Assembly (NCBI GenBank): GCA_945860125.1
Contig: CAMAPQ010000013.1
Location: 1 to 45,834 of the forward strand
DNA from: Klebsiella pneumoniae
GTDB lineage: Bacteria; Pseudomonadota; Gammaproteobacteria; Pseudomonadales; CAMAPQ01
Length of the DNA: 45,834 nucleotides
Reading direction: 5' to 3'
Below the pieces are notes generated by a model. It was not told the DNA's origin. It did no database searches and saw only the letters and a list, made by a program, of their open reading frames with translations. Each line of letters begins with the position of its first letter. Position 1 is the first letter of the stretch. Both the position numbers and the translations under genes were made by a program. Shown in pieces: positions 1 to 45,834 of the stretch.

Positions 1-128
1 AGGTTTGTTCAAAAGTGAGGTTTTTTTTCGTTTTAGTTTCAAATACTTTTTGTCTGAATAGAAGAGGATATGTCATTGAATGGGCCTCCATGCCTGAAAG
101 AAAAAATGAAGGCGCATATTATGTCATA

Positions 129-365
129 CTATGCTGATCTTGCTATATGATCATAAATAAAAGCAGCCCGGAAGCCTTCTTTCAATAAATGGAAGACGAT
201 TTCATCCATATTTTCTTTGTTATCGTCGATAACTAATACTTTTAGGACTTACGCAAAATCGCCCTGCTTTGTTGTCCTGCCTCGCCGTACAGCGTGTACT
301 GTCTTCGTCAGGACGCCTTGCTGGAACAGTTCTGCGTAAGTCCTAACTTTAATAGTGGATGTCAT
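129..365 (-). pseudogene. Response-regulator receiver remnant split by a MITE
   Basis: Reading the minus strand from an ATG at 365-363 gives MTSTIKV, then a 103-bp inverted-repeat element (243-345) interrupts the frame. If the element and one copy of its 5-bp flanking repeat are removed, the frame runs on without a gap as MTSTIKVLVIDDNKENMDE and reaches a stop at 131-129. The V-L-V-I-D-D-N start with its Asp pair is the typical beta1/acidic pocket of a CheY-like receiver domain. Only about 42 codons are left, so the phospho-acceptor Asp and any output domain are gone. The gene was therefore probably already decaying at its 3' end, or was truncated separately. The receiver identity rests on a short stretch but is characteristic. 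Confidence 0.7.
243..345. mobile_element. MITE family A, copy 1
   Basis: This 103-bp element has perfect 13-bp terminal inverted repeats, TAGGACTTACGCA and TGCGTAAGTCCTA. It is flanked by the direct repeat ACTTT (238-242 and 346-350), which is a 5-bp target-site duplication. It differs from copy 2 (1635-1737) at about two positions and encodes no protein. It interrupts the response-regulator remnant just after its seventh codon. The transposase that moved it is not in the window. Confidence 0.85.
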
Positions 366-476
366 ATTTTTGTCACAATCTCTAAAGAATACTAATTTGT
401 TTTCAGTGTAGTTGTTTTTTGGGTGGTATGAACTTATGAGGTGATTTTTGGGCGGTGTTAGCCTAATTTCGAGGGG

Positions 477-896
477 CTAGTTTAATATTAATGTGGCGGG
501 TACCGGCCTTGTTCTTCTGTTTTCATCAATAGCAACAAAGATAAAAATACCGTCGGCTACTTTTGTTTTTTCGTCAGAGATTAAAAAATTTGTTGACCAA
601 GCAGAGACTTGCATGTTGATAGAACTACGACCAATTTTAATGAGGTGTGCGTAGCAGCTCACGACATCTCCTATATTAACTGGCGCAATAAAGACCATAT
701 TTTCTATAGCAACGGTTGCCACTCTACCTTTGGCTGTTTTATTGGCAAGAATAGCGCCGGCAAGATCCATTTGTGAGACGAGCCAACCGCCGAAAATATC
801 GCCGTTCATATTGGCATCTTTAGGCATTGCAATGGTTTGAAGGGCTAATTCTCCTTGCGGAGACGAAGTTAAAATTTCTTCTTGAGTTTCATTCAT
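477..896 (-). CDS. yciA: Acyl-CoA thioesterase, YciA family
   Basis: This 139-residue single hot-dog-fold protein would hydrolyse acyl-CoA thioesters in the cytosol, returning free CoA and fatty acid. The family signature is clear: GELALQTIAMPKDANMNGD followed by IFGGW (about residues 15-38), with the helix-start region SQMDLAGAI behind it, then FIAPVNIGDVVSCYA and the KIGRSSI strand. The length matches the usual 130-140 residues of YciA. The gene lies downstream of the cytochrome gene on the same strand, but a strong hairpin (922-957) separates them, so they may not be co-transcribed. Its 3' end is followed by about 110 bp in which I see nothing, and then the broken regulator. The exact acyl chain preference cannot be read from sequence. 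Confidence 0.88.
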   Translation of the reverse strand: MNETQEEILTSSPQGELALQTIAMPKDANMNGDIFGGWLVSQMDLAGAILANKTAKGRVATVAIENMVFIAPVNIGDVVSCYAHLIKIGRSSINMQVSAWSTNFLISDEKTKVADGIFIFVAIDENRRTRPVPATLILN

Positions 897-921
897 GTTT
901 TATTACCTATAAGTGTCCATG

Positions 922-957
922 TTAATGAAAAGAGGGGGGTTCCTCTCTTTTCATTAA
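922..957 (-). terminator. Strong intergenic hairpin between cytochrome and yciA
   Basis: A 16-bp stem with one G-T pair and a 4-base loop is formed by TTAATGAAAAGAGGGG and its complement ending at 957. It lies 33 bp past the cytochrome stop codon and 26 bp before the yciA start. The loop-proximal part of the stem is G/C-rich and the base is A/T-rich, so the outer arm gives a short U-rich stretch in either transcript. I read it as a terminator of the cytochrome transcript or an RNA-stabilising stem. No long T-run follows it. Confidence 0.55.
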
Positions 958-990
958 TTAGCCACTACATTAGTTGGAATTAATTAGCGA

Positions 991-1494
991 CTACTTTGAT
1001 TTAACGCTATTGGAAATAATATATTCAATAGTGCTTTTTATTAGCTCATCTGAACATTCCATACAAAGGCCTTTCGCTGGCATTGCATTAATTCCGCTTA
1101 AAGCATTTTTGAGTAGTGTATCGATACCTTTCTCACTACGTGCTTTCCATGCTGCTTCATCACCAAGCTTCGGTGCACCGGCAGCGCCACTTGCGTGACA
1201 CATCATGCATTTTGTTTGATAAATCTGTTCTGGTGTTTGTTCAGCTGCCGCCACTTGGACAGGCGCCGTTGCTGCACCACCAGCACCTTGGCACGCTTCA
1301 CCTTCCATGCAGACTTTAGCGCTAGGGGCAAGACGTTCGCTTAATGCTCGTTCGCTGAAAATAGAGCGCTCGCCGACAGCGTGCGTATTATCTTTGCCGC
1401 TAGCAGCGTAAGTTGTAGGTGTTAAAAAACCTGCGCTGATTGCAAGTAGTGCTACTAAAGAGTACCGCCTAAAAGACCACTTCCGAATTTTCAT
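991..1494 (-). CDS. Periplasmic c5-type cytochrome c
   Basis: This is an exported monohaem electron carrier of about 167 residues. A basic N-terminus and hydrophobic segment (RRYSLVALLAISAGFL) form a Sec signal ending near TTYAAS. The haem-binding motif CMMCH is at about residues 96-100, and AMPAKG supplies the likely distal Met ligand. The downstream GLCMEC-SDEL segment, with its extra Cys pair, is typical of cytochrome c5. The linker also has a C-MEGEA-C pair and an Ala/Gly-rich stretch. I start it at the ATG (1494) because AAGAGGTG lies at proper distance upstream; the in-frame GTG four codons earlier overlaps that ribosome site. A Fur-like box sits 35 bp upstream. The redox partner is unknown from this context. 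Confidence 0.85.
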   Translation of the reverse strand: MKIRKWSFRRYSLVALLAISAGFLTPTTYAASGKDNTHAVGERSIFSERALSERLAPSAKVCMEGEACQGAGGAATAPVQVAAAEQTPEQIYQTKCMMCHASGAAGAPKLGDEAAWKARSEKGIDTLLKNALSGINAMPAKGLCMECSDELIKSTIEYIISNSVKSK

Positions 1495-1528
1495 AATGCT
1501 AAGCACCTCTTAAAATAAAGATAAAAAT

Positions 1529-1547
1529 AAAAATGATTGTCATAATC
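1529..1547 (-). promoter_or_regulatory. Possible Fur box upstream of the cytochrome gene
   Basis: On the minus strand the 19-mer GATTATGACAATCATTTTT matches 15 of 19 positions of the classical Fur box GATAATGATAATCATTATC. It lies about 35-53 bp before the cytochrome start codon. A TATACT hexamer (minus strand, 1556-1551) lies just upstream, so Fur would bind close to the -10 region. Iron control of a haem protein is plausible, but the surrounding DNA is very AT-rich, which raises the chance of a fortuitous match. Confidence 0.35.
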
Positions 1548-1634
1548 AAAAGTATAAAAAGAATTCTAGAAATACCGCATAAGTATAAACAAAAAAAAGA
1601 CATCTTTACTAAAGATATCAGGCTGATTATTTTA

Positions 1635-1737
1635 TAGGACTTACGCAAAATCGCCCAGCTTTGTTGTCCTGCCTCGCCGTACAGCGTGTACTGTCTTCGT
1701 CAGGACGCCTTGCTGGAACAATTCTGCGTAAGTCCTA
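1635..1737. mobile_element. MITE family A, copy 2
   Basis: This 103-bp copy has the same perfect 13-bp terminal repeats as copy 1 and about two substitutions relative to it. The 5-bp direct repeat TTTTA flanks it at 1630-1634 and 1738-1742. It sits at the very end of metG: the first three bases of the element, read on the minus strand, are the TAG that now terminates metG. Removing the element restores a TAA at the same codon. No internal coding capacity is seen. Confidence 0.85.
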
Positions 1738-3822
1738 TTTTACTTTCATGCCTGCTTTTGCGCCTGAATCAGGCGATATTAAAAATAGCTCTTGGCCGCC
1801 AGGTCCGGCCGCTAGCACCATGCCTTCTGAGAGACCGAAGCGCATTTTTCTAGGTGCAAGATTCGCTACTACCACGGTATATTTACCCACTAAGCTATCA
1901 GGTTGGTAGGCTTCTTTAATCCCAGCAAAAACCGTGCGCGTATGATCCCCTACATCCAATGTAAGTTTTAATAATTTTTCAGCACCCTCAACGTGTTCTG
2001 CTTTTTGAATTTGCGCAATACGTAAATCTGTTTTAGCAAATGTATCGTAATCAATCACTGCAAGTTTTTCAGTTACAAAATCTTCAGGTTGCTTGCTTTT
2101 TATGTCCTGTTTTTTAGCCTCTTTTACTTGAGTTGTTTCACTTATTTCATTCAGAGCCATGAGGTTTTCTTTTGAGGCATCAATCATTTTATTAATTTGT
2201 TCAGGATCAATACGTGTCATGAGCGGTGTAAAAGGATTAAGCAGATGATCTAGTAAAATATGATTCAGGCCATGCCAGCTTAGGTGAGTAACGTTTAAAA
2301 AATGGCGTGCTTTTTCGGTCATGCTGGGCAATATTGGTGCAAGATAAATAATCAGCAATCGAAAACAATTAATGCCTGCTGTAACGACTTGGTGAAGGTG
2401 TGTGTTACTTGTTAACTGGTCAGCCTTTTTAGCAAGTTCCCAAGGCTTCTTGTCATCAATAAACTTATTCGCGCAGTCAGCAAGCAGCATAATTTCCCTT
2501 ACTGCTTTAGCAAAATCTCGTTGCTCATAACACGCTTCAATAACCGATTTTTTTAGCATAATCTCGCTAATTAAGTCAGGCGCACCATTTTCAAGGCTCA
2601 GCATGCTGTTAAAATATTTATGAATAAAACTTTGGCAGCGCGCAGCGATATTAACCAATTTACCGACTAAATCTGCATTGACACGTAAGGCGAAGTCTTC
2701 GAGGTTTAAATCTAAATCTTCAACTTTATTAGTCAGTTTTGCTGCAAAATAATAGCGTAAATATTCAGGGTTTAGATATTCAAGATACGTGCGCGCTTTG
2801 ATAAACGTGCCCCGTGATTTTGACATTTTTAGGCCGTTTACCGTTAAAAAGCCGTGCGCAAAAATGCCGGTTGGTATTCTAAGCTCGCTGCCTGTGAGCA
2901 TGGCAGGCCAAAAAAGCCCGTGAAAATTAATAATGTCTTTACCAATAAAATGGTACAGCTGTGTTTGGCTATTTTCTTTCCAGTAGTCATCAAAACAGAC
3001 TTCAGGATGTTCATTGCAGTATTTTTGAAAGCTTGCCATGTAACCGATGGGTGCATCGAGCCAAACATAAAAATATTTACTGTCGTATCCTGGAATTTTA
3101 AAGCCAAAATAAGGGGCTTCTCTTGAGATATCCCAAGGTTGTAACCCTTCTTTAAGCCACTCTTTTAGCTTATTAGCAATCTCTATTTGTAAGCTGCCGC
3201 TCTCTAACCAGTGCGTTAGCATGTTTGTAAATTGCGGTAAGTCAAAAAAGAGTTGTTCATTGTCTTTTCTAATAGGGGGTGTGTTAGAAATAGTTGAAAC
3301 AGGGTTGATTAAATCCTGAGGTGCGTAAGTTGCGCCGCAGGCTTCGCAGTTGTCGCCATATTGATTGTTGGCGTGACATTTTGGACACTCTCCTTTGACA
3401 TAACGATCCGCCAAAAACATTTTTTTTTCGGTGTCATACAGTTGGGAGATTGTTTTTGAAATAATAAAACCTTTATCTTTATTTTTTTGATAAACCGCTT
3501 CAGCTAGTATTTTATTTTCTTCTGAATGTGTTGAGTGATAACAATCAAACTGAATTAAAAAATCTGAAAAATCTTGTTCGTGTTCTTTTTTGACTTCACT
3601 AATGAGGGTTTCTGGTAAAATATTCATGGTCTGCGCTTTGAGCATGATTGCTGTGCCATGCGTATCGTCAGCACACACATAGATACACGATGCCCCTTGT
3701 CCTTTTTGAAAGCGAACCCAAATATCGGTTTGAATATATTCTAGTAAATGGCCAAGATGAATTGAGCCGTTTGCATAAGGTAGGGCGCTGGTTACCAGCA
3801 TTTTTCTCGCAGGGTTATTCAT
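1735..3822 (-). CDS. metG: Methionyl-tRNA synthetase
   Basis: This class I synthetase charges tRNA-Met for initiation and elongation. In its 695 residues the HIGH-type motif HLGH lies at 22-25, and KMSKS at about 332-336. The zinc knuckle [19 protein letters not shown] (about 145-160) is the four-Cys MetRS1 form. A C-terminal EMAP/Trbp111-like tRNA-binding domain begins near [13 protein letters not shown] and ends in GMKVK. The start is the ATG at 3822 with AAGGA six bases before it; a TTG two codons upstream would overlap that site. The stop codon is supplied by MITE copy 2, without changing the protein. The gene diverges from apbC, the common gammaproteobacterial arrangement. Confidence 0.96.
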
Positions 3823-3928
3823 ACACAATCCTTAAGGGATAAACTAAAAAACAGAATGGTTTTATATTTTAGCAGGCTTCGTGGCACAATTGATTGGGAA
3901 ATCGAATTAAATAAAAGGATGAGTTTCA

Positions 3929-5086
3929 ATGCTTAAACGCCCTTGGCTAAAAACATTTACAGGCTTTGCTCGATTTTTTTCACCGGCTAAAGAGGATGTG
4001 GTTTTGTTTGAAACAGTACAGAAAATATTAAATAATTTTTATCTTGAAGCGTTGGGTTTGTTTTTGAAAGAGGTTGCTGTTTTAGATAAAGCAGAACAAA
4101 AAAACAGCGAGATTTGTATTTCTTTGCGTGCGTTTATCCCCCTTTTAGGGCTAAAAAAAATGATAGAAGCACATATTTTATCTGAACTAAAAAAGCAAGA
4201 GTATGCCGTGTTGAGCGTAAATTGCGCCATTACTTTTTCTTTTTTGGAAGAGGAAAATGCTTCGCGGCTAGCTAAAATTCGTGGTGTAAAACATATTATT
4301 GCCGTTGCTTCAGGTAAGGGTGGTGTTGGCAAATCAACAACGGCTGTTAATTTAGCGCTTGCGTTGCATTGTGAGGGCGCGCGCGTTGCGTTACTTGATG
4401 CGGATATTTATGGCCCAAGCCAACCGATGATGTTAGGCGTGAAAGAAGGCGTACGTCCTCAGATGATCAATGAAAATACGTTTGCGCCTGTTATGGCTCA
4501 TGGTATTCAAAGTATGTCGATCGGGTATCTTGTTGATGAAAGAACACCAATGGTTTGGCGTGGCCCCATGGCAACGGGGGCGTTACAGCAGCTCATTATG
4601 CAAACAGCATGGGATGATGTTGATTATCTGATTGTAGATATGCCGCCTGGTACTGGCGATATTCAGTTGACTCTTTCACAAAAAGTGCCTATTTCCGGAG
4701 CGGTCATTGTAACCACACCGCAGGACATTGCGTTGTTAGATGCAAAACGGGCAATTGAAATGTTTCAGAAAGTGGAGGTGCCTGTGTTGGGTGTGGTTGA
4801 GAATATGTCTTATCATACTTGCTCTAGCTGCGGTCATCATGATGCTATTTTTGGTGAGGGTGGTGGTGAGTCGTTATCTACGCTTTATCATGTAGGTCTT
4901 TTAGGTCAGCTGCCGCTTTCCCGGCATATTCGTGAGCAGGTGGATGGTGGTATGCCTACTGTGATTGCTGAGCCTGCGGGCGATATTAGTGGTATTTATC
5001 ATCAGATTGCACGCAAAGCAGCAGCGCAGTTATTTTTTGTGTTACGTGAAGCGGATGTGCCAGAAATTATAATCAGCGAAGATTAA
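3929..5086 (+). CDS. apbC: Mrp/ApbC family iron-sulfur cluster carrier ATPase
   Basis: This cytosolic P-loop ATPase of the Mrp/NBP35 family is thought to bind and hand on Fe-S clusters. About 100 N-terminal residues form a MIP18-like region, here weakly conserved. They are followed by the deviant Walker A SGKGGVGKST (about 127-136), the switch segment LLDADIYGPSQP, and VDMPPGTGDIQLT. The CxxC of the carrier is CSSC at about 298-301. The length of 385 is close to E. coli Mrp (369). It is divergent from metG with about 106 bp between the start codons, and a purine-rich AAAAGGATGAG precedes its ATG. The N-terminus is longer and more basic than usual. MITE copy 3 begins 27 bp after the stop. Confidence 0.93.
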   Translation: MLKRPWLKTFTGFARFFSPAKEDVVLFETVQKILNNFYLEALGLFLKEVAVLDKAEQKNSEICISLRAFIPLLGLKKMIEAHILSELKKQEYAVLSVNCAITFSFLEEENASRLAKIRGVKHIIAVASGKGGVGKSTTAVNLALALHCEGARVALLDADIYGPSQPMMLGVKEGVRPQMINENTFAPVMAHGIQSMSIGYLVDERTPMVWRGPMATGALQQLIMQTAWDDVDYLIVDMPPGTGDIQLTLSQKVPISGAVIVTTPQDIALLDAKRAIEMFQKVEVPVLGVVENMSYHTCSSCGHHDAIFGEGGGESLSTLYHVGLLGQLPLSRHIREQVDGGMPTVIAEPAGDISGIYHQIARKAAAQLFFVLREADVPEIIISED

Positions 5087-5112
5087 GTTTCTTGATTCAT
5101 CTCAAAGTATTG

Positions 5113-5214
5113 TAGGGCTTACGCAAAGCTGCTCAGCAAGGCGTCGCGATGAAGACAGTACAAATCGTAGGGCGAGGCGCTACAACAAAGCTGGGCAGCT
5201 TTGCGTAAGCCCTA
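5113..5214. mobile_element. MITE family A, copy 3 (variant, inverted)
   Basis: This 102-bp element has perfect 20-bp terminal inverted repeats (TAGGGCTTACGCAAAGCTGC). Its reverse complement aligns with copies 1 and 2 along its length, including GCTTTGTTGT, GCCTCGCC, TACTGTCTTC and GACGCCTTGCTG. It is more diverged than copies 1 and 2 are from each other. Its left flank is TATTG and its right flank is the start of the family B element. If B is removed, the right flank becomes TATTA, a 4 of 5 match to the left. Confidence 0.75.
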
Positions 5215-5340
5215 TATACCCAAAGTAATTGGAATCACGGTGAGGCGGCAAGCAAGTGAACCCCGTGAGAATAGATAAACTATGTGATTGGGTGAATGAG
5301 CGCAGCCAACAATGCCGTGGTTTCAAGTACGAAGGGTATA
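5215..5340. mobile_element. MITE family B, full copy
   Basis: This is a 126-bp non-coding element with imperfect terminal inverted repeats. One end starts TATACCCAAAGTAATTGGAA; the other, read inward on the opposite strand, starts TATACCCTTCGTACTTGAAA. TA dinucleotides border both ends, which fits insertion at a TA target. It directly abuts family A copy 3 on the left and the stop codon of the DUF4105 gene on the right. A 29-bp end fragment of the same element recurs at 12793-12821. Confidence 0.75.
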
Positions 5341-7347
5341 TTAGTCAAAATAAGTTGCATACTCTATTTCTAAGCTCGTCTCATCGAAGGCTTGTGCATT
5401 AATATTGTTTGCCTTGAGTTTAATGGCGTGATTTTTCTCAAGTTGATAATTAAAAATAAAATGGCTTTCATTGCTCATAAAATAGCTTGCGTCATGCAAG
5501 TATTTCCTTTCAAAATTGAGCATTATTTTCGATTTATTCGATAGTAGATATACAGCATGTGTTTTTAAGCCTAGCCCTGGTTTAGGTGTTTCTGAAAAGT
5601 TAGCGGTGGGTGTTAATAAGGCTTCACCTATTAAAGAAAACTGTAATGTGGGGGTGACGTTGTAGGTTACGCCTCTACCGCCTGATAAAAAAAATCGCCA
5701 TGGTTGCGTGAAAACACGTTGTTGCTCAAAACCGGTTGAAACATGCCATGAAAAAGGCTTAAAAAAATCATCTCGTGGCGAGAGTGAAGTAACATCAACG
5801 AGCGTGAATTTTTCTATTTGGAGATGATTTTCCAGGTCAGCCGATGCTTTGATTTTAAGAAAATCAATACCAGCACCGGCTAAGAATCCCGTATCGTCAT
5901 CGGTAATATCGTGAAAGGCAGGCCGTCCTTCAAAACTAATGTTGGGCTTGTTATCTCGCATGCTAACACTTAACCCTATTTTTGCTGAGCGATGACTGTT
6001 TTCAGGGCTTTCTGGTACCGGTACAGGTGCTGTAGGGCGATAGGGTAAGTGGCTGCGGTGTGATAATAAGTTAAATAATCTAGGGGCATATTCGCCTCGT
6101 TTATGGCGATTTTTTTGTAAGTTTAGCTGAAGATAGTCATGTGCTTCATCGAGAATGCTGGCTTGTTCTTGCGGGGTTTTATCTTTAAGTTCTTTGAAAG
6201 GTGCGTTAATTTTCCCTTCTGCAATGCGCTTAATAAGTTGCTGATCTTTTTTATTGTCAGCTTTTAGACGATGCTTAAGCAAGGTTTGAGCAGAAGGGCG
6301 ATAAGTTGTTTTGGTGACAAATCCATGCTCAAAAAGTACTTTAACGGTGTCCGCTGGAATCGTGTGTGTTGAAAAATGAGTAACTAGTTTTTCTTGTGGG
6401 CGAATGGTTTCAAGCATGCTTAACAATCTATAGGCGCAGTTCTCACCGAAGAAAAAATAATCAAACTTTTTTTGGCGTAATTCCCATAAGTGGCGTACCA
6501 GCTGTTCTACTTCTTGCTGATTAAGATTCAGCGCATATTCCCATGTATCCCTTGATTCAATATCGTTATATTCAATAATTTTATCGTAATAGGGCGCGCC
6601 CGCCAGATAGCCTGGGTAGCCGCCTGTTAGACCTTTCCAGACATACAGCCATTGTTTGCCTTTTTTGGGTATTTCAGCCGCATAACCAATGGTATAAGCA
6701 AGATATCTTGTTTTTTCCGTGTGTTGGTTGCTATCTATTCTGAAAAAAATATGGCCAAAAAGCGATGAGGGGTTATTCATAAAAGCTTCAGGGAAAATAA
6801 CGGTGACTTGATTGGGTTGTATCGTGTCATGCCATTTCGTAAATTTTGGACAGATAACTTTAGGGGCTGCTTGTTCAAAACCGTTTATTTGTTGTTTCAT
6901 CCAAAAAAAACGAGCAGGAAATCGGCACTGAGGATGTTCGTCTTTAAGGGCGATATTAGAATTTAAAAACCCGCTAATATTTGCTTCTAATTCTTCTGTT
7001 GGTTTTGTTTTGCCTTGGGGGCTTAAAAAAAACTTATCGTCATCTGTAAAGCTAATCCAGTTAATTGCTTGGGGGTTTATTTGATTTTTTTTCGGGCGTA
7101 ACTTGATGGAGCGATAATCTTTTTTATCTTTGATTTGGTAGTAGTGTAACAGGGTGCGCCATGCTTCACTGTGGCTTAAGTCGGTTAGTTGTGTCTTAGT
7201 GAGGGGGTGCGTTATCGCAGGGCTCGCCTCGCTATAGGGGGTAAAAAAAAATAGTATGAAAACCGCGAATAGGCTTTCTTTTTTTTTGAAAAGAAGTTTT
7301 TTATCGGTAGATTTTTTGAAAAAAAAGTGATTGTAAGTTTGGTGCAT
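5341..7347 (-). CDS. DUF4105 (Lnb N-terminal periplasmic) family protein
   Basis: This is a 668-residue envelope protein of unknown function. A basic start and a hydrophobic segment (SLFAVFILFFFTPYSEAS, about 25-42) look like a signal peptide or membrane anchor. The middle holds the family hallmarks: VTVIFPEAFMNNPSSLFGH with an FRID strand, YTIGYAAEIPKKG, and the conserved FFFGENCAYRLLSMLE (about 300-316), whose Cys and Asn are likely functional. The C-terminal half has alternating strands (residues ~460-668) ending in an aromatic tail, which suggests a beta-rich or outer-membrane-associated domain. It lies downstream of the DUF3015 gene on the same strand. No clear ribosome-binding site precedes the ATG. 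The 3' end abuts MITE B. Function is not established. Confidence 0.8.
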   Translation of the reverse strand: MHQTYNHFFFKKSTDKKLLFKKKESLFAVFILFFFTPYSEASPAITHPLTKTQLTDLSHSEAWRTLLHYYQIKDKKDYRSIKLRPKKNQINPQAINWISFTDDDKFFLSPQGKTKPTEELEANISGFLNSNIALKDEHPQCRFPARFFWMKQQINGFEQAAPKVICPKFTKWHDTIQPNQVTVIFPEAFMNNPSSLFGHIFFRIDSNQHTEKTRYLAYTIGYAAEIPKKGKQWLYVWKGLTGGYPGYLAGAPYYDKIIEYNDIESRDTWEYALNLNQQEVEQLVRHLWELRQKKFDYFFFGENCAYRLLSMLETIRPQEKLVTHFSTHTIPADTVKVLFEHGFVTKTTYRPSAQTLLKHRLKADNKKDQQLIKRIAEGKINAPFKELKDKTPQEQASILDEAHDYLQLNLQKNRHKRGEYAPRLFNLLSHRSHLPYRPTAPVPVPESPENSHRSAKIGLSVSMRDNKPNISFEGRPAFHDITDDDTGFLAGAGIDFLKIKASADLENHLQIEKFTLVDVTSLSPRDDFFKPFSWHVSTGFEQQRVFTQPWRFFLSGGRGVTYNVTPTLQFSLIGEALLTPTANFSETPKPGLGLKTHAVYLLSNKSKIMLNFERKYLHDASYFMSNESHFIFNYQLEKNHAIKLKANNINAQAFDETSLEIEYATYFD

Positions 7348-7419
7348 GAAATTTTATGGTGTTTGAGAAGTCGGTTGTTTTAATCTTAGTTGAATATATG
7401 ATTTTAGTTAAATGCGGGG

Positions 7420-7470
7420 GCACAAGACAAAACAAGTAGCAAACTTAACGCTGTTGGTTTTGTCTTGTGC
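7420..7470 (-). promoter_or_regulatory. 14-bp perfect inverted repeat between the DUF3015 and DUF4105 genes
   Basis: GCACAAGACAAAAC at 7420-7433 is exactly complementary to GTTTTGTCTTGTGC at 7457-7470, with a 23-base loop in which a further short pairing (CAACAGC with GCTACTTG, imperfect) is possible. It lies 33 bp past the DUF3015 stop and 72 bp before the DUF4105 start. No T-run follows on the minus strand, so a partial terminator, an RNA processing site or a stabilising stem is as likely as a full terminator. Confidence 0.5.
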
Positions 7471-7503
7471 TTAATATTGCAATTTTAAAATCATTAAGAT
7501 TGA

Positions 7504-7995
7504 TTAAATAATCGGCGCATATTGCTTAAGCGTGCTTTCATTTTTCATGATGCTTGTGAGTGACGCTAAAACATCTGTGCGTGTCACGTTAGCGTTAGAA
7601 TAAATTTTATTAAAGTTTTCTTTTGTGTATGAGAAAAATAAAGATTGGTGTGCTTGATCTTTGATGCCCAATAATGAGGCTAAAGATTCTAATGCTTCAC
7701 CTTCTCCACGTGACATATCACGGGCAACTTTATCAATATTTGAATCAAGAAATTTGTTTAGTGCCATAAAGCCTTTGGCTGCACTGTGGTCACATCCTAG
7801 AGTACCGCTGGTCATCCCAAAAGTTTGATTGCCAAATACACCGTTGGTGGTTGCAGCCATTGCGTTAGGGGCAATACCTTCTTTTCCTTCAAAAACCATT
7901 GTGCCAAAACCGCATCCTGCATCGCTTGCTGCAAAACTAGCCGAGCTTGCGGCGATAAGGGTAAGTGCGCATATTGTTTTGATTGACTGTTTCAT
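7504..7995 (-). CDS. DUF3015 family exported protein
   Basis: This 163-residue protein has a clear Sec signal peptide (KQSIKTICALTLIAASSASFAAS; cleavage likely after SFA, about residue 22). The mature part opens with DAGCGFGTMVFEG and continues through a Gly/Thr-rich stretch with TSGTLGC, the Cys-containing pattern of the DUF3015 family. A helical C-terminal half follows. The two conserved Cys may form a disulfide in the periplasm. The gene lies 156 bp upstream of the DUF4105 gene on the same strand, and I recall the two families as frequent neighbours, so a shared envelope role is likely but unproven. The start ATG is preceded by GGAAGAAG. No function is known. Confidence 0.85.
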   Translation of the reverse strand: MKQSIKTICALTLIAASSASFAASDAGCGFGTMVFEGKEGIAPNAMAATTNGVFGNQTFGMTSGTLGCDHSAAKGFMALNKFLDSNIDKVARDMSRGEGEALESLASLLGIKDQAHQSLFFSYTKENFNKIYSNANVTRTDVLASLTSIMKNESTLKQYAPII

Positions 7996-8070
7996 AAAGC
8001 TTCTTCCTTTGGTTTGTTGAATCAGAAAACGACCGCCTATGACAGCGATACTTTGCTGTTGTCAGTCATG

Positions 8071-8091
8071 TGAGCATCATTGTGATGCTCA
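8071..8091. promoter_or_regulatory. Perfect 9-bp hairpin in the divergent intergenic region
   Basis: TGAGCATCA, a TTG loop and TGATGCTCA form a perfect stem-loop. It lies 76 bp upstream of the DUF3015 start (in its leader if transcription begins further up) and 174 bp upstream of the oxidase gene. No T-run adjoins it on either strand. It could be an operator palindrome or a leader structure. The rest of 7996-8264 shows no gene. Confidence 0.4.
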
Positions 8092-8176
8092 GGGGCGCAC
8101 CCTTAATCGATTGTCGCACAAATCTAGCTTTTTTCCATCGTTAATGATAAAGCGATGCTTAAATTTTCGTATGTCT

Positions 8177-8216
8177 TTGAAGAATCTTGTGTGCTAATAT
8201 ACGAAATATTTTTCGT
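8177..8216 (+). promoter_or_regulatory. Possible promoter with operator-like palindrome before the oxidase gene
   Basis: A TTGAAG hexamer (8177-8182) and TATACG (8198-8203) lie 15 bp apart, shorter than ideal, about 60-90 bp before the start codon. The inverted repeat ACGAAA-TATT-TTTCGT (8201-8216) overlaps the -10 element and the expected start point, where a repressor could act. The elements are only partly consensus. Confidence 0.3.
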
Positions 8217-8264
8217 TGGGCTGGCGTGTATCTAGGGATTGATTTATTGCGGGGAAATTTTTAA

Positions 8265-9956
8265 ATGCGTAGATGGAATGGCTGGGGTGATGAACGTGTT
8301 AATTTTCAGCTTCCTGCCACAGCAATTAGGTTTCTTTGTTCTAAAATTGGTACAGCAGCACCGCTGAAAAACTGTAGTATTAATGAAGCTTTGAGCAATG
8401 TGCCTGCTTCTCGTCTACCTAAGCATCCGCTTATTTCTCGTGAAAAAAATGTTCGTTTAATGCATGCTAGAGGGCAAAGTCTGCCTGATTGGTTGGCCAT
8501 GCATAGCGGCCAAGTTCACCCTGTACCGGATGGCGTTGCTTTTCCTAAATCACATACCGATGTTCAGTTGCTGCTCGAGTGGGCGGCAAATAAGCAATGT
8601 TTAGTTATTCCTTATGGCGGCGGCACGTCTGTTGTCGGTCATTTGACGCCGCTCGATATCGATCGCCCAATTTTGACCATCGCCATGAGTCGCATGGAAT
8701 CACTGCTTATCTTAGATAAAGAGAGCCAGCTTGCAACGATTGGTGCGGGCGCAACGGGGCCTAAAATCGAGGCGCAATTGAAGCGTCATGGTTTTGTATT
8801 GGGTCATTATCCGCAGTCTTTTGAATATTCTACTTTAGGCGGTTGGGTTGCAACGCGCTCTAGTGGTCAGCAATCTTTAAGGTATGGTCGTATTGAACAG
8901 TTATTTGCTGGTGCTAAACTTGCGACGCCTTCGGGTGCGGTTGAGATTCCCTGCTTCCCTGCTTCTGCGGCAGGGCCTGATTTGCGTGAAATGGTTTTGG
9001 GTTCTGAGGGGCGTTTAGGTGTTTTAACCGAAGTAACGGTGCGCGTACAAAGAAAGCCTCGGCGTGAACAGTTTTATGTGGCTTTTTTTGGTGATTGGAA
9101 TTCTGCTCTACAATGTGTAAGGGAGCTTGTGCAGAGGCGTGTGGGTGTTTCTATGTTGCGTCTTGGTAATCCCATTGAGACAGACACCATGCTTTCACTT
9201 TCTTCTCACCGAGCGATGGTTGCTGTGCTTGAGAAATATCTGTTTATTCGTGGCTTGCGTCGTGAGCGATGTATGTTGACGTTTGGTGTGACGGGCGAAA
9301 AGGCAGAGTGTGAATTTATTTTTAGGCAGGCTGCCGCCGAAATTAAAAAGCATAGCGGCTTTTTGACTAATTCATTTTTGGGTCGGCAGTGGCAGAAGAG
9401 TCGGTATCGTTACCCTTATCTTCGTAATTCAGCGTGGGATAAAGGTTATGTGGTGGATACGTTAGAGACGGCTGTTAATTGGAGCCGTGTGACAAAAACA
9501 ATGATGGCAGTTGAGGATGGTTTAAAGAACGGATTAAGTACGGTTGGTGAAAAAGTGCATGCTTTTTCTCATCTCTCCCATCTTTATCCTCAAGGCTCAA
9601 GTATTTATATAACCTTTTTGTTTAGGGTGGGTAATACTTATGAAGAAACGCTTGAGCGTTGGAAGTCTTTAAAAAGTATCGCTTGCCGTATCATTCAGGA
9701 GCATCACGGTACAATTAGTCATCAGCATGGCGTGGGTATTGAGCATGCCTCTTACTTTGCGCGTGAGAAGGGGGTGGCGGGTATGCAGGCTATTTCTGAG
9801 GTATTTAAGATTTTTGATCCTGACGATATGTTGAACAATGGCAACTTGACGTTTAATGCTTCTCGTTTAAAACCGGGGCGTGTCATGTTACCTTTTGGAG
9901 ATGAACAGGATCATGTCAGTTCCTCTAGCGTTTCTGCTTATTCCGTCTCTCCTTAA
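8265..9956 (+). CDS. FAD-binding oxidase, alkyl-DHAP synthase-like
   Basis: This 563-residue flavoprotein belongs to the VAO/PCMH family and resembles alkyldihydroxyacetonephosphate synthase, which swaps the acyl chain of acyl-DHAP for a fatty alcohol in ether-lipid synthesis. The FAD-binding loop reads VIPYGGGTSVVGH (about 113-125), followed by GAGATGPKIEAQL, FEYSTLGGWVATRSSGQQS and GSEGRLGVLTEVTV. The C-terminal half has HGTISHQHGVGIEH (about 480-493), equivalent to the His-rich active-site segment of AGPS, and ends with a P-DDMLNNGNL cap motif. About 60 N-terminal residues precede the PP-loop domain. A single rnr gene follows at 38 bp. No acyltransferase or ether-lipid partner is seen nearby, so the substrate remains uncertain. 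Confidence 0.78.
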   Translation: MRRWNGWGDERVNFQLPATAIRFLCSKIGTAAPLKNCSINEALSNVPASRLPKHPLISREKNVRLMHARGQSLPDWLAMHSGQVHPVPDGVAFPKSHTDVQLLLEWAANKQCLVIPYGGGTSVVGHLTPLDIDRPILTIAMSRMESLLILDKESQLATIGAGATGPKIEAQLKRHGFVLGHYPQSFEYSTLGGWVATRSSGQQSLRYGRIEQLFAGAKLATPSGAVEIPCFPASAAGPDLREMVLGSEGRLGVLTEVTVRVQRKPRREQFYVAFFGDWNSALQCVRELVQRRVGVSMLRLGNPIETDTMLSLSSHRAMVAVLEKYLFIRGLRRERCMLTFGVTGEKAECEFIFRQAAAEIKKHSGFLTNSFLGRQWQKSRYRYPYLRNSAWDKGYVVDTLETAVNWSRVTKTMMAVEDGLKNGLSTVGEKVHAFSHLSHLYPQGSSIYITFLFRVGNTYEETLERWKSLKSIACRIIQEHHGTISHQHGVGIEHASYFAREKGVAGMQAISEVFKIFDPDDMLNNGNLTFNASRLKPGRVMLPFGDEQDHVSSSSVSAYSVSP

Positions 9957-9994
9957 GTTCAGTTTAAAATTTATTTTTAAGTAGAGAGAAAAAA

Positions 9995-12736
9995 ATGGCG
10001 AAGCGTCCAAAGCAGTCCAAGACTGGTCAACCTAAGACGTGGCAACAGGAAGATCCTAACTTGGGTCAAGAGCAACAAAAATATGAGAAGCCGGTTCCGA
10101 GTCGCGATCTAATTATTACAAAACTACAGCAATCTCAGGGTCCTTCGACACTTGAGGAATTGTGTGAGGCTTTTAGTTTACAAGATGATGCTGATGCGGT
10201 GGAAGGCGTAAGAAGACGCTTAAGAGCAATGGAGCGCGACGGCCAGCTTCTGAGGAATCGTCGTGGTGCTTATGGTTCTATTTCTAAAATGGATTTAGTG
10301 CCAGGTATTGTGCAGGGTCATCGGGATGGGCATGGTTTGTTATATCCTGAGGCGGGGGGCGAGTCCCTTATTTTGCCGCCAAAACAGATGAAACGTGTTT
10401 TCCCCGGCGATCGCGTTTTATGTTGCGTCGTTGAAGTGGATCGTCGTGGTAAGAAAATTGGTGCCATTGTTGAGGTGGTTGAGAGTAATACCAAGCAAGT
10501 TGTCGGTCGTTTTTTTGAAGATTATGGCGTGGGCATGGTTGAGCCTGATAATAAAAAAATTGCACATAATATCCTTATCCCTAAAGAACACCAGCTAGAA
10601 ACGCCTAGTGGCAAGCTCGTTGTTTGTGAAATTTTGATGCAGCCTGATGGACGTCAGCAACCTATTGGTAAAATCATTGAGGTGTTAGGTGATCATTTAG
10701 CGCCTGGGATGGAAATTGATATTGCCGTGCGTTCTCATGGTATTCCTTACGTTTGGCCACAAGAAGTCTTGGCTGAAGTGCAGAAAATACCGGCAGAGCT
10801 TGAAGCGTTAGAGTATAAAAATCGTTTTGATTTACGCGATCTTCCTTTTGTGACCATTGATGGTGAAGATGCTAAAGATTTTGACGATGCTGTTTTTTGT
10901 CAAAAAATTAAAGGCGGTGGTTGGCAGTTATCTGTTGCAATTGCTGATGTTTCCCATTATGTGCGAGTAGAGAGTGCGCTGGAAAAAGAGGCGAAGACTC
11001 GTTCAACTTCGGTTTATTTTCCTAACCGCGTTATTCCGATGTTGCCTGAGATTTTGTCCAATGGTTTGTGCTCATTAAATCCTGCGCAAGATCGTTTTGT
11101 TTTAGTTTGTACCATGAGCATTTCTAAGAAGGGTGTTATTACTGATTTTTATTTTTCTGAGGCTGTTATTCATTCCAAGGCGCGTTTTACGTATACGCGG
11201 GTTGGCTCATTTTTAGACGCAATGAATGCGGGCACGGCATTAGAGCACGAGTTAAGCATTGCGTTACCCCATCTCGTTCAGCCGCTTACCCATTTGTATG
11301 GTTTATATCATGCTTTGAAAAAAGCGCGTTCGTTAAGAGGGGCGATTGAGTTTGAAACGGTTGAAACAAAGATTGTTTTTGATGAAAACCATAAAATTCG
11401 TGAAATTTTACCTGTTGAGCGTAACGATGCTCATCGCTTAATTGAAGAGTGCATGTTAGCGGCCAACGTGTGTGCGGCAGGCGTGCTTACTATTCATGAG
11501 TTACCTGTACTGTATCGTGTTCATCGTGGTCCACTTGAAGAAAAGCTTGAGAAGTTACGTGAGTTTTTAGCGCCGCTTGGTTTTTCGTTGCCGAAGAAAA
11601 AAGAAGTGAAACCTGAGGATTTGCAGGCAATTCTTGAGCAAGCAAAAGGAAGGCCGGATCAAAACCTTATTCAGACTGTTATGTTGCGCTCTATGGGGCA
11701 GGCTGTTTATACGCCTGAGAATAACGGTCATTTTGGTTTAAATTATGATGAGTATGCTCATTTTACGTCGCCCATCAGGCGTTATCCTGATTTATTAGTT
11801 CATCGTTCTTTGCGTTTTTTAATTCGTTCTAAAATTGAAAGTGCGCATGTTGAAAGAGTGAAGGGCGTGAAGGCGGTTAATAAAAAAGATTGGATTCCTT
11901 ACAATCCCAAACAGATGATTGAGTTGGGTGATACTTGTTCGTTGAGTGAACGCCGTGCTGATGAAGCGACGCGTGATGCGGTATCTTGGTTGAAGTGTGA
12001 TTATATAAAAAATCACGTGGGTGAAGAGTATAACGGTGTAATCTCTGGCGTTACTGCTTTTGGTTTCTTTGTTGAGCTTTCTGGTGTGTATATTGACGGA
12101 TTAGTGCATGTTTCAACCCTCAATAATGACTATTATCACTTCGATGCTGCCCGTCATCGTTTGGTGGGGGAGCTTACGCAGACTTGTTTTTCTTTAGGTC
12201 AAAAAGTGCGTGTTCTTGTCGCCAAAGTAAATGTGGATGATAAGAAAATTGATTTTAGTTTGGTTCATGCCTATTCAGCTGCGCCCAAAGTATCTGGATC
12301 AAAAGCATCGCCTATATTAAAAAAATCAGAGCTAAAAAAGCCAGAGTCAAAAATCTCTAAAAAAGATGAGAAGCGCAAAGGTTTATCTGTTGATAAGCAG
12401 GTTGTTAAGCTTAAAGAAGCTGATAAAGGGAAGATACCTCTTAAAACGAAAGGGTCTTCTCTTAAGGCGAAAGAGTCTCTTAAGGCGAAAGCTTCTGTTG
12501 ATAAAGCGAAAGCGCCTATTAATAAAACGAAAGCACCTGCTCAAGCCAAACCACCGATTAAGTCAAAAGCAGTTGTGAAAGAGAAGGCGGTTGCGACCAT
12601 AAAACCGGCTGCAAAAGAAAAACCGGCTGCAAAAGAAAAAGTAGCTGTTAAAGCAAAAAAAGCATTGGCTGAACCTCAGAAAAAAGCGCCTGTAAAAAAG
12701 CGCTTGCAGGTAGAGAAAGTACCGGCTAAGAAGTAG
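9995..12736 (+). CDS. rnr: Ribonuclease R
   Basis: This is a 3'-5' hydrolytic exoribonuclease of the RNB family that degrades structured RNA, rRNA and defective tRNA. Its 913 residues show an N-terminal winged-helix region (about 35-95), two cold-shock-like OB folds, and the RNB core with DGEDAKDFDDAVFC (about 288-301) carrying the metal-binding Asp residues. HFTSPIRRYPDLLVHRSL follows, then an S1 domain starting near EYNGVISGVTAFGFFVEL (about 674). The last ~145 residues are a very repetitive Lys/Ala/Pro-rich tail built on KAK/KEK units. E. coli RNase R is about 813 residues, so the tail is longer than usual. A good AGAGAG site precedes the ATG. The tail probably aids RNA or ribosome binding. 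Confidence 0.95.
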   Translation: MAKRPKQSKTGQPKTWQQEDPNLGQEQQKYEKPVPSRDLIITKLQQSQGPSTLEELCEAFSLQDDADAVEGVRRRLRAMERDGQLLRNRRGAYGSISKMDLVPGIVQGHRDGHGLLYPEAGGESLILPPKQMKRVFPGDRVLCCVVEVDRRGKKIGAIVEVVESNTKQVVGRFFEDYGVGMVEPDNKKIAHNILIPKEHQLETPSGKLVVCEILMQPDGRQQPIGKIIEVLGDHLAPGMEIDIAVRSHGIPYVWPQEVLAEVQKIPAELEALEYKNRFDLRDLPFVTIDGEDAKDFDDAVFCQKIKGGGWQLSVAIADVSHYVRVESALEKEAKTRSTSVYFPNRVIPMLPEILSNGLCSLNPAQDRFVLVCTMSISKKGVITDFYFSEAVIHSKARFTYTRVGSFLDAMNAGTALEHELSIALPHLVQPLTHLYGLYHALKKARSLRGAIEFETVETKIVFDENHKIREILPVERNDAHRLIEECMLAANVCAAGVLTIHELPVLYRVHRGPLEEKLEKLREFLAPLGFSLPKKKEVKPEDLQAILEQAKGRPDQNLIQTVMLRSMGQAVYTPENNGHFGLNYDEYAHFTSPIRRYPDLLVHRSLRFLIRSKIESAHVERVKGVKAVNKKDWIPYNPKQMIELGDTCSLSERRADEATRDAVSWLKCDYIKNHVGEEYNGVISGVTAFGFFVELSGVYIDGLVHVSTLNNDYYHFDAARHRLVGELTQTCFSLGQKVRVLVAKVNVDDKKIDFSLVHAYSAAPKVSGSKASPILKKSELKKPESKISKKDEKRKGLSVDKQVVKLKEADKGKIPLKTKGSSLKAKESLKAKASVDKAKAPINKTKAPAQAKPPIKSKAVVKEKAVATIKPAAKEKPAAKEKVAVKAKKALAEPQKKAPVKKRLQVEKVPAKK

Positions 12737-12792
12737 ATCATTATCAGTTAGAAGCTCAATAAGAAATAGGTTTACTGTTCTTGTTGCGCTTC

Positions 12793-12821
12793 TATACCCT
12801 TCGTACTTGAAACCACGGCAT
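12793..12821. repeat. 29-bp solo end of MITE family B
   Basis: TATACCCTTCGTACTTGAAA plus the next nine bases (ending GGCAT) are identical to the reverse complement of 5312-5340, the right end of the full family B element. The other end is absent, so this is a truncated copy that lies about 57 bp after the rnr stop. Confidence 0.7.
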
Positions 12822-13176
12822 AGCTAAAACTAAAAACCATCTTTATTCTTAAGCATTGATCTCGGCTTAAGTATTTCACACGTTATTATTTTTTATAGAA
12901 TTAACGCCTTGTCCAAATAAAATAAAGAGATGAGGTTCTTCTCTACCTCTCCTTGCCTTAAAAAAAGCCCCAAAAAAGCCAAAAAAACCATTTAAATTAA
13001 ATAAAAGCGTTATTTTTCTATTTTTTTGTGGTTTTTTTTGAAATAGATTTATCTTTTTCATTTTCTTGTAATATACTTTTTGCAGAATGCGCAAAGGAGC
13101 CTGCGCGAGTAGGTGCCTGTTGTGCTTTGGCCAACAGTACATTAACTTCAATTTTGAGATCTTAGGAGATTTATAT
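12822..13176 (+). promoter_or_regulatory. AT-rich intergenic leader of the porin gene
   Basis: No convincing gene lies here. The stretch 12955-13045 is low-complexity A- and T-run DNA in which an A-rich arm with AAAAAACCA faces TGGTTTTTTTT, so weak terminator-like pairing is possible. TATACT at 13072-13077 is the best -10 candidate, without a good -35. It is followed by a G/C-richer leader (GCGCAAAGGAGCCTGCGC, 13088-13105) that can fold on itself through GCGCA and TGCGC. The porin ribosome site AGGAG is at 13164-13168. Confidence 0.35.
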
Positions 13177-14202
13177 ATGAATAAAAAGTTGGTAACTGTA
13201 ACGATAGGCGTTGCACTATCTCTTCCTTTTGTTGCGGTACAAGCGGCGAATTCAGGCCCAACTGTTTATGGTAAGTTGTTTGCCGGTTATCAGCTGTCAG
13301 ATAATGGCGTGGTAGACCAGTATGAAATGCAAACCAATAGTTCACGTTTTGGTTTCAAAGGCACGGCAGATTTAAGTAATGGCCTAGAAGGTATTTATCA
13401 AATTGAGCGCGGCATTGATATTACGGGTGAAGATACGACTATTTCTGCGCGCCCTACCTATGTAGGTTTAAAAGGCAGCTTTGGTACCATTACGGCGGGT
13501 GTCCAAGATACGCCTTTTAAAATGTCACAAGGCAAGGCTGATATGTTTAACGATGTGGAGGCTGAACTTTCAGGCGTTAGAGATCTAGATTTAAAAGATG
13601 TGTTGACCTCCGGTGAAATTCGTATGACCAATAGCATTGCCTATTTGTCTCCTAAGTTTTCAGGTATGGAGTTTCGTTTGCAGGTAGCGCCAGGCGAGCG
13701 TTCAGACACCACTGTTGTAACGGCTGCATCTGAAGCGGATGGCCCACTAGATCAAGCGTCTTTAAGTTTGGTTTATGAGCAAAATGGTTTTTATGGTGCG
13801 ATAGCATACGATAGTGAAGTACAGTCAACGCAAGGTACTACTATCCCAGCGTCGGGTGCTACCTTTCTTACCGGGCGTGATGCTGTTCGTTTAACCGGCG
13901 GTGCAACCATGGGTGCTTTTTCTGGTTATGTGATGCTTGAGCAATCTGAGCTTGCCAATGTTGCTGGCGCTGATTCTGAAACTGGTTTCTTGGTAAGCGG
14001 CTCTTATGCTATTGGTCAAACCACGTTGAAAGCACAGGTTATCAGCTCAGATATCCGAGCTGCTGGCGGCCAGCAAGTTTCTTTAGGTGTAGATCAAGCT
14101 TTAGCTAAAAAGACCAGAGCAATGGCTTTTTTCAGCACTTACAAGAATGATGCTGATGCCGAGAGCGATGTGTTCGGTGTAGGTGTAGAGCACAGCTTCT
14201 AA
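13177..14202 (+). CDS. Gram-negative general porin
   Basis: This 341-residue outer-membrane beta-barrel probably forms a trimeric diffusion channel. A Sec signal peptide (MNKKLVTVTIGVALSLPFVA, cleavage after VQA at about 24) is followed by PTVYGKLFAGYQLSDNG, the typical first strand of the porin_4 group. SRFGFKGTADLSNGLEGIYQ and YVGLKGSFGTITAGVQDTPF give the strand 2-4 region with the usual GRQ-like position. The chain ends in GVGVEHSF, with the terminal Phe that the BAM complex recognises. The ATG at 13177 is chosen over earlier in-frame codons because AGGAG lies eight bases upstream and the signal peptide starts there. A factor-independent terminator follows. Ion selectivity cannot be read. 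Confidence 0.9.
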   Translation: MNKKLVTVTIGVALSLPFVAVQAANSGPTVYGKLFAGYQLSDNGVVDQYEMQTNSSRFGFKGTADLSNGLEGIYQIERGIDITGEDTTISARPTYVGLKGSFGTITAGVQDTPFKMSQGKADMFNDVEAELSGVRDLDLKDVLTSGEIRMTNSIAYLSPKFSGMEFRLQVAPGERSDTTVVTAASEADGPLDQASLSLVYEQNGFYGAIAYDSEVQSTQGTTIPASGATFLTGRDAVRLTGGATMGAFSGYVMLEQSELANVAGADSETGFLVSGSYAIGQTTLKAQVISSDIRAAGGQQVSLGVDQALAKKTRAMAFFSTYKNDADAESDVFGVGVEHSF

Positions 14203-14235
14203 TTTATTAGCTTGTTTTGTCTTTATGTTTGATTT

Positions 14236-14270
14236 AAAAAGGGCTGCTTAGTGATAAGCGGCCTTTTTTT
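14236..14270 (+). terminator. Rho-independent terminator of the porin gene
   Basis: AAAAAGGGCTGCTTA, a GTGA loop and TAAGCGGCCTTTTTTT form a roughly 12-bp stem (with two G-T pairs) ending in a run of seven T. It starts 34 bp after the porin stop. Confidence 0.85.
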
Positions 14271-14372
14271 ATCTTAGAAAATTAATTCTTCCGCTGTTTT
14301 TCTCTCCTTCTTTTGCTGTTATATTTCCCGCTATTTTTTAATGTTCTAGATGTGTCTATCAAGGAGTGAGCG

Positions 14373-15479
14373 GTGGAAATTTCTCCTGTTTTACAAGTAA
14401 CCTTTAGCGATGCTTACGCAAAAAATTATCCGATCTTTATGGGGGAAGGGCTTTTTAATAAGTTAGGCGCACTTTTGACGCCTTATTTAAAGCAAGAAGT
14501 ATGTATTGTGTGCGATGAAAATGTGGCTGCCTATTATTTGCAGAAAGTCGAAGATCAAGTAACGCCCTTGGTTGCTAAGTTTAAAAAGATTATTTTGCCG
14601 GCAGGTGAATCCACCAAAACCTTGGCGTCTGCTGAGAAAATATGGCAGTTTTTGCTGGAAAATCGTTTTTCTAGAAATATGATGCTAATCGCTTTGGGTG
14701 GTGGTGTTATTGGCGATTTAACCGGTTTTGTTGCCAGCGCTTATCAGCGAGGCGTGCCTTTTATCCAGTTACCTACAACGTTACTTTCCCAGGTTGATTC
14801 CTCGGTGGGCGGTAAAACGGGTGTTAATCATGCGCTGGGTAAAAACATGATTGGTGCGTTTCATCAACCTTCTATGGTGGTGATAGATCCGCTTACCTTA
14901 TCAACCTTGTCTAAGCGTGAACTGGTTGCAGGTTTGGTAGAGGTTATTAAGTATGGTTTTATTTATGATGAAACTTTTCTTATGTGGTGTGAAGCTCATT
15001 GGGGCGAGCTTATTGCGCTTAATTATCAAAAATTAGGTGAGGCAATTAAAAGATCGTGTGAAATTAAGGCTCAGGTCGTAGGGCAGGATGAGCGCGAGTC
15101 GGGCTTACGAGCTATATTAAATTTTGGGCATACGTTTGGTCATGCTATTGAAGGCTTTACCCAGTATAAAACATGGTTGCATGGTGAGGCGATTGCAGTA
15201 GGAATGTTAATGGCCTTGGATCTTTCCGCTCGGATGGGATGGATTGAGCCTGCGATGGTGAGTGTTACACGTACTCTTTTTCAGCAAGCCGCTTTGCCGG
15301 TTAATCCACCACAGGATATGACGGTAAATGATTTTGTATCTTTCATGCTGGGAGACAAAAAAAACATTAATCAAAAAATTAGGTTGGTATTGTTAGAGCG
15401 GCAGGGCAAGGCATTGGTTACGGACGTCTATAATGAAAAAGCTTTTTATGAAACATTGAATCAATTTGTTGCTTCTTAG
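14373..15479 (+). CDS. aroB: 3-dehydroquinate synthase
   Basis: This is the second shikimate-pathway enzyme. It converts DAHP to 3-dehydroquinate with NAD and a divalent metal. In its 368 residues the NAD/phosphate loop GGGVIGDLTGFVASAYQRG lies at about 109-127, then PTTLLSQVDSSVGGKTGVN, and the metal-binding Glu/His set is in LVEVIKYG, NFGHTFGHAIE and LHGEAIAVGM. The start is a GTG at 14373 with AAGGAG seven bases upstream; no ATG fits. It is the first gene of aroB-damX-gltB-gltD-hemE, an order common in gammaproteobacteria. aroK, the usual upstream partner, is not here; the porin takes its place. Confidence 0.96.
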   Translation: MEISPVLQVTFSDAYAKNYPIFMGEGLFNKLGALLTPYLKQEVCIVCDENVAAYYLQKVEDQVTPLVAKFKKIILPAGESTKTLASAEKIWQFLLENRFSRNMMLIALGGGVIGDLTGFVASAYQRGVPFIQLPTTLLSQVDSSVGGKTGVNHALGKNMIGAFHQPSMVVIDPLTLSTLSKRELVAGLVEVIKYGFIYDETFLMWCEAHWGELIALNYQKLGEAIKRSCEIKAQVVGQDERESGLRAILNFGHTFGHAIEGFTQYKTWLHGEAIAVGMLMALDLSARMGWIEPAMVSVTRTLFQQAALPVNPPQDMTVNDFVSFMLGDKKNINQKIRLVLLERQGKALVTDVYNEKAFYETLNQFVAS

Positions 15480-15520
15480 TCAGTAAAGCAAAGCAAGGAA
15501 TTAAAGTAAGGGAGAACGAT

Positions 15521-17341
15521 ATGGCGGTTAAGAAGGAAAATGATTTTGATTTGACTGAAACATCCGAAGGATATTCAGGCGCGGATCTTCAAGAGTGGGA
15601 TGATGAGTCTCTCGCTGTAACAGGCGATTCAAAAAAAACAGCAGCAAAAACTAAGTTTGAGCGCGCAGCGCGTGTTGCCTCTCAAGATTTTTTTGGGGGT
15701 GGCAAGCGACAGGAGATTTTAGATTTAGTTCTTTATCTTATTTCTTATACTTATCCTGTTGTTGTGCTTTCAGGTGCAAAAGGTGTAGGGAAGTCATGCT
15801 TGGGTAAGCAGGTTTTAAAGTTTGCGCCTGAATCTAACTGTCGTGCTGTGAGTTTTGATGGTGCTGTTTTATTGCAGTCGCAAGATTTTCCTCTTTATAT
15901 TGCTCAAACAATTGGTGTTCCCAAAGAGTGGTTTGAGAGTGACGGCCAACTTGTTGATGCTGAAAAAGCAATCTTGGATTTTGCTGAGCAATCTGCTTTT
16001 CGGGGTGAGTCGATTATTCTTTGTATTGATAATGCTGAACAATTAACGGTGTCAATTGCTAATACTTTATTGCGTTGGGTGGGTGTTTCACATGAGCAGC
16101 AGCTAAAAGTTATTTTGCTGGGTGATTTTTCGACCTCTTCTTTATTTGAAGAAGAGGCGATTGCTGAAAAATTTGCTGCGTTAGGGCATTGGATTGCGCT
16201 AGAGCCTTTTGATGAAAAAGATGCTGAGCATTTTTTGAAATTTTTGCTTAAAAGTAAAGGCGTGCGTGATTATTCAGCGCTGACGACAATGAAAGAATCT
16301 ATTAAAAAAGCAAAAGGTTATCCTGATGAATTAATAATGCAGCTTGATGCTGTATTGGCGGCGGGTGCTAAAAAAAGTACAGAACAAGTAGAGGTTAGCG
16401 GGTTTTCACGTTTTCATTTTTTAGTGGGGGCGGTGGCTATTTTCCTGATTGGGCTTGCGTGGGTGTTTGATGGCAACCCCAAGAAAGATGACTTTGATAC
16501 GCTTGATCCTGCTGTGGCAGAGGCGGCTTCGAGAAAAGCATCCTTGCCTAATAGCGATCCTTTTCATCGTGAAGCGCTTGCTTCTCGTCTTGATAAAGAG
16601 GGTGCGGGTTCGGCTGATATTGAGGCTGGTTATATTTCGCAGTCTAAGCCTTTGTCGTCACCGTCATTGCCGGGGAAGCCTAGCTCTCAGCAGATTGCCT
16701 CGGCAAGTGAAATTCCTGACATTGTTGAGTCAGTGCCTGTGGCATCTAATTTTATAATAGAAGAGTCGGTTAATGCTGATATTACCGCTGGTAGTCGTAC
16801 CGCTGGTGTGTTAACCGAAGAGGCTGTCGAGGTAAGTGATCCGTCGTTAGTTGCTGAACCTTTGTTGGATGGCGAGCCCGGTGTTTCATTGAGTACGCGT
16901 GAGTTTAATGAGTCGACATCATTGCAGCAAAAACAGAAGTCTTTAAATGTCGTAAAGCTACGTGCTGTTGAAGCCAGGCCATTAGCAAAGCCGGTTGTTG
17001 CGAAAAAGCAGATACCAGAAAAACCTGTTACTAAAGCCATCTCAGGTATAGGTCAGGTAGTTTGGTTGGGTGGTGCTTCATCTAATCATTTTACATTGCA
17101 GGTTTTTGCAGGAAGAGATAAAGCCGCAGCAGCTGCTTTTGTGAAAGCAAATCAAGCCTCAGGGCGGCTAGATTATTTTAAATATTCCCATCTTGGCCAG
17201 CCATGGTATGCGGTCGTTTATGGCGACTTCCCTTCCAGGGCAGCTGCTCAAAAAGCAGCTTTGCGCCTGCCTGGATCATTGAAAGGTAAGCAGCCTTGGG
17301 TTAGAAGTATTGGTGACGTTCAAAAAATAATCATCAAGTAG
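15521..17341 (+). CDS. damX: DamX-like AAA ATPase with SPOR domain
   Basis: This 606-residue inner-membrane protein is probably a cell-division factor. A cytoplasmic AAA-type domain carries Walker A GAKGVGKS (85-92) and Walker B-like SIILCIDNAEQL (about 164-175). One membrane helix (FLVGAVAIFLIGLAWVF, about 300-316) is followed by a Ser/Pro/Ala-rich periplasmic linker. The C-terminal SPOR domain (about 525-600) starts near NHFTLQVFAGRDKAAAAAF and would bind denuded septal peptidoglycan. The ATPase-membrane-SPOR order and the position after aroB identify DamX. AAGTAAGGGAG precedes the ATG, and the gene follows aroB by 41 bp. Its stop codon lies in the first unit of a 22-bp tandem array. Confidence 0.88.
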   Translation: MAVKKENDFDLTETSEGYSGADLQEWDDESLAVTGDSKKTAAKTKFERAARVASQDFFGGGKRQEILDLVLYLISYTYPVVVLSGAKGVGKSCLGKQVLKFAPESNCRAVSFDGAVLLQSQDFPLYIAQTIGVPKEWFESDGQLVDAEKAILDFAEQSAFRGESIILCIDNAEQLTVSIANTLLRWVGVSHEQQLKVILLGDFSTSSLFEEEAIAEKFAALGHWIALEPFDEKDAEHFLKFLLKSKGVRDYSALTTMKESIKKAKGYPDELIMQLDAVLAAGAKKSTEQVEVSGFSRFHFLVGAVAIFLIGLAWVFDGNPKKDDFDTLDPAVAEAASRKASLPNSDPFHREALASRLDKEGAGSADIEAGYISQSKPLSSPSLPGKPSSQQIASASEIPDIVESVPVASNFIIEESVNADITAGSRTAGVLTEEAVEVSDPSLVAEPLLDGEPGVSLSTREFNESTSLQQKQKSLNVVKLRAVEARPLAKPVVAKKQIPEKPVTKAISGIGQVVWLGGASSNHFTLQVFAGRDKAAAAAFVKANQASGRLDYFKYSHLGQPWYAVVYGDFPSRAAAQKAALRLPGSLKGKQPWVRSIGDVQKIIIK

Positions 17342-17423
17342 CAGCGCTGGTTTCGTAAAGTAGCAGCGCTGTTTCCGTAAAGTAGCAGCGCTGTTTCCGT
17401 AAAGTAGTGGCGCTATTCCCATA
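17336..17423. repeat. Four-copy 22-bp tandem repeat at the damX stop
   Basis: Four head-to-tail 22-bp units begin at 17336, 17358, 17380 and 17402. The first three start AAGTAGCAGCGCTG and the middle two are identical; the fourth is diverged. The palindrome CAGCGCTG recurs in the first three. The TAG stop of damX is bases 4-6 of unit 1, so the array could have grown from the gene's own 3' end. Confidence 0.85.
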
Positions 17424-17477
17424 AAAAAGTGCCGCTGCCATTGCCTATCTCTTTGTTTTCTATTGATTTAATTTATT

Positions 17478-17505
17478 TTGAAAATCTAAGTGCCGGTGTT
17501 AGAAT
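17478..17505 (+). promoter_or_regulatory. Predicted sigma-70 promoter of gltB
   Basis: TTGAAA (17478-17483) and TAGAAT (17500-17505) are 16 bp apart, with a TG one base before the -10 hexamer (an extended -10 element). It lies about 90 bp upstream of the gltB start, between the tandem array and a leader hairpin, so gltBD is likely transcribed independently of aroB-damX. Confidence 0.55.
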
Positions 17506-17508
17506 GTT

Positions 17509-17530
17509 CCTCCCTCTGCGAATAGGGAGG
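17509..17530 (+). promoter_or_regulatory. Leader hairpin upstream of gltB
   Basis: CCTCCCT (17509-17515) pairs perfectly with AGGGAGG (17524-17530) around an 8-base loop. It sits at the expected transcription start of the promoter above. A run of Gs follows, and nine Ts occur 16 bases further on (17547-17555). The distance to that T-run makes a simple terminator unlikely. The pairing could sequester the start of the leader or act in attenuation. Confidence 0.35.
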
Positions 17531-17595
17531 GGGGGCATTTCTGCGCTTTTTTTTGAGTCAAGAATCATTATTACTGATGTTTTATGGAAGGGTCG

Positions 17596-23491
<5,896 letters not shown>

Positions 23492-23557
23492 CCTTAGGTT
23501 TATTTTGAATTATATTATTTGGATTGGATGAAAAATCACTTTAAATTTTAGGTATAA

Positions 23558-24613
23558 ATGAAAAAATTAATCAATGATCGTCTTATTAGGGCTCTCAATA
23601 GAGAGCCTGTTGACTGTACACCTGTTTGGATTATGCGTCAGGCTGGTAGATATTTGCCTGAGTATCGCGCTGTTCGAAAAAAGGCTGGCGATTTTATGGT
23701 TTTATGTAAAACGCCTCAGCTTGCTTGTGAGGTTGCTCTTCAGCCTCTTGAGCGTTTTGATTTGGATGCAGCCATTCTTTTTTCAGACATTTTAACTATT
23801 CCTGATGCTATGGGTTTAGGTTTGTATTTTGAGTCCGGTGAAGGACCAAAGTTCAAGAAGAAAATTAAGACTCGTCTTGATTTTGAGTCGTTAGAGATTA
23901 TAGATGTTGAGAAAGATCTTGGTTATGTGATGAAAGCTGTAGCCTTGATTGCCTATGAGTTAAGATCAAAGGTTCCGTTAATTGGTTTTAGCGGAAGTCC
24001 TTGGACGCTTGCTTGTTATATGGTTGAGGGCGGTAGCAGTAAGGATTTTAATGGGGTCAAAAAAATGGCTTATGAAGATCCTAGGTTAATGCATGATTTG
24101 CTGGATAGGTTAACTGTTATAATTGCTGCTTATTTGATTGCTCAGGTTAAGAGTGGGGTGCAAGTTCTTCAGGTGTTTGATAGCTGGGGTGGTTTGCTTA
24201 GCTCTGAAAGTTATAGTGTGTACTCTCTTGATTATATTAAAAAAGTGATTTCTCTGGTTCGGGCGGCAGGCTGTTCTGTGCCAATCATCCTCTTTACAAA
24301 AGGTGGCGGTTTGTGGTTGGAGACCATGCTGGACTCTGGCGCTGATTGTATTGGTTTAGATTGGACTATTGATATTGCTCATGCGAAGAGGATTGTTTCT
24401 GGCAGGGTTAGTCTTCAGGGGAACTTAGATCCTTGCGTTTTATATGGTTCTAAGGATGATATTAGGAAGGAAGTGATTAGAATTTCCTCTGCCTTCTCTG
24501 GTAGTCATCCTGGCCATGTTTTTAACTTAGGCCACGGTATTTTGCCTGATATTGATCCCTTTAAAGTTGCTTTTCTTGTTGAAAGTATTCATGAGTTAAC
24601 TTTGGTTGGTTGA
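23558..24613 (+). CDS. hemE: Uroporphyrinogen decarboxylase
   Basis: This enzyme removes the four acetate carboxyls of uroporphyrinogen III to make coproporphyrinogen III in haem synthesis. The N-terminal signature [16 protein letters not shown] (about 22-37) carries the substrate-binding Arg residues, then [17 protein letters not shown] with the catalytic Asp. The second signature, [17 protein letters not shown] (about 144-160), and GLDWTIDI and the C-terminal [11 protein letters not shown] are present. Its 351 residues match the family. It follows gltD after 66 bp, with AAATTTTAGG before the ATG. The 198 bp after it are T-rich and carry the rpsL promoter. Confidence 0.96.
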
Positions 24614-24712
24614 GTTATTGTTGGTTTTTTTTCCTGTTTTTTGTTGTTTTTTTAGGTTTTTTTTGGATTATGTGGTTGTTTTGGCGCTGCTTTTAAACAT
24701 GTGTTGTCTTTG

Positions 24713-24741
24713 TTGACATGCTTCCTTTCAGCGTATAGAAT
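24713..24741 (+). promoter_or_regulatory. Strong sigma-70 promoter of the ribosomal protein cluster
   Basis: TTGACA (24713-24718) and TAGAAT (24736-24741) are separated by exactly 17 bp, a near-consensus promoter about 70 bp ahead of rpsL. The leader after it contains CCAAATTGG (24774-24782), a short palindrome, and then the S12 ribosome site. No other promoter this good is seen before rplQ. Confidence 0.85.
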
Positions 24742-24811
24742 CACACGTCCTTGCGATACCCTCGATATTTTACCAAATTGGTACGCGTAACTTCGGAGTG
24801 AAGAGATCATT

Positions 24812-25186
24812 ATGGCGACAGTTAATCAGCTTATAAGAAAGCCAAGGTCAAAGAAATTATTTAAAACTAATGTTCCTGCTTTGCAGGGTTGTCCTCAAAG
24901 GCGAGGCGTGTGTACACGAGTTTACACTACAACCCCAAAAAAGCCCAATTCTGCAATGAGGAAGGTTTGTCGTGTTAGGCTTACCAATGGTTATGAGGTC
25001 ACTTCGTACATTGGTGGAGAAGGGCATAATTTGCAAGAGCATAGTGTTGTTTTGGTTCGTGGCGGTCGAGTAAAGGACCTTCCTGGTGTTAGATATCATA
25101 CCGTTCGCGGTTCTTTAGATACATCTGGGGTGAGTGCTCGTAGGCAGGCTAGATCTAAGTATGGTGCGAAAAGGCCTAAGAAGTAG
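24812..25186 (+). CDS. rpsL: 30S ribosomal protein S12 (uS12)
   Basis: S12 sits at the decoding centre and controls accuracy. All 124 residues align with the E. coli protein, including [20 protein letters not shown] and [13 protein letters not shown]. The Lys at 43 (numbered with Met) and the Lys of VKDLPG are the wild-type residues whose substitution gives streptomycin resistance. It is the first gene of the str group, with GAAGAGATC before the ATG. Arginine codons are about half AGA/AGG. Confidence 0.98.
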
Positions 25187-25223
25187 TTTTTTAAATTAAT
25201 GCTTTAGTTTGGGGTTTTAGTGT

Positions 25224-25694
25224 ATGCCAAGAAGAAGGGTTATCGGCAAAAGAGACATTCTTGCTGATCCAAAGTACGGAAGTAAAGTGGTGGCAAAATT
25301 TATAAACCATGTGATGACTTCGGGAAAGAAGTCTGTCGCAGAGAGAATTGTTTATGGTGCTCTAGAGTTATTGGCTGTAAGGTCTGGAAAGAGCGCGGTA
25401 GATACTTTTGAGGGTGTTTTGGATGGCTTGAGGCCTTCCGTTGAGGTTAAGTCAAGAAGAGTTGGCGGTGCAACTTATCAGGTTCCTGTTGAAGTAAAGT
25501 CAAGCAGAAGAACTGCTCTTGCCATGAGATGGTTGGTTGATTCTGCAAGAAAAAGAAGCGAGAAATCTATGCCTCAGAGGCTTGCGGGTGAAATGCTTGA
25601 TGCTTTTGATGGTAAAGGCGGCGCTGTAAAGAAAAAAGAAGAAGTGCATAGAATGGCTGAGGCCAATAAGGCGTTTTCTCACTATAGGTTTTAG
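25224..25694 (+). CDS. rpsG: 30S ribosomal protein S7 (uS7)
   Basis: S7 nucleates folding of the 16S rRNA 3' major domain and lines the E site. The opening [20 protein letters not shown] and the [16 protein letters not shown] and [14 protein letters not shown] segments are family signatures. Its 156 residues equal the E. coli K-12-type short-to-medium form. It lies 37 bp after rpsL. In E. coli S7 represses translation of its own operon from the rpsL-rpsG gap, but this gap is too short here to show the long E. coli structure. Confidence 0.98.
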
Positions 25695-25716
25695 TTATTC
25701 GGAGTAATTTTCAAGC

Positions 25717-27810
25717 ATGAGCCGTAAAACCCCTCTTAGCCACTATAGAAATATAGGGATATGTGCCCACGTAGACGCAGGTAAAACCACTACTACAGAA
25801 AGAGTTCTTTTCTATACCGGTGTTCTCCATAAAATTGGAGAAGTTCATCAGGGTACGGCTGTCATGGATTGGATGGAGCAAGAGCAGGAGAGGGGTATTA
25901 CTATCACTTCTGCTGCCACAACATGTTTCTGGGATGGGATGGCTAGGAATTATGAGAAGCACCGTATCAATATTATTGATACTCCCGGCCACGTAGATTT
26001 TACGATTGAGGTGGAGCGTTCTTTGAGGGTGCTTGACGGCGCTGTTGTTGTTTTTTGTGGTACCGCTGGTGTTGAGCCTCAGTCTGAGACGGTATGGCGC
26101 CAAGCAAACAGGTATGGTGTTCCTAGGGTAGTTTTTGTTAATAAGATGGATAGGCCTGGTGCTGACTTTCTTCGTGTTGTTGATCAGGTAAGAAAAAGGC
26201 TTGGTGCTAAAGTTATTCCTGTTCAGCTTAATATAGGTTCTGAGGAGAATTTTAAGGGCGTCATAGATCTTGTGATTATGAAGGCTATTTATTGGAACGA
26301 GGAAGATAAGGGTTTAACGTTTGAGGTTAAGGATGTGCCCTCTGAGTTACTTGTAAAAGCTGAGGAGCTTAGGGAATCTATGCTTGAGGCTGTAGCGGAG
26401 ACCGATGAGGATTTGCTATCTCGCTATCTTTCTGGTGATGAGTTGTCTGTTGTTGAGATTAAGTCTGCGCTAAGAAAACTTGTTATATCTAATGAAGTGG
26501 TTTTGGCTCTTTGTGGATCAGCCTTTAAGAATAAGGGGGTTCAGGCTGTTTTAGATGCTGTTATTGATTATTTGCCTGCGCCTAATGATGTTCCTCCGAT
26601 AACAGGGCTTCTTGAAGATGGTTCGGAGGCTAGTCGCTTGTCAGATGATGCTGAGCCTTTTTCAAGTTTGGCTTTTAAGATAGCAACCGATCCTTTTGTG
26701 GGTATTTTGACTTATTTTAGGGTTTACTCTGGCGTCCTTCGTTCTGGAGATACGGTATATAACCCTGTCAAGGATAGAAAAGAGAGGATTGGTAGGCTTT
26801 TGCAGATGCACGCTAACTCTCGAGAAGAGATTAAAGAGGTTTATGCGGGTGATATTGCTGCCGCTGTTGGTGTAAAAGATGTTACGACTGGTGATACGCT
26901 TTGTGATGTTAAGCAGGTGATTACCTTAGAGAAAATGGATTTTCCTGAGCCGGTGATTTCTGTTGCTGTTGAGCCAAAGTCTAAGCCGGATCAGGAGAGA
27001 ATGGGTTTGGCGTTAGGTCGTCTCGCGCAAGAAGATCCATCCTTTAGAGTTAGAACTGATGAGGAAACTGGTCAGACTATTATTTCTGGTATGGGTGAGC
27101 TGCATCTTGAGATTATTGTTGATAGAATGCGTCGTGAGTTTAAGGTTGAGGCAAATATAGGTAAACCTCAGGTTGCTTATAGGGAGACTATGAGAATTCC
27201 CTCTGAGGCTGAAGGGAAGTATGTTAAGCAGACTGGTGGTCGTGGTCAGTATGGTCACGTTAAGATCCGTTTTGAGCCGATAGGTTTAGATAAAGACTTT
27301 GAGTTTGTTGAAGAGGTTCACGGTGGTAGTGTTCCGAGAGAGTATTTTGGCGCTATAGAAAAAGGCGTGGTGCAACAGCTTAGTCAAGGTGTTCTTGCTG
27401 GTTATCCTGTTGTCGGTGTTCGGGCTATTTTGTATGACGGCTCATACCACGAGGTTGATTCAAATGAGAATGCGTTCAAGATGGCTGCAATGATGTCAAC
27501 AAGGGATGGCGTTCGTCTTGGAAAAGTTGTTTTGCTTGAGCCGGCTATGAAGGTTGAGGTAGTTATGCCTGAGGAGTATACGGGTGATGTCACTGGTGAC
27601 TTAAATAGACGTAGAGGTGTTCTTCTTGGTATGGACGACAATGCGGCAGGTAAGATAGTGCGAGCTGAGGTTCCTTTGTCTGAGATGTTTGGTTATTCCA
27701 CGGATGTCAGGTCTATGACTAAGGGTCGGGCAACTTTTGCTATGGAGTTTTCTCGGTATGTTGAAACTCCCCAGAGTATTGCTGATGCGGTTGTTAAGCG
27801 ATCTGTTTAG
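25717..27810 (+). CDS. fusA: Elongation factor G
   Basis: This translational GTPase drives translocation and, with RRF, ribosome recycling. It has 697 residues with G1 AHVDAGKTT (17-25), switch [14 protein letters not shown]3 DTPGHVDF and G4 [10 protein letters not shown]. Domains II-V follow with the conserved [14 protein letters not shown] and the domain IV loop [15 protein letters not shown]. The [13 protein letters not shown] segment of domain IV is intact. It lies 22 bp after rpsG with CGGAG before the ATG. It is a standard single-domain-set EF-G of the main type. Confidence 0.98.
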
Positions 27811-27841
27811 TTTGTTTTTGTTTTATTAGAGGTGAGTTAAA

Positions 27842-29032
27842 ATGTCCAAAGGAAAGTTTGAAAGAACTAAGCCTCACGTTAACGTTGGTACGATAGGCCA
27901 TGTTGATCATGGGAAGACCACATTAACTGCTGCCTTGACTAAGGTTTGCTCGGATACTTGGGGTGGTGAAGTTAAGGCTTTTGATCAGATTGACAATGCG
28001 CCAGAAGAGAGGGCGAGAGGTATAACCATAGCTGCATCTCATGTTGAGTATCAGTCAGAGAAAAGACATTATGCTCATGTTGATTGTCCAGGCCATGCTG
28101 ACTACATAAAAAATATGATTACCGGTGCGGCTCAGATGGATGGTGCGGTTTTAGTTGTTTCCGCTGCAGACGGTCCTATGCCTCAGACAAGGGAGCATAT
28201 ACTGTTGGCTCGTCAGGTCGGAGTCCCTTATATTGTTGTGTTTCTTAATAAGGTTGATATGGTCGATGATGAGGAGCTAATTGAGTTAGTCGAGATGGAA
28301 GTGAGAGAGCTTTTGGATCAGTATGAATTTCCTGGTGATAATACGCCAATTATTCGTGGTTCTGCGCTTAAAGCTTTGCAGGGCGAAAAAACCCCTATAG
28401 GCGTTGAGTCTGTGGTGAAGCTTGTTCAGGCTATTGATAGTTATATCCCTTTGCCTGAGCGCGCTATAGATGGTGCTTTTTTGATGCCTATAGAGGACGT
28501 TTTTTCTATTTCTGGTCGGGGCACGGTTGTAACTGGTAGGGTTGATAGAGGAATAGTTAAGATTGGCGATGAGTTGGAGATCGTTGGGGTAAAAGATACT
28601 CAGAAGACAATCTGTACTGGTGTTGAGATGTTCAGGAAGTTATTGGATGAGGGTCGTGCTGGTGATAATGTGGGTGTTTTGCTTAGGGGCACAAAAAGGG
28701 ATGATGTTGAGCGTGGTCAGGTTTTGGCAAAGCCAGGCAGTATTAAGCCGCACAAAGTATTTGAGGCAGAAGTTTATATCCTTAGCAAGGAAGAAGGTGG
28801 AAGGCATACGGCCTTTCTTAAAGGCTACAGGCCTCAGTTCTACTTCAGGACAACTGATGTGACGGGCGAAGTAACTCTTCCTGATAGCGTAGAAATGGTT
28901 ATGCCTGGTGATAACGTTAAGTTAGTTGTTTCTTTGCTTTCTTCTGTTGCGATGGAGGAAGGTCTCCGCTTTGCAATTAGGGAGGGCGGCAGGACTGTTG
29001 GGGCAGGTGTTGTTACCAAGGTTATTGTTTAG
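27842..29032 (+). CDS. tuf: Elongation factor Tu
   Basis: This GTPase carries aminoacyl-tRNA to the ribosome. Its 396 residues show G1 GHVDHGKT (19-26), switch [10 protein letters not shown]3 DCPGH and G4 NKVDMVDD. Domains II and III follow with [13 protein letters not shown] and the C-terminal [12 protein letters not shown], where elfamycins bind. Positions that are strongly fixed in E. coli vary slightly, for example [11 protein letters not shown] in place of GITINTSHVEY. It follows fusA after 31 bp with AGAGGTG. Only one copy is in the window; a second tuf elsewhere is possible. Confidence 0.98.
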
Positions 29033-29110
29033 ATTTTTTTTTTGGATTCTGAAGTTCAGTTTAAAAATTACTGACTTAGTAAACATTTTTTTGAGTGTAG
29101 GAAAATAGCT

Positions 29111-29422
29111 ATGAATAAGCAAAAAATTAGAATTAGACTTAAGGCTTTCGATCATAGATTGATTGATCAGTCATCCCAAGAGATTGTTGAGACGGCAAAG
29201 CGTACTGGTGCTCATGTTCGGGGTCCAATACCTCTCCCTGTGAAGATTGAGCGTTTTACTGTGCTTGTTTCTCCTCACGTAGATAAAGATGCTAGGGATC
29301 AGTATGAAATAAGAACTCATAAAAGATTGATAGATATACAGGAGCCAACTGATAAGACGGTTGATGCTTTGATGAAGCTTGATTTGGCTTCAGGTGTTGA
29401 GGTGCAGATAAGTTTAAGTTGA
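29111..29422 (+). CDS. rpsJ: 30S ribosomal protein S10 (uS10)
   Basis: S10 is a 30S head protein and, as NusE, a partner of NusB/NusG in antitermination. Its 103 residues keep [34 protein letters not shown] and [11 protein letters not shown], which is very high similarity to E. coli. It opens the S10 group after a 78-bp gap from tuf. That gap has a run of ten T at 29035-29044 but no clear stem, and I see no E. coli-type L4 leader. Confidence 0.97.
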
Positions 29423-29448
29423 TTTTGATTAATCTTGAGGCGTTTTTT

Positions 29449-30084
29449 ATGTTAAATGTTTTTTTAGGCAAGAAAATGGGGATGACCCAAGTTTTTCGGC
29501 CAGACGGCCTTGTTTTGCCTGTGACTGTAATCGAGTTATTGCCTGGTTATATTTCTCATATCAAAATAGAGGAAAAAGATGGCTATTCTGCTGCCTCTTT
29601 AGCTTTTGGTTTAAAGAAAAGAAGTTTGGTGAAAAAGTCTGAAATTGGCCAGTCAATCAAGCTGGGTGCTGCTGTGCCTCAGTATTCTTTTGAGGTAAAA
29701 ATTTCAACGGAGGATTTGTTATCAGCTGGGTTGAGTGTAGGCTCTGAGTTATCCTCTGGGTTTATTGATGGCGACATTGTTGATGTTTCTTCAGTATCAA
29801 AAGGAAAAGGTTTTGCTGGTGTAGTTAAGCGTTGGGGTTTTGCTTGTCAAGATGCAACTCACGGAAATTCTTTATCTCACAGAGCTCCGGGGTCAATAGG
29901 TCAGAGGCAGTCTCCTGGTAGAGTGTTTAAAGGAAAAAAAATGTCCGGCCATCTTGGTGCTTCTCGTTGCACTATAAAGAATCTTGAAGTTGCTCGCTTT
30001 ATTGCTGATCGAGGATTGCTGCTTATTAAGGGTGGTGTTCCTGGGCATGTTGGAACACCAGTCCTCATTAAGCGTAGTCGGTAA
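29449..30084 (+). CDS. rplC: 50S ribosomal protein L3 (uL3)
   Basis: L3 helps start 50S assembly and reaches the peptidyl transferase centre. The mature start is MLNVFLGKKMGMTQVF at 29449, preceded by TTGAGG; upstream in-frame codons are not part of the protein. The loop GSIGQRQSPGRVFKGKKMSG keeps the Gln that PrmB methylates. Its 211 residues are close to E. coli (209). The stretch between residues 40 and 110 is more diverged than the C-terminal half. Confidence 0.96.
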   Translation: MLNVFLGKKMGMTQVFRPDGLVLPVTVIELLPGYISHIKIEEKDGYSAASLAFGLKKRSLVKKSEIGQSIKLGAAVPQYSFEVKISTEDLLSAGLSVGSELSSGFIDGDIVDVSSVSKGKGFAGVVKRWGFACQDATHGNSLSHRAPGSIGQRQSPGRVFKGKKMSGHLGASRCTIKNLEVARFIADRGLLLIKGGVPGHVGTPVLIKRSR

Positions 30085-30116
30085 GTCTTGAAAGTCTGAT
30101 TTTGTTGGAGAAAGTG

Positions 30117-30719
30117 ATGATTTTAAATCGATGTGATTTAGTAACTGTAAGTACATTTCAGAAGCTTTCTGGTGTGCAATATAATGAGCCTTTGGTTCAT
30201 CAGGTTTTGGTTTCCGAAATGTCAAATATTCGGCAGGCATCAAAATCTCATAAGAGCAGGTCTCAAGTTGCTGGTGGTGGAAAAAAACCTTGGAAGCAAA
30301 AAGGTTCTGGGAGAGCTAGGGCTGGTTCGATACGTAGTCCAATTTGGCGAGGCGGCGGAAAAACGTTTGCTTCTGATAATCATAATTTCAAGAAGAAAAT
30401 TAATAAGAAGATGTTGCGTGGTGCCTTGCTTTCTGTTTTGTCTGAGCTTGTCAATCAGGATAGGTTGTTTATTGTTGAAAGTTTTTTAGTTGATCGTATT
30501 AGTACAAAAGATGCAAATTTATCCATAAAGTCTCTTATTGGAGACGTTTCGTCAACGCTTGTATTTACTGATCCTACAGAAGAAGCTAGTAAGTCTTTTA
30601 GAAACCTGCAACGGTTGGACTGCACTGTTCAGGAAAATCTAACTCTATATTCTCTTCTAAAGAATGATGTCGTGGTTTTTGACCGTATAGCAATTGAAAC
30701 TTTTATGGGTAGGTTGTAA
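30117..30719 (+). CDS. rplD: 50S ribosomal protein L4 (uL4)
   Basis: L4 lines the exit tunnel with its long loop and, in E. coli, represses the S10 operon. The loop is conserved as KSHKSRSQVAGGGKKPWKQK followed by GSGRARAGSIRSPIWRGGG. The C-terminal third, which in E. coli helps regulation and binds RNase E, is diverged. The start at 30117 (MILNRCDL) has GGAG seven bases upstream; it gives 200 residues against 201 in E. coli. Confidence 0.95.
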   Translation: MILNRCDLVTVSTFQKLSGVQYNEPLVHQVLVSEMSNIRQASKSHKSRSQVAGGGKKPWKQKGSGRARAGSIRSPIWRGGGKTFASDNHNFKKKINKKMLRGALLSVLSELVNQDRLFIVESFLVDRISTKDANLSIKSLIGDVSSTLVFTDPTEEASKSFRNLQRLDCTVQENLTLYSLLKNDVVVFDRIAIETFMGRL

Positions 30720-30721
30720 TT

Positions 30722-31012
30722 ATGATACTGAGTAATTCTCTTGACCCTATTATTCTGAAGGGTCACCATGTTTCTGAGAAGTCATCTCTAAATGCAGTGA
30801 ATCAGTGTTATGTTTTTGTTGTGTCTTTGTCTGCTTCTAAGTTGGCGATAAAATATGCTGTAGAATCATTTTTTAAAGTAGATGTTGAAAGGGTTAACAC
30901 TCTTAATCAAAAAGCAAAAAATAAGTCATTTAAGGGTAAGCAATATAAATCGGAAAATCTTAAGAAAGCTTATGTCTTTTTAAAAGACGGTTTTTCTATT
31001 GATTTAAATTAG
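30722..31012 (+). CDS. rplW: 50S ribosomal protein L23 (uL23)
   Basis: L23 lies at the tunnel exit and docks trigger factor and SRP. It keeps [11 protein letters not shown] near the N-terminus, [20 protein letters not shown] and [10 protein letters not shown], and is 96 residues long. Its ATG comes two bases after the rplD stop, so translation is probably coupled. It is among the more diverged proteins of the cluster. Confidence 0.93.
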
Positions 31013-31025
31013 TGGGGTTGAGTAT

Positions 31026-31850
31026 ATGGCGTTAGTTACCTCTAAACCTACTTCTCCAGGTAAGAGATTTCTGGTTAGAGTTTCGCGTGGTAATCTTAGT
31101 AAACTTAGGCCGCTTAAGTCACTGCTTTCTGTTATAAGTAAAAAAAGCGGAAGAAATAGCGCTGGCCGTATATCGGTTAGGCATCATGGCGGCGGCCATA
31201 AAAAGCTTTATAGGCTTATAGACTTTAAAAGAGACAAGCTGTCCATCCCTGCTTTGGTTGAGACTATAGAATATGATCCTTATAGAACGGCTAATATAGC
31301 CCTTCTCAAGTATTCTGATGGAAGTCGGCGTTATATATTGGCGCCTAAAGGGCTTATTGTGGGCTCCTCTGTTGTATCTGGCACCGGTAGTCCTTTGTCT
31401 GTTGGCAATAGTATGCCTATTAGGGATATCCCTGTTGGCTCTCTTATACATTCCATTGAGTTAAGACCCGGCAAAGGCGGTCAATTAGCAAGAAGTGCTG
31501 GGGCCTATGCTCAGCTGATGGCTAAAGATGGTTCTTTTGCTGTTCTTCGGTTGAAGTCTGGTGAAACACGTAAAGTTCTTTTGTCTTGCTCTGCATCGAT
31601 AGGTGAGGTTGGTAATTCAGAGCATAATCTAATTAGTTTGGGTAAAGCAGGTGCTTCGCGTCATAGAGGAAAAAGGCCAACTGTTAGGGGTGTTGCTATG
31701 AACCCAGTGGATCATCCTCATGGTGGAGGAGAGGGTCGTACCTCTGGTGGAAGACACCCTTGTACCCCTTGGGGTAAGCCTACAAAGGGCTATAAAACTA
31801 GAAATAATAAGAGAACAGATTCTGTTATTGTAAGGCGTAGGACCGTTTAA
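31026..31850 (+). CDS. rplB: 50S ribosomal protein L2 (uL2)
   Basis: L2 is needed for subunit joining and peptidyl transfer. Its 274 residues include [31 protein letters not shown] and the C-terminal [17 protein letters not shown] with the conserved His of the HPHGGGEG loop. GGGGTTGAG precedes the ATG. The middle of the protein ([20 protein letters not shown]) matches the family well. Confidence 0.97.
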
Positions 31851-31875
31851 TTTTTTTATTTTTTCGGAGATTAGA

Positions 31876-32148
31876 ATGCCAAGGTCACTAAAAAAAGGAC
31901 CATTCATTGATTTGCATTTGCTTAAAAAAGTTGAAGCTGCTGTTCGTGATGGAATTAAAAAGCCTATTAAAACGTGGTCTAGGAGATCAATTGTGGTCCC
32001 TGATATGGTTGGTTTGACCATAGCGCTTCATAATGGAAAAATTCATGTGCCTGTATACGTTACTGAGTATATGGTTGGGCATAAGCTTGGTGAGTTTGTT
32101 GTGACTAGAACGTTTAAAGGTCATTCTGGTGATAGAAAAGTTAGGTAG
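31876..32148 (+). CDS. rpsS: 30S ribosomal protein S19 (uS19)
   Basis: S19 is a 30S head protein near the A site finger. It has 90 residues with [39 protein letters not shown] and [35 protein letters not shown] ribosome site precedes it. Six of its seven arginine codons are AGA or AGG. Confidence 0.97.
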
Positions 32149-32166
32149 CTGAGGAGACGGTTTTTT

Positions 32167-32499
32167 ATGAATTCAGTAGCTTCATTAAAGCAAGTTAGGC
32201 TATCCCCTCAAAAGGCTAGGCTGGTTGCTAATTTAATTAGGGGCAGAAAAGCAAAAGATGCTTTGTCTGTCCTGTCGTTTTTAAAGTGCAAGTCAGGCTT
32301 AATGTACTTAAAGTTGTTGCGGTCAGCTATTTCTAATGCTGATGAATCAAAGGGTATGGATGTAGATCTCTTGTTTATTTCTAAAGTTTTTGTTGATGGC
32401 GGTCCTGTTTTAAAGCGAATCATGCCAAGAGCTAAAGGGAGGGCTGATAGAATAAGGAAGCCTACTTCGCATATTACTTTAGTCCTTGAGCATAGATAA
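32167..32499 (+). CDS. rplV: 50S ribosomal protein L22 (uL22)
   Basis: L22 forms the tunnel constriction with L4 through a long hairpin. VRLSPQKARLVANLIRGRKA at the N-terminus and the hairpin segment VLKRIMPRAKGRADRIRKPT are conserved, the latter including the region where macrolide-resistance changes occur. Its 110 residues equal E. coli. The start follows GAGGAGACGG. Confidence 0.96.
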   Translation: MNSVASLKQVRLSPQKARLVANLIRGRKAKDALSVLSFLKCKSGLMYLKLLRSAISNADESKGMDVDLLFISKVFVDGGPVLKRIMPRAKGRADRIRKPTSHITLVLEHR

Positions 32500-32517
32500 T
32501 TTAGAGGAGCATTAGGA

Positions 32518-33198
32518 ATGGGTCAGAAAGTTAACCCTGTCGGTATAAGGTTGGGAATAAATAAGAAGCATACGTCTACCTGGTATGCAAGTTCTAGGTT
32601 TTACTCAAAGTATTTAATTGCTGATTCAAGAGCAAGAGATTATCTTTTTTCCAAGTTGAAGGGTGCTTCAGTTGGTAGAATAGAGGTTGAGAGACCTGCA
32701 GGTAATGCCAAGATAACCATAAGATCTGCGCGGCCTGGGGTGGTTATTGGAAGGAAAGGTGAGGATGTTGAGAGGTTGAGGGCTGATGTGGCTCTTATTA
32801 TCGGCGTTCCTGTGCAGATAAATATTGAAGAAATTAAGAGGCCAGAGCTTGATGCTAGGCTTGTATCTGAGTCTGTGGCCTCCCAGCTTGAGAAGCGGGT
32901 GATGTTCAGACGTGCGATGAAAAAAGCGGTTCAGTCTGCGCTTAAGGCCGGAGCTCTCGGCATAAAGATTTCGGTTTCTGGAAGGTTGGCGGGTGCTGAA
33001 ATAGCGAGAACTGAGTGGTATAGAGAAGGCAGGGTTCCACTCCACACTTTTAGGGCCGATATAGACTATTGCTCTTCTAGGGCAGAGACTACTTATGGAA
33101 CTATAGGTGTAAAAGTTTGGATTTTTAAAGGTGAGGTTCTGTCTAGTAAGGGGCGGTCATCTCCCGATGATCAAGCTGCGCAAAGAAGAAAAGTTTAA
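32518..33198 (+). CDS. rpsC: 30S ribosomal protein S3 (uS3)
   Basis: S3 guards the mRNA entry tunnel and has helicase activity with S4. [20 protein letters not shown] opens the protein. The KH domain has the loop [14 protein letters not shown], and the second half reads [20 protein letters not shown] and [19 protein letters not shown]. Its 226 residues are slightly short of E. coli (233), with a reduced tail. About 22 of 26 arginines are AGA/AGG by eye count. Confidence 0.97.
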
Positions 33199-33237
33199 GA
33201 GAGTAATAGGTAAGAAAGCTTAATAAGGTGGCTATTA

Positions 33238-33651
33238 ATGTTGCAGCCGAAGAAAACTAAGTTTAGAAAGCAGTACAAGGGAAAAAATAGAGGTCTTTCA
33301 TATAGAGGATCTAAAGTCTCCTTTGGTGAGATTGGTCTTAAGGCCGTGGATAGAGGTAGATTAACTTCTAGGCAGATTGAGTCTGCAAGGAGAGTTATTA
33401 CTAGATATATTAAAAAAGGCGGGAAGTTATGGATTAGAGTTTTTCCTGATAAGCCTATAACAAAGAAACCTCTTGAAGTAAGAATGGGTAAAGGTAAGGG
33501 TAGTGTTGAGTATTGGGTTGCTCTAGTTCAGCCTGGAAAAGTGCTTTATGAGATGGATGGTGTTCCTCTTGATCTTGCATCAGAAGCTCTGGCTCTTGCC
33601 GGATCAAAGCTACCAATTAGAACAATTGTTGTTCGCCGAAGTATTATGTAG
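33238..33651 (+). CDS. rplP: 50S ribosomal protein L16 (uL16)
   Basis: L16 positions the A-site tRNA elbow. [20 protein letters not shown], the [20 protein letters not shown] loop (with the Arg that YcfD hydroxylates in E. coli) and the [14 protein letters not shown] helix are present. Its 137 residues are normal. It follows rpsC after 39 bp, with AATAAGGTGGC before the ATG. Confidence 0.97.
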
Positions 33652-33667
33652 TGAAGGAGAGTTAATT

Positions 33668-33853
33668 ATGTTAATGTTCGCCGAGCTTGGTCTTGCTTCA
33701 ATAAGCGAGTTAGAGAAAGAGCTAGCTGAAACTCTTTTATATGTTCAGAAGATGAAGTTGCGGAAGTCTTTGTCTGCCTCTGTTGATTTATCTGAGCTAA
33801 GGGCTAGGAAAAAATACTTGGCAAGAGTTAGGTTTTTTAGTAAAAAAACTTAG
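33668..33853 (+). CDS. rpmC: 50S ribosomal protein L29 (uL29)
   Basis: This small two-helix protein next to L23 at the tunnel exit has 61 residues, starting MLMFAELGLASISELEKELA. The ATG at 33668 follows GAAGGAGAG; earlier in-frame codons belong to the end of rplP in another frame. The KLRKSLSAS and ARKKYLARVRF motifs match the usual LRFQ...IRRxIARIKT pattern only loosely, so it is a diverged L29, recognised mainly by size, helix pattern and position. Confidence 0.85.
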   Translation: MLMFAELGLASISELEKELAETLLYVQKMKLRKSLSASVDLSELRARKKYLARVRFFSKKT

Positions 33854-33917
33854 TCGTTTGATATGTCCTGCAAATTAATATTTATGGGAAAACAGCTAAC
33901 TGGTGGTTTAGACAAAT

Positions 33918-34157
33918 ATGCAAATTAAAGAAAAATCGATTGTTGGTAAAGTTTTAAAAGTAAATAATGTGAAAACAAGATTGGTAGAATTTTCTTTTTA
34001 TAAAAAGAATAATGTTTTTGGAAAGCCTGTGCTTAGAACAAGAAAGTATCTTGCTCATGATGAAGAGAACTTATCAGAAGAGGGCGACATTGTGTCTCTT
34101 GTTAGCGTGAGGCCTATTTCCGCTAGGAAATCTTGGCTTATCTTAAGAAAGTTATGA
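33918..34157 (+). CDS. rpsQ: 30S ribosomal protein S17 (uS17)
   Basis: S17 is an OB-fold primary binder of 16S rRNA. Its 79 residues keep SIVGKVLKVN, the KYLAHDEENLSEEGDIV segment and the RPISARKSWLIL signature. The usual DKT after the first strand is replaced by NVKT. There is no clear Shine-Dalgarno before the ATG, and an upstream in-frame stop fixes the start. A 21-codon reading frame (33863-33928) runs across the start in another frame and might provide coupling. Confidence 0.92.
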   Translation: MQIKEKSIVGKVLKVNNVKTRLVEFSFYKKNNVFGKPVLRTRKYLAHDEENLSEEGDIVSLVSVRPISARKSWLILRKL

Positions 34158-34198
34158 ACTTATATTATCTGGTCTGGTTTTGAGGGGGTATTGTAAAA

Positions 34199-34567
34199 GT
34201 GATACAGATGAAGACAAGGCTCATTGTTGCTGATAATAGTGGAGCAAAACTTGTAAGATGCATTAAGGTTCTTGGGGGATCAAAAAAGCGTTACGCTGGT
34301 GTTGGTGATGTAATAAAGATATCTGTAAAGTCTGCTATTCCGAGAGGGAAAGTGAAGAAAGGAGATGTTCTGTTCGCGGTAGTTGTTAGGACTAAGTCTG
34401 GTATTCAGCGTTCTGATGGCGCAGTTATTTCTTTTAATGAGAATGCGGCTGTTTTGTTAAACGCACAGAAACAGCCTATTGGTACAAGAATATTTGGTCC
34501 TGTAACTAGAGAGCTCAGAAATGATAGCTTTATGAAGATTATATCTTTGGCTCCTGAAGTTATTTAG
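34199..34567 (+). CDS. rplN: 50S ribosomal protein L14 (uL14)
   Basis: L14 forms intersubunit bridge B8 and binds RsfS. Its 122 residues begin [16 protein letters not shown] after a GTG start, and keep [29 protein letters not shown] and [23 protein letters not shown] ribosome site lies at 34181-34189. The GTG is the only start that gives the normal N-terminus. Confidence 0.97.
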
Positions 34568-34610
34568 ACGGGTTTTTTTGTGTTCGCTTTTTTAGCTTGC
34601 TGGAGTTGTT

Positions 34611-34823
34611 ATGAAAGTTAAGGTTGGCGCTAGTGTTAGGGTGATAATAGGCTCTTCTAAAAATGCAGTAGGAAGTGTTATTAAGGTCAAAGGTGACTCT
34701 TTATATGTCTCTGGTATAAATATGAAGACTAAAGCCAAAAAAGGAGACCCTGCTAAGGGTGTAAAATCTGGATTAATACAGATTGAGGGTCCAATACACG
34801 CTTCTAACGTAGTTGTTGTTTGA
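34611..34823 (+). CDS. rplX: 50S ribosomal protein L24 (uL24), C-terminally short
   Basis: L24 is an assembly initiator of the 50S subunit. A KOW-like fold is visible: MKVKVGASVRVIIGSSKNAV then GSVIKVKGDSLYVSGINMKT and a final IEGPIHASNVVVV. Family members are usually 100-105 residues; this has 70 and ends exactly at the conserved SNV strand, so about 30 C-terminal residues are missing. rplE starts 25 bp later, leaving no room for a frameshifted remainder. The glycine-rich GKDKGK KOW loop is also altered to SSKNAV. The gene is intact by frame and start (TTGCTGGAG precedes it), so it is probably functional in reduced form. Confidence 0.9.
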   Translation: MKVKVGASVRVIIGSSKNAVGSVIKVKGDSLYVSGINMKTKAKKGDPAKGVKSGLIQIEGPIHASNVVVV

Positions 34824-34847
34824 TTTTTTTGATTTGGAGGACTTTAA

Positions 34848-35390
34848 ATGTCTCGTTTGCATAAGTATTATAGAGAAAAAGTTATACCAGAGTTTATGTC
34901 TTCCTTTGGTTATGAAAATATTAACAAAATTCCCTTAATAAAGAAGATAACAGTTAATATGGGCGTTGGTGAGGCTGTTGCAAATAGATCTAGTCTAGAT
35001 GCTGCGATATTAGAGCTTCAGTTAATTACCGGTCAGAAGCCGGTCATTACCCGCGCTAGAAAGGCTAATGCAGGATTTAAGATTCGTTCTGGCCTGCCGA
35101 TTGGTTGCAAGGTAACCCTTAGAAGAGAAAGGATGTACGATTTTATTGATAAGGTTATTTCCGTTGCTCTTCCTCGTGTTAGAGATTTTAGAGGATTAAA
35201 CCCTCTATCGTTTGATGGTAGGGGTAATTACAGTTTTGGACTTTCGCAGCAGTCTGTTTTCCCAGAAATTGATTTTGATAAGGTTAGTGAAGAGAGGGGT
35301 ATGGATATATCAATTTCTATTAAGTCTTCTAATGATAATGAAGCACGCCAATTACTAACTCTATTGTGCTTTCCCTTTAAGAAGATTTGA
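34848..35390 (+). CDS. rplE: 50S ribosomal protein L5 (uL5)
   Basis: L5 binds 5S rRNA and forms bridge B1b. Its 180 residues contain [20 protein letters not shown], the [19 protein letters not shown] loop, [18 protein letters not shown], and [30 protein letters not shown] precedes the ATG. The stop overlaps the GAGGAC ribosome site of rpsN, so the two are probably coupled. Confidence 0.97.
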
Positions 35391-35401
35391 GGACTTTAAA
35401 A

Positions 35402-35707
35402 ATGGCTAAGACTTCTATGGTCGAAAAAGAAAAGAAAAGAAACTTACTGGTTTTAAAGTATGGTGAAAAGAGGCGCCGGCTTTCCCTTAGGGCAAAGAGT
35501 ATTTCTTTGTCCGAGCAGGAAAGGTGGGCTGCGCAGGTAGAGTTGCAGAAAATGCCCAGAGATACCTCAAGATGCAGGCTTAGAAATCGTTGCGCCATTA
35601 CTGGTAGGTCTCATGGCGTTTATCGTAAGTTCGGCTTAGGTCGAAATAAGTTACGAGAGTATGCGATGAGAGGTGATTTGCCTGGTTTAACTAAAGCGAG
35701 CTGGTAA
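35402..35707 (+). CDS. rpsN: 30S ribosomal protein S14 (uS14)
   Basis: S14 is a late-assembling 30S head protein. The ATG at 35402 gives [16 protein letters not shown] and exactly 101 residues, as in E. coli. The C-terminal [20 protein letters not shown] and [13 protein letters not shown] are hallmarks. It is the long, zinc-free type, since the two CxxC pairs of the short type are absent. An in-frame GTG-like start inside the rplE stop region is less likely. Confidence 0.96.
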
Positions 35708-35723
35708 TTTAGGAAGTGTTTTT

Positions 35724-36122
35724 ATGTCTGCAAGTTCTATTGCTAATATGCTGGTGAAAATTGTCAATGCCCAGAGATCTTTTCATAAAGAAGTTATTTT
35801 GAGTCATTCTAAATTTAAGGTTTCTATCCTTGAGGTCTTGAAGAAAGAAGGGTTTATATTGTCTTTTGATGTTATTTCAGGGGCTCGTATTGACTTGTAT
35901 TTAATAAGTGTGTCCTTGAAATACTATGATGCCTACCCTGTTATTTCTTCTATGAAGCTTGTAAGCAAGCCAAGTTTAAAGAACTATGTTTCTGTGGCTG
36001 ATATCCCAAAAGTAAGCGGTGGTCTTGGTTTGGTTATATTATCAACAAGCAAGGGTGTTCTCTCTGGTGTTAGCGCCCGTAAGTTAGGCGTTGGCGGTGA
36101 AGTTTTGTGTTCTGTTTATTGA
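35724..36122 (+). CDS. rpsH: 30S ribosomal protein S8 (uS8)
   Basis: S8 binds the central domain of 16S rRNA and, in E. coli, represses the spc operon at rplE. Its 132 residues show SIANMLVKIVNAQRSFHKEV, VLKKEGFILSF and the C-terminal GLGLVILSTSKGVLSGVSAR with GVGGEVLC. The central region is more diverged. AGGAAGTG precedes the ATG. Confidence 0.95.
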   Translation: MSASSIANMLVKIVNAQRSFHKEVILSHSKFKVSILEVLKKEGFILSFDVISGARIDLYLISVSLKYYDAYPVISSMKLVSKPSLKNYVSVADIPKVSGGLGLVILSTSKGVLSGVSARKLGVGGEVLCSVY

Positions 36123-36146
36123 TCTAAAATATGAGGGTTGCTGGGG

Positions 36147-36722
36147 ATGTCTAGAGTTGCAAAAAAGCCCATAAAAATACCTGAAGGCGTTTCGGTATTT
36201 CCTGATTCTGATTCTGTTGTAATATCAAGTTATGCTAATTCTATAATTTTTCCTCTTCCTTTGGGAATATCTATTGTTTCTGATGGGGTGAATATTAAGG
36301 TTTCTGTTGATAACAATTCTGTCATTGCGGCTGGAATTTCGAAATCAAAAGCTAGGGAGCTTGCGTCTTTGCTTATTTTGGCAGGAACCACTAGAGCTTT
36401 ACTAAATAATGCTATTATTGGTCTTGTTGTTGGTTATCAGCGAAAACTTCTATTAGTTGGTGTCGGTTATAAACTCCAAGTGAAGGTTAATGTCGTATTT
36501 TTAACTGTTGGGCATTCTCATCCTGTTGAGTATTCTTTGCCTGATGGTGTTGTTGCCTCTTCTTCCTCTGCTACTGAGTTAACTTTAAAATCTGCAGATA
36601 AAAGGTTGCTTGGTCAAGTGGCTTCTCAAATAAGATCGATAAGGCCTCCTGAACCTTATAAGGGGAAGGGAATTAGATATTCAGATGAAAAGATTATCAT
36701 TAAAGAGGCTAAAAAGAAGTAA
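36147..36722 (+). CDS. rplF: 50S ribosomal protein L6 (uL6)
   Basis: L6 sits near the factor-binding site beside the sarcin-ricin loop. The start MSRVAKKPIKIPEGV at 36147 has GAGGG nine bases upstream. LLLVGVGYKLQVKVNV and the C-terminal IRSIRPPEPYKGKGIRY with KEAKKK match the family. At 191 residues it is longer than E. coli (177), with extra length in the first domain, which is clearly diverged. Confidence 0.95.
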   Translation: MSRVAKKPIKIPEGVSVFPDSDSVVISSYANSIIFPLPLGISIVSDGVNIKVSVDNNSVIAAGISKSKARELASLLILAGTTRALLNNAIIGLVVGYQRKLLLVGVGYKLQVKVNVVFLTVGHSHPVEYSLPDGVVASSSSATELTLKSADKRLLGQVASQIRSIRPPEPYKGKGIRYSDEKIIIKEAKKK

Positions 36723-36739
36723 TAGTAGAGGTGTTTATT

Positions 36740-37120
36740 GTGAGTAATAAAAAGTTATCTAGAGCTAAGCGTTCGTTGCGTGGAAGAGGAAAAATATCTG
36801 TTATAGGTGGTTTTCGATTGTCGGTCTTTCGGTCTTTACAGCATACTTATGCTCAGGTTATTAAGGTTAATGGTGGAGATATAGTCGCTAGCGCCTATTC
36901 TGGGGATAAAGACATTTTCCATGCAGGTGCAGCTAATAGTTCTCTTCCTTCTGAGGTTGGTGATAAGACTATTCTTGCTGGTTTGGTTGGAAAGCTCATA
37001 GCTCAAAGAGCTTTATCAAAAGGTGTTGTTAAGGTTTCCTTTGATAGGTCGGGCTATAAGTATCATGGTCGAGTAAAGGCTTTAGCTGATGGTGCAAGAG
37101 AAGTTGGCTTATCATTTTAA
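36740..37120 (+). CDS. rplR: 50S ribosomal protein L18 (uL18)
   Basis: L18 binds 5S rRNA with L5. I start it at the GTG at 36740 (SNKKLSRAKRSLRGRGK) because AGAGGTG lies just upstream; another GTG three codons earlier overlaps that site. LSVFRSLQHTYAQVI and the C-terminal KVSFDRSGYKYHGRVKALAD are typical. It has 126 residues against 117 in E. coli. A non-ATG start is also used by rplN and rplO. Confidence 0.93.
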   Translation: MSNKKLSRAKRSLRGRGKISVIGGFRLSVFRSLQHTYAQVIKVNGGDIVASAYSGDKDIFHAGAANSSLPSEVGDKTILAGLVGKLIAQRALSKGVVKVSFDRSGYKYHGRVKALADGAREVGLSF

Positions 37121-37132
37121 GGTGGGTTAAGT

Positions 37133-37612
37133 ATGTTGAAAAGTAGTGGTTCTGAGGGATATGTTGAAAAGCTTGTACAGGTGAAACGTGTTTCAAAGGT
37201 GGTTAAAGGTGGTAGAATTTTTAGTTTTTCTGCTTTAACGGTTGTTGGTGATGGGATGGGTCGGGTTGGTTTTGGTCAGGGGAAAGCAAAAGAGGTTCCT
37301 GATGCTATTCAGAAATCATTGGAAGATGCAAAGAAAAACATGTGTCGCTTTTCTTTGATTGCTGGTGCAACTATATCTCACGAGGTTAAGGCTAATCATG
37401 GTGCTTCTCAAGTATTTATGAGGCCTGCTTCTTCTGGTACAGGTATTATAGCTGGCGGTGCAATGAGGGCTGTTTTGGAGGTCGCTGGCGTAAGAGATAT
37501 TCTGGCTAAATGTTACGGGTCAACTAATCCAGTTAATGTTGTCCGTGCCACAACGAAAGCGCTTAGTTCTCTTCTCTCTATTGAGCAAGTTAGATTAAAG
37601 AGAAAGATATAA
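37133..37612 (+). CDS. rpsE: 30S ribosomal protein S5 (uS5)
   Basis: S5 lies at the mRNA entry and affects accuracy. [20 protein letters not shown] holds the loop where spectinomycin resistance arises, and it reads as sensitive. [20 protein letters not shown] and [17 protein letters not shown] follow. It is 159 residues; E. coli has 167, and the final ~10 residues are missing. The next gene is rplO after 16 bp, where rpmD would normally lie. Confidence 0.96.
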
Positions 37613-37628
37613 TATTTTTGGGGGTTTT

Positions 37629-38030
37629 GTGCGTATTAACAGTATATCTTGTTCTCCTGGTTCAAAAATAGCAAAAAAAAGACTTGGTCGTGGTTGTGGT
37701 AGTGGTTTGGGAAAAACCTCTGGAAAAGGCCATAAGGGGCAATTGGCTCGCGCCGGTGCATCTGTAAGAGCAGGTTTTGAGGGGGGGCAAACCCCTTTGT
37801 ATAGACGCCTGCCTAAGTTTGGGTTTAGATCAAGAAAGTCTATTTTCTCATACTCTGTACGCTCTTGTGATCTCCGTTTTAATAGCTCTGATTGCGTATC
37901 TCTTGATTCTCTTAAAAAATCTGGCTTAGTACCTAAGGTGGCTAGAGCTGTAAAGATATACTCTTCTGGCTTAATTCTAGATAAGAGTTATGGTTCGTGT
38001 GTCAGGGTGAGTAAATCTTTGAAAAAGTAG
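37629..38030 (+). CDS. rplO: 50S ribosomal protein L15 (uL15), short
   Basis: L15 is a late-assembly 50S protein. A GTG start gives [20 protein letters not shown], then [19 protein letters not shown] and [16 protein letters not shown], the family core. The 133 residues stop at RVSKSLKK, about 11 short of E. coli, losing the end of the final helix. GGGGG precedes the start. It directly follows rpsE. Confidence 0.94.
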
Positions 38031-38060
38031 CTCTATTTTTTATTTTCCGGGTTTTTTATA

Positions 38061-39371
38061 ATGCATGGATCTAACAAAAGAAAAGTTTTTGACTCTGGTT
38101 CTTCTGTTTTTTTGTCTTTTTTATCTAAGTTAAAGATAGTTTTATTAGTGTTAATCGTCTTTCGAGTTGGCGTTTTTGTGCCTATTCCGGGCGCTATTGC
38201 GTCTGGTCTGTCGAGCTTTGATGGTGTTATTTTCTCTTTTATGAATACATTCTCTGGCGGTGCTCTGCAGAGGATGAGTGTGTTCGCTCTTGGTATAATG
38301 CCGTATATTTCAGCTTCAATTATTCTTCAGCTTTTATCTTTCTCTGTTCCATACTTTGAATCCCTCAAAAAAGATGGGGATTTTGGTAGGAGGCTTCTTA
38401 TGAAGCATCTTCGTTTTCTTACGCTTCTGCTTTCCCTGTTGCAGGCTTTTGCAATGTCTCTTAGTTTTATTGGTCAGAGTGAAGTTATTGATACTGCTGA
38501 GTATTTATTGATGTTTTCTTCTGTTGTATCTTTGGTTGCTGGTGCTTTTTTTCTCCTTTGGTTAGGTGAAAAGATAACTGAGTATGCTTTTGGTAATGGA
38601 GTTTCTCTTATTATTTTCTTTGGAATTGTTTCATCATTCCCTCAGGTTTTATCAGGAATTTTTGACTCCGTCAATAAAGGCTCTCTTTCTGCTGTCTCAT
38701 TTTTATTGATTATTTTTCTTTCGGCTGGTATGGTTTTTTCGGTGGTTTTTGTTGAGAAGGCAATAAGAAAAATCCAGGTTATGTATGCAAGATCTAAAAG
38801 CAATCAGTCTTCTCTTGGTAGGGAGAGTCCAACATATTTGCCTTTAAAAGTAAATATGGCTGGAGTTATACCTCCGATATTTGCTACGAGTATGTTAATG
38901 TTTCCCTCTGCTTTTGTAGGGTGGCTTGTTGCCGGCACTCCGCACCCCTTCTTTATTAATCTTGCTCATCTTCTTGAGCCTGGACAGCCTTTATATTTTA
39001 TGTTATTCTCCGCCCTTGTTTTGTTTTTTTGTTTTTTTTATGCGGCGATAATAGTAAATCCAGATGAGCTGGCTGATACCCTTAAGCGTGTTGGCGCAGT
39101 AGTTCCCGGTGTTCGTCCTGGTGCAAGTACCTCTGCTTTTATAGATTCAATTCATTCTAGGTTAGCCCTGATAGGCTCATTTTACATGATATGTGTGTGT
39201 CTTCTTCCTCAGGTGGCGCAGGTTTTCTTGTCTTTTCCCTTGCATCTGGGTGGGACTTCTTTGTTGATAGTTGTTGCTGTTGTTATGGATTTTATTTCTC
39301 AAGCTCAAAATTTCGTTATGTCTGGTCGTTATCCTGGCTTGGTTCGTAAAGCAAAGATAACTTCTTCTTAG
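38061..39371 (+). CDS. secY: Protein translocase subunit SecY
   Basis: This is the channel subunit of the SecYEG translocon in the inner membrane. Its 436 residues have ten hydrophobic segments. Family motifs include [11 protein letters not shown] (TM1), [20 protein letters not shown] (plug and TM2) and [16 protein letters not shown]; the cytoplasmic loop [14 protein letters not shown] near the C-terminus contacts SecA and ribosomes. It sits in its normal place after rplO, and the ATG follows TTCCGGG. Confidence 0.97.
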
Positions 39372-39409
39372 TATTCTTTGATTTTAATTTTTCCCTTGGG
39401 GGTGTGTTT

Positions 39410-39526
39410 ATGAAGGTTAGGGCGTCCGTCAAAAAAATATGCAGGGATTGTAAGATTGTTAAGCGTAATGGAGTTATTAGGGTTCTTTGCCAATCAGCTC
39501 CAAAGCATAAGCAGAGGCAGGGATAG
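39410..39526 (+). CDS. rpmJ: 50S ribosomal protein L36 (bL36), zinc form
   Basis: This 38-residue protein reads [20 protein letters not shown] followed by [18 protein letters not shown]. The zinc ligands C11, C14, C27 and H33 are all present, so it is the zinc-binding (C+) form. It lies 38 bp after secY, with TTGGGGGTG before the ATG, and in the usual position ahead of rpsM. Confidence 0.97.
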
Positions 39527-39553
39527 TTTTTTCGTTTCTTTTGTGAGGTTTAA

Positions 39554-39913
39554 ATGGCTAGAGTTGCAGGTGTTAATATTCCCGATGGAAAGCATGTTTT
39601 GGTGAGTTTGACGTATGTTTATGGGGTTGGGTTGTCAACCGCAAGAGACGTATGTAAAGCAGCTAAAGTTCTTGCTACTGTTAAGGTTGGCGATCTTTCC
39701 GATCAGGAGCTCGATCTTATAAGGTTAGAGCTTGCGAAGCATAGGGTTGAGGGGGATTTAAGGCGTGATTTATCCCTCAGCATAAAAAGATTAATGGATA
39801 TGGGGTCGTATCGGGGTATTAGGCATAGAAGAGGTTTGCCCGTAAGAGGCCAAAGAACCAAAACTAATGCGAGAACCAGGAAAGGACCAAGAAAGCAGAT
39901 TAGGAAAAATTAG
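39554..39913 (+). CDS. rpsM: 30S ribosomal protein S13 (uS13)
   Basis: S13 forms bridges B1a/B1b and contacts P-site tRNA with its tail. It has 119 residues: [34 protein letters not shown], and [20 protein letters not shown] with the basic tail [22 protein letters not shown] precedes the ATG. The match to E. coli is high in the C-terminal half. Confidence 0.97.
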
Positions 39914-39966
39914 TATTCTAAACTGCTGCTTGGTAATATGTCAGCTGTTAAAAAGAGGCTAAATAA

Positions 39967-40359
39967 ATGAAGTTACAGACAGAGACAAAAAAACGTAAAC
40001 AAAAAAAGCTTGTGTTAGATGCGGTAGTGCATATAAATGCTTCTTTCAATAATACGATAGTAACTATAACCGATAGAAATGGTTCTGCCCTATCTTGGGC
40101 TACATCTGGAGGTAGTGGTTTTAGAGGTTCTCGTAAAAGTACGCCTTTTGCTGCGCAGGTTGCCGCAGAAAAAGCGGCTCAGATTGCAATGGATCTTTAT
40201 GGTATAAAGTCCCTTGATGTTCGTGTTAAGGGGCCGGGGCCGGGGCGCGAATCTGCTTTGAGGGCGGTTCATAATATGGGTTTAAAAGTTAGCAGTATTT
40301 CTGATGTAACGCCTATACCGCACAACGGCTGTAGGCCTTCAAAAAAAAGAAGGGTTTAG
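39967..40359 (+). CDS. rpsK: 30S ribosomal protein S11 (uS11)
   Basis: S11 is a platform protein near the Shine-Dalgarno helix. Its 130 residues show [40 protein letters not shown] and the C-terminal [18 protein letters not shown]. It lies 53 bp after rpsM with AAAGAGG before the ATG, and is very conserved. Confidence 0.97.
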
Positions 40360-40410
40360 TGCTTATTCTTTTGTGATTATGAAGAGAGAAAATATTAGCT
40401 GGAGTGTTTT

Positions 40411-41031
40411 ATGGCAAAGTATGTCGGTCCAAAGTGTAGGCTTTCAAGGCGTGAGTCTGTTGATTTACAGCTTAAAAGCGGCGTTAGGTCTCATGAGTCA
40501 AAGTGTAAGTCTACGGTTCCTCCTGGTCAGCACGGAGCTAAGAAGTCTCGCGTTTCTGATTATGCTCAGCAATTAAGAGAAAAGCAAAAAGTTAAAAGAA
40601 TGTACGGCGTTTTAGAGGGGCAGTTTAGAAATTATTTTAAGAAGTCATCTAAGGCAAAAGGTTCTACTGGCGAGATAATGCTTAAAAAGCTTGAGTCTAG
40701 GCTTGATAATGTAGTATATCGTCTAGGCTTTGCTGTTACTAGGTCCGATGCTCGGCAGATTGTTTCTCATAAGCTTGTTAAGGTTAATAATAAAAAAATT
40801 AATATACCTTCTTATGAGCTGAGCCCGGGTGATGTTGTAGAGTTGACAGAGAAGGCTAAAGTGATGCAGCGTGTTTTGATGGCTATAGAATTATCTTCTT
40901 CTAGGCCTCAACCAGATTGGTTGACAATTGATAGGGTTTCTAAGGTTGGTACTTTCAAGGCTGCTCCTGAAAGGGATTGTCTTTCTGATGGTATTAATGA
41001 GAAGTTGATTGTTGAGCTTTACTCAAAATAA
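40411..41031 (+). CDS. rpsD: 30S ribosomal protein S4 (uS4)
   Basis: S4 starts 30S assembly and, in E. coli, represses the alpha operon. Its 206 residues match E. coli end to end: [57 protein letters not shown], the S4 RNA-binding module [20 protein letters not shown] and [14 protein letters not shown]. The N-terminus lacks the four-Cys zinc knuckle of Gram-positive forms. GCTGGAGTG precedes the ATG. Confidence 0.97.
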
Positions 41032-41047
41032 TAGGGGTGCTAGTTTG

Positions 41048-42067
41048 ATGTCTTTCGAATCGATGGAATTTTTAACTCCCGATGGTATACAAGTTAACGA
41101 AATAAGCAAGCATCATGCTAGAGTTGTTTTGGGTCCTCTTGAGCGCGGTTTTGGCCATACGCTTGGCAATGCTCTAAGGCGAGTCTTGTTATCTAGCATG
41201 CCTGGTTTTGCAATAACCGAGGTTGCTATTGATGGCGTTCTTCATGAGTTTGGATCTATAGATGGCGTTAGAGAGGATGTTATAGATGTAATTTTAAACT
41301 TGAAAGGGGTTGCTCTTAGGTTTCAGGGAGGTAAAGAAGAAGAGATTATTAGGGTTGACAAAAAAGGTCCTGGCGCTCTTCTTGCCTCTGATTTGCAGTG
41401 TTCTTCCTTGGTTGAGATTGTAAATCCTTCACATTTAATTGCGACACTAAATGAAAATGCGCATATTAAAATGACGCTTGTTGCTTCTAAAGGGCGTGGC
41501 TATAAATCTGCTGAAATTGGTATTGATCGATCCTCTTTACGTGTTGGTTCATTGCTCGTTGACGCTTCTTTTAGTCCAATAAAAAAAGTTTCATATTCTG
41601 TTGAGAGCGCAAGAATTGAGCAGCGCACTGATTTAGATCGTCTTATTATAGATCTGGAGACAAATGGTTCAATTTTTCCTGAGGAGGCTATTCGCAGGGC
41701 TGCCACTATACTGCAAAGACAGCTTTCTGTTTTTGTAGATTGGGAAAAAGCTAAGGAGATTAAGGAAAAAGAGCCAGAAGAGTACGTGGATCCACTGTTA
41801 TTAAGACCAGTAGATGATTTAGAGTTGACAGTCCGTTCTGCTAACTGTCTTAAGGCTGAAAATATTTATTATATTGGTGACTTGGTTCAGAAAACTGAGG
41901 TTGAGTTGTTAAAGACACCAAACTTAGGTAAAAAGTCTTTGACTGAGATAAAAGAGGTTCTTGCCTCTAAAGGGTTGTCGTTGGGTATTAGGTTGGATGT
42001 TTGGCCACCTTCAATCCTAAGGCAGGATGATAAGTTTCTTGGAAAAAAGAAAGGTAGTATAGGGTAG
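41048..42067 (+). CDS. rpoA: DNA-directed RNA polymerase subunit alpha
   Basis: The alpha subunit dimerises to seed core assembly and its C-terminal domain reads UP elements and activators. The start [13 protein letters not shown] at 41048 has GGGGTG upstream; earlier in-frame codons overlap rpsD. The N-terminal domain has [20 protein letters not shown]. The C-terminal domain [20 protein letters not shown] with [20 protein letters not shown] is nearly the E. coli sequence, including the DNA-contact Arg of VRSAN. It has 339 residues, with a short basic tail extension. It follows rpsD by 16 bp. Confidence 0.97.
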
Positions 42068-42073
42068 GTAAAA

Positions 42074-42430
42074 ATGAGGCACAGAGTTAAAAGTAGAAGA
42101 TTTTCTAGGACATCCTCTCATAGGATTGCAATGTTCAAAAACATGAGCGCGTCACTTGTCCGTTCTGGATTTGTTAGCACTACGCTTCCTAAAGCAAAAG
42201 AGCTAAGGCGTACTATTGAACCGCTGATTACCATTGCTAAGAATGATACCCTCGCAAATAGGCGTTTAGTTTATTCTAGAATTAGAGATAGAGATGCCGT
42301 TAAGGATTTATTTGAGAAGATAGCTCCCCGCTTTTCTTCTAGGCCAGGAGGGTATGTTAGGGTTTTAAAGAATGGGTTTCGGTCTGGTGACTGCGCTCCT
42401 ATGGCTTTTGTTCAAATACTAGCTGAGTAG
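42074..42430 (+). CDS. rplQ: 50S ribosomal protein L17 (bL17)
   Basis: L17 lies near the tunnel exit and closes the alpha operon, six bp after rpoA. Its 118 residues show [40 protein letters not shown] and [21 protein letters not shown]. coli L17 is 127 residues with an acidic tail that is absent here. 13 of about 18 arginines are AGA/AGG. Confidence 0.97.
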
Positions 42431-42437
42431 TTTTATG

Positions 42438-42466
42438 CACCCTATCTTTTTTGGTGGGGTGTTTTG
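42438..42466 (+). terminator. Weak terminator-like hairpin after rplQ
   Basis: CACCC (42438-42442) pairs with GGGTG (42457-42461) around a 14-base T-rich loop and is followed by TTTTGTTTC. The stem is short for the end of a 17-kb cluster, but nothing better is seen up to cysS. Confidence 0.4.
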
Positions 42467-42533
42467 TTTCTTTGTGCGACCAACTCCTTCTTTATTTTGC
42501 GTGTTGTAAATTTAGAAGCCCGCTCATTTTCTG

Positions 42534-42549
42534 AGAGAAAATTTTCTCT
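42534..42549. promoter_or_regulatory. Perfect 16-bp palindrome before cysS
   Basis: AGAGAAAATTTTCTCT is exactly self-complementary with no spacer. It lies about 124 bp upstream of the cysS start in the only sizeable gap (42431-42672) between the ribosomal cluster and cysS. It could be an operator for a dimeric regulator; the AT-rich centre also allows chance. I see no gene and no convincing promoter pair in the remainder of the gap. Confidence 0.3.
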
Positions 42550-42672
42550 AAAATAATAGGCAGCTTAAACATAAGCCATATTTTTTATGGTGGCGCTGTT
42601 GTATACATATAAAAAGATCAAAATAGTATTTTTGACCTTAATATAAACGTTTAAAGTTAGTGTGTTAAGAAC

Positions 42673-44052
42673 ATGAGTTTGCTTTTTCTGTATGATTTAT
42701 GTTCTGGAAAGAAGAAAGTGTTTATACCTGCTGACACTAATCGTGTTACGTTGTATGTTTGTGGTCCTACTGTCTATAATTATATCCATATTGGAAATGC
42801 TCGTCCTGCTATTGTATTTGACGTCCTGTTTAGAGTTCTTCAAAAAATTTTTCCTGTGGTTGTTTATGCCAGAAATATTACAGATATTGATGATAAAATA
42901 ATTAATAAGGCGCTAGAGGAAGCAGTGGATGTCTCAATAATCACCGCTCGATTTATTGATGCTTATGAAAGTGATATGTGTTCGCTTCTCAACTTGTCTC
43001 CAACTCTATCTCCTATGGCTACCCACCATATTCCTCAAATGATTAATATTATTGAAACGCTGATTCTTAATGGTCATGCGTATCTTGCAGAAAATCATGT
43101 GTTATTCCACGTTCCCTCGATGAAGGATTATGGGCGATTAACTAAAAAATCATTAGATGATTTAATTTCTGGGGCAAGAGTTGATGTAGCGCCATATAAA
43201 AAATATCCAGCTGATTTTGTATTATGGAAACCATCAACTTTTTCTCAGCCAGGTTGGGATAGCCCTTGGGGGCGTGGTCGTCCAGGTTGGCACATAGAAT
43301 GTACTGCGATGATTAAAACTCATCTAGGTGTTAATATTGATATACATGGAGGAGGGCAGGACCTTTCTTTTCCTCATCATGAGAATGAGTTAGCCCAAGG
43401 AGTTTGTTCTCATCCCGGGAGTTATTATGTTAATTACTGGGTTCATAATGGTTATATCACGCTTGACGAAGAGAAAATGTCTAAGTCTTTAGGTAATTTT
43501 ATTACAGTACATTCTCTTTTAGAGAAAAGCTCTGGAGAAGTCTTGCGTTATGCGTTACTTACTAGTCATTATCGTTCCCCTTTGAGTTGGTCAGATGATT
43601 TGGTAGCTCAATCTAAGAAGAGCTTGGCTCGTTTATATTTGGCAATCAGAGAGGCTTTTTTCCCACCTGTTAGTTTGCAGGATGTTAATTGCAAAGACTT
43701 GGGCATCTTTTGGGATGCTTTATTGGATGATCTTAATACGCCTCTTGCTCTTTCTGTTTTGCATGGATGGGTAACAGATCTGAATAAATCAGATGATTTT
43801 GCGGTGAGGACATTTTTAGCGCAAAAAATTCGTAGTGCTGGTCAAATGCTTGGAATCTTGCAAGAAGATCCTGATAAATATTTTCAGTCAGACAAACAAG
43901 ATCACGATCAAATTAACCTATTGGTTGAGCAGAGAGATTTAGCAAGAAAGGCCAAGAACTTTGCTGAAGCTGATCATATTCGTCAAACCTTGCTCTCTAT
44001 TGGCGTTGAACTAGAAGACACTTCTTTTGGTACTAAGTGGCGATTTATTTGA
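42673..44052 (+). CDS. cysS: Cysteinyl-tRNA synthetase
   Basis: This monomeric class I synthetase charges tRNA-Cys and uses a zinc ion to pick cysteine. In 459 residues the zinc ligand Cys30 sits in YVCGPTVYNYIHIGNARP, HIGN is at 39-42, GWHIECTAM and FPHHENELAQ hold the other zinc ligands, and KMSKS is at 268-272. The DALR-like helical domain and the C-terminal tail with AEADHIRQTLLSIGVELED complete it. E. coli CysS has 461 residues. An alternative long N-terminus is not seen. The following transporter gene starts 27 bp later, so they are likely co-transcribed. Confidence 0.97.
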   Translation: MSLLFLYDLCSGKKKVFIPADTNRVTLYVCGPTVYNYIHIGNARPAIVFDVLFRVLQKIFPVVVYARNITDIDDKIINKALEEAVDVSIITARFIDAYESDMCSLLNLSPTLSPMATHHIPQMINIIETLILNGHAYLAENHVLFHVPSMKDYGRLTKKSLDDLISGARVDVAPYKKYPADFVLWKPSTFSQPGWDSPWGRGRPGWHIECTAMIKTHLGVNIDIHGGGQDLSFPHHENELAQGVCSHPGSYYVNYWVHNGYITLDEEKMSKSLGNFITVHSLLEKSSGEVLRYALLTSHYRSPLSWSDDLVAQSKKSLARLYLAIREAFFPPVSLQDVNCKDLGIFWDALLDDLNTPLALSVLHGWVTDLNKSDDFAVRTFLAQKIRSAGQMLGILQEDPDKYFQSDKQDHDQINLLVEQRDLARKAKNFAEADHIRQTLLSIGVELEDTSFGTKWRFI

Positions 44053-44079
44053 AATGTTAGCAGTGGGGAGATAAATATA

Positions 44080-45432
44080 ATGAGCGACGAGAAGCGTCTG
44101 CATATTAATAAATCTCCATCTCTTTTTGGTCTCTTGTTTTCTAGGCGATTTGCCCCTTTTTTTTTAACCCAGTTTCTGGGTGCTTTTAATGACAATATGT
44201 TTAAAAGTGGTATTTTGCTGTTTTTTACTTATTATCTGACACTCTCTATTGGCGCATTAAGCTTTTTAAATAATTTAGCCGCCCTGCTTTTTATAGCCCC
44301 CTTTTTTCTTTTTTCACCTATTGCCGGCCAATTAGCTGACAAGATAGATAAATCAAAACTAATTCAAGCTATTAAGCTATTTGAAGTAATTGTTATGTTG
44401 AATGGTGCTTTGGCGTTTTTTCTTCAGAATACTATTTATCTATTAGTTGTTTTATTTCTTATGGGTACAAAATCTGCTTTTTTTGGTCCAGTAAAATATA
44501 GCATTATTCCTCAACATTTATATTCAACAGAATTAGTATCTGGCAATGCTTGGGTTGAAGCAGGTACATTTATTGCTATTTTGTTTGGTGCTATTAGTAC
44601 AGGATTATTGTCTTATTTTGAATCTGCTACTTTTTGGGTTGCTTGTTCTGTTCTTTTATTTTCTATTCTAGGTTTGATTTCAAGCCTATTTATTTTGAGT
44701 GCTCCGTCATCTAACGCTGACCTTAAAATTGATTTTCAATTCCTAAGGCAAGTAAAAGAAACTCTTAAAATTACAAAAAGTGATCGTTTGGTTTATGCGG
44801 CCATACTTTGTATTTCTTGGTTTTGGTTTTTAGGGGCTTCTTACCTAACACAGATACTTCAATTGACTAAAGTTAGCTTGCATGCAGATGAAAGTATTGC
44901 AACTTTTCTCTTGATTATGTTTTCGGTTGGTGTTGCTATTGGTTCTTTGCTTTGTGAAAAAATATCGCGACATTGTATTGAGTTGGGAGTTGTCCCTCTC
45001 GCAGGTTTGGGTATGAGTTTTTTTGGGGTTCATTTGGCACTGCTTGCGCAAGGTTTTCAAAACGTTGATCTTGTTATTTCAATAAAAACTATGTTTGATC
45101 ATAGTGCATTAATTATGATTGTAATTGATATTATTGTTATTGGTATGATGGGCGGTCTTTATATTGTGCCTCTTTATGCTTGGATTCAACAACATACACC
45201 TCCTGATCGGCGTGCACGACTTATCGCTGGCAATAATATTTTAAATGCTTTTTTTATGGTGCTTTCTGCGCTCTTTGGTATTTTTATACTGTCTGTTTTG
45301 CATCTTTCCTTACCTGTTTTTTTTATTTTACTATCTATCGCTAATTTTGTTTTTTTAGGTGTGATTTTTTGGAAAGAAAAAATATTTTTTGAGCGTGCCG
45401 CTATTTTTTTGAAATCATTTCAGCATAAATAG
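44080..45432 (+). CDS. Major facilitator, LplT/Aas-type lysophospholipid transporter-like
   Basis: This is a 450-residue inner-membrane protein with about 12 hydrophobic helices. The opening FAPFFLTQFLGAFNDNMFK is the hallmark of the LplT/Aas MFS group, which flips lysophospholipids for re-acylation. GQLADKIDKSKLIQAIKLFE gives the cytoplasmic MFS loop, then KSAFFGPVKYSIIPQH and the late motif QQHTPPDRRARLIAGNNILN. In many bacteria this domain is fused to an acyltransferase and acyl-ACP synthetase; here the frame stops after the transporter and no such enzyme follows, so a partner elsewhere would be needed. GGGGAG precedes the ATG. The substrate is inferred only. Confidence 0.82.
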   Translation: MSDEKRLHINKSPSLFGLLFSRRFAPFFLTQFLGAFNDNMFKSGILLFFTYYLTLSIGALSFLNNLAALLFIAPFFLFSPIAGQLADKIDKSKLIQAIKLFEVIVMLNGALAFFLQNTIYLLVVLFLMGTKSAFFGPVKYSIIPQHLYSTELVSGNAWVEAGTFIAILFGAISTGLLSYFESATFWVACSVLLFSILGLISSLFILSAPSSNADLKIDFQFLRQVKETLKITKSDRLVYAAILCISWFWFLGASYLTQILQLTKVSLHADESIATFLLIMFSVGVAIGSLLCEKISRHCIELGVVPLAGLGMSFFGVHLALLAQGFQNVDLVISIKTMFDHSALIMIVIDIIVIGMMGGLYIVPLYAWIQQHTPPDRRARLIAGNNILNAFFMVLSALFGIFILSVLHLSLPVFFILLSIANFVFLGVIFWKEKIFFERAAIFLKSFQHK

Positions 45433-45540
45433 TCAGCCCTGAAATATTCATTTAGAGCTATAAAAACAGATGAAAAGTTAAAAAAAGTAGGGTAGGCTTT
45501 TGCAGCTTTATAACATTTCCCTTTTAAAAGCTTGCAATAT

Positions 45541-45706
45541 CGAGGGGCGCTCAATGTGGGTTATGAGTTTGGTTGTAAAGCTTCTGTTGTCACAACATGT
45601 AAAGACCCTTGGGTGCTTTCTGTTATTGCTCATCATGGAAATCCATATGACGGGTAAGTGATCACCCCTGATAGATTGAGGCGCGAGGCTGACTAATAGG
45701 TCAGCC
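45541..45706 (+). pseudogene. IS5-family transposase remnant
   Basis: From 45541 the plus strand reads RGALNVGYEFGCKASVV, then TTCKDPWVLSVIAHHGNPYDG and a stop at 45655-45657. YEFGCKxSVVTT and HGNPYDG are a well-known conserved block in the core of IS5-type DDE transposases. After the stop, another frame gives RLTNRSATP, which could be the next piece. Both ends and the catalytic Asp/Glu residues are missing, so this is a dead fragment with at least one frameshift. Confidence 0.65.
45687..45706 (+). terminator. Hairpin near the right edge
   Basis: GGCTGAC, a TAATAG loop and GTCAGCC form a perfect 7-bp stem, with a T5 run starting six bases later (45712). It could terminate transcription coming from the cysS-MFS pair about 255 bp upstream, although it overlaps the transposase remnant. 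The rest, to 45834, shows no gene. Confidence 0.4.
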
Positions 45707-45834
45707 ACACCGTTTTTAAATTGTTGCGGGACTAAATTTGGATTGCCAAGGCGGGTGGTTCAATGTTGTTTTAATTGATGCATATAATCGGTCAAAGTAA
45801 CTGACCTTCTGAAGTCGGGCGGTAATAAGAAGTG

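Follow-up and report, generated by a model that had tools for sequence, protein, structure and literature searches.

We identify, within a window comprising the whole analysed stretch of 45,834 nucleotides, neighbouring genes for a DUF3015 protein and a DUF4105 protein, the latter combining, by family and model, a permuted NlpC/P60 (Lnb/LRAT-like) His-Cys domain with an outer-membrane β-barrel. The pair is probably an outer-membrane acyl-remodelling cassette with only two genes left, its chemistry being assigned by homology. As the original prediction had it, both open reading frames lie on the same strand (Table 1). The predicted envelope location is supported by the modelled barrel and by signal peptides judged by eye, one in the DUF4105 protein and one of Sec type in the DUF3015 protein.

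Table 1. Positions of the gene pair, its predicted parts and the adjacent repeat element within the window
Feature	Position	Strand	Remarks
DUF4105/Lnb_N gene	5341-7347	-	668 aa
DUF3015 gene	7504-7995	-	163 aa, PF11220
Intergenic hairpin	7420-7470	-	14-bp stem, 23-nt loop
Part coding for the predicted Lnb_N catalytic domain	6328-6843	-	place of PF13387 in the genome search, 183.9 bits
Part coding for the predicted DUF7840 barrel, residues ~445-668	5344-6015	-	Pfam domain limits and modelled strands 455-667
106-bp inverted-repeat element	5112-5217	no strand	directly downstream of the DUF3015-DUF4105 pair

Support for a conserved two-gene unit

Genome comparisons support DUF3015 and DUF4105 forming a conserved two-gene unit. 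In the order sample of 95 genomes, Lnb_N, as the DUF4105 family has been renamed, is present in all 34 genomes containing DUF3015 compared to 12 of the 61 others, and in the phylum sample in 30/30 compared to 34/269, seven DUF3015 genomes being common to both samples. The neighbourhood survey suggested with the original prediction reveals an arrangement that is not random: of the 34 order-sample genomes with DUF3015, 33 have it directly upstream of a DUF4105/Lnb_N gene, and the phylum sample shows this order at 27 of its 32 places. For the four Pseudomonas loci without a neighbouring DUF3015 gene a copy is found elsewhere in each genome, and 21 of the 54 Lnb_N places of the order sample do not adjoin a Pfam-detectable DUF3015, some of these being of the barrel type (L119, L120, L132). 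In a tree of 26 domains, 10 of which were taken from the 46 in alignment A2, the DUF3015-linked barrels group at 85/86 support only and long branches occur elsewhere, so that we do not claim a single origin for them. Alignment A2 covers 46 of 80 related loci and the window, all full-length and below 80% identity, and alignment A1 29 of 30 sequences, L023, which is split over two frames, being omitted although counted for adjacency. The set for score correlation (n = 54 pairs) is without the fragmented G190 and contains the reverse-order G116.

A third gene in other species

In 52 of 110 collected loci the DUF4105 gene is followed directly, often with an overlap, by a gene encoding a lipoprotein α/β-hydrolase. 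Its sequence looks like that of an esterase/lipase-type lipoprotein, with the lipobox Cys, Ser141, Asp224 and His252 being invariant in 17 aligned sequences (alignment A4; 17 of 33 full-length proteins); NCBIfam gave no hydrolase family over cut-off for the three proteins searched. Matches at E <= 1e-20 are present in 36 of 95 genomes, 25 of them scoring above 270 bits and the next reaching 194, the 270-bit line having been set after the scores were seen, and 23 of the 25 genomes with a strong match possess DUF3015. The genome of the window (G000) has no hydrolase match at E <= 1e-20 and thus no three-gene cassette, and the hydrolase is likewise absent from the Vibrio genome tested. The best reading of these gene arrangements is a cassette found across Pseudomonadota, of which the window would carry a reduced, two-gene form. 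At the spot that the third gene occupies in many other species, the window contains the 106-bp inverted-repeat element, which occurs in at least 41 copies in its genome and is outside the mechanism of the pair.

The intergenic hairpin

The predicted perfect 14-bp inverted repeat between the genes is found with its arms at 7420-7433 and 7457-7470, embedded in a longer 21-nt, 86% inverted repeat within a spacer of 156 nt. Such a stem appeared in none of 30 mononucleotide shuffles, and the RNA fold of the spacer (-33.6 kcal/mol, z = -6.4) was equalled by none of 200 dinucleotide shuffles; the inverted repeat is not due to chance. In other species, hairpins occur in 30 of 39 pair spacers of the 60-150 nt class compared to 32 of 104 control spacers. 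This enrichment makes the originally proposed role in setting the expression ratio plausible, being compatible with unequal expression of the two genes but no proof of it. The counts derive from 49 of 76 paired loci in named genomes, 39 of these falling into the 60-150 nt class, the remaining loci having been dropped by longest-ORF gene models and a gap filter of 25-240 nt; a separate survey of spacer hairpins covered 98 of 106 spacers, eight shorter than 25 nt being left out.

Alternatively, the genes could constitute two separate transcription units, the hairpin being an ordinary DUF3015 terminator that sets no ratio, a serious possibility, although we lean against it. It would be in line with the T-rich tails following 18 of the 30 pair-spacer stems and with a minus-strand site at 7430-7401 that weakly resembles a promoter; such tails are no commoner than after control stems (21/32), and such sites are no more frequent in the region than in shuffles. 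Arguing for a joint unit instead, the pair spacers are short (median 87 nt, n = 49 measured), the synteny is near-complete and the hairpin of the window lacks the T-run of an intrinsic terminator, being followed by CCCCGCATTT. A terminator scan did not list this hairpin, and Rfam gave no match in the window at gathering scores.

A predicted His-Cys domain with probable acyl-lipid chemistry

The DUF4105 protein matches Lnb_N (PF13387) with an E-value of 3.4e-53 and 180.2 bits at a gathering cut-off of 22.2, the Pfam domains being DUF7843 (residues 56-153), Lnb_N (169-340), DUF7842 (347-436) and DUF7840 (445-668). Poor conservation of the Cys and Asn in the GENCAYRLL segment, which the original prediction had named as counter-evidence, did not occur, since His199, Asn303 and Cys304, the latter two within FFGENCAYRLL (residues 299-309), are invariant in all 110 aligned sequences including that of the window. 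Both residues proposed as catalytic are therefore strictly conserved, but the catalytic pair is most likely formed by His199 and Cys304. His199 precedes Cys304 by 105 residues, matching the order in permuted NlpC/P60 domains in which the His is N-terminal to the Cys. In the accessible part of PMC12994826, the Lnb_N domain is published as permuted NlpC/P60 and members of this type are described as lipid-acting; the phospholipase Tox-Act1, representing a sister clade of DUF4105, is stated there to need a His (His43) and, further along the chain, a Cys (Cys151). The protein of the window shares the His preceding the Cys with Tox-Act1, TseH and LRAT, while it differs from these in being chromosomally encoded, predicted to reside in the outer membrane and accompanied by DUF3015, and in not being a secreted toxin. 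The presence of His199 and Cys304 in an Lnb/LRAT-like domain argues for acyl-lipid chemistry being likelier than proteolysis; of the originally suggested undescribed processing pair, the conserved two-gene unit stands, and processing in the proteolytic sense becomes the less likely function. The AlphaFold2 model has a mean pLDDT of 88.3 and a pTM of 0.86. No papain-like chain is among the best 50 Foldseek and best 50 VIA-align matches of the full model, barrels filling both lists; among PDB sequences, profile searching retrieved no relative of the DUF4105 protein or of DUF3015 at a meaningful E-value.

Relation to Lnt and Lnb

The family is not entirely new to the literature, as DUF4105 already includes a described enzyme, the lipoprotein N-acyltransferase Lnb of Bacteroides, according to the accessible part of PMC12994826. 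The protein of the window could be a true Lnb, N-acylating diacyl lipoproteins as the main or a back-up lipoprotein N-acyltransferase, which we consider unlikely. It has in common with Lnb of Bacteroides the Lnb_N domain, the conserved His and Cys and the export; hhalign pairs its His and Asn-Cys motifs with those of a TM-type Lnb_N from an Lnt-less genome (E 7.2e-7, probability 92%), and the Lnb equivalog model NF051878 gives a weak match (E 6.2e-5), its 22 bits being far below the cut-off of 550. Unlike Lnb, it possesses the 12-stranded DUF7840 barrel, the N-terminal DUF7843, the DUF3015 partner and a coexisting Lnt. Canonical Lnt is encoded in the window's genome (G000:C69:440-1663, 309 bits) and exceeds the cut-off in 92 of the 95 order-sample genomes, G000 and all 34 with DUF3015 included, none of the three genomes below it carrying DUF3015. 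With an ordinary Lnt present here and in 34/34, replacing Lnt is not the job of the DUF4105 protein and is rejected as its main role. In the two near-complete relatives lacking Lnt, the Lnb_N proteins have a hydrophobic C-terminus and are devoid of DUF7840. The predicted barrel would put the DUF4105 enzyme at the outer membrane, whereas Lnt works at the inner membrane, where it is thought to finish lipoprotein acylation.

We also regard it as improbable that the protein is an NlpC/P60-type cysteine peptidase, amidase or peptidoglycan hydrolase of the envelope, for which DUF3015 would serve as the substrate, an inhibitor or a chaperone. Secreted proteases typically have a dedicated small partner, and the invariant Cys, His and Asn would suit such an enzyme. 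DUF4105 is moreover placed among papain-like proteins in the accessible part of PMC10318531. Against this, the closest tested relatives within the lipid-acting permuted NlpC/P60 members are Lnb and Tox-Act1 (PMC12994826, accessible part), and the often-linked third gene encodes an esterase/lipase-like lipoprotein.

The C-terminus as a predicted outer-membrane barrel

The C-terminus of the DUF4105 protein appears to be a 12-stranded outer-membrane β-barrel. The model comprises 12 long strands at residues 455-667, so that the β-rich part described originally exists but makes up the last third of the protein rather than its half. Barrel fold matches among those listed by VIA-align are Tsx (Z 15.3), NanC (Z 15.1), OMPLA (Z 12.0, rmsd 4.7, 189 residues aligned) and LpxR (Z 11.8). 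In all 105 full-length DUF4105 sequences the final or penultimate residue is aromatic, in 97 of them the final one. His452, His479 and Trp534, at or in the barrel, are conserved in 109 of 110 rows, and most barrel columns are variable. With such an outer-membrane barrel behind the Lnb_N domain, the catalytic domain should face the periplasm at the membrane's inner leaflet. That the barrel itself is the working part, as a channel or lipid exporter, with the His-Cys domain merely gating it or binding a ligand, would agree with 12-stranded channels of the Tsx, NanC and KdgM type being the best fold matches among those listed and with the three conserved barrel residues, but is very unlikely given His199, Asn303 and Cys304 being invariant in a protein whose barrel varies. 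Invariant His199, the barrel and the frequent third gene elsewhere were absent from the original prediction.

OMPLA (PldA, PF02253) likewise has a 12-stranded outer-membrane barrel, and the protein of the window is predicted to act on outer-membrane lipids as well. The active site of OMPLA is on the barrel itself, whereas the putative active site here is in a separate periplasmic Cys domain, and PF02253 is not among the Pfam matches of the DUF4105 protein at E <= 0.01. PagP and LpxR perform lipid chemistry in an outer-membrane barrel, that of PagP being smaller; in contrast to both, the His-Cys domain here would be a separate periplasmic one, LpxR resembling the protein in its fold match. A replacement of OMPLA was considered and rejected: PldA occurs in 21 of 34 DUF3015 genomes compared to 25 of the 61 without DUF3015 (Fisher p 0.06), which is the wrong direction, OMPLA and the DUF4105 family not being complementary in the 95 genomes. 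Nor are hydrolase and OMPLA complementary, with PldA in 17 of 23 DUF3015 genomes with the hydrolase compared to 4 of 11 without it.

Proposed mechanism

For the outer-membrane acyl-remodelling cassette, the reading that we hold to be probable, we propose the following chemistry. His199 would activate Cys304, on which an acyl chain taken from a phospholipid of the outer membrane would form a thioester before being handed to an acceptor; this could be a second lipid, water or an amine on a lipoprotein of the outer membrane. DUF3015 would act as the dedicated periplasmic partner of the enzyme and would be made in excess because the hairpin would let fewer transcripts continue into the DUF4105 gene. 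At loci that include it, the lipoprotein hydrolase would remove leftover lysophospholipid, a step that is not general as the window's genome is without the hydrolase. Lnt would perform ordinary N-acylation in this genome, so that the DUF4105 enzyme would have a separate job. A more far-reaching version, possible but rather doubtful, is a dedicated outer-membrane acylation-deacylation machine: anchored by its barrel, a thiol acyltransferase would sit at the inner leaflet and, with abundant periplasmic DUF3015 driving or feeding it, shift acyl chains of phospholipids to outer-membrane acceptors, the co-encoded hydrolase clearing lysophospholipid. If true, this machine would form a second acylation site besides the inner-membrane Lnt in Pseudomonas, Marinobacter and relatives. 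If a conserved Lnb-like enzyme of the outer membrane is at work in Lnt-keeping species, many Gram-negative bacteria, among them genera with laboratory strains, would transfer acyl groups or turn over phospholipids at a second place so far unrecognised; this would bear jointly on DUF3015, DUF7840, DUF7843 and one lipoprotein hydrolase family.

The DUF3015 protein

The DUF3015 protein matches PF11220 in Pfam (E 2.1e-42, 144.8 bits, gathering cut-off 25) and looks exported, its signal peptide being followed by a helical domain at residues 70-162. In its AlphaFold2 model (mean pLDDT 74.6) the helices from residue 70 on are well modelled and the N-terminal part poorly; Foldseek gave no match at E <= 0.001, which says little as the N-terminal half of the model is of low confidence. 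PA4607, possibly a DUF3015 gene of P. aeruginosa, is found in the accessible parts of the literature in table entries only. Two Vibrio names, VC1210 and VC1211, taken as candidates on the basis of neighbouring genes, were rejected, the first being described in the accessible sources as a cytosolic protein resembling nucleotidyltransferases and the second as an EAL protein. Alignment A3 comprises 35 of 36 non-redundant DUF3015 proteins and that of the window, L039, cut by a contig end, being omitted. Cys28 and Cys68 of DUF3015 are both present in 105 of 106 rows, the remaining row having a gap.

Linkage of DUF3015 to DUF4105 genes

DUF3015 genes are tightly linked to genes encoding DUF4105 proteins (PF13387, renamed Lnb_N). 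As anticipated in the original prediction, the window encodes two putatively exported proteins on one strand, both showing N-terminal export signals by eye; a lipobox was seen in neither. A profile search of the window's genome returned one DUF3015 and one Lnb_N member.

Features of the window and of two loci from other genomes
Feature	Position	Strand	Description
DUF3015 gene	7504-7995	-	163 aa; Pfam DUF3015 (PF11220), E 2.1e-42
DUF4105 gene	5341-7347	-	668 aa; Pfam order DUF7843, Lnb_N (E 3.4e-53), DUF7842, DUF7840
Spacer hairpin	7420-7433 / 7457-7470		perfect 14-bp stem, 23-nt loop, in 156-nt spacer
106-bp element	5112-5217		between the pair and a convergent P-loop NTPase gene; inverted ends 25 bp, 96%
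RNase R-like ORF	9995-12736
Tandem DUF3015, locus L043	3176-4169		two copies ahead of the DUF4105 gene
Small exported protein, locus L132	3004-3531		gene overlaps a barrel-type DUF4105 gene

Among 95 genomes of the order, PF13387 was found in 46 and PF11220 in 34, with Lnb_N present in all 34 DUF3015 genomes versus 12 of the 61 others (Fisher 5.6e-16, kinship ignored). An even draw of 299 genomes across the phylum, which shares seven DUF3015 genomes with the order sample, gave Lnb_N in 64 and DUF3015 in 30 genomes, Lnb_N accompanying DUF3015 in 30/30 versus 34/269 others (Fisher 1e-23, kinship ignored). A neighbourhood survey, suggested as a check of the original prediction, revealed an arrangement that is not random: DUF3015 lies immediately upstream of Lnb_N on the same strand in 33/34 cases in the order sample and directly upstream at 27 of 32 places in the phylum sample, where one is reversed (genome G116) and four are unlinked. 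The match strengths of both families rise together (Spearman 0.82 for 54 linked pairs, kinship ignored). The outer neighbours differ, 74 upstream genes falling into 30 clusters (largest 14 loci) and 73 downstream genes into 29 (largest 17 loci). The occurrence of DUF3015 solely in Lnb_N-bearing genomes of both samples argues for DUF3015 being a dedicated partner of the DUF4105 protein, with activator, substrate carrier or acceptor as candidate roles.

Lnb_N places without an adjoining DUF3015 match number 21/54 in the order and 53/80 in the phylum sample; many encode shorter proteins or other architectures, and some (loci L119, L120, L132) are of the barrel type described below. Within loci gathered by similarity to the window-type protein, a collection biased towards that type by construction, DUF3015 is directly upstream at 30/30 order-sample loci (the window's own included) and at 76/80 loci from named genomes (Pseudomonas, Vibrio, Marinobacter, Photobacterium, Pseudoalteromonas, Gallionella and others). 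All four exceptions are from Pseudomonas and have DUF3015 elsewhere in the genome, no second enzyme copy being found within about 1.5 kb of these unlinked genes.

Several variants were observed. Orphan DUF3015 genes are distant from any DUF4105 match at loci L124, L125 and L137, two of them flanked by carbon-starvation permease-like and radA-like genes (names by eye). Genome G093 has an orphan DUF3015 and the hydrolase described below, lacks a barrel-type DUF4105 match and contains a further type in which Lnb_N is fused with DUF7844 (L123; E 3.7e-110) and no DUF7840 match is present. DUF4105 paralogues at L120, L130 and L131, with partly weak DUF7840 matches and no DUF3015, have directly upstream a small lipoprotein gene with the motif ..GCA[ST][IV]I.. 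(PEGA domain in L131), which may be an equivalent layout in which a different partner takes the place of DUF3015. The small protein at L132 keeps the Cys-x-x-Gly, Leu-Phe, Gly-Cys and Gly-x-Gly elements of DUF3015 and is perhaps a very divergent member, the hhalign comparison giving E 0.02 and a probability of only 2%.

Predicted catalytic domain and C-terminal barrel

Asn303 and Cys304, which the original prediction had picked out as catalytic in appearance, are identical in 110/110 sequences (the window's and 109 others), as are Arg266, Trp269, Glu270, Tyr271 and His199, a residue it had not mentioned and which precedes Cys304 by 105 residues. PMC12994826 places DUF4105 in the permuted NlpC/P60 group, called lipid-acting, with Tox-Act1 as sister clade; Tox-Act1 needs His43 and Cys151, the same His-then-Cys order. 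It also reports, from others' work, DUF4105 as the lipoprotein N-acyltransferase Lnb of Bacteroides. In a 2023 survey, DUF4105 is described as papain-like and, from gene context, as possibly supporting transporters or translocation (PMC10318531).

An AlphaFold2 model built from the window protein and 46 collected sequences (mean pLDDT 88.3, pTM 0.86) shows 12 long strands and one 3-residue strand in residues 455-667, a region resembling outer-membrane barrels, among the matches listed Tsx (Z 15.3), NanC (15.1), KdgM (14.3) and OMPLA (12.0). An aromatic residue, the usual signature of outer-membrane barrels, is last or penultimate in 105/105 full-length sequences and last in 97. Since the number of strands is even, the catalytic domain ahead of the barrel would lie on the periplasmic side.

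A lipoprotein hydrolase as third gene

Clustering of neighbours revealed that at no fewer than 52/110 loci (34/80 named-genome, 18/30 order-sample) the DUF4105 gene is followed directly by one for a lipoprotein alpha/beta-hydrolase; these counts are lower bounds, as order-sample stretches stop soon after the DUF4105 gene. Five more loci have the hydrolase gene nearby and divergent. Both genes overlap by about 30 nt at many loci, above all in Marinobacter (ORF starts as predicted). Loci from Pseudomonas, Vibrio, Photobacterium and Pseudoalteromonas do not carry the hydrolase gene next to the pair. An alignment of 17 members shows full conservation of the lipobox Cys, Ser141, Asp224 and His252. 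Pfam assigns the protein to Hydrolase_4 (E 5.7e-22), and among solved structures an esterase is the nearest relative (E 3.4e-13), followed by monoglyceride lipases and other alpha/beta-hydrolases.

A match with E up to 1e-20 was found in 36/95 order-sample genomes but not in the window's genome. Of these, 25 exceed 270 bits, a line chosen once scores were known; DUF3015 occurs in 23 of them, and in 21 the hydrolase gene immediately follows the pair (Fisher 9.6e-12). Matches were also obtained in 14 of 17 additional genomes, lying far from the pair in all five Pseudomonas genomes and in six genomes of one family; none was seen in the Vibrio genome, in the Pseudoalteromonas genome or in G377.

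Possible function and relation to Lnt

The hydrolase gene and the Lnb-like domain make acyl chemistry on lipids or lipoproteins a likelier function of the DUF4105 protein than proteolysis. By homology, Cys304 would form an acyl-thioester with a chain drawn from outer-membrane phospholipid. Ordinary N-ACYLTRANSFERASE was rejected as the main role of the barrel form: the inner-membrane N-acyltransferase Lnt (TIGR00546) is above cut-off in 92/95 order-sample genomes, including every DUF3015 genome and the window's (309 bits). A substitute for OMPLA does not fit the distributions across the 95 genomes.

Lnt is below cut-off in G051 (75% complete) and in G043 and G080, two genomes of one family (99-100% complete). 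The Lnb_N proteins of the latter two (L121, L122) lack DUF7840 and end, as judged by eye, in a hydrophobic stretch, as expected for a true Lnb replacing Lnt. The His and Asn-Cys motifs of these proteins can be aligned with those of the window type (L121, the one tested, E 7.2e-7). Thus, the barrel-less form goes with Lnt absence, in this one family only, whereas the barrel form coexists with Lnt, and Lnt was probably replaced by Lnb in nature within this proteobacterial order.

A full-text literature search, with most subscription journals outside its reach, returned no description of the pair, the barrel form or the three-gene cassette; in the literature accessible to it, DUF3015 is mentioned once, in a Leptospira expression table, DUF4105 in two papers and Lnb as the Bacteroides lipoprotein N-acyltransferase in five. 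Of 18 papers matching the family names and accessions, 15 were listed, and no title among these concerns the pair.

The spacer hairpin

The inverted repeat proposed to lie between the genes is a perfect stem, and the spacer folds far better than expected (z -6.4; 0/200 shuffles as good). No T-run follows the stem, CCCCGCATTT standing there instead, and a terminator scan of the window does not list it. In the 98 of 106 spacers long enough, perfect stems of ≥8 bp occur in 69 and of ≥10 bp in 35. Among 60-150 nt spacers, stems of ≥8 bp are enriched between DUF3015 and DUF4105 (30/39) compared to the remaining co-directional spacers at these loci (32/104) and shuffled spacers (3/39). Counted from the DUF3015 stop, the stem begins at a median distance of about 17 nt, its position being conserved and its sequence not; T-rich tails follow 18/30 pair-spacer stems, no more than control stems (21/32). 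Enrichment and kept position support a hairpin that may lower expression of the second gene, via partial termination or mRNA processing, in line with the predicted role in setting an expression ratio; against this, the two genes being separate transcription units is possible.

At least 41 copies of the 106-bp element, including that in the window, occur in the 2.58-Mb genome (79-100% identical), a lower bound as 40 of 144 candidates were scored. The RNase R-like ORF has a long, Lys/Ala-rich C-terminal tail.
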